Assembly: GCF_917627385.1 (NCBI RefSeq)
Contig: NZ_CAKJTL010000182.1
Coordinates: 1-40,101 of the forward strand
Direction: 5' to 3'
From: Protofrankia sp. CiT1
GTDB taxonomy: Bacteria > Actinomycetota > Actinomycetes > Frankiales > Frankiaceae
DNA length: 40,101 nucleotides
In this document: piece by piece, positions 1 to 40,101 of the stretch
How positions within the stretch are numbered: position 1 is the first letter of the stretch
Layout of the letters: every line of letters begins with the position of its first letter
Notes under the pieces: generated by a model
What the model was told of the DNA's origin: nothing
Database searches by the model: none
The model's input: only the letters and a program-made list of their open reading frames with translations
Position numbers and translations under genes: made by a program

Positions 1-462
1 CGCCCCGACCGCTGTGAACAGCAGCCCACAAGCCAGGAACAACGCCAGATCATGATTGCTTGCTGGTGTGCCGACCTTGGCCCCGCTGCTGAAAGCGAGG
101 GCCAACAGCCCAATTCCCGCGGTGAGGCACGCCATCCCACGCCAACCCACCCGGCTGATCCGCTCTCCTAGGTAACGCCGGGCCAGCAACGAGAAGACCA
201 CCATGTCGCCCGCCATGAGCGGAGCAACAAGAGCGACCGGCGCCACCGACAGCGCGAGTACCTCCAACAGGAACGACCCGGCTTCAACAGCGAGCCCAAG
301 CAGCCACAACGGTCGCAATACAAGACGTAACAGCAGGCCAAGCCCCAACCCGCCACCGGGCGGGGCCTGGCGTGCCGCGACAGCCTGGATGAGCGGAGCC
401 GTCCCATACAGCGCCGCCGACACAACAGTGACAGGGACGCCGACAACGAGCGCGTCGCTCAC
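1..462 (-). CDS. EamA/DMT-type membrane transporter (partial, C-terminus beyond window)
   Basis: The minus-strand frame from a GTG at 462 stays open to base 1 (154 codons) and has no stop inside the window, so the C-terminal part is missing. It starts VSDALVVGVPVTVVSAALYG and shows repeated hydrophobic stretches separated by short charged loops. Near residues 85-105 is a PLMAGDMVVFSLLARRYLGE-like stretch, where a helix ending is followed by an RxxGER loop; this resembles the EamA/DMT fold (PF00892 family), in which ten helices form two repeats. A GGAAG lies about five bases before the GTG. It follows the glycosyltransferase by about 50 bp on the same strand, so it is probably the last or a late gene of the sugar operon. 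DMT-fold proteins include exporters and the ArnE/ArnF lipid-linked aminosugar flippase subunits. A role in moving a glycolipid or sugar product is inference; a metabolite exporter is the alternative. Confidence 0.72.
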   Translation of the reverse strand, partial: MSDALVVGVPVTVVSAALYGTAPLIQAVAARQAPPGGGLGLGLLLRLVLRPLWLLGLAVEAGSFLLEVLALSVAPVALVAPLMAGDMVVFSLLARRYLGERISRVGWRGMACLTAGIGLLALAFSSGAKVGTPASNHDLALFLACGLLFTAVGA

Positions 463-513
463 ATGTCTTCCCGGACACGACTGGTAACGGCCAGGATACG
501 GCCGGTCTGGCCG

Positions 514-1671
514 TTACCAGCCATTAGCCAGCTCGACCTGACTGAGTGCGGCACCAAATGCCTGCTCCCAGGCCTCGGGCGTCCCGACCACCCGTACCGA
601 TGGTGGCTTGATACGGTCCAGCGCGGCGAGCGCCGAACGACGCAGGGACATGGCACCGGCGGAGGTCACGTCCGCGCGCCCCCGGTCGAGCTCAAGCTGC
701 AGGTTGTCGCGGCCGTGGCCGGGGACGACGTCCAGCAACAGGAGGTCACGACCGATGACCCGCGCCTCGCTACAGGTGTCACCCGACGAGGTGACAACAA
801 GATCACTTGCTGCCATCAGCTCGGGGATACGGTCGGTGAAGCCGAAAGGGATGATCCGTGGGTGCGTGTTCGCACGTTCTCGCAGGCGTGCCGCAAGCGA
901 GACGTTGCGTCCAGCTACCACAAGCACCCATATGCCGGCCTCGGCAAGTGCCTGAGCGCCCTCGACCAGCGGCCCGAGGCCCCAGGAACCCGACATCAAC
1001 AGTACGCACCGGGCGTCCGCGGGAATCTCGAGGGCCGCACGGGCCGCCTCCTGTGTCGGTGGGTCATAGAACGGTTGACGGACCGGCGTGGGTACCACCG
1101 CGATCCTCGCCTCTGGATGGAAACGCCGGACGAACCGCGCCGCCGTGGTTGAGGTGACCAGATACAGGTCGGTATTTTCATGTACCCACAGTCGGTGGAC
1201 ACAGACATCTGTGCAGAACACCGTGGTCACCATCCGGGGATGTTCGTGCTTGATCCGACTGGCCGCGGCGGCCCCGGTGGCGAAGATTGACAACAGCAGC
1301 TCCACTGGCTGGTCCCGCAGTTCCACGCGGAGTTTGGGTACGAGAAAGCGTGACGAAGTCGCCTCGATCGCCCTCGCCAGCCCGCCGCCTGGACGCATCT
1401 GCGAAAAGTGCAGGGCATCATACAGCCCAGGAACGGCCAGCATCCCGCGAAAAACACCCTCACCCGCCGACCCGGCCCGGCCGCCCATCATGCGCAGGGA
1501 GTCCAGCGTGCGAGTGGAGAATCCACGCAGAGCCAGCGAGTGCGCACAGGCCTGGGCCATGACGTCGTGGCCCATCCCGAGCGAGCCCGACAGCAAAAGC
1601 GCCCGCCGGCCAGGCTGGCCTTCCCGCCCCGTCGGGAAGGCCAGCGGTTCCTCCGTGTGATCGTCCGTCAT
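514..1671 (-). CDS. MGDG-synthase-like glycosyltransferase (GT28/MurG fold)
   Basis: This 385-residue protein has the two-lobed GT-B layout of the MGDG synthase/UgtP/MurG group. The N-terminal segment LLLSGSLGMGHDVMAQACA (about residues 26-44) is the characteristic glycine- and histidine-containing acceptor loop of the MGDG_synth domain. The C-terminal half carries VLLMSGSWGLG (about 225-235) and the nucleotide-sugar segment IPFGFTDRIPELMAASDLVVTSSG (about 275-298), typical of glycosyltransferase family 28 C-terminal domains. The family transfers a hexose from a UDP-sugar to a lipid such as diacylglycerol on the cytoplasmic membrane face. The ATG at 1671 is three bases after the epimerase stop with a weak ribosome site, which suggests translational coupling. 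The donor and acceptor cannot be read from sequence. The aminotransferase and epimerase upstream suggest a modified-sugar donor or product, by inference. Confidence 0.85.
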   Translation of the reverse strand: MTDDHTEEPLAFPTGREGQPGRRALLLSGSLGMGHDVMAQACAHSLALRGFSTRTLDSLRMMGGRAGSAGEGVFRGMLAVPGLYDALHFSQMRPGGGLARAIEATSSRFLVPKLRVELRDQPVELLLSIFATGAAAASRIKHEHPRMVTTVFCTDVCVHRLWVHENTDLYLVTSTTAARFVRRFHPEARIAVVPTPVRQPFYDPPTQEAARAALEIPADARCVLLMSGSWGLGPLVEGAQALAEAGIWVLVVAGRNVSLAARLRERANTHPRIIPFGFTDRIPELMAASDLVVTSSGDTCSEARVIGRDLLLLDVVPGHGRDNLQLELDRGRADVTSAGAMSLRRSALAALDRIKPPSVRVVGTPEAWEQAFGAALSQVELANGW

Positions 1672-1674
1672 GCT

Positions 1675-2661
1675 CTACTCGGAGGAGACCGGGGCGCCGA
1701 CCCCATCAGCCCGACGGGCGGATACCGGCTGGTCACTCGTGGGCTGTCGGTCCGCCAGGTACCACTCGACATACTGCCTGACACCGTCGGCAAAGCCGGT
1801 GATCGGCCGCCAGCCGAGCAGCCTCTCGGCCTTCGCGTTCGATACCGACCGGCCCCGGAAGTCACCCGGGCGTGCCGGGACGTGTTCGATCTCGACGCCG
1901 GGGAAGTGATCCTGGACCGCCTGCGCCATAGCCAGCACGCTGACCCGTTCGTTGCCCTCGAGCGCGATCGTCTCATTACGGGCCGCGTCATCCATGGCAA
2001 GCACATGCGCATCCGCGAGGTCACGGACGAAGACGTAGTTACGGAACTGCTGCCCATCACCAGCGACGGTAAGCGGCTCCCCGTTGAGCGCTTTCCGCAG
2101 GAAGCGAGCCAAGACCAGCTCGTCGCGCATGCCCGGACCGTACGGGATGCCGTAGCGCAGGACCGTGAAGTCCAGGCCATAGGTCTGCTGATAACTCTGC
2201 AGGAGCAGTTCGGCCGCAATCTTGGTTGACGTGTAGACGTGGCCGGCACGGCTCATCGCGAATTCCACGTCCTCGGTCAACGACCGTGGATCATCCAAAT
2301 CGCCCCCGCTGGCCCCATACACCCAGACCGTGCTCGCGAACAGCACGCGGCGCACTCCGGTGGCACGGGCGGCCTCGCACACGTTGGCCGTGCCCTCCAC
2401 ATTGAGGCGCACCGTTCGGATCGGATCGGCGAAAGCATGATCAACATTGGACATGCCAGCAAGATGGAAAACCATGTCACAGCCGGTAAAAACCGTGGTA
2501 AGCGCGGAGAGGTCCAGAACGTCCACAATCCGGTGGTCGGCACGTGGATCGGTCATGCGCGCATTCAGATCCAGCGAGATCACATCGTGGCCGGCGTCCA
2601 GGAGCCGGTCCACTACATGGGCTCCGATGAAACCGGAACCGCCAGTGACGATTATACGCAT
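1675..2661 (-). CDS. NAD-dependent sugar-nucleotide epimerase/dehydratase (extended SDR)
   Basis: This 328-residue protein is a classic extended short-chain dehydrogenase. The Rossmann motif TGGSGFIG sits at residues 6-13, the acidic residue after beta-2 (LDLN, D31) indicates NAD binding, and the catalytic pair is Y143 and K147 in YTSTK with FAST at 108-111 supplying the serine/threonine. FHLAGMSNVDHA and LNVEGTANV are family-typical. Members act on UDP- or dTDP-hexoses as 4-epimerases, 4,6-dehydratases or reductases; the exact reaction is unresolved. The gene lies between the DegT aminotransferase (72 bp upstream) and the glycosyltransferase (three bases downstream), so it probably supplies the sugar nucleotide in the same pathway. 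An ATG at 2661 opens directly into the beta-1 strand, which supports that start. Confidence 0.88.
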   Translation of the reverse strand: MRIIVTGGSGFIGAHVVDRLLDAGHDVISLDLNARMTDPRADHRIVDVLDLSALTTVFTGCDMVFHLAGMSNVDHAFADPIRTVRLNVEGTANVCEAARATGVRRVLFASTVWVYGASGGDLDDPRSLTEDVEFAMSRAGHVYTSTKIAAELLLQSYQQTYGLDFTVLRYGIPYGPGMRDELVLARFLRKALNGEPLTVAGDGQQFRNYVFVRDLADAHVLAMDDAARNETIALEGNERVSVLAMAQAVQDHFPGVEIEHVPARPGDFRGRSVSNAKAERLLGWRPITGFADGVRQYVEWYLADRQPTSDQPVSARRADGVGAPVSSE

Positions 2662-2733
2662 TGGTCATCCGTCCAAGATCGTCAGGTTTGGGGTCGGATC
2701 ATCTGGTCGGACCTGATCGGAGTGGATCCCCGG

Positions 2734-3864
2734 TCAGATCGTGACCGTGAGGGTCTCGACGGCGGATGCCAGTGACGCAAGCACATGGTCCACCTCAGCT
2801 TCGGTCATGTCCGAATGGACGGGGAGGCACACATGCCTGGCGCACACATCCTGTGCAACCGGATGGTTACCCCGCGCATAAATCTCAAAAACGGGCTGCT
2901 GGTGCAGTGGCGCCTCGTACACCTCACCGGACAGCGACACACCGTGACGCTCCTTGAGCTCCTTCTTCAGTCGTGCCCGATCGATGCCCGGACGTGGCAA
3001 TACGAGGTACTTGTAATAATTACTGCGCCCGCCGGTCGGCACCACAATCGGTTCGAGTCCCTCGATCTGGCCGAGGCCGGCCGTATAGCGAGCGGCTACC
3101 GCGTTGCGGCTGTCCAGAAACTCAGGCAACCTACGGGCGTGCACCAGACCGGTGACGGCGTGCAGTTCACTCATCCGCCAGGCGTAGCCCTGCTTGATGT
3201 GAACGTTCCCGAGAAATCCAGCCTTTCCCTGGTCCCGGAATATCACCGCCTCATCCCGTACTCGCTCATCAGCAGTGACGATCATCCCACCCTCGCCGCT
3301 GGTCACGACCTTCGTGGGATAGAACGAAAACGCCCCGGCCACACCGAACGAGCCCGCGTACCGGCCGTTATGGCTAGAACCGTGCGCATGGGCCGCGTCC
3401 TCGACCAGCAGAATGCCGCGTTCGTCACACAGCGACCTGATGTCGTCGACTTCAGGAGTGATCATCCCTCCGATGTGCACCAAGATCACCGCACGTGTGC
3501 GCGGCGTGAGCGCGTCAGCGACTGTAGCCGCGCTCAAGGCGAACGTCCTGGCGTCCACATCCGCAAAGACCAGATTCGCGCCGGCACGCAAGACCGCGAA
3601 GCCGGTCGCCGCAAACGTGTTCGTCGGCACGATGACGTCCGCATCCGCCACATCCACGGCACGGAGGATGATCTCAAGAGCCGCGGTGCCGCTACTGACT
3701 GCCACCGCGAATGGAACATCATGAGCCGCGGCGAACTCGGCTTCGAACTCCTTCGTATGCGCGCCGAGCGTCAACGCTCCGCTAGCCAGGATCTCCGAAG
3801 TCAACGACGCAATCTCCGCGCGATCGGCTTCGGGAAAGACGATCCGCGCCGCTGGAACCTGCAC
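2734..3864 (-). CDS. DegT/DnrJ/EryC1/StrS PLP-dependent sugar aminotransferase
   Basis: This is a fold-type I PLP enzyme of the family that aminates keto-sugar nucleotides. It has SSGTAALE for the cofactor phosphate, VEDAAHAHGSSHNG with the aspartate that contacts the pyridine nitrogen, and FYPTKVVTSGEGGM with the Schiff-base lysine. The frame is open from a GTG at 3924, but I favour the GTG at 3864. A strong GAAGGGGG lies about seven bases before it, and the resulting protein (376 residues, VQVPAARIVFPEADRAEI...) starts where family members usually do. In the longer numbering the aspartate is residue 176 and the lysine 205. It is the first gene of the aminotransferase-epimerase-glycosyltransferase-DMT operon. 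Likely product: a 3- or 4-amino-sugar nucleotide. Position specificity cannot be told. Confidence 0.9.
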   Translation of the reverse strand: MQVPAARIVFPEADRAEIASLTSEILASGALTLGAHTKEFEAEFAAAHDVPFAVAVSSGTAALEIILRAVDVADADVIVPTNTFAATGFAVLRAGANLVFADVDARTFALSAATVADALTPRTRAVILVHIGGMITPEVDDIRSLCDERGILLVEDAAHAHGSSHNGRYAGSFGVAGAFSFYPTKVVTSGEGGMIVTADERVRDEAVIFRDQGKAGFLGNVHIKQGYAWRMSELHAVTGLVHARRLPEFLDSRNAVAARYTAGLGQIEGLEPIVVPTGGRSNYYKYLVLPRPGIDRARLKKELKERHGVSLSGEVYEAPLHQQPVFEIYARGNHPVAQDVCARHVCLPVHSDMTEAEVDHVLASLASAVETLTVTI

Positions 3865-4830
3865 CTGCACACCCCCTTCGCTCCGCCCCACCTTGCTGTT
3901 CGCAACTGTCGCCGGTCCAGACACGGCGCAGCGCGACGCTACCGGTTCACCTACCTAAAAACCGTCAGGATCATTCTGCCGACGGCAACCTCCATGATCA
4001 TCTTTTGGGACGCCGACCTGCGGGGCGGCGAACGAGCCGAGAATGAGCGCCGAGATCCCGATTTGCACCTCCATCGCGGCTAGCAAACAAGATAGACCAT
4101 TGCCACCCAAATCCACCCGGACATCGACGGATGGCTCGCCTGAAGGGGCGACATAGTTCCACCACGAACACACGGATGAATCACAACGATGCAACTATCA
4201 CCCAACACGCCAATAATGGGCGCGTTTGACAACTTCATGACGACCAGTGGACACCTTCGCATCACGACAGCTTGGGCATCCAGAGATGAAAAATTGATCA
4301 TTGCGCTATGACCGCGGAGTGCCTGATCAACGGCCAGCATGACCGGCCAGCGCGAAGAGAAGATCTACCACAATGGTGGGACTTCGATCGACCGACGGCT
4401 CAACGCGCCTGTCGGCAGAGGCCCCGGCCTACCTGGTGTCTCACCGCGCAGGAACCGAAGCTGACCGTCATAGGCTCTGGCAGAGGACTGCGGTCGCGCC
4501 CCGGGGACCACAAAGCCCCGGCGAAGGGTAGACCATCTAGCGTACGGGGGGAACGCAGATCGTGCTACCACTTCGCCGGGACGCAAGGTAAGGATAGCGG
4601 CCAATTGAGCACGTCAACAGATGAAGCGGGCTGGGACTTTGGTCCCGACCTCAAGATCGATACTTTCTGGAGAGAATCAACTACAGAAAGATGTGATTCA
4701 CACTCCTGGCAATGACTCCAGGCAAAATGATCATAATCGTGCTGGCACCTCCATGGATCTCGCTGGACCGCAGCGGAGTACATGCCAACGGACGGATTCC
4801 CGAGAGCGGTACCCGGGAAGGAACAGCAGC
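3865..4830. other. Gene-free region between the sugar operon and the 4.8-kb gene
   Basis: I find no convincing gene here. The open frames on either strand are short or lie antisense to the aminotransferase and show no recognisable motif. The region is slightly more AT-rich than its surroundings around 4080-4310. It must hold the promoter of the minus-strand sugar operon and that of the plus-strand gene at 4831. Short imperfect dyads occur (for example CCTGG...CCAGG near 4707-4725), but none is strong enough to call an operator. Confidence 0.5.
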
Positions 4831-5259
4831 GTGACACAAGACAAGATCATAAGAGATCTCGCTGGCGTGGTCGGACTCATCGACAAGGTAGAACCCTTTA
4901 TCGAGCTTGAGGACACCTCGACCCGCGACGAAGCCGCTCGTGAGATACGCAACGCGGGTGTGCGCTACGCACGAGTCGTCCACCTCGAAGAGGACATCAT
5001 CCGCTCATCGATCATCACCTTGGATGACCTCGACAAGATCCGTAATCCGGCCCGGCCACTGGAAGAGGCGATCGATTCCTTTCTGCCCGAAATCTTCCTG
5101 GACTGGCGTGACTTCCTCACCAGCGCCGTCGACGACTCGCTGCGCAATGCGGCGACGGGTGCGACGATCACGGTCGAGGATGAGGGACGACCGCTCGGCG
5201 TAATCCCAATCACAACCATCGAGGCGTTCATCCATACCGACGACACGCGACCACGGTGA
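4831..5259 (+). CDS. Small acidic protein of unknown function
   Basis: A GTG at 4831 preceded by GGAAGGA at a spacing of about eight bases starts a 142-residue frame. The frame is open further upstream, but the upstream residues look non-coding. The protein begins VTQDKIIRDLAGVVGLIDKV and is acidic and mostly helical in appearance (LEEAIDSFLPEIFLDWRDFLTSAVDDSLRNA). It ends with a short strand-rich tail containing EDEGRPLGVIPITTIEAF. There is no signal peptide, membrane segment or metal-binding motif. I do not recognise the family. It converges on the metallophosphoesterase gene with only 34 bp between them and stands alone on its strand, so context gives no function. Confidence that it is a real gene rests on the ribosome site and the ordinary protein composition. 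Confidence 0.55.
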   Translation: MTQDKIIRDLAGVVGLIDKVEPFIELEDTSTRDEAAREIRNAGVRYARVVHLEEDIIRSSIITLDDLDKIRNPARPLEEAIDSFLPEIFLDWRDFLTSAVDDSLRNAATGATITVEDEGRPLGVIPITTIEAFIHTDDTRPR

Positions 5260-5278
5260 GCCTGCCACCGATGGCTAC

Positions 5279-5296
5279 TAACAGTTACTACTGTTA
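5279..5296. repeat. Short perfect dyad between convergent genes
   Basis: TAACAGT (5279-5285) and ACTGTTA (5290-5296) form perfect 7-bp arms around a TACT loop. The right arm includes the TAA stop of the metallophosphoesterase gene. The position between two convergent stop codons suits a weak transcription-end hairpin, but the stem is AT-rich with no T-run. Function is uncertain. Confidence 0.4.
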
Positions 5297-5989
5297 ACAG
5301 CTAGAGCGCCCAGGCATGACTTCGTAGAAGGTCACTTCGGATGCCGTATCGTCATAAAGCAACCAGTGGGACGGCTTGCCCCGCGCCGGGCCTACGTTGA
5401 CCAGCAGGCGCCGCGCACCACTCGGGTCGACCGGGGTTGGTACCCCTGGCATGACCGGCCGACGATGTGCCACGACGCCGGCCGGGCCGTTCATCTCCCC
5501 GAGCGAGGGCAGATCCAGCAGCAGCGTCTGGTGTGAATGGCCGACCATCAGGATCGGGACGTCGGGCAGCTCGACCAGCCGCGGGTAGAAGACCGCGGGC
5601 CACCCGGGACGAGCCGGCCCGTCCTCCCAGGAAAACTGGTGGCCGTGCATTGTCATGGCAGCCCCGAGCATCCGAGTTTCGGGCGCGGCAAGCAGGACAT
5701 CAAGATCACCAAAAATCTGTTCGGATCGCAGCAGATCGCGGATCCGCCACTCCTGGTTGCCCAGGACCAGATCGACCCCGGCCAGCTCACGCCACAGTGC
5801 CGGATCCGGTTCCACCACGTCAGTGAGCTCCCAGTGGGTGGCGGCAGTATGGCGACGCCACGGCACCTTCGCCTCGAGGTAGTCGCCGAGGCACACCACC
5901 TGGTCGGCCCCGCGCTGCTGCACATCGCCAAGCACGCGCCGCCATGCTTTGCGCCTGCCGTGCAGGTCCGCCACGACCGCGTATCGCAT
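5294..5989 (-). CDS. Calcineurin-like metallophosphoesterase
   Basis: From the ATG at 5989 this encodes 231 residues with an ordered set of metallophosphoesterase motifs: DLH (D8, H10), GDYLE (D36), GNQE (N78), MHGH (H115/H117) and GHSH (H151, H153). These residues bind a dinuclear metal centre in the YfcE/MJ0936-like phosphodiesterases and related protein phosphatases. The first motif is ADLHG rather than the more usual SDxHG/GDxHG. A GTG at 6004 would add five residues; the ATG at 5989 opens directly into the first strand and is preferred. There is no signal peptide or membrane segment, so it should be cytosolic. The substrate is unknown. It is alone on its strand here, diverging from the alpha/beta hydrolase across about 260 bp. 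Confidence 0.82.
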   Translation of the reverse strand: MRYAVVADLHGRRKAWRRVLGDVQQRGADQVVCLGDYLEAKVPWRRHTAATHWELTDVVEPDPALWRELAGVDLVLGNQEWRIRDLLRSEQIFGDLDVLLAAPETRMLGAAMTMHGHQFSWEDGPARPGWPAVFYPRLVELPDVPILMVGHSHQTLLLDLPSLGEMNGPAGVVAHRRPVMPGVPTPVDPSGARRLLVNVGPARGKPSHWLLYDDTASEVTFYEVMPGRSSC

Positions 5990-6253
5990 AGAACCACCAT
6001 CCACCGCTCATCGCCACCCCGCCAGATATGTACCCAGCCCGACGGGTGAGCACAAAAAGGAGAACTCGGCTCATTGCCGTGGATTCGGTACACCTGCTTT
6101 CTTGGTATTGGTTACCTCGGGTGAGCGGATCAAACGATCGCAGCCATCGGGACCGTCCCGGCCGGCTAGTCAAGCCGACTCCGGTCAAACTGGATTACGA
6201 CACCGTCCAGCACCGCATATCCGGAATGGCAGAACCTACATGGCAGATAGATC

Positions 6254-7156
6254 ATGAACCTTGAGACTCCCGGATGGTTCCGCAGCGCACTCGAGCAACG
6301 GCCCGAGCGGCGCACGACCCAGGTCGACGGATGCCGGATCAGCTACCGGTGCTGGGGGGAGCGAGAGCGCCCGGGAATCGTTCTCGTGCACGGAGGGGGC
6401 GGGCATGCGGGCTGGTGGGACCACATCGCGCCACTGATTGACAACGAGTACCGAGTTATCGCGATCGATATGTCAGGCCATGGTGACAGCGGACGCCGCG
6501 ATGAGTACAACCTCATCAGCTGGGCCACTGAGATCGTCAGCGTGGCACGGGACGCCGGCCTCACCGGCACACCGATCATCATCGGGCACAGCATGGGCGG
6601 CTGGGCATCGATCATGGCTGCGGCGAAGTTCCCGGAAAGCGTCGGCGGCATCATGATCATCGATGCTCCGGTCGCGGACGTCACCCCGGAGGAACGGGCC
6701 GCCCGCGAACGGACCGCATTCGGGCCGCTACGCGTATATCCGACCGTAACCGATGCCCTGGCCAGGTTCAGGACCGTACCAGACCAGCCGAACATGCTGC
6801 CCTACGTTGTGAACCACGTGGCACGGACCTCCATGGGCGCGGTCGAAGGCGGCTGGACCTGGAAATTTGATCCGGGCATTTTCCGAGGACGCCGGCCGTC
6901 TTCGCAGATCCTCAAAGAGGTACGCTGCCGGGTCGCCTTGTTTCGAGCCGAGTACGGCCTGATAACGCCGGACATCGGCACCGAGATGTACGAGCTGCTC
7001 GGGCGGGTCGCGCCAGTCATCGAAATCCCGCTCGCGGGGCACCATGTCATGCTGGACCAGCCGTTGCTGCTGGTCACCGGCATTCGGACGCTGCTTGCCG
7101 ACTGGCAACACTCGGTGCCCCAGAGCCGGCCGAAAGCGCAGGCAACCACCGCGTAA
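6254..7156 (+). CDS. Alpha/beta hydrolase
   Basis: This 300-residue protein has the ordered signature of a soluble alpha/beta-hydrolase: VHGGGG (46-50, oxyanion loop), DMSGHGDSG (72-80) and the nucleophile elbow GHSMGG (S113). It then has IIDAPV near the acid-residue strand, and GHHVMLDQP near the C-terminus with the catalytic histidine. The pattern matches esterases, epoxide or C-C hydrolases and haloperoxidase-like members; the serine nucleophile argues against epoxide hydrolases and dehalogenases. There is no signal peptide. The ATG at 6254 has a poor ribosome site. It converges with the MFS exporter gene, leaving about 110 bp. The substrate cannot be inferred. Confidence 0.85.
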   Translation: MNLETPGWFRSALEQRPERRTTQVDGCRISYRCWGERERPGIVLVHGGGGHAGWWDHIAPLIDNEYRVIAIDMSGHGDSGRRDEYNLISWATEIVSVARDAGLTGTPIIIGHSMGGWASIMAAAKFPESVGGIMIIDAPVADVTPEERAARERTAFGPLRVYPTVTDALARFRTVPDQPNMLPYVVNHVARTSMGAVEGGWTWKFDPGIFRGRRPSSQILKEVRCRVALFRAEYGLITPDIGTEMYELLGRVAPVIEIPLAGHHVMLDQPLLLVTGIRTLLADWQHSVPQSRPKAQATTA

Positions 7157-7266
7157 CAGGCCAGTGAGCATATGATCATGCCTCTTCGCCGGCAATCGGA
7201 GGCCCAGGGCCCTGGCCAGGCAACCGGTGGTCACCATAACCGATGGCCCGGTGAACGTGGCATTCG

Positions 7267-9111
7267 TCATCGGGCTTGCCCGGATGTTCTTGAGCCCTCG
7301 GCGCGGTGCGCGGGGATCAGCCCGGCTCCGGTGTCCGCCAAGCGCCCGCCTACCTCCTCCGCCGCGCCGAGCCTGGATTTCGTCCCGCCGGCAGACCCGG
7401 CGATGAAGGATGCGAGCAGGGCGATCAACAGCATTACGATGGAGAACGCAAAGGTAGCGGCAAGACCATCGGAGAACGGCCCGGAGATCAGATTCGGAAA
7501 AAAGGCGCGGCCGGTTACGTAAGCGCCCGAGTCAGGTAGAGCCGACAGCGTCTGCGGCCCGAGAAGCTGCTCCATCGGATTGTATCCGAGAAAGGCTGAG
7601 AATAGAACGCCGATCGGCGGGAGCGTGGAAACAGTCCGCGCAACCGGCACTGGCACACCTTGGTCCACAAGCCCGTTGAACATGGTTGACGGCAGGCTAC
7701 GCGAAAGCCCGATGACTATCAGTGTGAAGGAAAACCCGATCGAAAGCACGAAAGCGGCGTTCTGGAAGGTGGCGGCCATGCCCGCGCCAACGCCTCGGGT
7801 GTTCGCCGGCAATCCGTTCATCACGTCAGCCCGGTTCGGTGAAGAGAACAGACCGGTGCCCAGGCCATTGATGAGCAGAATCAGCGCGAATATCGGATAG
7901 GGGAAGTTCACCGGGATTACCATGAACAACACAAAGCTCACGATGACGATGGCCAGGCCTGCCATCGTGAACATCCGGGCACCGAAGCGGTCGGACAGCA
8001 CGCCGGCAAGCGGTGCGGCCACCAGAAACCCGACCGTCAACGGAATCAGGTAAATTCCTGCCCATAGCGGAGTCTCCGCGAAACCGTAGCCATGCTGCGG
8101 CAGCCAGATTCCCTGTAGCCAGATGAGAAGGACGAACTGGAGACCGCCGCGGCCGAGTGACGCCAGCAGGTTCGCGACATTGCCAGCGGAGAACGACCGG
8201 ATCCGGAACAGTTCCAGATTGAACAGCGGTTCGGCCACCTTAGACTCGATGACCGCGAAGGCGGCCAGCAGGAGTACGCCGCCGATCACCGCAGCCAGCA
8301 CCCACGGGTTGGTCCAGCCCATAGTGCGCCCACCATAGGGCTGTATGCCATAAGTGATGCCGACGAGCAGCGCGATCAACCCGCCAGCGAACGTCATGTT
8401 TCCCCACCAGTCCATCGCTGTACGACGCCGCACACCGTTGTCCCGGAGTTTCGCATAGGCCCAGAAGGTACCGAATACTCCAAACGGTACCGACACCAGG
8501 AAGACATAGTGCCAGTTGATCGGGGCGAGTAGCCCGCCCAGCAGTAGACCGAGAAAGGTGCCGGCGATGCCGGCGACCACATTGATACCCAATGCTAACC
8601 CGCGCTGACGGGTGGGAAAGGCATCAGTGAGAATAGCCGTGGAATTTGCGACGAGAAACGCCCCGCCCACGCCCTGTATGATCCGCCAGCCGATCAGCCA
8701 GAGAGCAGCCGTGGTGCCGTGCATCCAGGTAGCGGCCAGCAGAATCGAAGAAGCGGCGAAGATCGCAAATCCGAGATTGTACATACGGACGCGACCGTAC
8801 ATGTCCCCAAGCCGGCCAAATGTCACCACCAGCACGGCCGTGACGACGAGGAAGCCCATCATCATCCACAACAGATAGCTGATGTTGCCAGGGCTCAACG
8901 GGTTGATGTCGATCCCGTGGAAGATGTCCGGCAGCGCGATCAGAACGATCGACGCATTGATCGTTGCCATCAGCATGCCGAGCGTGGTGTTGGACAGGGC
9001 GATCCATTTGTAATGCGGACCCAACGTAATCGGGCGATTATCCATTGCCGATGGTCGAATAGTCCGCATATTGTCCGAAATTTGCTGGTCCATGCAGCCC
9101 GAGTCCCGCAC
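7267..9111 (-). CDS. DHA2-type MFS drug/metabolite exporter (14 TM)
   Basis: This is a large major-facilitator protein with about fourteen hydrophobic segments, as in the EmrB/QacA (DHA2) family of proton antiporters. TM1 is MLMATINASIVLIALPDI, and the loop VVTFGRLGDMYGRVRMYNLG is the motif-A loop between TM2 and TM3. WRIIQGVGGAFLVANS and GINVVAGIAGTFLGLLLGGLL correspond to motifs B and C of exporters. I choose the GTG at 9111 because GGAGGG lies about seven bases before it, giving 614 residues; a GTG at 9144 and an ATG at 9093 are alternatives. The C-terminal tail after the last helix is about 45 residues and hydrophilic. A 25-bp operator-like palindrome lies 40 bp upstream. No local repressor gene is adjacent. 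Confidence 0.9.
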   Translation of the reverse strand: MRDSGCMDQQISDNMRTIRPSAMDNRPITLGPHYKWIALSNTTLGMLMATINASIVLIALPDIFHGIDINPLSPGNISYLLWMMMGFLVVTAVLVVTFGRLGDMYGRVRMYNLGFAIFAASSILLAATWMHGTTAALWLIGWRIIQGVGGAFLVANSTAILTDAFPTRQRGLALGINVVAGIAGTFLGLLLGGLLAPINWHYVFLVSVPFGVFGTFWAYAKLRDNGVRRRTAMDWWGNMTFAGGLIALLVGITYGIQPYGGRTMGWTNPWVLAAVIGGVLLLAAFAVIESKVAEPLFNLELFRIRSFSAGNVANLLASLGRGGLQFVLLIWLQGIWLPQHGYGFAETPLWAGIYLIPLTVGFLVAAPLAGVLSDRFGARMFTMAGLAIVIVSFVLFMVIPVNFPYPIFALILLINGLGTGLFSSPNRADVMNGLPANTRGVGAGMAATFQNAAFVLSIGFSFTLIVIGLSRSLPSTMFNGLVDQGVPVPVARTVSTLPPIGVLFSAFLGYNPMEQLLGPQTLSALPDSGAYVTGRAFFPNLISGPFSDGLAATFAFSIVMLLIALLASFIAGSAGGTKSRLGAAEEVGGRLADTGAGLIPAHRAEGSRTSGQAR

Positions 9112-9150
9112 TTCGCCGCCCTCCACGCACGCCACTCGCCTCACTCGAAA

Positions 9151-9175
9151 ACTTGCTTAGTAAGACTAAACAAGT
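9151..9175. promoter_or_regulatory. Palindromic operator upstream of the MFS exporter
   Basis: ACTTGCTTAGT (9151-9161) and ACTAAACAAGT (9165-9175) are inverted repeats around AAG, matching at 10 of 11 positions. The inner core reads TTAGT-AAG-ACTAA. Length, AT-richness and position immediately upstream of an exporter gene are typical of TetR- or MarR-type operators, and exporter genes are commonly controlled that way. The regulator is not encoded next to it. The palindrome itself is directly visible; the regulator class is inference. Confidence 0.6.
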
Positions 9176-9320
9176 AACACCAAAGTTGGCGAGGCGAGAA
9201 GTGTGAGATTGGCCCGGAGTTCCCCGGAAGTGACCCTGGCCAGCAGTTCGGCAAAAAAATCAGGAATAATGGGGACTAACTGGGCAAAACTATCGGATGT
9301 CCCAGAAGCACGAAAACGGC

Positions 9321-9356
9321 GATGGGCTCCCTCAAGACACTTCGAGGGAGCCCATC
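9321..9356 (-). terminator. Rho-independent-like terminator after the FmdB gene
   Basis: GATGGGCTCCCTC (9321-9333) and GAGGGAGCCCATC (9344-9356) form a perfect 13-bp stem with a 10-base loop. On the minus strand the stem is followed by GCCGTTTTCG, giving a short T-run. It lies 18 bp past the FmdB stop codon and would separate the PFK-FmdB unit from the MFS gene. Confidence 0.75.
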
Positions 9357-9374
9357 TGGACGCACAGGGTGGAA

Positions 9375-9611
9375 TCAGGTACAGCAGCCACCGCCGCAGC
9401 AGGCGCCCCCCGACGCGGCAGGCTGCGGCGAAGCCGGTCTGGAAGAGGGCGCCGCTGACCCCGCCCGGGTCACCGCGACCGCGGTGAACACCCTGCCGGT
9501 GTCGGTGTGACCACCCGGGCACGGCGTGCTGGCGGCGGCTGTCTCAGTGATCCCGCGCCGCACCTCAAAGCTGGTGTCGCACGTGCGGCAACGGTATTCG
9601 TATGCAGGCAC
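9375..9611 (-). CDS. FmdB-family zinc-ribbon protein
   Basis: This 78-residue protein starts with a GTG and opens PAYEYRCRTCDTSFEVRRG, the standard FmdB/CxxC_CXXC_SSSS zinc-ribbon start with the first CxxC pair. The second metal knuckle is a CPGGH rather than a clean CxxC, which is unusual. The C-terminus is low-complexity and rich in Ala, Ser, Pro, Gly and Cys (GGACCGGGCCT), as in many actinobacterial members. Function is unknown for most of the family. It starts 35 bp after the phosphofructokinase stop on the same strand and is followed by a good terminator, so the two genes probably share a transcript. Confidence 0.85.
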   Translation of the reverse strand: MPAYEYRCRTCDTSFEVRRGITETAAASTPCPGGHTDTGRVFTAVAVTRAGSAAPSSRPASPQPAASGGACCGGGCCT

Positions 9612-9646
9612 ACTCCTACTTTACGCCAACGACGCGGCGTCGGCGG

Positions 9647-10984
9647 TCAGCCGAACTGAACTGGCTGACCGGTCGCCTCCAGGACCGACAGCCAGAGATC
9701 GCCGGCGGGGTCAACCTGGCTGCGATGGCTGATAGCCAACGGGATCGGGACGTGCACGAACCTGCGTCGCCACCGGCCGACCACCATCTCGGTACGGCCT
9801 GACATCGCCGCATGCACCGCGGCGTGCGCCAGCCGGATGCAGTACACACTGTCATACGGATTCGCCGGTACGCTGCGGATCATATAACTCGGATCAATGT
9901 ATTTCAGATTCAGCTCCATGTCCACCGCGCCGAAATATTCCGTCACCCGCCTGTTGAGGAGCGGGCCGACGTCCCGTAGCTTGATATTGCCGGAGGCATC
10001 GCTGCCCTGTGATTGCTGTCCCTGCTCCTCTTGGGCGAAAAGCTCCTGCCCGGCGCCCTCCGCGACGACCACGACGGCGTGGCCCCGGTCCTCGACCCGT
10101 CTGTGCAGGAAGTTCAGCAGCCCGCCTTCGCCTTCGAAGGCGAAGGGCACCTCGGGGATGAGCACCACGTCCGCATCGCTGTTCGCCAGCGACGCGTAAC
10201 AGGCGAGAAAGCCCGAATGGCGGCCCATCAGCTTCACCACGCCGACGCCGTTGGGTGAGGATGTCGCCTCGACATGCGCCGCCCGTATCGACTCGGCAGC
10301 CTTCCCGAAGGCGGTCTGAAAACCGAAGCTCTGGTCGATGTACGGAACATCATTGTCGATGGTCTTCGGCACACCGACAACGGCGATCTTATCGCCTCGC
10401 TCGCCCGCGATACGGGCGATCTCGAGCGCGCCGCGCAGTGAACCGTCACCGCCGATGACAAACAGGATGGTAATACTCATCCGTTCCAGACAGTCAACGA
10501 TCTCCTCCGGGTCCTGTTGCCCGCGCGAGGTTCCAAGAATTGTTCCGCCGTTCTCGTTGATAGTGCCGACGAGCTCGGGGGTCAGGTCCAGGACGCTGTG
10601 GCCGTAGCGGGCGATGAACCCCTGATACCCGTTGCGGAAACCGAAGATCCGAGTCACGCCGTAGTGTGAGGTCAATTCGAACACCAGGCCGCGGATAACA
10701 TCGTTCAAACCTGGGCACAGCCCCCCGCAGGTGACAATTCCGACCCGCGTCTTGGATGGGTCGAAAAAAATCTTTCGCCGGGGCCCGGCCGGCTCAAATC
10801 CCGGGAGAGCGTCGATCGGCATATCACGTTGCGTAACCAGAGACAACGTATCGTCAAGGAGTACCCGGTCGTCTTCATCCACATAATGCTGGGTCGTTCG
10901 CTTGTCACCGATCAGCGGCGCAAGCGGCGAAGTGATCCGGCAGGATCCCAGCGCCCTTACCGAAAGTTCTTGGCCGTCAGCCAT
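9647..10984 (-). CDS. pfkA: 6-phosphofructokinase, ATP-type of the long/plant-like group
   Basis: From the ATG at 10984 this encodes 445 residues. After an N-terminal extension of about 75 residues comes the core: TCGGLCPGLNDVIRG (85-99), GTSRGQQ (151-157), GGDGS (178-182), PKTIDND (206-212) and MGRHSGF. PKTIDND is the substrate-loop form shared by PPi-dependent and plant-type enzymes. GGDGS keeps glycine where PPi-dependent enzymes carry a second aspartate, so ATP is the likelier phosphate donor; that rule is family knowledge, not tested here. It phosphorylates fructose 6-phosphate in glycolysis in the cytosol. A longer frame from 11065 exists, but MADGQELSVRALG is the more natural start. 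FmdB follows 35 bp downstream. Confidence 0.88.
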   Translation of the reverse strand: MADGQELSVRALGSCRITSPLAPLIGDKRTTQHYVDEDDRVLLDDTLSLVTQRDMPIDALPGFEPAGPRRKIFFDPSKTRVGIVTCGGLCPGLNDVIRGLVFELTSHYGVTRIFGFRNGYQGFIARYGHSVLDLTPELVGTINENGGTILGTSRGQQDPEEIVDCLERMSITILFVIGGDGSLRGALEIARIAGERGDKIAVVGVPKTIDNDVPYIDQSFGFQTAFGKAAESIRAAHVEATSSPNGVGVVKLMGRHSGFLACYASLANSDADVVLIPEVPFAFEGEGGLLNFLHRRVEDRGHAVVVVAEGAGQELFAQEEQGQQSQGSDASGNIKLRDVGPLLNRRVTEYFGAVDMELNLKYIDPSYMIRSVPANPYDSVYCIRLAHAAVHAAMSGRTEMVVGRWRRRFVHVPIPLAISHRSQVDPAGDLWLSVLEATGQPVQFG

Positions 10985-11476
10985 CAGTAACGCACCCTTG
11001 TGACCATCGGCAGCGCGAAGAGAATGGCCCCGGATGACCTCGGAGCCTCTCGGTGATCGCGCCATCCCTGCCCGACTGGCGGACCGGCTTTGTTACCGAC
11101 GCGAAACAGAGATTTCCGGGTGGGTGACACCACGATTGTCAAATCTCCTTTCTCGCCCACTCGTGTCAAAGAGTACCGGTCCAGCCACCAGCACCGAGGA
11201 GGAGGCTCGTGAACATGTTTTCGCCGTGCGCCAGACGAAACCCATGCTTTACTGGTCGGACACATCGTGCCCCCCGGGTCGGGCTCACCTGTCACCGTCG
11301 GCGGGCATCGGCTGGCCGACCAGCCGCAGGTCGCCATCGATGTTCATCCCACCGCCGGCTGGCGTGCACGCCAGCCGGATCGCCGTGGCAACGCGGCCCC
11401 TACCCGAAAAAAGTGAGATCCATTACAAAACGCCCACCAGCGGCCGACCCGCCAGTAGGCACAGATCCACCGATGC
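10985..11476. other. Gene-free region upstream of the phosphofructokinase gene
   Basis: No convincing gene; the plus-strand open frames here lack recognisable motifs. Two TTTGACA hexamer contexts occur on the minus strand around 11133-11175. One copy of the octamer CACTCGTG (11158-11165) matches the motif iterated upstream of the GNAT-AAA gene, and on the minus strand it reads GACACGAGTG followed by AAAGGAG. The region presumably holds the pfk promoter. Confidence 0.45.
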
Positions 11477-12604
11477 TCACTCGCCCTGGCCGACCGAGAT
11501 GGCTGATTCGGGCGCGGACACTGGCAGCCCGCCGGAAACCGCGATCATGCGGCCCGGCGCGGGCAGCCGCTCGGCGATGAGCAACGCGAGGTCGTCGTGC
11601 AGGTTCCCCCCGACATGGCCGTGCAGATGAGCCACCAAAGCGTCCAGCACGGTGTCCAGAGTGGCCGCTGCCAGCTCGGAAAAATGATCTTCAAGGCTAA
11701 AAAACGTCCGGTTGCTGTCACGAGCCTCGATCAGGCCGTCAGTGAACAACAGCAACCGGTCGCCCAGGCCCCAACTGCTGATGGTTGCCGTGAAGTCCTC
11801 CGCGATGCCCAGCGGAGGACTGGGCTCGATGATTGCCAGCGGGCGGGCTGAGTCCCCGGACAGCAGAATCGGCGGCGGATGTCCAGCAGAGATCATTCGC
11901 AGCGTACCGTCTGGTTCGATGTCGACAAGCAGAGCTGTGACGAAATCCTCGGCGCCCGCTTCCCGGGAAACCGCTCGGGCGCAGGCAGCGGCAACCCGCT
12001 CGATCTCCGGGTAGTGGACGGCGCCCTCACGGAAGGCACCCAGCACAACCGTGGTCAACCGGACCGCGGGCAGACCTTTCCCCTTCACGTCCCCAATGAT
12101 CATTCGTGTGCCACCGGATACCGTCACAACCTCGTAGAGATCCCCACCAACCAGGGTCTCGGCCGTGGCGGACAAATATCGAGCGGCGAACGCGATCCCG
12201 TCCACAGCCGCGGGTACCACTGGCAGGAGCGCACGCTGGGCAACCTCGGCAACGGCACGTGCCCGCCCGAGCTCCCGTTCTCTACGCCGCCGGGTGACCG
12301 CGACGTAGATCGCTACAGCGCCCTGGACCGCGACGAGTACACCTGCGGCGACATGCTGCCCGGTATCGAACCACCGATCCCATGCGCCCGACGCCACGGC
12401 CGCGGCCACCGCGGCGAACCCAGCGACAACGGTGACCAGCGTCGAACTGGTAGCCGAGGCGAGCAGCGGCACCAGGCCGTAGAAGCCGGTCAGGTCGATC
12501 CCGGGGATGACGACATCGGCGGCCACGAGAAGCCCCAGCAGACCCAGCAGGCCTCCATCGGCCGCCACGACCGCACTTCCACATGTCCGCATTGTCCTCA
12601 TCAT
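11477..12604 (-). CDS. Membrane-anchored PP2C/SpoIIE-type serine phosphatase
   Basis: From an ATG at 12604 this encodes 375 residues (12592 and 12655 are alternative starts). The N-terminal third has three to four hydrophobic segments (GLLGLLGLLVAADVVIPG, LVPLLASATSSTLVTVVAGFAAVAAAVA, VAAGVLVAVQGAVAIYVAV). A basic RRRRERELGRARAVAEVAQRAL linker helix then leads to a SpoIIE domain. Metal-binding and core motifs are visible in order: VGGDLYE, IIGDVKGKG, SAGHPPP, LLLFTDGLIEAR and NLHDDLALLI. Such proteins dephosphorylate anti-anti-sigma (STAS) proteins in actinobacterial partner-switching networks. No STAS or anti-sigma kinase gene is adjacent, so its partner is elsewhere. The catalytic domain should face the cytoplasm. 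Confidence 0.88.
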   Translation of the reverse strand: MMRTMRTCGSAVVAADGGLLGLLGLLVAADVVIPGIDLTGFYGLVPLLASATSSTLVTVVAGFAAVAAAVASGAWDRWFDTGQHVAAGVLVAVQGAVAIYVAVTRRRRERELGRARAVAEVAQRALLPVVPAAVDGIAFAARYLSATAETLVGGDLYEVVTVSGGTRMIIGDVKGKGLPAVRLTTVVLGAFREGAVHYPEIERVAAACARAVSREAGAEDFVTALLVDIEPDGTLRMISAGHPPPILLSGDSARPLAIIEPSPPLGIAEDFTATISSWGLGDRLLLFTDGLIEARDSNRTFFSLEDHFSELAAATLDTVLDALVAHLHGHVGGNLHDDLALLIAERLPAPGRMIAVSGGLPVSAPESAISVGQGE

Positions 12605-13239
12605 GTACACAACCAACGAACGAGGAAACGCTGTTGACCACGATGCGACCACCATTGGAACGCTACGTGTGCCGCGGCCGCAACCGGAACCGGAAGCGGC
12701 TGCCGGCCATCATCCACCGGCGGGCGAGGCCGAACGCCACGCCGGTACCGGATGAGTTGTACCGGTACGGCCAAGAAGGCGGCCAGGGGCTGCCTGGGCG
12801 TGGCGAGCCGGACAGACGGCTTCGGAAACACGCCCCGGAGAGCCTCCGGCGGCGCGGCCATACCGCAGCGCGCTGCCGGAGGCCTGTGCGCGAAGTGACA
12901 GCAGAACGGTCAAAAATCAACTACAAGACATATAAGGCACAACATTAACTAACAGTAGTAGACATGAGCACATCAACTATGCACCATCAGGGGCAATATG
13001 GACAACGGACACCCCATTCGGGGCCGATCTCAGGCGGGGACGAAGAAGCTGGCCCCGACCGCTAGACGCCCGCTGACAGGCATCCGCGGCAGGTCGCGCC
13101 ACCCGGCCCATCGCGGTCGCACCGCTGGAGCCAGGCCGAGGGCGGTCACCACAGCCTGCGGCGCGCCCACACCGGGAAACCGCCCCGCCGGGCCAGCCGC
13201 CGGCATCCGGCTGGCGGTAGGTCAACGATGGCGGAAGTT
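12605..13239. other. Gene-free region downstream of the GNAT-AAA gene
   Basis: No supported gene. Open frames on both strands are rich in Arg, Pro and Gly without recognisable motifs and look like GC-driven chance frames. An AT-rich patch at 12905-13000 contains CTAACAGTAGTAG (12949-12961), which resembles the dyad half CTAACAGTTACTAC at 5278-5291. The region contains the promoter of the SpoIIE-type phosphatase gene. Confidence 0.45.
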
Positions 13240-14517
13240 TCAGCTGCGGGTGAAGGCCCTGGCGTCCGAACGGAAGCGATCGAGTTCATCCGCGCTGATG
13301 GTCGGTCGCGATGAGCGCGCCGCCGCCAGAAGATCTTCGGTGGTCACCGGCAGGCGCTCACCCTTGTCGACCGCGCGGTGGAACGCGGCCGCCACGGCTC
13401 GCTGCACGGTGGATGCAAGATCAGCGGGTGTGAACAGCTCAGTGGCCGCGACAACCGGTTCGACGTCCACCTGCTTGTTGTCGATCCGCTCGAGGAAACG
13501 ATCGAGTAGAAGACGACGGCCGGGGGCGTCCGGTGGTCCCACCGGAAGGACAAGATCGAAGCGTCCGGGGCGGATGAACGCCGGGTCCAGCGCCGCGATC
13601 GAGTTCGTCGCACAGATCAACAGACGCCCTGGGGAACTACGGAACTGTGGAATGGCCTTCAGCAGCTCATTCACCACCGACTGGCTCTCCGGCCCGACGG
13701 CTTCCCGGGACTGCGCGATCTCGTCCACCTCATCGATGAACACCACGACTCGTTCGACCTGCATGAGTTCGGTGATGGCCGTACGCAGCTCGGCCGCGAG
13801 GTTGCCACCGCTGCCGGCCGCGACCAGCCGGGATGGCAGAAGTTCCACGAACGGCCACTCCAGACGTGCCGCTACCGCCCGCGCGAATGACGTCTTCCCG
13901 GTACCCGGTGGTCCGAACAGAAGCATGGTCGTCGGTGTGACCACCCCATACGTCTCCGCCAGCTCGTTCTCCTTGATAGGCAGCAGCAGGCGCTGTTCCA
14001 CCAGTTGCTTGCCTTCGGCCATGCCGGCCAGACTGTGCCATTCCGCCGCTGTGAGCAGGGTGCCGCCCCAGCGCTCCACGGTCGTGACGTCGACCGGCCG
14101 CAGTGGCTCGTACTTCTCATAGAGTGTGAGCCCGGTCTTTACGAAGCCCCGGTTCCGGAAGGCGAGTTCCCCGAACTGCCCCGACGCGAGCAAGGTGGTT
14201 ATACGGCGATGACCAGCGTGAATCAGCTGGTTCTCCAACGCCTGCAGAAGCGCGGACCCGATACCTCGGTATCGCCACGCAGGCGAGATTGCCAGCGCAA
14301 GTACCCGGGCATAGCCTTGTTCGTATTTTCCGACCGCGACGCCGACGAACTGATCGGGTGTGACGGCGACGACAGCGGGAGTGTCCTCGCGCAGCGCGAG
14401 AACTGTGTCGGTCAGGTCAAAAGACGGCCCTTCTTCGTCAGATCTGACCTCCTCAAGCAGACGAACCGTAGCGGTGTGATCGGTGGTGTCGTAGGATCGC
14501 ACATGCCAATTGGTCAT
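13240..14517 (-). CDS. GNAT acetyltransferase fused to an AAA+ ATPase
   Basis: A single 425-residue frame carries two domains. Residues 1-140 are a GNAT N-acetyltransferase: VLALAISPAWRYRGIGSALLQALE (72-95) includes the RGIGSALL pyrophosphate-binding loop for acetyl-CoA, and FGELAFRNRGFVKTGLTLYEKY (115-136) is the C-terminal motif B. Residues about 160-425 are a classical AAA domain: Walker A GPPGTGKT (202-209), Walker B VVVFIDEVDE (257-266), sensor ICATN (301-305) and arginine-containing RPGRFD (316-321). A C-terminal helical lid ends in SADELDRFRSDARAF. The ATG at 14517 has a strong AAAGGAG six bases upstream. Both active sites look intact. The gene stands alone, with an iterated CACTCGTG motif in its promoter region. 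The substrate of either domain is unknown. A remodelling ATPase that presents or senses an acetylated small molecule or protein is possible, by inference. Confidence 0.9.
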   Translation of the reverse strand: MTNWHVRSYDTTDHTATVRLLEEVRSDEEGPSFDLTDTVLALREDTPAVVAVTPDQFVGVAVGKYEQGYARVLALAISPAWRYRGIGSALLQALENQLIHAGHRRITTLLASGQFGELAFRNRGFVKTGLTLYEKYEPLRPVDVTTVERWGGTLLTAAEWHSLAGMAEGKQLVEQRLLLPIKENELAETYGVVTPTTMLLFGPPGTGKTSFARAVAARLEWPFVELLPSRLVAAGSGGNLAAELRTAITELMQVERVVVFIDEVDEIAQSREAVGPESQSVVNELLKAIPQFRSSPGRLLICATNSIAALDPAFIRPGRFDLVLPVGPPDAPGRRLLLDRFLERIDNKQVDVEPVVAATELFTPADLASTVQRAVAAAFHRAVDKGERLPVTTEDLLAAARSSRPTISADELDRFRSDARAFTRS

Positions 14518-15174
14518 GACCGACTCCTTTCACTCGTGTCACTCGTGCGCAAGTACGGGTCAGTTACCTGTCGCGTCGTTTCCACTCGTGTTACCACTCG
14601 GGCAGCGGCAAGGAGCCCGCGGCGCAGGCTCGAAAGGAGCAGAATTAACCAGCCGGCGCGGGCTATCCATCCGCGGAGGGGAGCGGTAGATTGCCCGCGC
14701 CGGGGTCTCACCCGGGGTTCGCGACCGTTGTCAGCGACCACTCCGGGGAGCTTTTTTCGGCCACGCTGGCCTCAGCCACCGGCCAAAGAAGTCGGGCCCG
14801 TTACTCTTTTCACACCGTCGGGGGGCCGGGCCCGCTCAGACCACGGCGGCGGACGCCGCGGGTAACGTCCTGGGCTCCGTACCGCGGCTGCCCTGGCCGG
14901 CCCCCCGCATCGGGTGGAGACCCACGCGGTGTTATGCCCCGGCGATTTTCGGCCGGTTTTTCAGTGACCCCGGGGATGCGGCCAAGGTGGCACCAACCGA
15001 GAGTCGACCAGTTCGTTGCGGAAACAGTTGTCCCACGTCGGGCATATCGATCGAACATCTGACGGCACCATCGCGTCAGTGCGGTGAGGCCTCGGCGGAA
15101 CATTCCTCGAGGTGCCCTCCCCTGCCCTCGCGGACGGCCGACAGGCGTTGTCGGCGTCCCACGGAGTCCGATCA
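14518..15174. other. Promoter region with iterated CACTCGTG motif, otherwise gene-free
   Basis: Nothing in this stretch looks coding. Close to the GNAT-AAA start is the motif array given separately (14531-14600). The remainder is GC-rich with runs such as GGGGGGCC near 14820 and no clear dyad or tRNA-like structure. Confidence 0.45.
14531..14600. promoter_or_regulatory. Iterated CACTCGTG sites upstream of the GNAT-AAA gene
   Basis: The octamer CACTCGTG occurs at 14531-14538, 14540-14547 and 14583-14590, with a variant CACTCGGG at 14595-14602. The first two are nine bases apart start to start. It is a near-palindrome (CAC-TC-GTG). The first copy ends 13 bases before the ATG, so it also overlaps the ribosome site region. 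The same octamer occurs upstream of pfk. This suggests a protein-binding array, but the regulator is unknown. Confidence 0.4.
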
Positions 15175-15537
15175 TCAGACGGCGCCCTCGCGCGGGCGGG
15201 GGATCGTATGTTCCCGCTCAAGCGGAGCGGCCGACAGCAGGCTCCGGCCCGCTCGGGCGAGTTCGTCCGGTAGCCCGCTCAGCCCGAGCCTGTGCCCGGC
15301 CTCGGTGCGAATGACCATCAGATGGGCCAGCAGTGCTCGAGCTTCGTGAATCTCTCCTTCCGGCGCGCCATCCGCGATCAGCCGTGCGAGGGCAGTCATC
15401 ACATCGCTTTCCGAGGTCACAGCCTCGGCGTATTCGCGTGCGGCGATCCACAACCGAGCCGCGGCATGCTGCCAGTCCGCCATGGCGCAGGCCATCAACG
15501 CGGGCGAGGCGGTCCGCGGCAACGTCTGTGTGATCAC
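15175..15537 (-). CDS. Small helical protein translationally coupled to whiB
   Basis: This 120-residue protein starts at a GTG whose bases overlap the whiB TGA stop (GTGA, 4-nt overlap), a strong sign of a real, coupled gene. The sequence is alanine-rich and appears all-helical: MACAMADWQHAAARLWIAAREYAEAV, then SDVMTALARLIADGAPEGEIHEARALLAHLMVIRTEAGHRLGL. It has no cysteine cluster, signal peptide or DNA-binding motif that I can identify. I do not recognise the family. Stoichiometric co-production with a WhiB protein suggests it could be a partner, anti-factor or cofactor of that regulator, by inference. Confidence 0.7.
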   Translation of the reverse strand: MITQTLPRTASPALMACAMADWQHAAARLWIAAREYAEAVTSESDVMTALARLIADGAPEGEIHEARALLAHLMVIRTEAGHRLGLSGLPDELARAGRSLLSAAPLEREHTIPRPREGAV

Positions 15538-15914
15538 TGTGCTACCCGGGGAGCGGGGGCACTGACCAGCTGACGACGCAGTGCCCGTCGCTCATCCTCG
15601 TCCAGACCACCCCAGACACCGGCGTCCTGACCTGTGTCGAGCGCCCAGTTCAGACACTCACGGATCACCAGACAGCGGCGGCAGACGGCCTTGGCCTCCT
15701 CCAGCTGCCGCTGTGCTGGCCCGGTCGTACCGACCGGGAAGAACAGCTCCGGGTCCTCATCCCGGCAGGCGCTGCGCTGACGCCAGACTTCCAAATCCTC
15801 CGCGGTCTGCGGCTCCTGCGGCCGGACATGACGCCACATGTATGCGGTGTTCATGTCCTCAAACTGGCCGCGCAACTCGCCAGCCGCGTCCAATACAAGA
15901 ACTCTTCTGCTCAT
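15534..15914 (-). CDS. WhiB-family iron-sulfur transcriptional regulator
   Basis: From an ATG at 15914 this encodes 126 residues; the frame is open further upstream to 16127 but the added part is not WhiB-like. The four cluster-ligand cysteines are C50, C78, C81 and C87, giving the required C-Xn-CxxCxxxxxC arrangement (SACRDEDPELFFP ... AVCRRCLVIREC). The diagnostic turn AGVWGG is at 98-103, followed by a basic tail DERRALRRQL. WhiB proteins bind a [4Fe-4S] cluster, contact the principal sigma factor and regulate development, redox or antibiotic responses in Actinobacteria. It is the first gene of a two-gene unit, overlapping the 120-residue gene by four bases, and diverges from an XRE-TPR regulator. 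Confidence 0.9.
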   Translation of the reverse strand: MSRRVLVLDAAGELRGQFEDMNTAYMWRHVRPQEPQTAEDLEVWRQRSACRDEDPELFFPVGTTGPAQRQLEEAKAVCRRCLVIRECLNWALDTGQDAGVWGGLDEDERRALRRQLVSAPAPRVAQ

Positions 15915-16396
15915 CCGACACCGTCCCGTGGTCGCGTCGACATGAAGACTAAATCGAGCAGAAGCGTACGACCGGCCCCAGGGAGTGTCTACTCGCAATG
16001 TTTCAGAACCAGGGAACAGGGAATATGCCCCAGGACGGGGCCAAGGACTCATGAATAAAGGCTGAGGTACAACGTCCTGCCACCGACATTCGTCCAAGGC
16101 GCCGGGAATCATGCTTTTCAGCGACATCCGGGCGGCAGTTCACAGATCCACACGATCACCGTCCGGATACTCCGCGTGTGCCTGAGTCGCGAGCGCCCGG
16201 GGCCCGGCCAGGGTCACATACGGTGCCGACGAATACCGGCCGGGGCGTAATCCGGCGAGAATCAAGACGCCTCGCCGTGGACCGACCAGGAACAACGACT
16301 CACCACAGGTGACCTCGGGTCCTTAGACTCCGGAGGGGGGGTTGGCTACGTTCCGACTACATGCCTTGACATGACGGCCAAATGGGAGAAGGTCAG
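15915..16396. other. Divergent promoter region between whiB and the XRE-TPR regulator
   Basis: About 480 bp separate the two starts. The whiB-frame extension into this region (to 16127) is open but shows no recognisable domain. No strong palindrome was found. Control of both regulators from here is expected from the geometry. Confidence 0.5.
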
Positions 16397-17800
16397 ATGC
16401 CTCCTCGAAGGGTTACCATCGGTCCGTTGCAGCATGCACGCCAGATCCGCGGCCTGTCTCTGGCGCGGGCAGCGGAAGAGATCCGGAGTCTCGCCGAGGA
16501 CATCGGTAGACCATGGGATGCGTTGACCGCACAGCGCCTCTCGGAGTACGAGGGTGGCAAACGCCCGAGCTGGGAACACTGTGATCTACTATCCCGCTAT
16601 TACTGCACCAATGTCGTCGCGCTGGGCTGGGCGTGCGACTATGCCGGACCCGAGACCGGGACCCTGGCACTCATGTCGAATTCAGTTGACGATGGGGAGG
16701 CTCGATGGGCAGACGCCGATCTCGACCTTCTATGGAGACCTGACGGGTTGGCCGTCGGGTTCGAGGAGGTGACCGCCAATATGGAACGGCGGAAGTTTCT
16801 CAGCGTGTCCGGCGTGGCGCTGACCTCGGTTGCGCATCACTGGCTCATGACCGATTCAGCCGGCCTTGCCGCGGCGCTTGAGGGAAAGCGTGTGAACGAC
16901 TCGCTCGTCGCGGGCTTCGAGCGGCGGGTCGACACGCTTCGCAAAATGGATGACGTTCTCGGAGGGGATGACATATACGAGCTTTCCATGGCGGAGCTAC
17001 GGGTAGCCGTCCGCGTCCTGCGGACCGCCTTGTACGGCCACGCCCACGAGGCACGGCTGTACGCTGTCGCGGCTGAGCTGGCCCGCATCGCAGGCTGGGC
17101 AGCCTTCGACAGCGGCTACCACGGGGGTGCCCAGCGCCTGTGGATGGTCGCGCTCCGGGCCGCCGGCGAGGCCGGCCAGCCCGCGCTCGGCGCCAACATC
17201 CTGCGTTGCATGGCCGAACAGGCGGCCTGGTATGGCGACCCGAATGACGCCGTCACCATGCTCCGCTCAGCGCAGGCCGGAGCCCGCGCGGCAATGACCG
17301 CCACCGAGAAGGCGGCAATCTCCGGCGCGCTGGCTCTCGCGTACGGCCGTGCCGGTGAAAGCACCACAGCCGCCCGGACCGCCGAGGACGCGGTTCATCT
17401 CATCAGCCAGTCACAACCAGCGGAAGATCCGCCGCACATCTACTGGTGTGTCCCGTCCTGCATTTCGCTTTTCGCCGGTGAGGCGCTGCTCGCCAGCGGT
17501 GACGGAGCCGCGGCCATTCCGTATCTGGACAATGCCACGGACGGGTTGGCCGGTGATTTCCCACGCGCCCGGGTGGAAGCCATGACCAGGTTGGGTGTGG
17601 CGCACGTCCAGGCCGGCGATGCCGATGCCGCCATTCAGCTCGGGCATCAGGCCGTTGAACAGGCGGCTCTTCTCGATTCCGGAATGGCCGGACGAGACGT
17701 CGCGACACTCTGCCGTGAAATCGAACGTACCGGGTGCCCCGGGGCCGCCGATCTCACGGATCATGCCCGCGTCGCGCTGACCGCCGTCGGCGCGGCCTGA
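16397..17800 (+). CDS. XRE-type DNA-binding regulator with TPR sensor domain
   Basis: From the ATG at 16397, with GGGAGAAGG four bases upstream, this encodes 467 residues. Residues about 6-65 are a Cro/C1-type helix-turn-helix: LQHARQIRGLSLARAAEEIRSL, then ALTAQRLSEYEGGKRPSWEH, with a long recognition insert as in actinobacterial members. A linker with MERRKFLSVSGVALTSVAHHW is common in this group. The C-terminal 300 residues are helical repeats of TPR type (YAVAAELARIAGWAAFDSG, AAISGALALAYGRAGESTTA, MTRLGVAHVQAGDADAAIQL). Family members control differentiation or secondary metabolism and sense a peptide or protein through the TPR. A strong terminator follows 70 bp downstream. Confidence 0.88.
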   Translation: MPPRRVTIGPLQHARQIRGLSLARAAEEIRSLAEDIGRPWDALTAQRLSEYEGGKRPSWEHCDLLSRYYCTNVVALGWACDYAGPETGTLALMSNSVDDGEARWADADLDLLWRPDGLAVGFEEVTANMERRKFLSVSGVALTSVAHHWLMTDSAGLAAALEGKRVNDSLVAGFERRVDTLRKMDDVLGGDDIYELSMAELRVAVRVLRTALYGHAHEARLYAVAAELARIAGWAAFDSGYHGGAQRLWMVALRAAGEAGQPALGANILRCMAEQAAWYGDPNDAVTMLRSAQAGARAAMTATEKAAISGALALAYGRAGESTTAARTAEDAVHLISQSQPAEDPPHIYWCVPSCISLFAGEALLASGDGAAAIPYLDNATDGLAGDFPRARVEAMTRLGVAHVQAGDADAAIQLGHQAVEQAALLDSGMAGRDVATLCREIERTGCPGAADLTDHARVALTAVGAA

Positions 17801-17870
17801 CGGTACGGCAACGCTCCACCCGGTCTCCACAACGCCGGACCCGCTCCGCGGCTCCAGCACGGGACACCGC

Positions 17871-17921
17871 ACAAGAGGCAGTCGAGGCGGCATCGCCGCA
17901 CCGACTGCCTCTTGTGTTTTT
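17871..17921 (+). terminator. Rho-independent terminator after the XRE-TPR gene
   Basis: ACAAGAGGCAGTCG (17871-17884) and CGACTGCCTCTTGT (17902-17915) form a perfect 14-bp stem. A 17-base loop separates them, and GTTTTT follows on the plus strand. It is the cleanest intrinsic terminator in the window. Confidence 0.9.
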
Positions 17922-18557
17922 GTGATTTATGTCCGCTTTGATGCATTCATCAGGCCGTTGATTACGCCAGCCGGGAGTATGACCCTCGCCACATTTCTCC
18001 ATCTATTCAAGTCCGACTGGAGTCAAATACCCGCAACATCCCGTTCGTCGGCCTCGAGGGTGGCAAAAATATGATCTTCCAGATTGACTCCGTAAAGCAT
18101 CCAGATAATTACCAAAAGTAACGCCAATTACTTAGCGTTAAATACCTCGAGAACGTCCGACCAATGGCCGCCTATCGTCGACCAGCCGAAGGCAGCGGAC
18201 GATCGGCGATCAATATGATCGGCCAATATGATCACGATCGCCGCTGATCACCGCCACACCTCTCACCGCACTTGATTTCCCGACCATGCTGTCGCGAAAC
18301 TGATAGCTGGGTCACGTCCACCGGAACAGTCTCGGCAATCCCCGCGGCGTCACCCAGCAGGGGCTGTCCGGGTATCTGGTACGAACCGGGTATTCAGCCG
18401 CCGCCAGGATCGACGGGCGACGGCACCGCGCCAGACCGGTCTCGACCGATGGCATGAGATCCGCGCTGAAGGCTTCGGAGCCGGCCCCGTACGAACCCGC
18501 CTGGCAGGATCATGGGATCCATGCGGCCACGGGTCCGGTCCACGACCGCACAGTCGG
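17922..18557. other. Gene-free, partly AT-rich region with dyad and GATC cluster
   Basis: No gene is evident between the XRE-TPR terminator and the end of the nitrilase gene. Bases 18000-18160 are clearly more AT-rich than the rest of the window and include the dyad TAACGC (18119-18124)/GCGTTA (18135-18140). Bases 18201-18249 carry six GATC tetramers, with CAATATGATC repeated directly at 18211 and 18224. The role is unknown; a regulatory region, a small RNA or a remnant are possible. Confidence 0.5.
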
Positions 18558-19397
18558 TCACGGATTGTCTCCGCTGGGCGACTCGCCGAGTCGATTGATC
18601 AACAAAATGTCAAACCGTCGGTGCGCAAGGGCTGGAAACGCGGCTCGAACATCCGCGACTCTCGCGGTGTCAAAGGTCGCCGCGGGCAGACTCGGAGCAT
18701 CGCCGCCCTCCGCCAGTACCACGCCCCATGGATCAACAATCACGCTGTTGCCGGCCAGTCGCCGGCCGGCCTGCCAGCCCGCGGCATTGCAGGCGACGAG
18801 AAGAACCTGGTTCTCGACAGCGCGGGCACGGGTCAGGATCCGCCAGTGGTCAAGTCGTTCGTGCGGCCAGGCTGACACAACCACGATGATCTCGGCAGCC
18901 TGATCGACAAGCAACCGGAAAAGCTCCGGAAAACGAAGATCGTAACAGGTGGCTAGCCCGACGGTGCCGAAAGGCGTACGACTGGTGATCACATCCCGCC
19001 CCGGCGTGAGCAGTTCCGCCTCCCGCGAGCCATGGCCGAAAAGGTGAACCTTGCGGTAGACCTGGAGAAGATCTCCATCGGGCCCGATGAGCACAGTGGT
19101 GTTGTGAAGACGCCCGTTCGGGCTCCGCTCGACCATGCTGCCGGCGACCATGTGCCAGCGGCGTTCCCGGGCCACGCGCCGGAGCGCGGTGAGAACGGGC
19201 CCGTCCAGCGGTTCGGCGTCCTGGGCATACCGATCGAACGAGAAATACCCTGTCATCCACAGCTCGGGCAGCACAACCAGGTCCGCGTCGTCGATGCTAC
19301 GCAGTTGAGCGAGCACTCGCCGCAACCGATCGTGAGCCCCCTCCGAGCTGGGACATTCAAGTTGGACACAGACGACGCGAACTCCGGGTTGTGGCAC
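18558..19397 (-). CDS. Carbon-nitrogen hydrolase (nitrilase superfamily amidase)
   Basis: Counting from the GTG at 19397 (279 residues), the complete Glu-Lys-Cys triad of the nitrilase superfamily is visible: E45 in VVLPELWMTG, K116 in VYRKVHLFG, and C151 in LATCYDLRFPELFR. The CYDLRFPE context and the length match omega-amidase/Nit2-like or deaminated-glutathione amidase branches rather than true nitrilases, though that is family knowledge. The start is uncertain: the frame is open to 19469, and the upstream part lies inside a diverged palindromic repeat, while GTGs at 19418 and 19397 are both possible. No signal peptide; cytosolic. It diverges from the thiolase gene across the repeat. Likely reaction: hydrolysis of a short dicarboxylic monoamide or similar. 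Confidence 0.88.
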   Translation of the reverse strand: MPQPGVRVVCVQLECPSSEGAHDRLRRVLAQLRSIDDADLVVLPELWMTGYFSFDRYAQDAEPLDGPVLTALRRVARERRWHMVAGSMVERSPNGRLHNTTVLIGPDGDLLQVYRKVHLFGHGSREAELLTPGRDVITSRTPFGTVGLATCYDLRFPELFRLLVDQAAEIIVVVSAWPHERLDHWRILTRARAVENQVLLVACNAAGWQAGRRLAGNSVIVDPWGVVLAEGGDAPSLPAATFDTARVADVRAAFPALAHRRFDILLINRLGESPSGDNP

Positions 19398-19600
19398 GCT
19401 CCGAGCGTGCCACTCCACTCCCGTTCGCGGGGCTGGGGCACGCGCATCGCCGCATCGCCGCCCATCCATCGCCGCGCGATGCGCGGGTACCCCGGCTGGT
19501 CAGTCGGCCCCCAAGGACCATGGTGACGCCACCTCCGCAGCCTTGCGATACGCGCGCCCCAAGCCCAATTCTTGATCCACTCTCCTATTGCCGGGCGCTC
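19391..19600 (-). repeat. Diverged copy (C) of the palindromic repeat, reverse orientation
   Basis: Read on the minus strand from 19600, this begins GAGCGCCCGGCAATAGG, the same end as the copies at 24.8 and 35.0 kb. It continues through GTGGATCAAG, a TTGGGC(T)TGGGG block, CGCAAGGCTGCGGAGG and, after an insertion of about 40 bases, GCGTGCCCCAGCCCCGCGA. Beyond that it diverges and ends at a perfect palindrome, GTGGCACGCTC-C-GAGCGTGCCAC (19391-19413). It overlaps the possible 5' end of the nitrilase gene. It is about 200 bp against 163 bp for the intact copies. Confidence 0.7.
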
Positions 19601-19806
19601 TAACCTGCCGGAAATTCGCTTTTTTTGACCGCGTAATGCCTGGTGGATGACGATGGGCATGGCAGTCCACTGACGACAGAGGTCGACGAGCGGTGCGTTG
19701 CGGCCTCGCCCGGCGGCTCCTTTGATCGTCCATGGTTTCCTGCCACGAGCACAAAACCATGATCGTGCAGCTGCTGGCTTACCAGTACCCGCTCGAAGGG
19801 AAATTC

Positions 19807-21000
19807 ATGAACAACGCGGTCATCGTCGATGTCGTTCGGAGCGCATCCGGACGAGGCAAGCCAGGCGGCGCTCTGTCCGGAGTGCATCCGGTCGAACTGC
19901 TCGCGACCGTGCTCCGATCGTTGATCACACGTAACGACCTTGACCCGGGGCGGGTCGACGATGTCATCGGCGGATGCGTCCAGCAGGTCGGCGAGCAGTC
20001 CGCGAACATCACCCGGTATGCCCTGCTGTCCGCGGGATTCCCGGAGAGCGTGCCAGCCACGACCGTTGATCGCCAATGCGGATCAAGCCAACAAGCCGCG
20101 CACTTCGCCGCGCAGGGCGTGATGGCCGGCGCCTACGACATCGTGATCGCGTGCGGCGTCGAGTCGATGAGCCGCATCCCGATGGGCACGCCGACCATCG
20201 GCCAGGACCCACAGGGTCCTGGCGTCCACGCCCGTTATCCCGAAGGCCTGGTCAACCAGGGCGTTTCGGCCGAACTGATTGCCCAGAAATGGAAGTTCGA
20301 CCGCGAAACCCTCGACGCCTTCGCGGCGGCCTCCCATCAGCGCGCGGCGGCCGCGGCGGCCGCGGGCGCCTTCGACAACGAGATCGTGGCGGTGGCAGCC
20401 CCCGCGCCGGACGGAACAACCAGTACACATCTGGTGGACCAGACCATGCGGGCAAGCACAACAGTCGAGGGCCTCGCCGGTCTCAAGCCATCCTTCGGCA
20501 CCGAGGAAATGCGGGCGCGGTTCCCCGACGTCGACTGGAAGATCACCCCTGGAAACTCCTCACCGCTGACGGACGCGGCATCCGCCGCACTGATCATGAG
20601 CGAACAGGCTGCCAGCAAGCTCAACCTGCGCCCCCGTGCCCGCTTCCACGCGTTCTCGGTGGTCGGCGACGACCCGTTGCTCATGCTGACCGGTCCCATC
20701 CCAGCAACTCAGCAGGTTCTCGCGCGAGCCGGCCTGGCCATCGGCGATATCGACGCCTACGAGGTCAACGAGGCCTTTGCCCCCGTGCCACTGGCCTGGG
20801 CACACGAACTTGCCGCCGACCCGGCAAAACTCAACCCCCGCGGCGGAGCGATCGCCCTTGGGCACGCGCTCGGAGCCTCCGGCACCCGGCTGCTGGGGAC
20901 GCTGGTCAACTACCTGGAGGCGAACGGCGGCAGGTATGGCCTACAGACCATGTGCGAAGGCGGCGGCATGGCCAACGCAACCATCATCGAACGTCTTTAG
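19807..21000 (+). CDS. Thiolase / acetyl-CoA acetyltransferase
   Basis: From the ATG at 19807, with GAAGGGA six bases upstream, this encodes 397 residues, the usual thiolase length. C91 in DRQCGSSQQA is the acyl-accepting cysteine. YEVNEAFA, NPRGGAIALGHALGASG (active-site histidine) and MCEGGGM (second cysteine) complete the signature. Thiolases either cleave 3-ketoacyl-CoA at the end of a beta-oxidation cycle or condense acetyl-CoA; the HSD10-type dehydrogenase 165 bp downstream and the acyl-CoA dehydrogenase nearby favour the degradative role. The stop codon TAG is made from the first bases of a solo repeat end. A hairpin lies between this gene and the dehydrogenase. Confidence 0.92.
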   Translation: MNNAVIVDVVRSASGRGKPGGALSGVHPVELLATVLRSLITRNDLDPGRVDDVIGGCVQQVGEQSANITRYALLSAGFPESVPATTVDRQCGSSQQAAHFAAQGVMAGAYDIVIACGVESMSRIPMGTPTIGQDPQGPGVHARYPEGLVNQGVSAELIAQKWKFDRETLDAFAAASHQRAAAAAAAGAFDNEIVAVAAPAPDGTTSTHLVDQTMRASTTVEGLAGLKPSFGTEEMRARFPDVDWKITPGNSSPLTDAASAALIMSEQAASKLNLRPRARFHAFSVVGDDPLLMLTGPIPATQQVLARAGLAIGDIDAYEVNEAFAPVPLAWAHELAADPAKLNPRGGAIALGHALGASGTRLLGTLVNYLEANGGRYGLQTMCEGGGMANATIIERL

Positions 21001-21018
21001 AGCGCCCGGCAGTAGGGG
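20999..21018 (+). repeat. Solo end (D) of the palindromic repeat at the thiolase stop codon
   Basis: AGAGCGCCCGGCAGTAGGGG matches the left end of the copy at 24761 in 19 of 20 positions. No matching right end is present in the next several hundred bases. The TAG stop of the thiolase gene uses the first two bases of this segment. Confidence 0.6.
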
Positions 21019-21049
21019 CGCGCCATCCTGCCGGCGGGCAATGCCGTCT

Positions 21050-21080
21050 GGCTGCCGGCTCCGCCGTGAAGCCGGCAGCC
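21050..21080 (+). terminator. Strong hairpin between thiolase and HSD10-type genes
   Basis: GGCTGCCGGCT (21050-21060) and AGCCGGCAGCC (21070-21080) form a perfect 11-bp GC-rich stem with a nine-base loop. No T-run follows, so it could attenuate or protect a transcript rather than stop it fully. Confidence 0.5.
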
Positions 21081-21164
21081 TGTGCCCCGATCCAGCCGTG
21101 ACAGCGGTATGACCGGAAACAGCATGATCAAAAATGTCAACAAAACAAGAGAGGTGTCGGACAG

Positions 21165-21923
21165 GTGAATATCGCAGGTGGCGTCGCCCTGATCACAGGA
21201 GGAGCCTCCGGCCTCGGGCTCGCGACAGCCCGTCGTCTCGTAAACGCCGGTGCCAGTGTCGTGCTGCTGGATCTGCCCACATCAGGCGGCGAGCAGGTCG
21301 CCGCCGACCTTGGCAAGGCCACCTTCGCGCCCGCTGACGTCACCGACTCCGAACAGGTCAACGCCGCGCTCGATATCGCTACCGGCCTGGGCGAGCTGCG
21401 TGTCGTGGTCAACTGCGCCGGGATCGCGCCGCCGGCCCGGATTCTCGGTAAAGGCGGCGTGATGCCGCTGGAGGCGTTCACCCGGATAGTCACGGTCAAC
21501 CTGATCGGAACCTTCAACGTGATCAGGCTTGCCGCCGAACGCATGGTTCACAACGAGCCCACCGCCGGCGAACGCGGGGTGGTCGTGTGCACCGCGTCGG
21601 TCGCCGCGTTCGAAGGCCAGATCGGGCAGGTCGCATACTCCGCGTCCAAGGGCGGTATCGCCAGCATGACTCTGCCGCTCGCCCGCGACCTCGCGGACAA
21701 GCAGATCAGGGTGGTTACCATCGCGCCGGGCCTGTTCAAGACCCCGCTGCTCGCCAGCCTTCCGGCGGAGGCACAGGCTTCGCTTGGCCGCCAGGTGCCT
21801 CACCCCAACCGCCTCGGCGATCCTGACGAATATGGCGCGCTGGTCGAGCACATCACCGCCAATCAGATGCTCAACGGTGAGGTCATTCGACTCGACGGCG
21901 CCATCCGAATGGCCCCCCGCTGA
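21165..21923 (+). CDS. HSD10-type SDR (3-hydroxyacyl-CoA dehydrogenase type II)
   Basis: This 252-residue short-chain dehydrogenase has TGGASGLG for NAD binding, [10 protein letters not shown], and the YSASK catalytic tyrosine and lysine. It looks like the HSD17B10/type II 3-hydroxyacyl-CoA dehydrogenase branch rather than FabG: the N-terminus is [25 protein letters not shown], there is an insertion [32 protein letters not shown], and the C-terminal half contains [14 protein letters not shown] and [17 protein letters not shown]. That branch oxidises 3-hydroxyacyl-CoA with NAD+ in beta-oxidation, including branched-chain amino acid breakdown. GTG start at 21165. It sits between the thiolase and a convergent acyl-CoA dehydrogenase, giving three of the four classical beta-oxidation steps. 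Confidence 0.88.
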
Positions 21924-22058
21924 CCATGTGATCGATGGGTGAGATCCGCTCCACGACGAGGGTGGCCGCACCTCCTCTGCTTACAAGGAGATGTCGGTTA
22001 CCACGGCCGTATACAGGGAGAAACCCGGCGCTGGGCTGGGCAGCTCCGTACGCGGTCG

Positions 22059-22102
22059 GGATGGTCCCGCGTGCCAGCAACCGTAGGTACGCGGGACCAT
22101 CC
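22059..22102. terminator. Long hairpin between convergent HSD10 and acyl-CoA dehydrogenase genes
   Basis: GGATGGTCCCGCGT (22059-22072) and ACGCGGGACCATCC (22089-22102) form a perfect 14-bp stem around a 16-base loop. It is centrally placed in the 270-bp gap between two convergent stop codons, so it fits a bidirectional terminator, although T-runs are absent on both sides. The rest of this gap holds no supported gene. Confidence 0.6.
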
Positions 22103-22193
22103 GCAAGAGTGAACACCGGCATGGCACAGACACCGGTGTCCGCGAACATCACGGAAGCTTCCTCCATGCCGGTCACGGACTCCGCCGTACCGA

Positions 22194-23369
22194 TTACAGA
22201 CCGAGATCCCGGCCAATGATCTCTTTCATGATTTCATTGGTCCCACCGTAAATCATCTGGACACGAGAATCGACGAAGGCCCTGCCAACCGGATATTCAC
22301 GCATATAGCCATACCCTCCGTACAGCTGCAGGCAGCGGTCGGACACCCGACACTGAAGCTCAGTGACCCAGTACTTGGCCTTGGCCGCGCGCACGGCGCT
22401 GAGTTCGCCACGCAGATGCTCAACCAGACAATCGAGGATGAACGTACGGGCGATATCGATCTCGGTCGCCAGTTCCGCCAGAACGAACCTGCTGTGTTGG
22501 AATGATCCGATCGGCTGGCCAAAGGCGGTGCGCTCCTTCGCGTACGCCAGAGTCTGCGTGAGCAGGCCCTCAATCATGCCGAGGCCGGCGATCGCTATGG
22601 ACAGCCGCTCCTGTGGCAGGTTGCGGACCAACGCGTAAAATCCGCTGTTCTCCTCGCCGAGAAGGTTGGCAACCGGCACCCGGACGTCGGTAAAGGACAG
22701 CTCGCTGGTGTCCTGCGCATGCAGCCCGATCTTCTCCAGATTGCGGCCCCGTTCGAAACCCGGCATCCCACGCTCGAGAACGAGCAGGGACAGCCCGCGG
22801 TGTGGGTCGTCCGCGGTGCGCACCGCGGTGATCACAAGGTCGGCATGCTGCCCGGAGGAGATAAAGGTTTTTGCGCCGTTGACGACGTAGACATCCCCGT
22901 GACGGACCGCGCGGGTCCGGATAGCGGCCAGATCACTGCCTGTACCTGGTTCGGTCATGGCCACCGCGAGAACGGTCTCACCCGAGACCGTACCGGCAAG
23001 CCAACGCGCCTTCTGCTCATCGGTGGCGAGGCCGAGCAGATAGGGCAGGACAATGTCATTCTGCAACGTCAGGCTAAGACCCGCCGACGTGGCCAGCGCG
23101 CGACCGAACTCTTCCCCGACGATCGCGTTGAACCGGAAGTCCTCGATGCCGGGCCCGCCGTACTTGTCATCGACACCGAATCCGAGCAGGCCCCACGCAC
23201 CAGCGTCGGTGAACAACGCACGATCAACGATACCTGCCCGCTCCCACGCATCATAGTTCGGCAGCACACACTGCGCGACAAAGTTCCGCACCAGCTCGCG
23301 GAAGAGTGCATGCTCGCTGTCATACACGCGTGCCGACAGCGACGACGGCGGCTGGTCCACATTCACCAT
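22194..23369 (-). CDS. Acyl-CoA dehydrogenase, LCAD-like
   Basis: This 391-residue flavoprotein has the three ACAD regions. The helical N-terminus includes DKYGGPGIEDFRFNAIVGEEFGR. The middle beta domain includes AVAMTEPGTGSDLAAIRTRA and VNGAKTFISSG (FAD and substrate contacts). The C-terminal helical domain includes KERTAFGQPIGSFQH and QLYGGYGYMREYPVGRAFVDSRV. It ends MIYGGTNEIMKEIIGRDLGL. The usual YEGT glutamate is glycine here, but E267 in GMIEGLL aligns with the catalytic glutamate of long-chain and isovaleryl-type enzymes, so it should be active. It introduces the alpha,beta double bond into acyl-CoA. ATG at 23369 with GGAGG about nine bases upstream. It converges on the HSD10 gene and follows the LLM gene by 156 bp. 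Confidence 0.92.
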   Translation of the reverse strand: MVNVDQPPSSLSARVYDSEHALFRELVRNFVAQCVLPNYDAWERAGIVDRALFTDAGAWGLLGFGVDDKYGGPGIEDFRFNAIVGEEFGRALATSAGLSLTLQNDIVLPYLLGLATDEQKARWLAGTVSGETVLAVAMTEPGTGSDLAAIRTRAVRHGDVYVVNGAKTFISSGQHADLVITAVRTADDPHRGLSLLVLERGMPGFERGRNLEKIGLHAQDTSELSFTDVRVPVANLLGEENSGFYALVRNLPQERLSIAIAGLGMIEGLLTQTLAYAKERTAFGQPIGSFQHSRFVLAELATEIDIARTFILDCLVEHLRGELSAVRAAKAKYWVTELQCRVSDRCLQLYGGYGYMREYPVGRAFVDSRVQMIYGGTNEIMKEIIGRDLGL

Positions 23370-23525
23370 CGAGCGCTACCTCCCCAGCCCAGTCCGCACA
23401 TCAATGATCTCGACGCAGAACAGCCCAACGCCTTCTTCGGCCCGCCGAGGCGATTCACCGAACGCATACGCCCTGGAACGACCCTAACAGGCAACATATA
23501 TCAATTAGTTTACTACATGATCGAC

Positions 23526-24566
23526 CTAGGGCAGCAGCTTACGCAGCAGTTCGATGGAAGCGACCCGCTCCGCATGGGTGGCGGCCAACGGGGTCACATT
23601 CAGTGACGTCACCCCGGCCGCGACCAGCGAATCCAACCGATCCCGCAGGTACCCCTCAGCACCGATGAGGGATATGGCCCGCAGAAGTTCCGCCGGGACC
23701 ACAGCCGCGGCTTCCTTCTTTCTGCCGTCGAGGTAGAGATCCTGGATCAGCGCGGCCTCGCGCTCGTAACCATAGCGGCAGGCAAGGTCATTGTAGAAGT
23801 TCCTGCCTCGAGCACCCATGCCCCCGATATAGAGGGCAAGCGTCGGACGATAAAGATCAATAAGATGATCGACGTCATCACCGATCGCCATCGGCGCGGC
23901 GACCACAATATCAAGGTTGCCAAGAGCGGGGTCCCGCCTGGATCGGCCATCCGCCAGGGAGGCCCCCCAGACATCCGCCGCCTTCTCCGGATGGAAGAAG
24001 ATCGGCTCCCATCCCTCGGCAATCTCCGCGGCCAACGCGACGTTCTTCGGCCCAAGCGCCGCGAGAATGATCGGGATCCGGTCACGCACCGGCTTGTTTA
24101 TTATTTTCAACGGCTTCCCGAGGCCGGTTCCCTGGTCGGCGGGCAACGGAATCTGATAGTAGCGGCCGCTATGCACCACCCGTTCACGGCGCCACACCTG
24201 TCGGCAGATCTCCACGACCTCCCGGGTGCGGCCGAGCGGCGCGTCGTAACGGACGCCGTGAAAACCCTCGATGACCTGTGGACCGGACGCGCCGATCCCG
24301 AGCGTGAAACGACCGTCGGACACGTAGTCAAGGCCGGCTGCCGTCATCGCCGTCAACGAGGGAGTACGACTGTAGACAGGCAGGATACCTGACGCGATCT
24401 CGACGCGATCGGTGCGCGCCGCGATGAAGCCCAACTGGCTCACCGCGTCAAAGGAGTACGCCTCCGCCACAAAGACGATGTCCACTCCGGCGGCCTCGAA
24501 ATCACGCAGGCCGGCAACTGTCTCCCTGAAGTCGCCGCTGTAGTCCAACGGCATACCGATCCGCAC
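23526..24566 (-). CDS. LLM-class (luciferase-like) F420-type oxidoreductase
   Basis: From a GTG at 24566 with GAGGAGG about seven bases upstream this encodes 346 residues. The TIM-barrel LLM fold is recognisable in RIGMPLDYSG at the start, then EAAGVDIVFVAEAYSFD, ASGILPVYSRTPSLTAMTAAGLDYVSDGRFTLGIGASGPQVIEGFHG (the family signature region), and PIILAALGPKNVALAAEIAEGWEPIFFHPE. In Actinobacteria this subfamily mostly uses the deazaflavin F420, although FMN use cannot be excluded from sequence. It lies upstream of and codirectional with the acyl-CoA dehydrogenase, so it may act on the same substrate family. The product is not predictable. Confidence 0.88.
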   Translation of the reverse strand: MRIGMPLDYSGDFRETVAGLRDFEAAGVDIVFVAEAYSFDAVSQLGFIAARTDRVEIASGILPVYSRTPSLTAMTAAGLDYVSDGRFTLGIGASGPQVIEGFHGVRYDAPLGRTREVVEICRQVWRRERVVHSGRYYQIPLPADQGTGLGKPLKIINKPVRDRIPIILAALGPKNVALAAEIAEGWEPIFFHPEKAADVWGASLADGRSRRDPALGNLDIVVAAPMAIGDDVDHLIDLYRPTLALYIGGMGARGRNFYNDLACRYGYEREAALIQDLYLDGRKKEAAAVVPAELLRAISLIGAEGYLRDRLDSLVAAGVTSLNVTPLAATHAERVASIELLRKLLP

Positions 24567-25041
24567 TGAGGCCTCCTCGTCGACGCCGTTCCAACCGATG
24601 GCCAGAAAAGTAGGCGGCCATAGTTCTCCGCACACACTCAAAGGCCCCGGAGGTCACTTGATCCTGGATCAAAACGTCCAAGCACCGCGTGACCCGACCG
24701 ATAGTCGGGACCTGATCGTTGTACGCCAACCGATGGTCGCGGCGCAACACAACCGCAATAAGAGCGCCCGGCAATAGGGGTGTGGATCAAGGAGTGGGGC
24801 TGGGGTGCGTGCATCGCAAGGCGGCGGAGGGAGTCACCCTGGTGCTGGGTGGCGACCGACGACAACGCAGCGAGGTGCGTGCCCCAGCCCCGCGACGCCG
24901 CGTCCCCTATTGCCGGTCGCTCTAAGCAGCTTCCGCGGCAGGCGGTCCCCATGCCACCGCCGCCGGAGCAGCGGAGCCCGACGGGCCGCGCTCCCGGTCC
25001 GGTGACCAGCTGTCAGGTGGCCGCCGGACCGAACATTGCGG
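24567..25041. other. Intergenic region holding palindromic repeat A
   Basis: Between the Liv ATPase stop and the LLM start there is no supported gene. The main content is the repeat at 24761-24923. Open frames crossing the repeat are not considered coding, because the same frame in copy B differs mostly by amino-acid-changing substitutions. Confidence 0.6.
24761..24923 (+). repeat. Palindromic repeat element, copy A (163 bp)
   Basis: The ends are 20-bp terminal inverted repeats, AGAGCGCCCGGCAATAGGGG on the left and the complement of AGAGCGACCGGCAATAGGGG on the right, with one mismatch. Inside is a second inverted pair, GGGGCTGGGG (24796-24805) and CCCCAGCCCC (24882-24891). TAA stands on both outer sides of GAGCG...CGCTC, like a 3-bp target duplication. 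It is 163 bp, differs from copy B at six positions by hand alignment, and encodes no recognisable transposase. It resembles a MITE or a large REP-like element. Confidence 0.85.
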
Positions 25042-26478
25042 TCAGTCGCTGGCCGAGCCGATACCGAAATAGCTGGCATTGATCAGACCGGGATCCGCCG
25101 CAAGGGCGGCGGCGGTACCGGTGAACACGATTCGGCCCCGGTCGAGGATGTAGGCCCGGTCCGCGGCGGCGAGGGCGAGCGACACATGCTGCTCTATCAG
25201 CAGAATGCCGGTGCCGCGTTCGTCGGCCAGGCGCCGCAGGACCGCAAGCAGACTCGACGCGAGATCGGGCGCAAGGCCGGAGGAGAACTCGTCGACGATC
25301 AGCAGCTTCGGCTGCCGTGCCACAGCGCTGGCCAGCGCGACCTGCTGCCGCTCGCCCCCGGAGAGCTCGCCGCCGGTCCGGTCGAGCAGCGGGCGCAGCG
25401 CCGGGAAACTCGCCAACGTCCGCTCGATCTGGTCACCGGGCCGTCGACCGACCGCGAGGCGCAGGATCTGGCGGACCGTCAGCCCCCGGAGAGGCGTCCC
25501 GCCCTGAGGGGCCACCGCCAGTCCACGGCGGGCAAGCCCGGCCGGGTTCGGGCGGCGGGCCGGGTGACCGAGGACGCTCACCCGGCCGTCAAACGGCGTG
25601 AGCTGCCCGGAAACCGAACGGATGAGCGTTGTCTTGCCGGCGCCGTTCGGCCCGAGCAACGCGACGATCTCACCGGCGTGGACGTCGAGTGTGACCTCGT
25701 GCATCACGGGCAGGCGGTCATACCCACTCGTAACCCCTTCAAGGGCAAGCACCTTGTGCTTGGACGGCTGCGTGGGCACGCGAACGGCCGTTGCCGGTGA
25801 GCCGCCGAGATACACCTCGCGCACCTCGGGGCGGTCCCGGACCGTGGCCGGTGGGCCATACGCCACGACCCGTCCCGCTCCCAGCACCACAACGTCGTCA
25901 CATGCCTCGAAAACCAGCTTGATGTCATGATCAACAAGAAGAATCGCGTAGCCACGCTCAGCCAGGCGGCGCAACCGAGTCGTGAGCGTGGCGCGCGCCG
26001 CCGAATCCAGGCCCGCCGCCGGCTCGTCCACGAGCAGCACCTGACCGCCCGCTGCCAGCGCGCGGCCGAGCCCGACAGCGAGCCGCTCGTCGTGCGACAG
26101 CGTCGCGGGGAGCTGGTCAGCGAGCATGCCAAGCCCCAGCGCCACGGCCGGCTCAGGCCCGGCTACCGCGAGATTCTCGGCAACGGACAGGTCCTCGAAC
26201 AGTTCCAGGGACTGGAAGGTACGCGTGAGGCCACGCCGGAACCGCTCATGCGGCGGCATCGAGTTCAGCACCGTCCCGTCCAGCACGATCTGGCCGGCGC
26301 TGGCGGGAGTGAATCCGGTGACCGCGTCTATCAACGTGGTCTTGCCGGCTCCGTTCGGCCCGATCAGCCCGGTGACCTTCCCCGCGGACAGGGTGAACGA
26401 CACATCATGGACGATTTCGACCTTGCCGTAGCTGACGCACAGCCCACTGACGCTCAGGCGAACCGGGTCCCCGGTCAT
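25042..26478 (-). CDS. Fused LivG-LivF dual ATP-binding protein of a branched-chain-type ABC importer
   Basis: From an ATG at 26478, overlapping the permease stop as ATGA, this encodes 478 residues with two complete ABC modules. The N-terminal half has Walker A GPNGAGKTT, a diverged signature LSHDERLAVGLGRAL, Walker B VLLVDEPAAGLD and the switch region VDHD, matching LivG. The C-terminal half has a second GPNGAGKTT, a canonical LSGGERQQVALASA, LLIVDEFSSGLAPD and LIEQHVSLAL, matching LivF. Normally these are separate subunits; here they are one chain joined by a basic linker near residue 230. It powers the fused permease encoded just upstream. The longer frame from 26583 overlaps the permease extensively and is unlikely. 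Confidence 0.92.
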   Translation of the reverse strand: MTGDPVRLSVSGLCVSYGKVEIVHDVSFTLSAGKVTGLIGPNGAGKTTLIDAVTGFTPASAGQIVLDGTVLNSMPPHERFRRGLTRTFQSLELFEDLSVAENLAVAGPEPAVALGLGMLADQLPATLSHDERLAVGLGRALAAGGQVLLVDEPAAGLDSAARATLTTRLRRLAERGYAILLVDHDIKLVFEACDDVVVLGAGRVVAYGPPATVRDRPEVREVYLGGSPATAVRVPTQPSKHKVLALEGVTSGYDRLPVMHEVTLDVHAGEIVALLGPNGAGKTTLIRSVSGQLTPFDGRVSVLGHPARRPNPAGLARRGLAVAPQGGTPLRGLTVRQILRLAVGRRPGDQIERTLASFPALRPLLDRTGGELSGGERQQVALASAVARQPKLLIVDEFSSGLAPDLASSLLAVLRRLADERGTGILLIEQHVSLALAAADRAYILDRGRIVFTGTAAALAADPGLINASYFGIGSASD

Positions 26479-28430
26479 GCGCGTGCCTCGGCGGGTATCC
26501 GCAGGCGCACCGCAGGCTGGCGCGGATCGTACGCGAGCCCCTCGGGACGCAGCACGACGAGCACCATCAGGGCTACACCGCACAGCAGCGACTGGTACCT
26601 CGCGAGGTCAATAAGACGATCAAGAAGAGTGAACACCACGCCGCCCGGGGCCAACAGGCCGCCCAGCACCGCGCCGCGCACACTCATCACGCCACCGACC
26701 GAAGCGATCGCCAAAAAGAACAACGAGGCGAACACCCCGAACGAGTCGAACGAGAGCCGCCCCTGGCCGTAACCGATCAGGCAACCACCGAAGCCGGCGA
26801 TCCCGGCGGAAATGGCGGAGGCGAGCAGCTTCGTCCGGGCGGCGTCCACACCGACGGCGGACGCCGCCCGTTCATTTGAGCGGACGGCGAGCATCCGCAG
26901 CCCTGAGGTGGACGCACGCAGCCGAGCCACCCCGAAGGCGCATAGCACGAATACCGCAAGGGTGAGCAGGCCGTACTGCACCCGTGGGTATCCGGCCCCG
27001 GCAACACCGAGATCAATACCGAAAACCTTCGGGGCCGGGACAGCCGATCCGGCAAGACCACCCGTGATCAACGGATTGGCGAAGACCATTTCCTGAAAGG
27101 CCACGCCCGCGGTGAGTGTCACCACCGCGAGGTCCACGCCGCGGATCCGTCGGGACAAGACCCCGAGCAGCAGGCCCGCGACGGTCGCCGCCCCGGTGGC
27201 AAGCAGCGGGGCGAGCGGAAACGGCACGCCGAGGCCGCCCTGCAGCCTCGCCAGCAGGAAACCGGCCACACCTGCCAGCGACATCTGCGCGAGCGAGAGC
27301 TGTCCGGCGAACCCGGTCAGCACCACGAAGGACAGGCACACGACCGCGCCCGCGAGACTGCGTTCCAGACCCAGCCGGTAGGAGCCGGTGAGCAGTACCA
27401 ACGCGAGCACCCCGGCCGGCACGACCACATAAAGATCACGTAGTGGACGTCCCGCCGGCTCGGCCCGGGGCAGTCTCGCCGCCGCCGGTGCCATGATCTG
27501 GTCCCGGCCCGGTATCAACTGGCCGCGGGTGAGCGCGATGGCGATGAGAAAAAGCAGCGGGAACAACGACCGGAGCCCAGGTTGATCAAGCCACGAAACG
27601 GCATGTTGGAGGGGAAGAAGAACCGACTGGACCATCCCGAGCAACAGCGCGCCGACGATGGTGGCGCCGAACGACGACAAGCCGCCGAGCAATGCGGCGG
27701 CCAGCGCGGGTACGATGAACAATGTGTACGTGGACGGGCTCAGGACACTGATCGGCGCCACCAGTATTCCCGCGAGCGCGCCGAGGACGGATGCCGCCAC
27801 CCAGCTGGTCGCCGCGACGACTTCAGGCCGGTAGCCGAACTGAGCCGTGGCCTCGTCGGACTCGGCCACCGCCCGGGTGGCGAGCCCCAGCAACGTCCAT
27901 CGGGATACCGCCCACATCACTATGCCGACCGTGGCCACCAGCGCGGCAAGCAACGGGCGGTCAACAGGCACGTTTTCCCCGAACAAGGAGAAAGAGGTCC
28001 GTGGCAGGACGGAGTCGATGAACCTGTTGTCCGAGCCGAACTGCAGTACCGCCAGCGCCTGCAGGGCGATCATGAGGCCGACCGAGGCAACCAGCGTCAG
28101 CACGGGCGGCGCGTGCCGTAGCGGCCGAAATATGAGAAAATAGACAACGAGTCCGCCCAGGGCAGCCATGGCGAGCGACACTGTCAATGCCAGCGCGAAA
28201 GAGGGGCTATCAGTGAGATGAACGCGGGGAGGAAGGCCCACGACGGGGAGGACGAGGTCTCCGACGTCTCTGAGCTCGGCATACTGATAGGTGACATACA
28301 TCGCGAACGCGGCGTGCGCGACATTGACCACACCTGAAGCGCGGTGTATCAACACCAGTCCGAGACCAAGTGCCGCGTAGACCGCACCGGCACCCAGGCC
28401 CAGGACCAGTGCCGCGACATACGTGGGCAC
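26475..28430 (-). CDS. Fused LivH-LivM permease of the same ABC importer
   Basis: From a GTG at 28430 with GGAGAG five bases upstream this encodes 651 residues, about the sum of a LivH and a LivM. The N-terminal half starts VPTYVAALVLGLGAGAVYAALGLGLVLIHRASGVVNVAHAAFAM, the LivH start with its NxAHG-like turn. It includes ATRAVAESDEATAQFGYRPE, the cytoplasmic coupling helix. The C-terminal half has VLTGFAGQLSLAQMSLAGVAGFL, typical of LivM, and a second coupling loop, LRMLAVRSNERAASAVGVDAARTKLLAFA-like. About eighteen hydrophobic segments in total. The family imports branched-chain amino acids, short amides or aromatic/aliphatic acids. It overlaps the fused ATPase gene by four bases and diverges from the binding-protein gene across 61 bp. 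Confidence 0.92.
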   Translation of the reverse strand: MPTYVAALVLGLGAGAVYAALGLGLVLIHRASGVVNVAHAAFAMYVTYQYAELRDVGDLVLPVVGLPPRVHLTDSPSFALALTVSLAMAALGGLVVYFLIFRPLRHAPPVLTLVASVGLMIALQALAVLQFGSDNRFIDSVLPRTSFSLFGENVPVDRPLLAALVATVGIVMWAVSRWTLLGLATRAVAESDEATAQFGYRPEVVAATSWVAASVLGALAGILVAPISVLSPSTYTLFIVPALAAALLGGLSSFGATIVGALLLGMVQSVLLPLQHAVSWLDQPGLRSLFPLLFLIAIALTRGQLIPGRDQIMAPAAARLPRAEPAGRPLRDLYVVVPAGVLALVLLTGSYRLGLERSLAGAVVCLSFVVLTGFAGQLSLAQMSLAGVAGFLLARLQGGLGVPFPLAPLLATGAATVAGLLLGVLSRRIRGVDLAVVTLTAGVAFQEMVFANPLITGGLAGSAVPAPKVFGIDLGVAGAGYPRVQYGLLTLAVFVLCAFGVARLRASTSGLRMLAVRSNERAASAVGVDAARTKLLASAISAGIAGFGGCLIGYGQGRLSFDSFGVFASLFFLAIASVGGVMSVRGAVLGGLLAPGGVVFTLLDRLIDLARYQSLLCGVALMVLVVLRPEGLAYDPRQPAVRLRIPAEARA

Positions 28431-28491
28431 AGGGCTCTCCAATCCAGCATGGCGGTCTGTTGTGGGCCAGAGCAGTGTAACTTCTGTGAAT

Positions 28492-29736
28492 ATGACGCTG
28501 TCCCGTCGTGCTGTCGTAGCCGCGGTCACGGCTGCCGTGGTCCTGTCCGTCGTCCTTGCTGGGTGTACGAGCCGGCGCGGCGGAGGCCCCGCCGGTCCTG
28601 GCCGGACCAACGGTGGGTCCGCGAGCCAGTTGAGTGGACCGCCGGTCAAGTTCGGCTTCGTCTCGATGGAGAACACCCCGCTCGGGTCGTTTCCCGAAAC
28701 CCGAATCGCCGCCCAGGGGGCCGTCGCGTACGCCAACGAGGCTCTCGGCGGAGTTCACGGCCATCCTGTTGAGCTCGTCCCCTGTGTGACGAACGGCTCT
28801 CCCGAGTCGTCCCAGGACTGCGCCAACCGCCTCGTCGCTGAGAAACCCGTCGCCGTGGTCGGCGGCGTGGACCTCGGCACCGAAGCTGCCATGGGTCTCT
28901 ACGAACGCGCCGGGATTCCCTATATCAGCGGCTCACCCCAGCTGAGCGGGGAGCTGAGTTCCCGCACCTCGTTCTCATTGACCGGTGGCACACTCACCGA
29001 CCTGCTCGGTATCACCGAGTACCTGACGGCCACCAAACATCTGAAAAAGGTCCACGCGCTGTACGCGGACCTGCCCGGACTGCTCACCGCCGCGATTCAG
29101 GGATCCGAAAAAATCCTCCGCGCCAGGGGCGTGTCGGATATCCAGCTGGTGCGGGAAAAGGTTGATACGGCTGATTTCGCACCAGCCGTCAGCCAAGCCG
29201 TGTCCGGCGATCCGGACGCAATCGTCGTCGTTTTCCCGGCCCAGTCCTGCGCACGAATAGCCCAGGTCGCGGGAACGCTCCAGATCAAGACGCCAATGTA
29301 CTTCGTGGGCTCCTGCGCCTCCCCCGCCGTGCCGCGGGCCGCCGGGCCAAGCGCCGGCAACCTCTACTTCGCCTCGGCTTATCTGCCGTTCGGCACCACC
29401 GGCGGCGACCAGGACGCCGAGGCATTCCGAGCACGGCTTCCCGAGGCCCAGCGATCGCCGTTGTCGCAGGCGTCCTTCGCGACCGTCCTGGTTGTCCGAT
29501 CACTGCTCGCCGAGATGGCACAGACGACTTCCACCGACCTGACAGCCGCCTTCAGGGCGACACGGGACCATCCGAACGTCATGGCGCACCCGTTCACCTG
29601 CGACGGAACAGCGATAAACCTCTTCCCGGCGGTCTGCAACACAGCGATACGCATCCTGCGGTGGTCCGGCAACGGCTTCGCGGACGTCAGCGACACCTGG
29701 GTGGATGGGCGTGAGCTTATGAAACTCATCACCTGA
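28492..29736 (+). CDS. Liv-type substrate-binding lipoprotein of the fused importer
   Basis: From the ATG at 28492 this encodes 414 residues. It has a lipoprotein signal: basic MTLSRR, a hydrophobic core and the lipobox LAGC with C25. The mature part resembles type I periplasmic binding proteins of the LivJ/LivK family: VKFGFVSMENTPLGSFPETRIAAQGAVAYANEALGGVHGHPVELVP, then PVAVVGGVDLGTEAAMGLYERAGIPYISGSPQ, then AQSCARIAQVAGTLQIKTPMYFVGSC. The ligand is unknown. No convincing ribosome site precedes the ATG (or the in-frame GTG at 28486), so a leaderless transcript is possible. It diverges from the fused permease, and the 61-bp gap must serve both promoters. Confidence 0.88.
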   Translation: MTLSRRAVVAAVTAAVVLSVVLAGCTSRRGGGPAGPGRTNGGSASQLSGPPVKFGFVSMENTPLGSFPETRIAAQGAVAYANEALGGVHGHPVELVPCVTNGSPESSQDCANRLVAEKPVAVVGGVDLGTEAAMGLYERAGIPYISGSPQLSGELSSRTSFSLTGGTLTDLLGITEYLTATKHLKKVHALYADLPGLLTAAIQGSEKILRARGVSDIQLVREKVDTADFAPAVSQAVSGDPDAIVVVFPAQSCARIAQVAGTLQIKTPMYFVGSCASPAVPRAAGPSAGNLYFASAYLPFGTTGGDQDAEAFRARLPEAQRSPLSQASFATVLVVRSLLAEMAQTTSTDLTAAFRATRDHPNVMAHPFTCDGTAINLFPAVCNTAIRILRWSGNGFADVSDTWVDGRELMKLIT

Positions 29737-29808
29737 CCGCCGATCAACCATCACACCGGCCCGGCGAACGCGGATGTCGGCGCCAGGCCGGCCAGCCATC
29801 AACCAAGA

Positions 29809-30651
29809 TCAATGAGTGGTGGCGCCGGGCCAGCGGAGCCGGGCCAGCAGACCCGCGCCGGGGGCGACAAGCACGGACAGGACGAAGATCCCCGCCGCTG
29901 TGAGCACGATCGCGCCTCCCGCGGCGACGCTCCACTGCTGACTGACCGCGAGCCCGATCACGCCGCTGGCGACCCCGATGGCGATGGCGACGGCGGTCAT
30001 CGCCCCGACTCCGCCGCACCACAGCCGGGCGGTGGCAGCCGGGGCCACGATCAGCGCGACCGACAGGATTGTTCCCACGGCCGGCACCGACGTGACGATC
30101 GTCATCTCAATCAGCAGCAGGAAGACGAGATCCAGCCGGCCGGCTGGATAACCGACCGCCACCATGGCGTCGCGATCGAAGGCGCCAAAAACTATCTCCT
30201 TGCCCAACAGCGCAAGGACCACGACGACGACGACGACGGTGACGGCCGTGGTGACCAAAGCATCCGGCTGCACGGTGAGAATGGAGCCGACGAGATAGGC
30301 GGTGAGATCCCTGGTGAATCCCGCCTGCGCGGACAGCAGCAGTACCCCGAGGGCGAAGCCACCGGAAAGCACGACGCCGGTCGCGCTCACATTGTCAGCG
30401 CGCGTCGACAATACGGCGACGGCAAGGACGACGAGGACCCCGAACAGCGCCGAACCGAGGTAGAGGTTCACGCCCGCGATCGCCGCGAGCACCACGCCCG
30501 GGAAGGTGGCGTGCGTCATCGCCATCGTGAAAAAACTCAGCCGGCGCAGCACCACGTGTACACCGATGACGCCGCACAACGCGCCGACGAGCACGGCTTC
30601 GATCAGCGCACGGCGGGTGTAGGAGTCCGCCAACAGCTCAGAAAAAATCAT
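29809..30651 (-). CDS. Metal ABC importer permease 2 (ZnuB/TroD-type)
   Basis: From the ATG at 30651 this encodes 280 residues, all-helical with eight to nine hydrophobic segments. It starts MIFSELLADSYTRRALIEAVLVGALCGVIGVHVVLRRLSFFTMAMTHATFPGVVLA, the standard start of the ABC-3 permease family (the LRR-x-SF/A-x-x-D/M-x-x-H-A/T coupling motif). It carries PAATARLW near the C-terminal coupling helix. The ATG shares its A with the TGA of the preceding permease gene (TGATG), so the two are translationally coupled. It is paralogous to the preceding gene, and the pair probably makes a heterodimeric channel. It converges on the Liv binding-protein gene, leaving 72 bp. Confidence 0.88.
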   Translation of the reverse strand: MIFSELLADSYTRRALIEAVLVGALCGVIGVHVVLRRLSFFTMAMTHATFPGVVLAAIAGVNLYLGSALFGVLVVLAVAVLSTRADNVSATGVVLSGGFALGVLLLSAQAGFTRDLTAYLVGSILTVQPDALVTTAVTVVVVVVVLALLGKEIVFGAFDRDAMVAVGYPAGRLDLVFLLLIEMTIVTSVPAVGTILSVALIVAPAATARLWCGGVGAMTAVAIAIGVASGVIGLAVSQQWSVAAGGAIVLTAAGIFVLSVLVAPGAGLLARLRWPGATTH

Positions 30652-31625
30652 CACATGCCCGTCCCCGCCGTCAGACCGGTTGGCGTGCGGGGACCATCCG
30701 GCCACTCGCCCGACGCTTGCACATCCACCAACCGCCCCCGGGCCCGGCGTCCCCGAGTCCAGCGCCCTCGCGCGAACCGGCTAAGTGGGCCGGCCCCGAG
30801 CGCGAACAGGTAGCACATGACAAGGGCGAGCACGACGGTCGCGCCCGAAGCCAGCCGTACCCCACGATTGATCGAGGCCTCGTAGCTCGCGGCAAGCCCC
30901 AACCAGCCACCGGACATACCGACCGTGATCGCTATTCCGGACACAACCACCAACCGGTCGGACAGCAGCCGGGCCGTCGCCGCCGGAACGACGAGAAGGG
31001 CAATAACGAGAATCGTCCCGACAGCCTTGACAGCCGCGACGACAACAATGGCGATGACAAGGTTGAGGATGAGGTCCAGCAGACCGACGCGGTAGCCCAT
31101 CGCCCGCGCCGCAAGCGGGTCAAACGCCCGCAGGAGCAGCTCCTTACGCAGCGCCAGGAGCACCACGGACACTCCCACGGCCACGACCGCCGTCTGCGTG
31201 AGCTGCGTGGAGTCGACAGTGAGGACACGGCCGAACAAAAAAGCCGTCAGGTCAGCGGTGTACGAACGCCGACGCGAGACGAACACGACCCCCAACGCGA
31301 AGAACGACGTCAGCAGGATGGCGAGCGCGGCATCCTGGTTCACGTGCCGGTTGGCCGCCAGCACGGTGAACAGCACCGCGGACAACAGCGCAAAGGCGAG
31401 GGCCCCTGGCACGATACCTGACTCTCCTGACAGCAGGTATCCGATAACCACTCCAGGGAAAACGGTGTGCGTGAGCGCGTCGGCCAGGAAAGCCAGCCGT
31501 CGCAATACCACGAAAACACCGACAACACCGGCCATAGCTCCGAGAAGCAGTACCTCGATCAGCGCCCGCTGCATGAACGGGAGCGCGAACGGTTCGACGA
31601 GCAGCCGGTTCACCATCACTAGCAT
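30651..31625 (-). CDS. Metal ABC importer permease 1 (ZnuB/TroC-type)
   Basis: This is a 324-residue ABC-3 family permease with about eight membrane segments. It opens MLVMVNRLLVEPFALPFMQRALIEVLLLGAMAGVVGVFVVLRRLAFLADALTHTVFPGVVIG, including the conserved LRRLAFLADALTH coupling motif. VVPAATARLLSDRLVV corresponds to the second coupling region. The C-terminal 45 residues are hydrophilic, basic and proline/arginine-rich, longer than usual for the family. It starts 15 bp after the ATPase stop and is coupled to the second permease at its end. Two different permeases in one operon are typical of the Sit/Tro/Mnt class rather than of ZnuABC. Confidence 0.9.
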   Translation of the reverse strand: MLVMVNRLLVEPFALPFMQRALIEVLLLGAMAGVVGVFVVLRRLAFLADALTHTVFPGVVIGYLLSGESGIVPGALAFALLSAVLFTVLAANRHVNQDAALAILLTSFFALGVVFVSRRRSYTADLTAFLFGRVLTVDSTQLTQTAVVAVGVSVVLLALRKELLLRAFDPLAARAMGYRVGLLDLILNLVIAIVVVAAVKAVGTILVIALLVVPAATARLLSDRLVVVSGIAITVGMSGGWLGLAASYEASINRGVRLASGATVVLALVMCYLFALGAGPLSRFARGRWTRGRRARGRLVDVQASGEWPDGPRTPTGLTAGTGM

Positions 31626-31640
31626 CCCGTCACAGCCGCC

Positions 31641-32453
31641 TCATGCGTGGGCGACGATGACACTGTCGCCAGCCAACGCAAGAGCGGCTCCACCGTAGGC
31701 GGCACGAAGCCTGTCCGGGGTCAGCGTGGCCGAAATCGGGCCGAACCCGAACTGGTGCCGGTTGAGCAGACAGACGTCGTCACAGGCAAGATGCGCCAGT
31801 GACAGATCATGGGTGCTGACGACAACCGTGGCACCGGCCTCTCGCAGTTCGCCGAGCGCGCGCAACAACGCTTCCCGCGAGACCGTGTCCACGCCGTTGA
31901 ACGGCTCGTCCAGCAGCAGCAGTGTGGGCTGCTGAGCTATCGCCCGCGCAAGCAGGACGCGTTGGCGCTGCCCGCCCGACAACGTGCCGAACCGGTCGGC
32001 GCCCCGGTGCGCGAGCCCTACCGCTGTCAGGGCCTGCGTGGCGATCTGCCGGTCGGCGCGGCCAGGCCGGCGCACCCATCCGATCGTCCGATACCGGCCC
32101 ATCAGCACGACCTGGTTGACCGAGACCGGGAACTCGGGATCGAGCGCGTCCGCCTGCGGGACGTAGGCAACGTCGCGACGGGCGCCGGCCGGCGTCCGGC
32201 CGAGCACCTGAATCGACCCGTCGACGACCGGGACAAGCCCGAGCATCGCCTTGATCAGAGTTGATTTGCCGCCGCCGTTCGGCCCTATGAGCGCAACCGT
32301 ACGCCCCGCCCGCACCACGCCATCCACATTCTCGACAGCCGGTACCCGGCCGTAAGCGATACTGGCCCGAGCGAAAACCACCGCGGCCGGACGGTCGCCG
32401 TCGGCCTCCGCCGCGCCTCTCCCGGCGGCACCGAGCTCCACCTGTGCCCTCAT
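31641..32453 (-). CDS. Metal ABC importer ATP-binding protein (ZnuC/TroB-type)
   Basis: The protein has 270 residues with Walker A IGPNGGGKSTL, the Q-loop VPQADALDPEFPVSVNQVVLMGR (typical of metal-chelate importers), signature LSGGQRQRVLLARAIAQ, Walker B LLLLDEPFNGVD, and switch histidine in STHDLSLA. The NGGGKST form of Walker A and the VPQ segment are characteristic of the Mn/Zn/Fe subfamily. The first 20 residues are an Ala/Gly-rich extension. ATG at 32453 overlaps the TGA of the binding-protein gene by four bases. It energises the two permeases encoded downstream. Confidence 0.93.
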   Translation of the reverse strand: MRAQVELGAAGRGAAEADGDRPAAVVFARASIAYGRVPAVENVDGVVRAGRTVALIGPNGGGKSTLIKAMLGLVPVVDGSIQVLGRTPAGARRDVAYVPQADALDPEFPVSVNQVVLMGRYRTIGWVRRPGRADRQIATQALTAVGLAHRGADRFGTLSGGQRQRVLLARAIAQQPTLLLLDEPFNGVDTVSREALLRALGELREAGATVVVSTHDLSLAHLACDDVCLLNRHQFGFGPISATLTPDRLRAAYGGAALALAGDSVIVAHA

Positions 32454-33415
32454 CTCAACGCCCCGACGATCGTTCTGGTGTTGTGCTCTTCCATCCGCAG
32501 ATAGGTCTCGCCGTCCGACCCCGGTGGGCCGAGCGTGTCACCGTACAGAGCATCCTCGCCCGCCACCACCTTGACGCCAGCCTCCCGACCGATTGTCTGG
32601 GCTGTGTTCGGCGGTAGCGACGACTCGGAGAAGATCGCCTTCACGCCGGTCTTCCTGATCTCACCGACAAGATCGTCAATATCACGGCCGGACAGCTCCG
32701 CGGACGTGTCGAAGCTCGGGATGATCGACCCGACAAAGGCCAGCTGGTACCGGTCAACGTAGTAGCCGAACGCATCGTGGTTGGTCACGAGCTTACGATC
32801 GGCCGGGGGCAGGGAGTTGATCTGCTGCATGATATCCGCGTCAAGGGCGTCGAGCTTGCCAGCGTAGGCGGCGACATTGGCCTGGTAGGCCGCGGCACCG
32901 GCAGGGTCCTTGGCCGCGAGCGCCTTCTCGATACCGGCCACCATGATCTTGACGTTCAGTGGGTTGTGCCAGATGTGGGGGTCCCCTTCTTTCTCCTCAT
33001 CACCGTTGCCCGGCCGGATCTTCACCCCCTGGCTGGTGTCGACCCGATCGCCCCTGAAGCCCGCGGACGAGATCACACCGTCGAGCCACTTCTCCAGGCC
33101 GACGCCGTTGGCTACCAGGACCTCGGCCTCGCCGATCGCCTTCACGTCCGCGGGCGAGGGCTCGTAGTCGTGCGGGTCGACGTTGGGCCTGAGGATCTGG
33201 GTCACCCGCACCCGGTCACCGCCGACGACCCGGGCGAAGTCCGCGACCTGGGTGGTGGTCGCCACCACCTTGAGCTTTCCGGACACCGTGGCGGCTTCGG
33301 AGCTGGCATCCCCACCGCCAGTAGCACAACCAGCAAACAACATGGCAACGGCGGTGAGGCCGACACCTCCGGCCGTACGACGGACCCAGGTCATACGCAA
33401 AGGGAACTCCAGCAT
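32450..33415 (-). CDS. Metal-binding lipoprotein of the ABC importer (TroA/ZnuA family)
   Basis: From an ATG at 33415 (33394 is an alternative) this encodes 321 residues. A lipoprotein signal with lipobox LFAGC precedes the mature part, VVATTTQVADFARVVGGDRVRV. Metal ligands of the cluster A-I family are visible: His in VDPHDYEPSP, His in GDPHIWHNP, His in TNHDAFGYYVDRYQL and Asp in DALYGDTLGPPG. His at the third site fits TroA/ZnuA-type zinc-capable proteins; PsaA-type manganese proteins have Glu there. The flexible loop before the second histidine is acidic (GNGDEEKEGD) rather than His-rich. Together with two permeases this looks TroA-like, so Zn, Mn or Fe are all possible. First gene of the four-gene operon. 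Confidence 0.9.
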   Translation of the reverse strand: MLEFPLRMTWVRRTAGGVGLTAVAMLFAGCATGGGDASSEAATVSGKLKVVATTTQVADFARVVGGDRVRVTQILRPNVDPHDYEPSPADVKAIGEAEVLVANGVGLEKWLDGVISSAGFRGDRVDTSQGVKIRPGNGDEEKEGDPHIWHNPLNVKIMVAGIEKALAAKDPAGAAAYQANVAAYAGKLDALDADIMQQINSLPPADRKLVTNHDAFGYYVDRYQLAFVGSIIPSFDTSAELSGRDIDDLVGEIRKTGVKAIFSESSLPPNTAQTIGREAGVKVVAGEDALYGDTLGPPGSDGETYLRMEEHNTRTIVGALR

Positions 33416-33434
33416 GAAGGCGATGATTGCCTTG

Positions 33435-33463
33435 ATGAAAACGGTTCCCGGTTCGGATGTCAA
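33435..33463 (-). promoter_or_regulatory. Candidate promoter with Zur-like half box upstream of the metal importer operon
   Basis: On the minus strand TTGACA (33463-33458) is followed by 17 bases and TTTCAT (33440-33435), matching sigma-70-type elements at 6/6 and 4/6 positions. The overlapping TGAAAACGGTTCCCG (33436-33450) partly resembles an actinobacterial Zur-type box (TGAAAAxxxTTTTCA), but its right half is degenerate. It sits 20-50 bp upstream of the binding-protein start. Confidence 0.35.
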
Positions 33464-33494
33464 ATTATGATGTGCCCGCTCTCGGGCGCGACGG

Positions 33495-34445
33495 TCAGGG
33501 CGTGTCCGCCTCGCCGCTGTCCGCCGCACTGGGCCGATCCGTGGCGGACCCCGTCGCACGATCAGACCGATCATGATCGTCAATGAGGCCACTGAACGCG
33601 GCAAGCCCGCCGAAGGCCTTCGTCAGCTCACTCGGAATGATCCAAATCTTGTTCGCGTCGCCTTCCGCGAGGCGCGGCAGAGTCTGCAGGTACTGGTAGG
33701 CGAGAAGCTTGCGGTCCGGGTTACCGTCGTGGATCGCCTGGAACACCGTGGTGATGGCCTGGGCCTCGCCCTGCGCCGCGAGGATCTTCGCTTCCCTCTC
33801 ACCCTGAGCCCGCAGGATCGCGGCCTGTTTCGCGCCCTCAGCGCGCAGGATCTCGCTCTGCTTGACGCCCTCGGCAGACAGGATCGCGGCCCGGCGGTCC
33901 CGCTCGGCGCGCATCTGTTTTTCCATCGAGTCCTGGATTGACGGTGGTGGCTCAATCGCCTTGATCTCCACCCGGTTCACCCGGATACCCCACTTACCGG
34001 TTGCCTCGTCAAGGACACCGCGCAACCGGGTGTTGATTTCATCGCGGGAGGTCAGGGTCTGCTCCAGGTTCAAACTACCGATTACGTTGCGCAACGTGGT
34101 GACCGTGAGCTGCTCGATCGCGCGAATCACATCGGCAATCTCATAGATGGACGCCCGCGGGTCGGTGACCTGAAAGTAGATGACCGTATCGATACTGACG
34201 ACAAGATTATCCTCAGTGATCACCGGTTGCGGCGGAAACGTCACCACCTGTTCACGCAGGTCGACGCGCTCCCTGATCCGGTCCACCACGGGGATGACGA
34301 TGGCCAGGCCCGGGCCCAGCGTCCGGTGGTAGCGACCGAGACGCTCGACCACGACCGCACGGGCCTGCGCTACCACCCGCACGGATCTGGCAAGGAACAC
34401 CAGCAGCACCAGTACGACGACGGCAGCAGCGATCAGCCCGGCCAT
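33495..34445 (-). CDS. SPFH/Band 7 stomatin-like membrane protein
   Basis: From the ATG at 34445, with GGGGTGG five bases upstream, this encodes 316 residues. One N-terminal membrane anchor (LIAAAVVVLVLLVFLA) precedes a Band 7 domain: VVAQARAVVVERLGRYHRTLGPGLAIVIPVVDRIRERVDLREQVV, then VITEDNLVVSIDTVIYFQVTDP. A long alpha-helical coiled region follows, with repeated AEG-x-KQ-x-x-IL-x-AE/Q units (RAAILSAEGVKQSEILRAEG...). This is the slipin/HflK-like group that scaffolds membrane microdomains. The NfeD gene 69 bp upstream is its usual operon partner. The C-terminus ends in a short acidic, hydrophilic tail. Confidence 0.93.
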   Translation of the reverse strand: MAGLIAAAVVVLVLLVFLARSVRVVAQARAVVVERLGRYHRTLGPGLAIVIPVVDRIRERVDLREQVVTFPPQPVITEDNLVVSIDTVIYFQVTDPRASIYEIADVIRAIEQLTVTTLRNVIGSLNLEQTLTSRDEINTRLRGVLDEATGKWGIRVNRVEIKAIEPPPSIQDSMEKQMRAERDRRAAILSAEGVKQSEILRAEGAKQAAILRAQGEREAKILAAQGEAQAITTVFQAIHDGNPDRKLLAYQYLQTLPRLAEGDANKIWIIPSELTKAFGGLAAFSGLIDDHDRSDRATGSATDRPSAADSGEADTP

Positions 34446-34514
34446 CAGGACCACCCCGTTGCCACGCGTAAGCCCCGCAGCGGCATCGTCATCACGTCAG
34501 CGCCTCCGGTCTTC

Positions 34515-34955
34515 CTACGTCCACAGCTCGGCGGGATGGACGATGGCCGTCGCGCCGTCAATACGCAACACCCGGACAATGCTTCCCGGTTGGAGCGCAT
34601 GGCCCGCGACCGGCATGCGCGCCGACCACACCTCACCGCCGATCTTGACCCGACCACCGTTGCCGTCGACGGGCTCCAGCACGATCCCGGTTTTTCCGAT
34701 CAACGCATCCACACCCATCGCGACCCCCGGCGGCTGGTTCAGATGGCGCCTGGCAACCGGCCGCAGCCCGAACAGAAGCGCGACAGAAGCGGCCGCGAAC
34801 GCCGCGAGTTGCGCGACGGAACCGCCACCGACACCCGCCACGACAGCGGCGACGAGGGCCGCGATCGCGGTCATTCCGAGGATCAGAGCGAGTGTCAGCA
34901 GCTCACCGGCCCCGAGAACCCCGGCGATCATCAACCACCAGAGCCACGCTGACAT
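34515..34955 (-). CDS. NfeD-family membrane protein with OB-fold domain
   Basis: The 146-residue protein has two N-terminal membrane stretches (WLWWLMIAGVLGAGELLTLALILGMTAIAALVAAVVAG and AQLAAFAAASVALLFGL) and a C-terminal OB-like domain (ALIGKTGIVLEPVDGNGGRVKIGGEVWSARMP, then GSIVRVLRIDGATAIVHP). This is the short NfeD1b form without the protease half. NfeD proteins are encoded with stomatins and interact with them at the membrane. The SPFH gene follows on the same strand. Repeat copy B lies 67 bp upstream of its start. Confidence 0.92.
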   Translation of the reverse strand: MSAWLWWLMIAGVLGAGELLTLALILGMTAIAALVAAVVAGVGGGSVAQLAAFAAASVALLFGLRPVARRHLNQPPGVAMGVDALIGKTGIVLEPVDGNGGRVKIGGEVWSARMPVAGHALQPGSIVRVLRIDGATAIVHPAELWT

Positions 34956-35021
34956 ACTGTCATCGTAGGCATCGTGCGACCTGTTGTGAACGACTTGCTG
35001 TGGACGTGGAACCCGGGGTTA

Positions 35022-35184
35022 AGAGCGACCGGCAATAGGGGTGTGGATCAAGGAGCGGGGCTGGGGTGCGTAGATCGCGAGGCGGCGGAGGGAGTCACCC
35101 TGGTGCTGGGTGGCGACCGACGACAACGCGGCGAGGTGCGTGCCCCAGCCCCGCGACGCCGCGTCCCCTATTGCCGGTCGCTCT
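35022..35184 (+). repeat. Palindromic repeat element, copy B (163 bp)
   Basis: This is the best-preserved copy: the 20-bp terminal inverted repeats AGAGCGACCGGCAATAGGGG are perfect, and the inner inverted pair CGGGGCTGGGG/CCCCAGCCCCG is perfect too. TAA flanks both ends of GAGCG...CGCTC. The right end lies only nine bases from the SDR stop codon, so it sits immediately downstream of that gene. It is identical to copy A except at six positions. Confidence 0.87.
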
Positions 35185-35193
35185 AAGCCGATA

Positions 35194-35997
35194 TCAGGAT
35201 GCGGCGACCAAACGACGTACAAGATCTGTATCGGCGGACCGGCGCAGAAGATACTCACGGACCTCTCCGGCCGCCGCGTGCACGACCCGCCCGGTGATGT
35301 CGCAGGCCTCGGGCGAGGCGAGCATCGTCACCACCCGGGACACGTGCTCAGGGGCGAGATCGAGCCCAGCCGAAAGACCGGCGTCGAGCGCTCCCGCCGA
35401 CATCCGGGTACGGGCGCCCGGCGAGATCGCGTTGACCGTGATGCCGTACCGGGCACCCTCCTTCGCCGTCGCCATGGTCAGCCCCCAGATCGCCGCCTTG
35501 GCCGAGGAATAGGCGACCGTGTCGGACATCCGCATGTCCAGCGCGGCCTCGGAAATCGTGTTGATGATCCGGCCGAAGCCCTGGGCGCGCATGTGCCCGA
35601 ACGCGGCTCTCGTCGTGCCGACGCTGCCTCTGACATGAACGGCGAACACCCGATCGAGGGCCTCCTCGGTCAGCGCCTCGACCCCCGAAGTGTCAACGAT
35701 CCCGGCGTTGTTCACCAGGATGTCGATCCGCCCGAACACGTCTCGTGCCCGCTCCACCGCGACCGCGGCGCCAGCAAAGGTCGATATGTCGGACATATCC
35801 GCCAAAGCACGGCCGCCAGCGGCTGTGATCTCGGCAACCAGGCTGCTGGCAACCGGATCACCGCTGGTCAGACCATCGAGGCTCGCCCCGACGTCGTTGA
35901 CGACCACCGCGGCGCCGGCAGCGGCCAGCAACCGCGCGTGCGCCGCACCCAGCCCTCGTCCCGCTCCGGTGATCAGAGCGACCCGTCCTGTCAACAT
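35194..35997 (-). CDS. Short-chain dehydrogenase, MFE-2/hydroxyacyl-CoA dehydrogenase-like
   Basis: From an ATG at 35997 this encodes 267 residues. Motifs: TGAGRGLGAAHARLL (NAD binding), VVVNDVGASLDG after beta-2, ILVNNAGIVD, and YSSAK catalytic tyrosine and lysine. The VVVND-x-G segment and the RIINTISEAALDMRMSDTVAYSSAKAAIWGLTMATAKEGARYGITVNAISPGARTRM region resemble the 3-hydroxyacyl-CoA dehydrogenase module of peroxisomal MFE-2-type enzymes. This suggests CoA-thioester oxidation rather than FabG activity. It is 92 bp downstream of the second Liv-type binding-protein gene on the same strand, with a hairpin between them. Confidence 0.85.
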   Translation of the reverse strand: MLTGRVALITGAGRGLGAAHARLLAAAGAAVVVNDVGASLDGLTSGDPVASSLVAEITAAGGRALADMSDISTFAGAAVAVERARDVFGRIDILVNNAGIVDTSGVEALTEEALDRVFAVHVRGSVGTTRAAFGHMRAQGFGRIINTISEAALDMRMSDTVAYSSAKAAIWGLTMATAKEGARYGITVNAISPGARTRMSAGALDAGLSAGLDLAPEHVSRVVTMLASPEACDITGRVVHAAAGEVREYLLRRSADTDLVRRLVAAS

Positions 35998-36051
35998 GTT
36001 CTCATCGTCTCGACCTCGTGTGTGCCGCGCCTGGGCGCGAAGCCCTTTGAT

Positions 36052-36082
36052 CCGGCCGGGCCACCGTTCGCGGCCCGGCCGG
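36052..36082 (-). terminator. GC-rich hairpin after the second binding-protein gene
   Basis: CCGGCCGGGCC (36052-36062) and GGCCCGGCCGG (36072-36082) form a perfect 11-bp stem with a nine-base loop, eight bases past the stop codon at 36090. No T-run follows. Confidence 0.6.
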
Positions 36083-36089
36083 TGGTGCA

Positions 36090-37361
36090 TCAGGATGGGT
36101 TGAACACGTTGATCGACTGCCCGTCGAACAGCGGGACGCGCCTGCCATCCCTGAGTTCCGAGAACCGCACATCGGTCGTGAAGATCCTGTTGTCCGGGGA
36201 GATGACCTGAACCGGCTTGGCGAAGTTCACCTTCGGTAGTGGTGAGTAGTCAATATCACCGGCGGTGTTGAGTGCCTGGGCCAGGCTCTCGCCATCAACC
36301 GTTGTGATCTTGGCTGCCAGCTCGGCTACCAGGTGGGTCGTCCCCCACATGATCAGGCCCTCGTCGGTCAGCTCGTTCGCGGACGTGCCGTTGGCGACGG
36401 CCTCGTCGTGGAACTTCTTCACCGCGGGCACGTTGGTATCGGTCACCGCGGGATTCTGCGCAACGAGAACCACACCGGTGGCGGCCGCGCCCAACCGATC
36501 GATCCCCTTCTGACTGACCTGGCTCGAGCCGTAGGCCACGGTCTCGTTGTTGCCGGACTGGCGCAGTGTCTGGGTCAGTCGCTCGAAGCCTGCGCCGCCG
36601 AGCACGACATCGACGCAGTCAGTGCCGCTGAGGTTGGCCGCGTAGGTCGTGTAGTCAGTGGCGGTCGGTGGTATGAAGACGTTCCTGGGAGGCGGCAGGT
36701 TGTACGGCTTGAGGCCCAGACCAATCAGCGAGGCGGAGTTACGGCCGGCCGCGAGGTCGACGATGGCCGCTGCGGGGGTCTTCTTGCCGAGCTTGCCGCA
36801 GGCGGTTCCACCGCCCGCGACCTCGATGACGCCAGAGATGAACGGGTACGAGTACGGGCTCTTCAGCTCGCTGGCGCTGTTCGGGATCTGACCGACCACG
36901 GGGATCTTCCCCTTCTCCAGGATCGGCATGTACCGGTCACCGTTCGCGGAACTTCCGGTAACGAACAGGTACTTGCCGGCGACCGCCTGGTTCGCGCAGT
37001 CGGCGGCCTTGTTCGGGTCAAACTGATCGTCACAAGCGGTAACCTGAAGCGGCCGGCCATTGATACCACCCGCCTTGTTGATCGCGGCGGCGGCGGCATC
37101 CACAGCCGGCGGAATGTCGGTAAACGCCTCCGATGGCCCGGACAGCGCAGTGATGACCATCATCTTGATCGGCTCACCAGACAACTGACTGCCTGTGCTC
37201 GCACTCGCCTCAGGCGTGTTCCCGGTCGAGCCGCTCCCGCATGCCGCCAACGCAAGCATGCCCGCCAAACTTACGGCAATAAATAACTTTCCGCATACAT
37301 TCCAATTCCTCCGGTAATTTAGATAATAAAAAGTGACTTTCTGTATTAAAAAATTAACCAT
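36090..37361 (-). CDS. Second Liv-type substrate-binding lipoprotein
   Basis: From the ATG at 37361 this encodes 423 residues. The lipobox is LALAAC, reached only after about 40 residues (MVNFLIQKVTFYYLNYRRNW, then VCGKLFIAVSLAGMLALAAC), an unusually long N-region. The mature part is a type I periplasmic binding protein: IKMMVITALSGPSEAFTDIPPAVDAAAAAINKAGGINGRPLQVTACDDQFDPNKAADCANQAV, then YLFVTGSSANGDRYMPILEKGKIPVVGQIPNS. Its four mature cysteines are typical of actinobacterial members. The start is doubtful: a better ribosome site, CGGAGGAATTGG, lies at about 37300-37311 before an ATG in another frame. No permease or ATPase gene is adjacent, so it may feed the fused Liv importer. Confidence 0.85.
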   Translation of the reverse strand: MVNFLIQKVTFYYLNYRRNWNVCGKLFIAVSLAGMLALAACGSGSTGNTPEASASTGSQLSGEPIKMMVITALSGPSEAFTDIPPAVDAAAAAINKAGGINGRPLQVTACDDQFDPNKAADCANQAVAGKYLFVTGSSANGDRYMPILEKGKIPVVGQIPNSASELKSPYSYPFISGVIEVAGGGTACGKLGKKTPAAAIVDLAAGRNSASLIGLGLKPYNLPPPRNVFIPPTATDYTTYAANLSGTDCVDVVLGGAGFERLTQTLRQSGNNETVAYGSSQVSQKGIDRLGAAATGVVLVAQNPAVTDTNVPAVKKFHDEAVANGTSANELTDEGLIMWGTTHLVAELAAKITTVDGESLAQALNTAGDIDYSPLPKVNFAKPVQVISPDNRIFTTDVRFSELRDGRRVPLFDGQSINVFNPS

Positions 37362-37571
37362 AGAGTCACCATCAGGAGGATTCCGGGCGGCCCGCCGCTG
37401 CCGCGGCCAGCCGGCGAAGTCGGACAACATCTCGGACAACATCTACGAGCTCGGGCCCCCTCACCCCTAAAAACCTTAAATGAACAATAATTTAGCTAAA
37501 TGTGATCTCTTCGAAGGTAGCCGTCACGTCCAGCCGCCCACGCACACCCCAACCCCTTCCCCGACATGCCG

Positions 37572-37610
37572 AGGGCACCACAGCGCAGGGATGCCGCGCT
37601 GTGGTGCCCT
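37572..37610 (-). terminator. Very strong hairpin downstream of the amidohydrolase gene
   Basis: AGGGCACCACAGCGC (37572-37586) and GCGCTGTGGTGCCCT (37596-37610) form a perfect 15-bp stem around a nine-base loop. It follows the amidohydrolase stop after the GGCCCT tract and is a likely transcription end for that gene. The rest of the 37362-37691 gap is the AT-rich promoter side of the binding-protein gene, with no further gene. Confidence 0.65.
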
Positions 37611-37670
37611 GGCCCTGGCCCTGGCCCTGGCCCTGGCCCTGGCCCTGGCCCTGGCCCTGGCCCTGGCCCT
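37611..37670. repeat. GGCCCT x10 hexanucleotide tandem repeat
   Basis: Ten uninterrupted copies of GGCCCT fill exactly 60 bases. The tract begins directly at the end of the 15-bp hairpin stem, whose last bases TGCCCT resemble another unit. It ends 22 bp before the amidohydrolase stop codon. Such a perfect tract is prone to slippage. A Leu-Ala or Gly-Pro repeat peptide could be read through it, but no supported gene does so. Confidence 0.97.
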
Positions 37671-37691
37671 GATGGTCGTCGGCGATGGCCG

Positions 37692-38894
37692 CTACCCGGC
37701 GAGAACCGGCGGGAGCTCGAGCATGCGGATGGCGTTCGTCCGTACTATCTTCTCGATATCAGCGGCAGGAATATCCCGCATTGCCTGTTCGGCGTAGCCA
37801 CGGGTGTTCGGCCAGGTGGTGTCCTGGTGCGGGTAGTCACTTTCAAAAGTGATCTGGTCTACGCCGATGGCATGACGGCTGACAAGCCCGAAGTCATCCT
37901 CGAAAAAACACCCGTAAACCCGGCCGGCCACATAGCTGCTGGGCGCCTCCGTCATTTCTGGCGGCAGCCCGGACGCGGCATTACCCATACGCCAGACCCG
38001 GTCGGCGCGTTCGAACAGGTACGGCATCCACCCGATCTGGCTTTCCGAGAAAGCAATCTTCAGGGTGGGGAAACGTGCAAGTACGCCGGACAGCAGCCAG
38101 TCCGCCATCGCCATCTGGGAGTTCACCGCGGTGATTGCGATCCGTACGCTGGTCGGCGCGTCCGCCGAAGTGGTGAGGAACTGCGAGGACGAGCCGATAT
38201 GCATGCATATCACGGTCGCGGTCTCCGCGCAGGCCCGCAGCAGCGGATCCCATCGCCGTTCGGCATCGTGCAGGCTTGGCAGGCCAAGCTTTGCCGGAAG
38301 TTCGCTGAAAGCGACAGCGCGCACACCACGAGCGGCGTTTCGACGCACCTCGGCCGCCGCGAGCTCGACGTCCCACAACGGGATCAGACAGAGCGGGATA
38401 AGCCGGCCGCCGCTGTCGCCGCACCACTCCTCGACCATCCAGTTGTTATAGGCGTGCACACACGCCAACGCGAGGTCCTTGTCCTTGGCTTCGTAGAAAG
38501 TCTGGCCGCAGAACCTGGGGAAGGTCGGGAAGCACAGGGACCGTTCGACATGATTCACATCCATATCAACCAGACGTGCCGCCGGCTCGTAGAATCCTGG
38601 CCGCATCTGGTCGTACCCCACCGGTTCCTTACCGATCTCCTCCGGTTTCAGGCCCGCGGACGCCATTCCCGCGACCACTGCGTACCGGAGGTCCTCGTAC
38701 ACCCACCAGTCGGTCTCCGGGCCGCTCGTGGCCATCCGGAACGGCCAGCCGTTTGCCGGGATCATCTCGTACGGCGCACGCACCACCCGTGGGCCCGCCT
38801 CGCGGTACCTGCTGGGCAGCCAGTCCCGCCACAGGTGCGGCGGCTCAATCACGTGGTCGTCCACGGAAATGATGGCCGGAATGTCAGTTGTCAT
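37692..38894 (-). CDS. Amidohydrolase-2 family TIM-barrel metal hydrolase/decarboxylase
   Basis: The 400-residue protein starts at an ATG with GGAGG four bases upstream. Residues SVDDHVIEPPHLWRDWLP (about 10-27) form the metal-site motif of PF04909 proteins (DxHxxEP). VICMHIGSSS supplies the next histidine, and TFESDYPHQDTTWPNTR near 350 supplies the conserved aspartate and histidine. The family includes ACMSD-type decarboxylases and hydrolases of ring or diketone intermediates. Actinobacteria carry many paralogues near acyl-CoA catabolic genes, as here. The substrate is unknown. It diverges from the TetR gene, which is the natural candidate for its control. Confidence 0.9.
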   Translation of the reverse strand: MTTDIPAIISVDDHVIEPPHLWRDWLPSRYREAGPRVVRAPYEMIPANGWPFRMATSGPETDWWVYEDLRYAVVAGMASAGLKPEEIGKEPVGYDQMRPGFYEPAARLVDMDVNHVERSLCFPTFPRFCGQTFYEAKDKDLALACVHAYNNWMVEEWCGDSGGRLIPLCLIPLWDVELAAAEVRRNAARGVRAVAFSELPAKLGLPSLHDAERRWDPLLRACAETATVICMHIGSSSQFLTTSADAPTSVRIAITAVNSQMAMADWLLSGVLARFPTLKIAFSESQIGWMPYLFERADRVWRMGNAASGLPPEMTEAPSSYVAGRVYGCFFEDDFGLVSRHAIGVDQITFESDYPHQDTTWPNTRGYAEQAMRDIPAADIEKIVRTNAIRMLELPPVLAG

Positions 38895-39241
38895 CGAACC
38901 TCCGCTGCAGTTTCATGGGTGGCCACCTCGTGACCAGTGCGGCCGGCCACCGGCCCGCTGGACGATCAGGAACCGGTCGTGGGGCCAGCGGCCGACCAGG
39001 CCCGCGAGCGTGGCCCGGTCAGCCCCGCACCCCGCGCGGCAGCACCATCGAGGCCCCCATTCATGATCAACTCATGAGCCTAACGTACACATAACTGACA
39101 GCCCGACCGACCAACAGCTCCTGGACGGACGGAGGGTCAGCTGGCATCGAGAACTAAAGCAGTTGTGCCAGAAGATGAAAAGAGCTGGAACGGTCCGGAC
39201 GGCCCGACGATGCCGGCGGCCGCCCACGTCAGACTGGAAGG
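38895..39241. other. Divergent promoter region between amidohydrolase and TetR genes
   Basis: About 350 bp without a supported gene. It contains the paired TCATGA sites (39061-39077) and, beside them, CCTAACGTACACATAACTGAC, the most AT-rich part and a plausible promoter core for either direction. Confidence 0.5.
39061..39077. promoter_or_regulatory. Paired TCATGA sites, possible TetR operator
   Basis: TCATGA, itself a 6-bp palindrome, occurs at 39061-39066 and 39072-39077, eleven bases apart start to start, about one helical turn. It lies between the divergent amidohydrolase and TetR genes. Binding by the adjacent TetR protein is inferred from position only. Confidence 0.3.
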
Positions 39242-40101
39242 GTGACCGTCTCGACCAGCACCGGCGACCGAGGCCGCAACGGGCGACGCGGCAGCTACGA
39301 CCGCGGCAGGATCACCCGTGATGCCCTGATCGCGGCAGCTGAACGCCTGTTCGCGGAACGAGGGCTCGACGCGGTGTCGCTACGCGAGATTGCGGCCGCC
39401 GCTGGCAGCCACAACACCGGAGCGGCGCAGTACCACTTCGGTAACAAGGAGCGACTCCTCGAAGCAATCTTCGAACATCGCGCGACCGTGCTCAACGCAC
39501 GCAGATCGGTACTACTCGCCCAGGCCGCCGGTGCCAGCGACGCGACCACGCGACCGGCCGGCACGGACGCGGAGCGCCGAGCCGAGATGGTCACGCAGGT
39601 GACGGCGCAGCCGACGGCCATGCTCCAGGCCACGGTCGGGGCCATCGTGCGGCCGTTGGCTGAGCTGGTTGGTCACGGCCAGTACGTCAGTTTCCTGGCC
39701 CGGCTGCAGGCCGACCATGCGCGCGACCATCGCATCCGCCGGCCGGACAACCTGACAGACACCACGTTTCGCCAGGCCCGGGACATGCTGTGGCACGCGC
39801 TTCCCGCCCTGCCGGAGCCGGTGTTCCGGCGACGCTTCAACCTTGCCATGCGGATGGCCATCGCCGCGCTTGCCGACTACGAACGAGCCCACCCCAACGA
39901 AGCGCACGCCAACGCCGCCGAGCGCCCCGCAACCGCGCCCGCCGACCACGGCCTAGCCGTCCCGCTCTCGGCCGAGAGGCTGGACGATCTGGTTACAGAC
40001 CTGATCGAGGCCATGTCCGGGATGCTGGCAGCCCCGTCATCCCGGCTCGGCCAAGCCCCCGGCCCGGTCGACTCCCCCGCTCTGCCGGCCGACAGCACCG
40101 C
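39242..40101 (+). CDS. TetR/AcrR-family transcriptional regulator (C-terminus beyond window)
   Basis: A GTG at 39242 starts a frame open to the window end (286 codons, no stop). The N-terminal helix-turn-helix is unmistakable: ITRDALIAAAERLFAERGLDAVSLREIAAAAG followed by AAQYHFGNKERLLEAIFEHRA (about residues 24-78), with the YHFGNK(E/A)xLL end of the recognition helix. The remainder is helical, with an insert rich in Ala and Thr after the DNA-binding domain and a long Ala/Pro-rich C-terminal stretch. GGAAGG lies directly before the GTG, closer than ideal. It diverges from the amidohydrolase gene; autoregulation and control of that gene are expected by geometry. The ligand is unknown, an acyl-CoA or aromatic compound being a guess from context. 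Confidence 0.9.
   Translation, partial: MTVSTSTGDRGRNGRRGSYDRGRITRDALIAAAERLFAERGLDAVSLREIAAAAGSHNTGAAQYHFGNKERLLEAIFEHRATVLNARRSVLLAQAAGASDATTRPAGTDAERRAEMVTQVTAQPTAMLQATVGAIVRPLAELVGHGQYVSFLARLQADHARDHRIRRPDNLTDTTFRQARDMLWHALPALPEPVFRRRFNLAMRMAIAALADYERAHPNEAHANAAERPATAPADHGLAVPLSAERLDDLVTDLIEAMSGMLAAPSSRLGQAPGPVDSPALPADST

Follow-up and report, generated by a model that had tools for sequence, protein, structure and literature searches.

The window, by which we mean the whole 40,101-nucleotide stretch of Protofrankia sp. CiT1 DNA that was analysed, carries at 13240-14517 on its minus strand a single ATG-started frame of 425 amino acids in which a GNAT domain is followed by an AAA module (Table 1). 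The original prediction that the two domains share one uninterrupted frame holds exactly as it was made, and each motif that it named (the acetyl-CoA loop, Walker A, Walker B, the sensor and RPGRFD) was found in the window protein. The frame is likewise uninterrupted in all related copies examined but two: L135 (genome G053), where the match is divided between two frames, and the second copy in L282 (G561, 7615-8942), which is frame-shifted between its GNAT and AAA parts and accompanies an intact first copy. The open frame in related copies, together with dN/dS values between Protofrankia species of 0.05-0.09 for the GNAT half and 0.04-0.06 for the AAA half (plain pairwise counts with no test of significance, as are all dN/dS values given here), indicates that 13240-14517 is coding along its entire length and excludes a chance frame. 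To judge from these comparisons, purifying selection in Protofrankia is as strong on the one half as on the other. An overlapping plus-strand ORF of 374 amino acids (12998-14122) is without comparable support; it resembles a shadow frame of GC-rich DNA. The AlphaFold2 model of the whole protein (mean pLDDT 86.7) shows a GNAT fold and then an AAA module, with a pTM of 0.65 at which the placement of the one relative to the other is not trustworthy.

Table 1. The fusion gene, its domains and motifs, and the adjoining upstream stretch (window positions; residues are those of the 425-residue protein)
Feature	Residues	Position	Strand	Basis
GNAT-AAA fusion gene		13240..14517	-	frame, Pfam, homologues, residue conservation, dN/dS
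GNAT-fold N-domain	1-138	14104..14517	-	Pfam; AlphaFold2 model; structure matches
Acetyl-CoA pyrophosphate loop RYRGIGSALL	82-91	14245..14274	-	R82/G85/G87 conservation
Classical AAA module with lid and C-terminal helix	150-425	13243..14070	-	Pfam; VIA
Walker A GPPGTGKT	202-209	13891..13914	-	G202-K208 invariant, T209 nearly so (50 members)
Pore loop 1 region, no aromatic residue	230-240	13798..13830	-	alignment; same-genome comparison
Walker B FIDE	260-263	13729..13740	-	F260, D262, E263 invariant (50 members)
Arginine-finger pair RPGRFD	316-321	13555..13572	-	R316, R319 invariant (50 members)
Upstream stretch with CACGAGTG repeats		14518..14606	-	partly conserved, four Protofrankia species

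The C-terminal half matches the Pfam AAA family (PF00004) at residues 198-326 with an E value of 4.9e-29 (101.9 bits against a cut-off of 21.2), and comparison by VIA gives Z scores of 24.6-26.4 over about 256-311 residues to FIGL-1, Vps4, spastin and p97. The Vps4_C oligomerisation helix (PF09336) reaches 20.8 bits in the window protein against a cut-off of 21.3, no peptidase family was found in the Pfam scan of that protein, and the chain stops after the lid helices. Residues invariant in the 50 aligned members of the family include F201-K208, F260, D262, E263, R271, N305 (the sensor 1 asparagine), R316 and R319-D321, besides other AAA residues; Walker A, Walker B, the sensor 1 asparagine and the arginine pair of the second region of homology, the marks of a classical AAA protein, are thus all present. 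Invariance of both trans-acting arginine fingers implies that the protein would assemble into a ring, which the same two residues suggest is a hexamer.

The earlier assignment of this module to a Cdc48/FtsH-like remodelling type is supported as regards its classical AAA type and, to judge from the pore, not supported in the form given. The aromatic-hydrophobic-glycine paddle of pore loop 1 occurs in none of the 50 members, in which the loop varies in length and carries RLAAG-like sequences; the corresponding loops in the same genome read EMFVGVG in FtsH, NKYVGET in the ARC/Mpa-like protein and DMYVGES in the Cdc48-like protein. Threading unfoldases grip their substrates with aromatic pore loops, the D1 ring of eukaryotic Cdc48 being an exception (PMC7226402).

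In the N-terminal half, Pfam Acetyltransf_1 matches residues 36-109 of the window protein above its cut-off (E 1.2e-8). Structure searches with the whole-protein model gave little information on this half, which was therefore modelled separately (AlphaFold2, mean pLDDT 87.5), and the best PDB matches of that model are GNATs throughout. Foldseek retrieved YpeA (2pdo, E 1.8e-9), and VIA gave Z scores of 14-16 to NatC, Ard1, RimI and others (123-136 residues, 2.1-3.6 Å); several of the best fold matches are protein N-terminal acetyltransferases. Among aligned members outside one degenerate clade, R82 of the acetyl-CoA loop is kept in 41/44, G85 in 43/44 and G87 in 42/44. The fold and the loop, which together mark the GNAT superfamily, are found in the window protein and in nearly all other non-degenerate members, and the GNAT half of these proteins probably binds acetyl-CoA. 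The sole invariant residue within the domain in the 50 aligned members is A51. Residue 120 is Leu, Phe or Met in 50/50 members, and the usual tyrosine general acid of GNATs is absent. The domain had been predicted to be apparently intact, which is accurate for the loop in most lineages and inaccurate for this tyrosine. Because the common general acid is missing, GNAT catalysis in the fusion family is uncertain, although the loss is compatible with catalysis: the tyrosine is present in 62% of characterised GNATs and is not universal, many GNATs being active without it (PMC4964394). Several other GNAT matches in the window genome, judged by eye, likewise lack it.

The fusion was found in 29 of 396 genomes sampled across Actinomycetota and in 56 of 393 from the class to which the window belongs. 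Among 58 relatives searched, it is full-length in 5/5 Protofrankia (the four other genomes at 91-93% identity) and in 13/13 genomes of a second genus, Frankia according to named records, and absent from the other sampled genera of the family. A further 23 plasmid records, all actinobacterial, carry it in Rhodococcus, Streptomyces, Embleya, Kitasatospora, Saccharopolyspora, Arthrobacter, Paenarthrobacter and Tsukamurella; beyond Actinomycetota, the search extended to plasmids and phages and to a single genome scan by pattern. The expectation of a recurrent, conserved fusion, rather than one peculiar to a single genome, was thus borne out across the phylum and on plasmids. A sequencing join of two genes, which would have undone the prediction, was not what the homologues revealed, and with a chance reading frame this artefact is a negligible explanation that gathered no support: the same architecture is repeated in dozens of independent genomes, some of them single-contig chromosomes, and in complete plasmids.

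The two halves were not found apart in these samples. A query with the AAA half against the 396 genomes recovered the set already obtained with the full-length protein, after which E values dropped from 1e-67 to 1e-38, the one exception being a fragmentary second copy in G265 (L188); the GNAT-half query returned fused copies only. The one candidate AAA-only member, the second copy of G561, is really the frame-broken full-length gene described above. An acIV assembly (L031:5998-10620) has two copies with equal match scores, separated by 3.4 kb and preceded in each case by the same short-chain dehydrogenase; they may represent either a tandem duplication or an assembly repeat. In a tree of AAA halves with TPR-AAA and tandem AAA proteins as outgroups, all members form one clade (100/100) on a stem of 1.18 changes per site, and the simplest reading would be that the fusion arose once, long ago, and was then inherited vertically, with losses and some transfer by plasmids. 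A phage or viral origin was considered and rejected, as matches there are confined to the AAA part (24-35% identity).

The degenerate clade comprises six aligned actinomycetotal members (L120-L124 and L134), which belong to a nine-genome group missed by the GNAT-half query of the phylum sample, and it is nested inside the fusion family in the AAA-half tree (100/100). R82, G85 and G87 are each kept in 0/6 of these members, and W81, S88, A119, the aromatic residue at 133 and the basic residue at 64 have been lost alongside. Loss of the acetyl-CoA-binding residues across homologues, named beforehand as a result that would count against a functional fusion, was therefore seen in one nested clade, while most lineages keep the loop. 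The ATPase motifs are retained in this clade, where dN/dS is 0.25-0.48 for the GNAT half versus 0.07-0.11 for the AAA half, and on these values the GNAT half appears to be under relaxed constraint while the ATPase remains strictly constrained. Relaxation of the GNAT half only, together with loss of the loop, suggests that the ATPase function outlives acetyl-CoA binding, and the contrast with Protofrankia suggests that acetyl-CoA binding matters in the lineage of the window. The AAA half of the degenerate clade has changes of its own as well, so that the function of the protein may have changed there.

Gaps of about 0.6 kb separate the fusion gene from the nearest plausible gene on both sides in the window, and the gene appears to be monocistronic and to stand alone. 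An all-against-all comparison of neighbours in 21 member clusters, with genes found by a simple home-made procedure that may miss small ones, gave no consistently placed gene and thus no conserved operon partner. The fusion protein had been foreseen as a stand-alone machine, and its stand-alone character is supported. Neighbours in Protofrankia (phosphofructokinase, a SpoIIE-type phosphatase, WhiB and an NsdA-family regulator) are not retained in Frankia, and same-strand neighbours within single clades, such as a TM_HPP protein in a freshwater clade and a flavoprotein in Frankia, differ between clades. Short-chain dehydrogenases and ABC transporters are the only repeated neighbours, but were rejected as partners as members of common families whose positions and strands vary. 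In the window, the interval 15175-17800 beside the fusion gene holds a WhiB-type factor (15534-16127, minus strand) and an NsdA-family TPR regulator (16382-17800, plus strand), which are kept in some or all of the Protofrankia compared. In Kitasatospora sp. NBC_00039 (L095:10001-17354), the fusion gene lies tail to tail with a [NiFe]-hydrogenase maturation (hyp) operon, an adjacency unique among the annotated contexts read, and the operon was set aside as a partner.

The fusion ATG is preceded by a ribosome-binding-like AAAGGAG, and several copies of CACGAGTG or near variants lie at 14531-14606, just before the start codon. An adjacent pair, ACGAGTGACACGAGTG, made up of two copies of the repeat, is shared by four Protofrankia species, and genome-wide it occurs a single time; the repeats are possible candidate binding sites for a regulator. 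Upstream searches for heat-shock and SOS boxes (HAIR, CIRCE, LexA and DosR patterns) gave just one half-site at one locus.

The reading that we favour, while holding it tentatively, is that the AAA ring is the output of the protein and that the GNAT N-domain acetylates a client or holds it in an acetyl-CoA-dependent manner. The protein would be a single-ring AAA ATPase with the GNAT fold as its N-terminal recruitment domain, probably a hexamer bearing six GNAT N-domains in the manner of the N-domains of p97. In lineages that bind acetyl-CoA, the GNAT domain would bind a protein client and either acetylate it or hold it dependent on acetyl-CoA, whereupon the ATPase ring may dislodge or remodel the client; its action would be limited and non-processive, in place of threading by aromatic pore loops. 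The ATPase would be the essential output and the GNAT domain an input or modifying domain. This proposal draws support from the AAA motifs invariant in 50 members, from halves that were not found apart in the genomes sampled and make up a monophyletic family with a loop-less clade nested inside it, from the GNAT-only relaxation in that clade, from the N-terminal acetyltransferases among the best GNAT fold matches and from a pore loop 1 that has no aromatic residue. It is weakened by the missing tyrosine general acid and by the 21 clusters, which offered no substrate, partner or conserved neighbour pointing to a client. The pore loop bears on it in another way as well, since a ring without the aromatic residue is less likely than FtsH or ARC to remodel polypeptides and could instead be a switch.

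The reading ranked next, which we consider rather improbable, is that the GNAT domain binds acetyl-CoA without catalysing and that its occupancy turns the ATPase ring on or off, coupling carbon and energy status to an AAA machine. A loop conserved while the general acid is missing throughout would suit a sensor, as would the clade that dropped the loop and kept the ATPase, and MtPatA provides a precedent for GNATs with regulatory ligand domains (PMC4964394); yet many GNATs are active without the tyrosine (PMC4964394), several other GNAT matches of the window genome, judged by eye, lack it too, and a sensor has no obvious need for the conserved aromatic residue at 133 and R/K64, both lost along with the loop. 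Unlikely, and placed below the sensor, is an arrangement in which the GNAT domain is the output enzyme and the AAA ring does no more than oligomerise or gate it. Domains that are always joined in the genomes sampled, a GNAT half strongly constrained in most lineages and a ring without an aromatic pore loop could all be explained in this way, and TmcA/NAT10 likewise has its ATPase and its GNAT on a single chain; but the GNAT half of the degenerate clade decays while the AAA half is still strongly constrained, which is not expected of an accessory module and disfavours the AAA half as a mere scaffold. A role in defence, whether as an anti-phage ATPase like IetA (IteA) or as some other component, is highly improbable. 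IetA is the best PADLOC model (E 1.2e-30) and the distribution is patchy with plasmid copies, but the NCBIfam IteA score of 90.5 against a cut-off of 510 bits amounts to generic AAA similarity, none of the seven window neighbours scanned, where an IetS protease would adjoin, gave a PADLOC match, and no partner gene recurs in the 21 clusters.

The most far-reaching reading is offered with still more reserve than the favoured one: an AAA ring into which acetyltransferase heads are built might acetylate a client or read acetyl-CoA and remodel the client through a paddle-less pore, one natural lineage having the modifying part switched off. To our knowledge, AAA rings fused to a protein-modifying domain are rare. 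The present fusion is old, occurs widely across Actinomycetota and has no described function; NCBI names its plasmid members 'bifunctional GNAT family N-acetyltransferase/ATP-binding protein', and no study of it was found in open-access full text by searches aimed in part at the fusion itself, so that the family is, to the extent of the open-access literature, already named in annotation yet never characterised. It would link an ATP-driven machine to protein acetylation or to acetyl-CoA sensing. As a compact system amenable to genetics, it would allow a test of whether an AAA machine can be gated by acetylation or by the level of acetyl-CoA, with the clade that has no CoA loop as a natural control. 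The absent pore-loop aromatic raises the question of how such a ring acts on its client.

With Cdc48/p97 (D1/D2), Vps4, FIGL-1 and spastin, the family shares the AAA fold, lid and C-terminal helix, Walker A and B, sensor 1 and the arginine-finger pair, but it differs from classical AAA proteins in having a GNAT domain as its N-domain, and from Cdc48 in having one AAA module instead of two. FtsH has a C-terminal zinc metalloprotease domain that is absent from the window protein. YpeA, RimI, Ard1/NatC and the polyamine acetyltransferases share the fold and the R-x-x-G-x-G acetyl-CoA loop, whereas the members described here are fused to AAA, carry Leu, Phe or Met in place of Tyr at 120 and have lost the loop in one clade. 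The RNA cytidine acetyltransferases TmcA/NAT10/Kre33 resemble the fusion in combining an ATPase and a GNAT within a single chain, but their ATPase is of the RNA-helicase type and not AAA, and the window protein gave no Pfam match to TmcA-type helicase or tRNA-binding parts. As regards its pore, the family is like the D1 ring of eukaryotic Cdc48, which has lost the aromatic residue too (PMC7226402). MtPatA, in which a GNAT is joined to a cAMP-binding domain (PMC4964394), and other multi-domain protein acetyltransferases are similar in pairing a GNAT with a second ligand-binding domain, which binds cAMP there and is an ATPase here.
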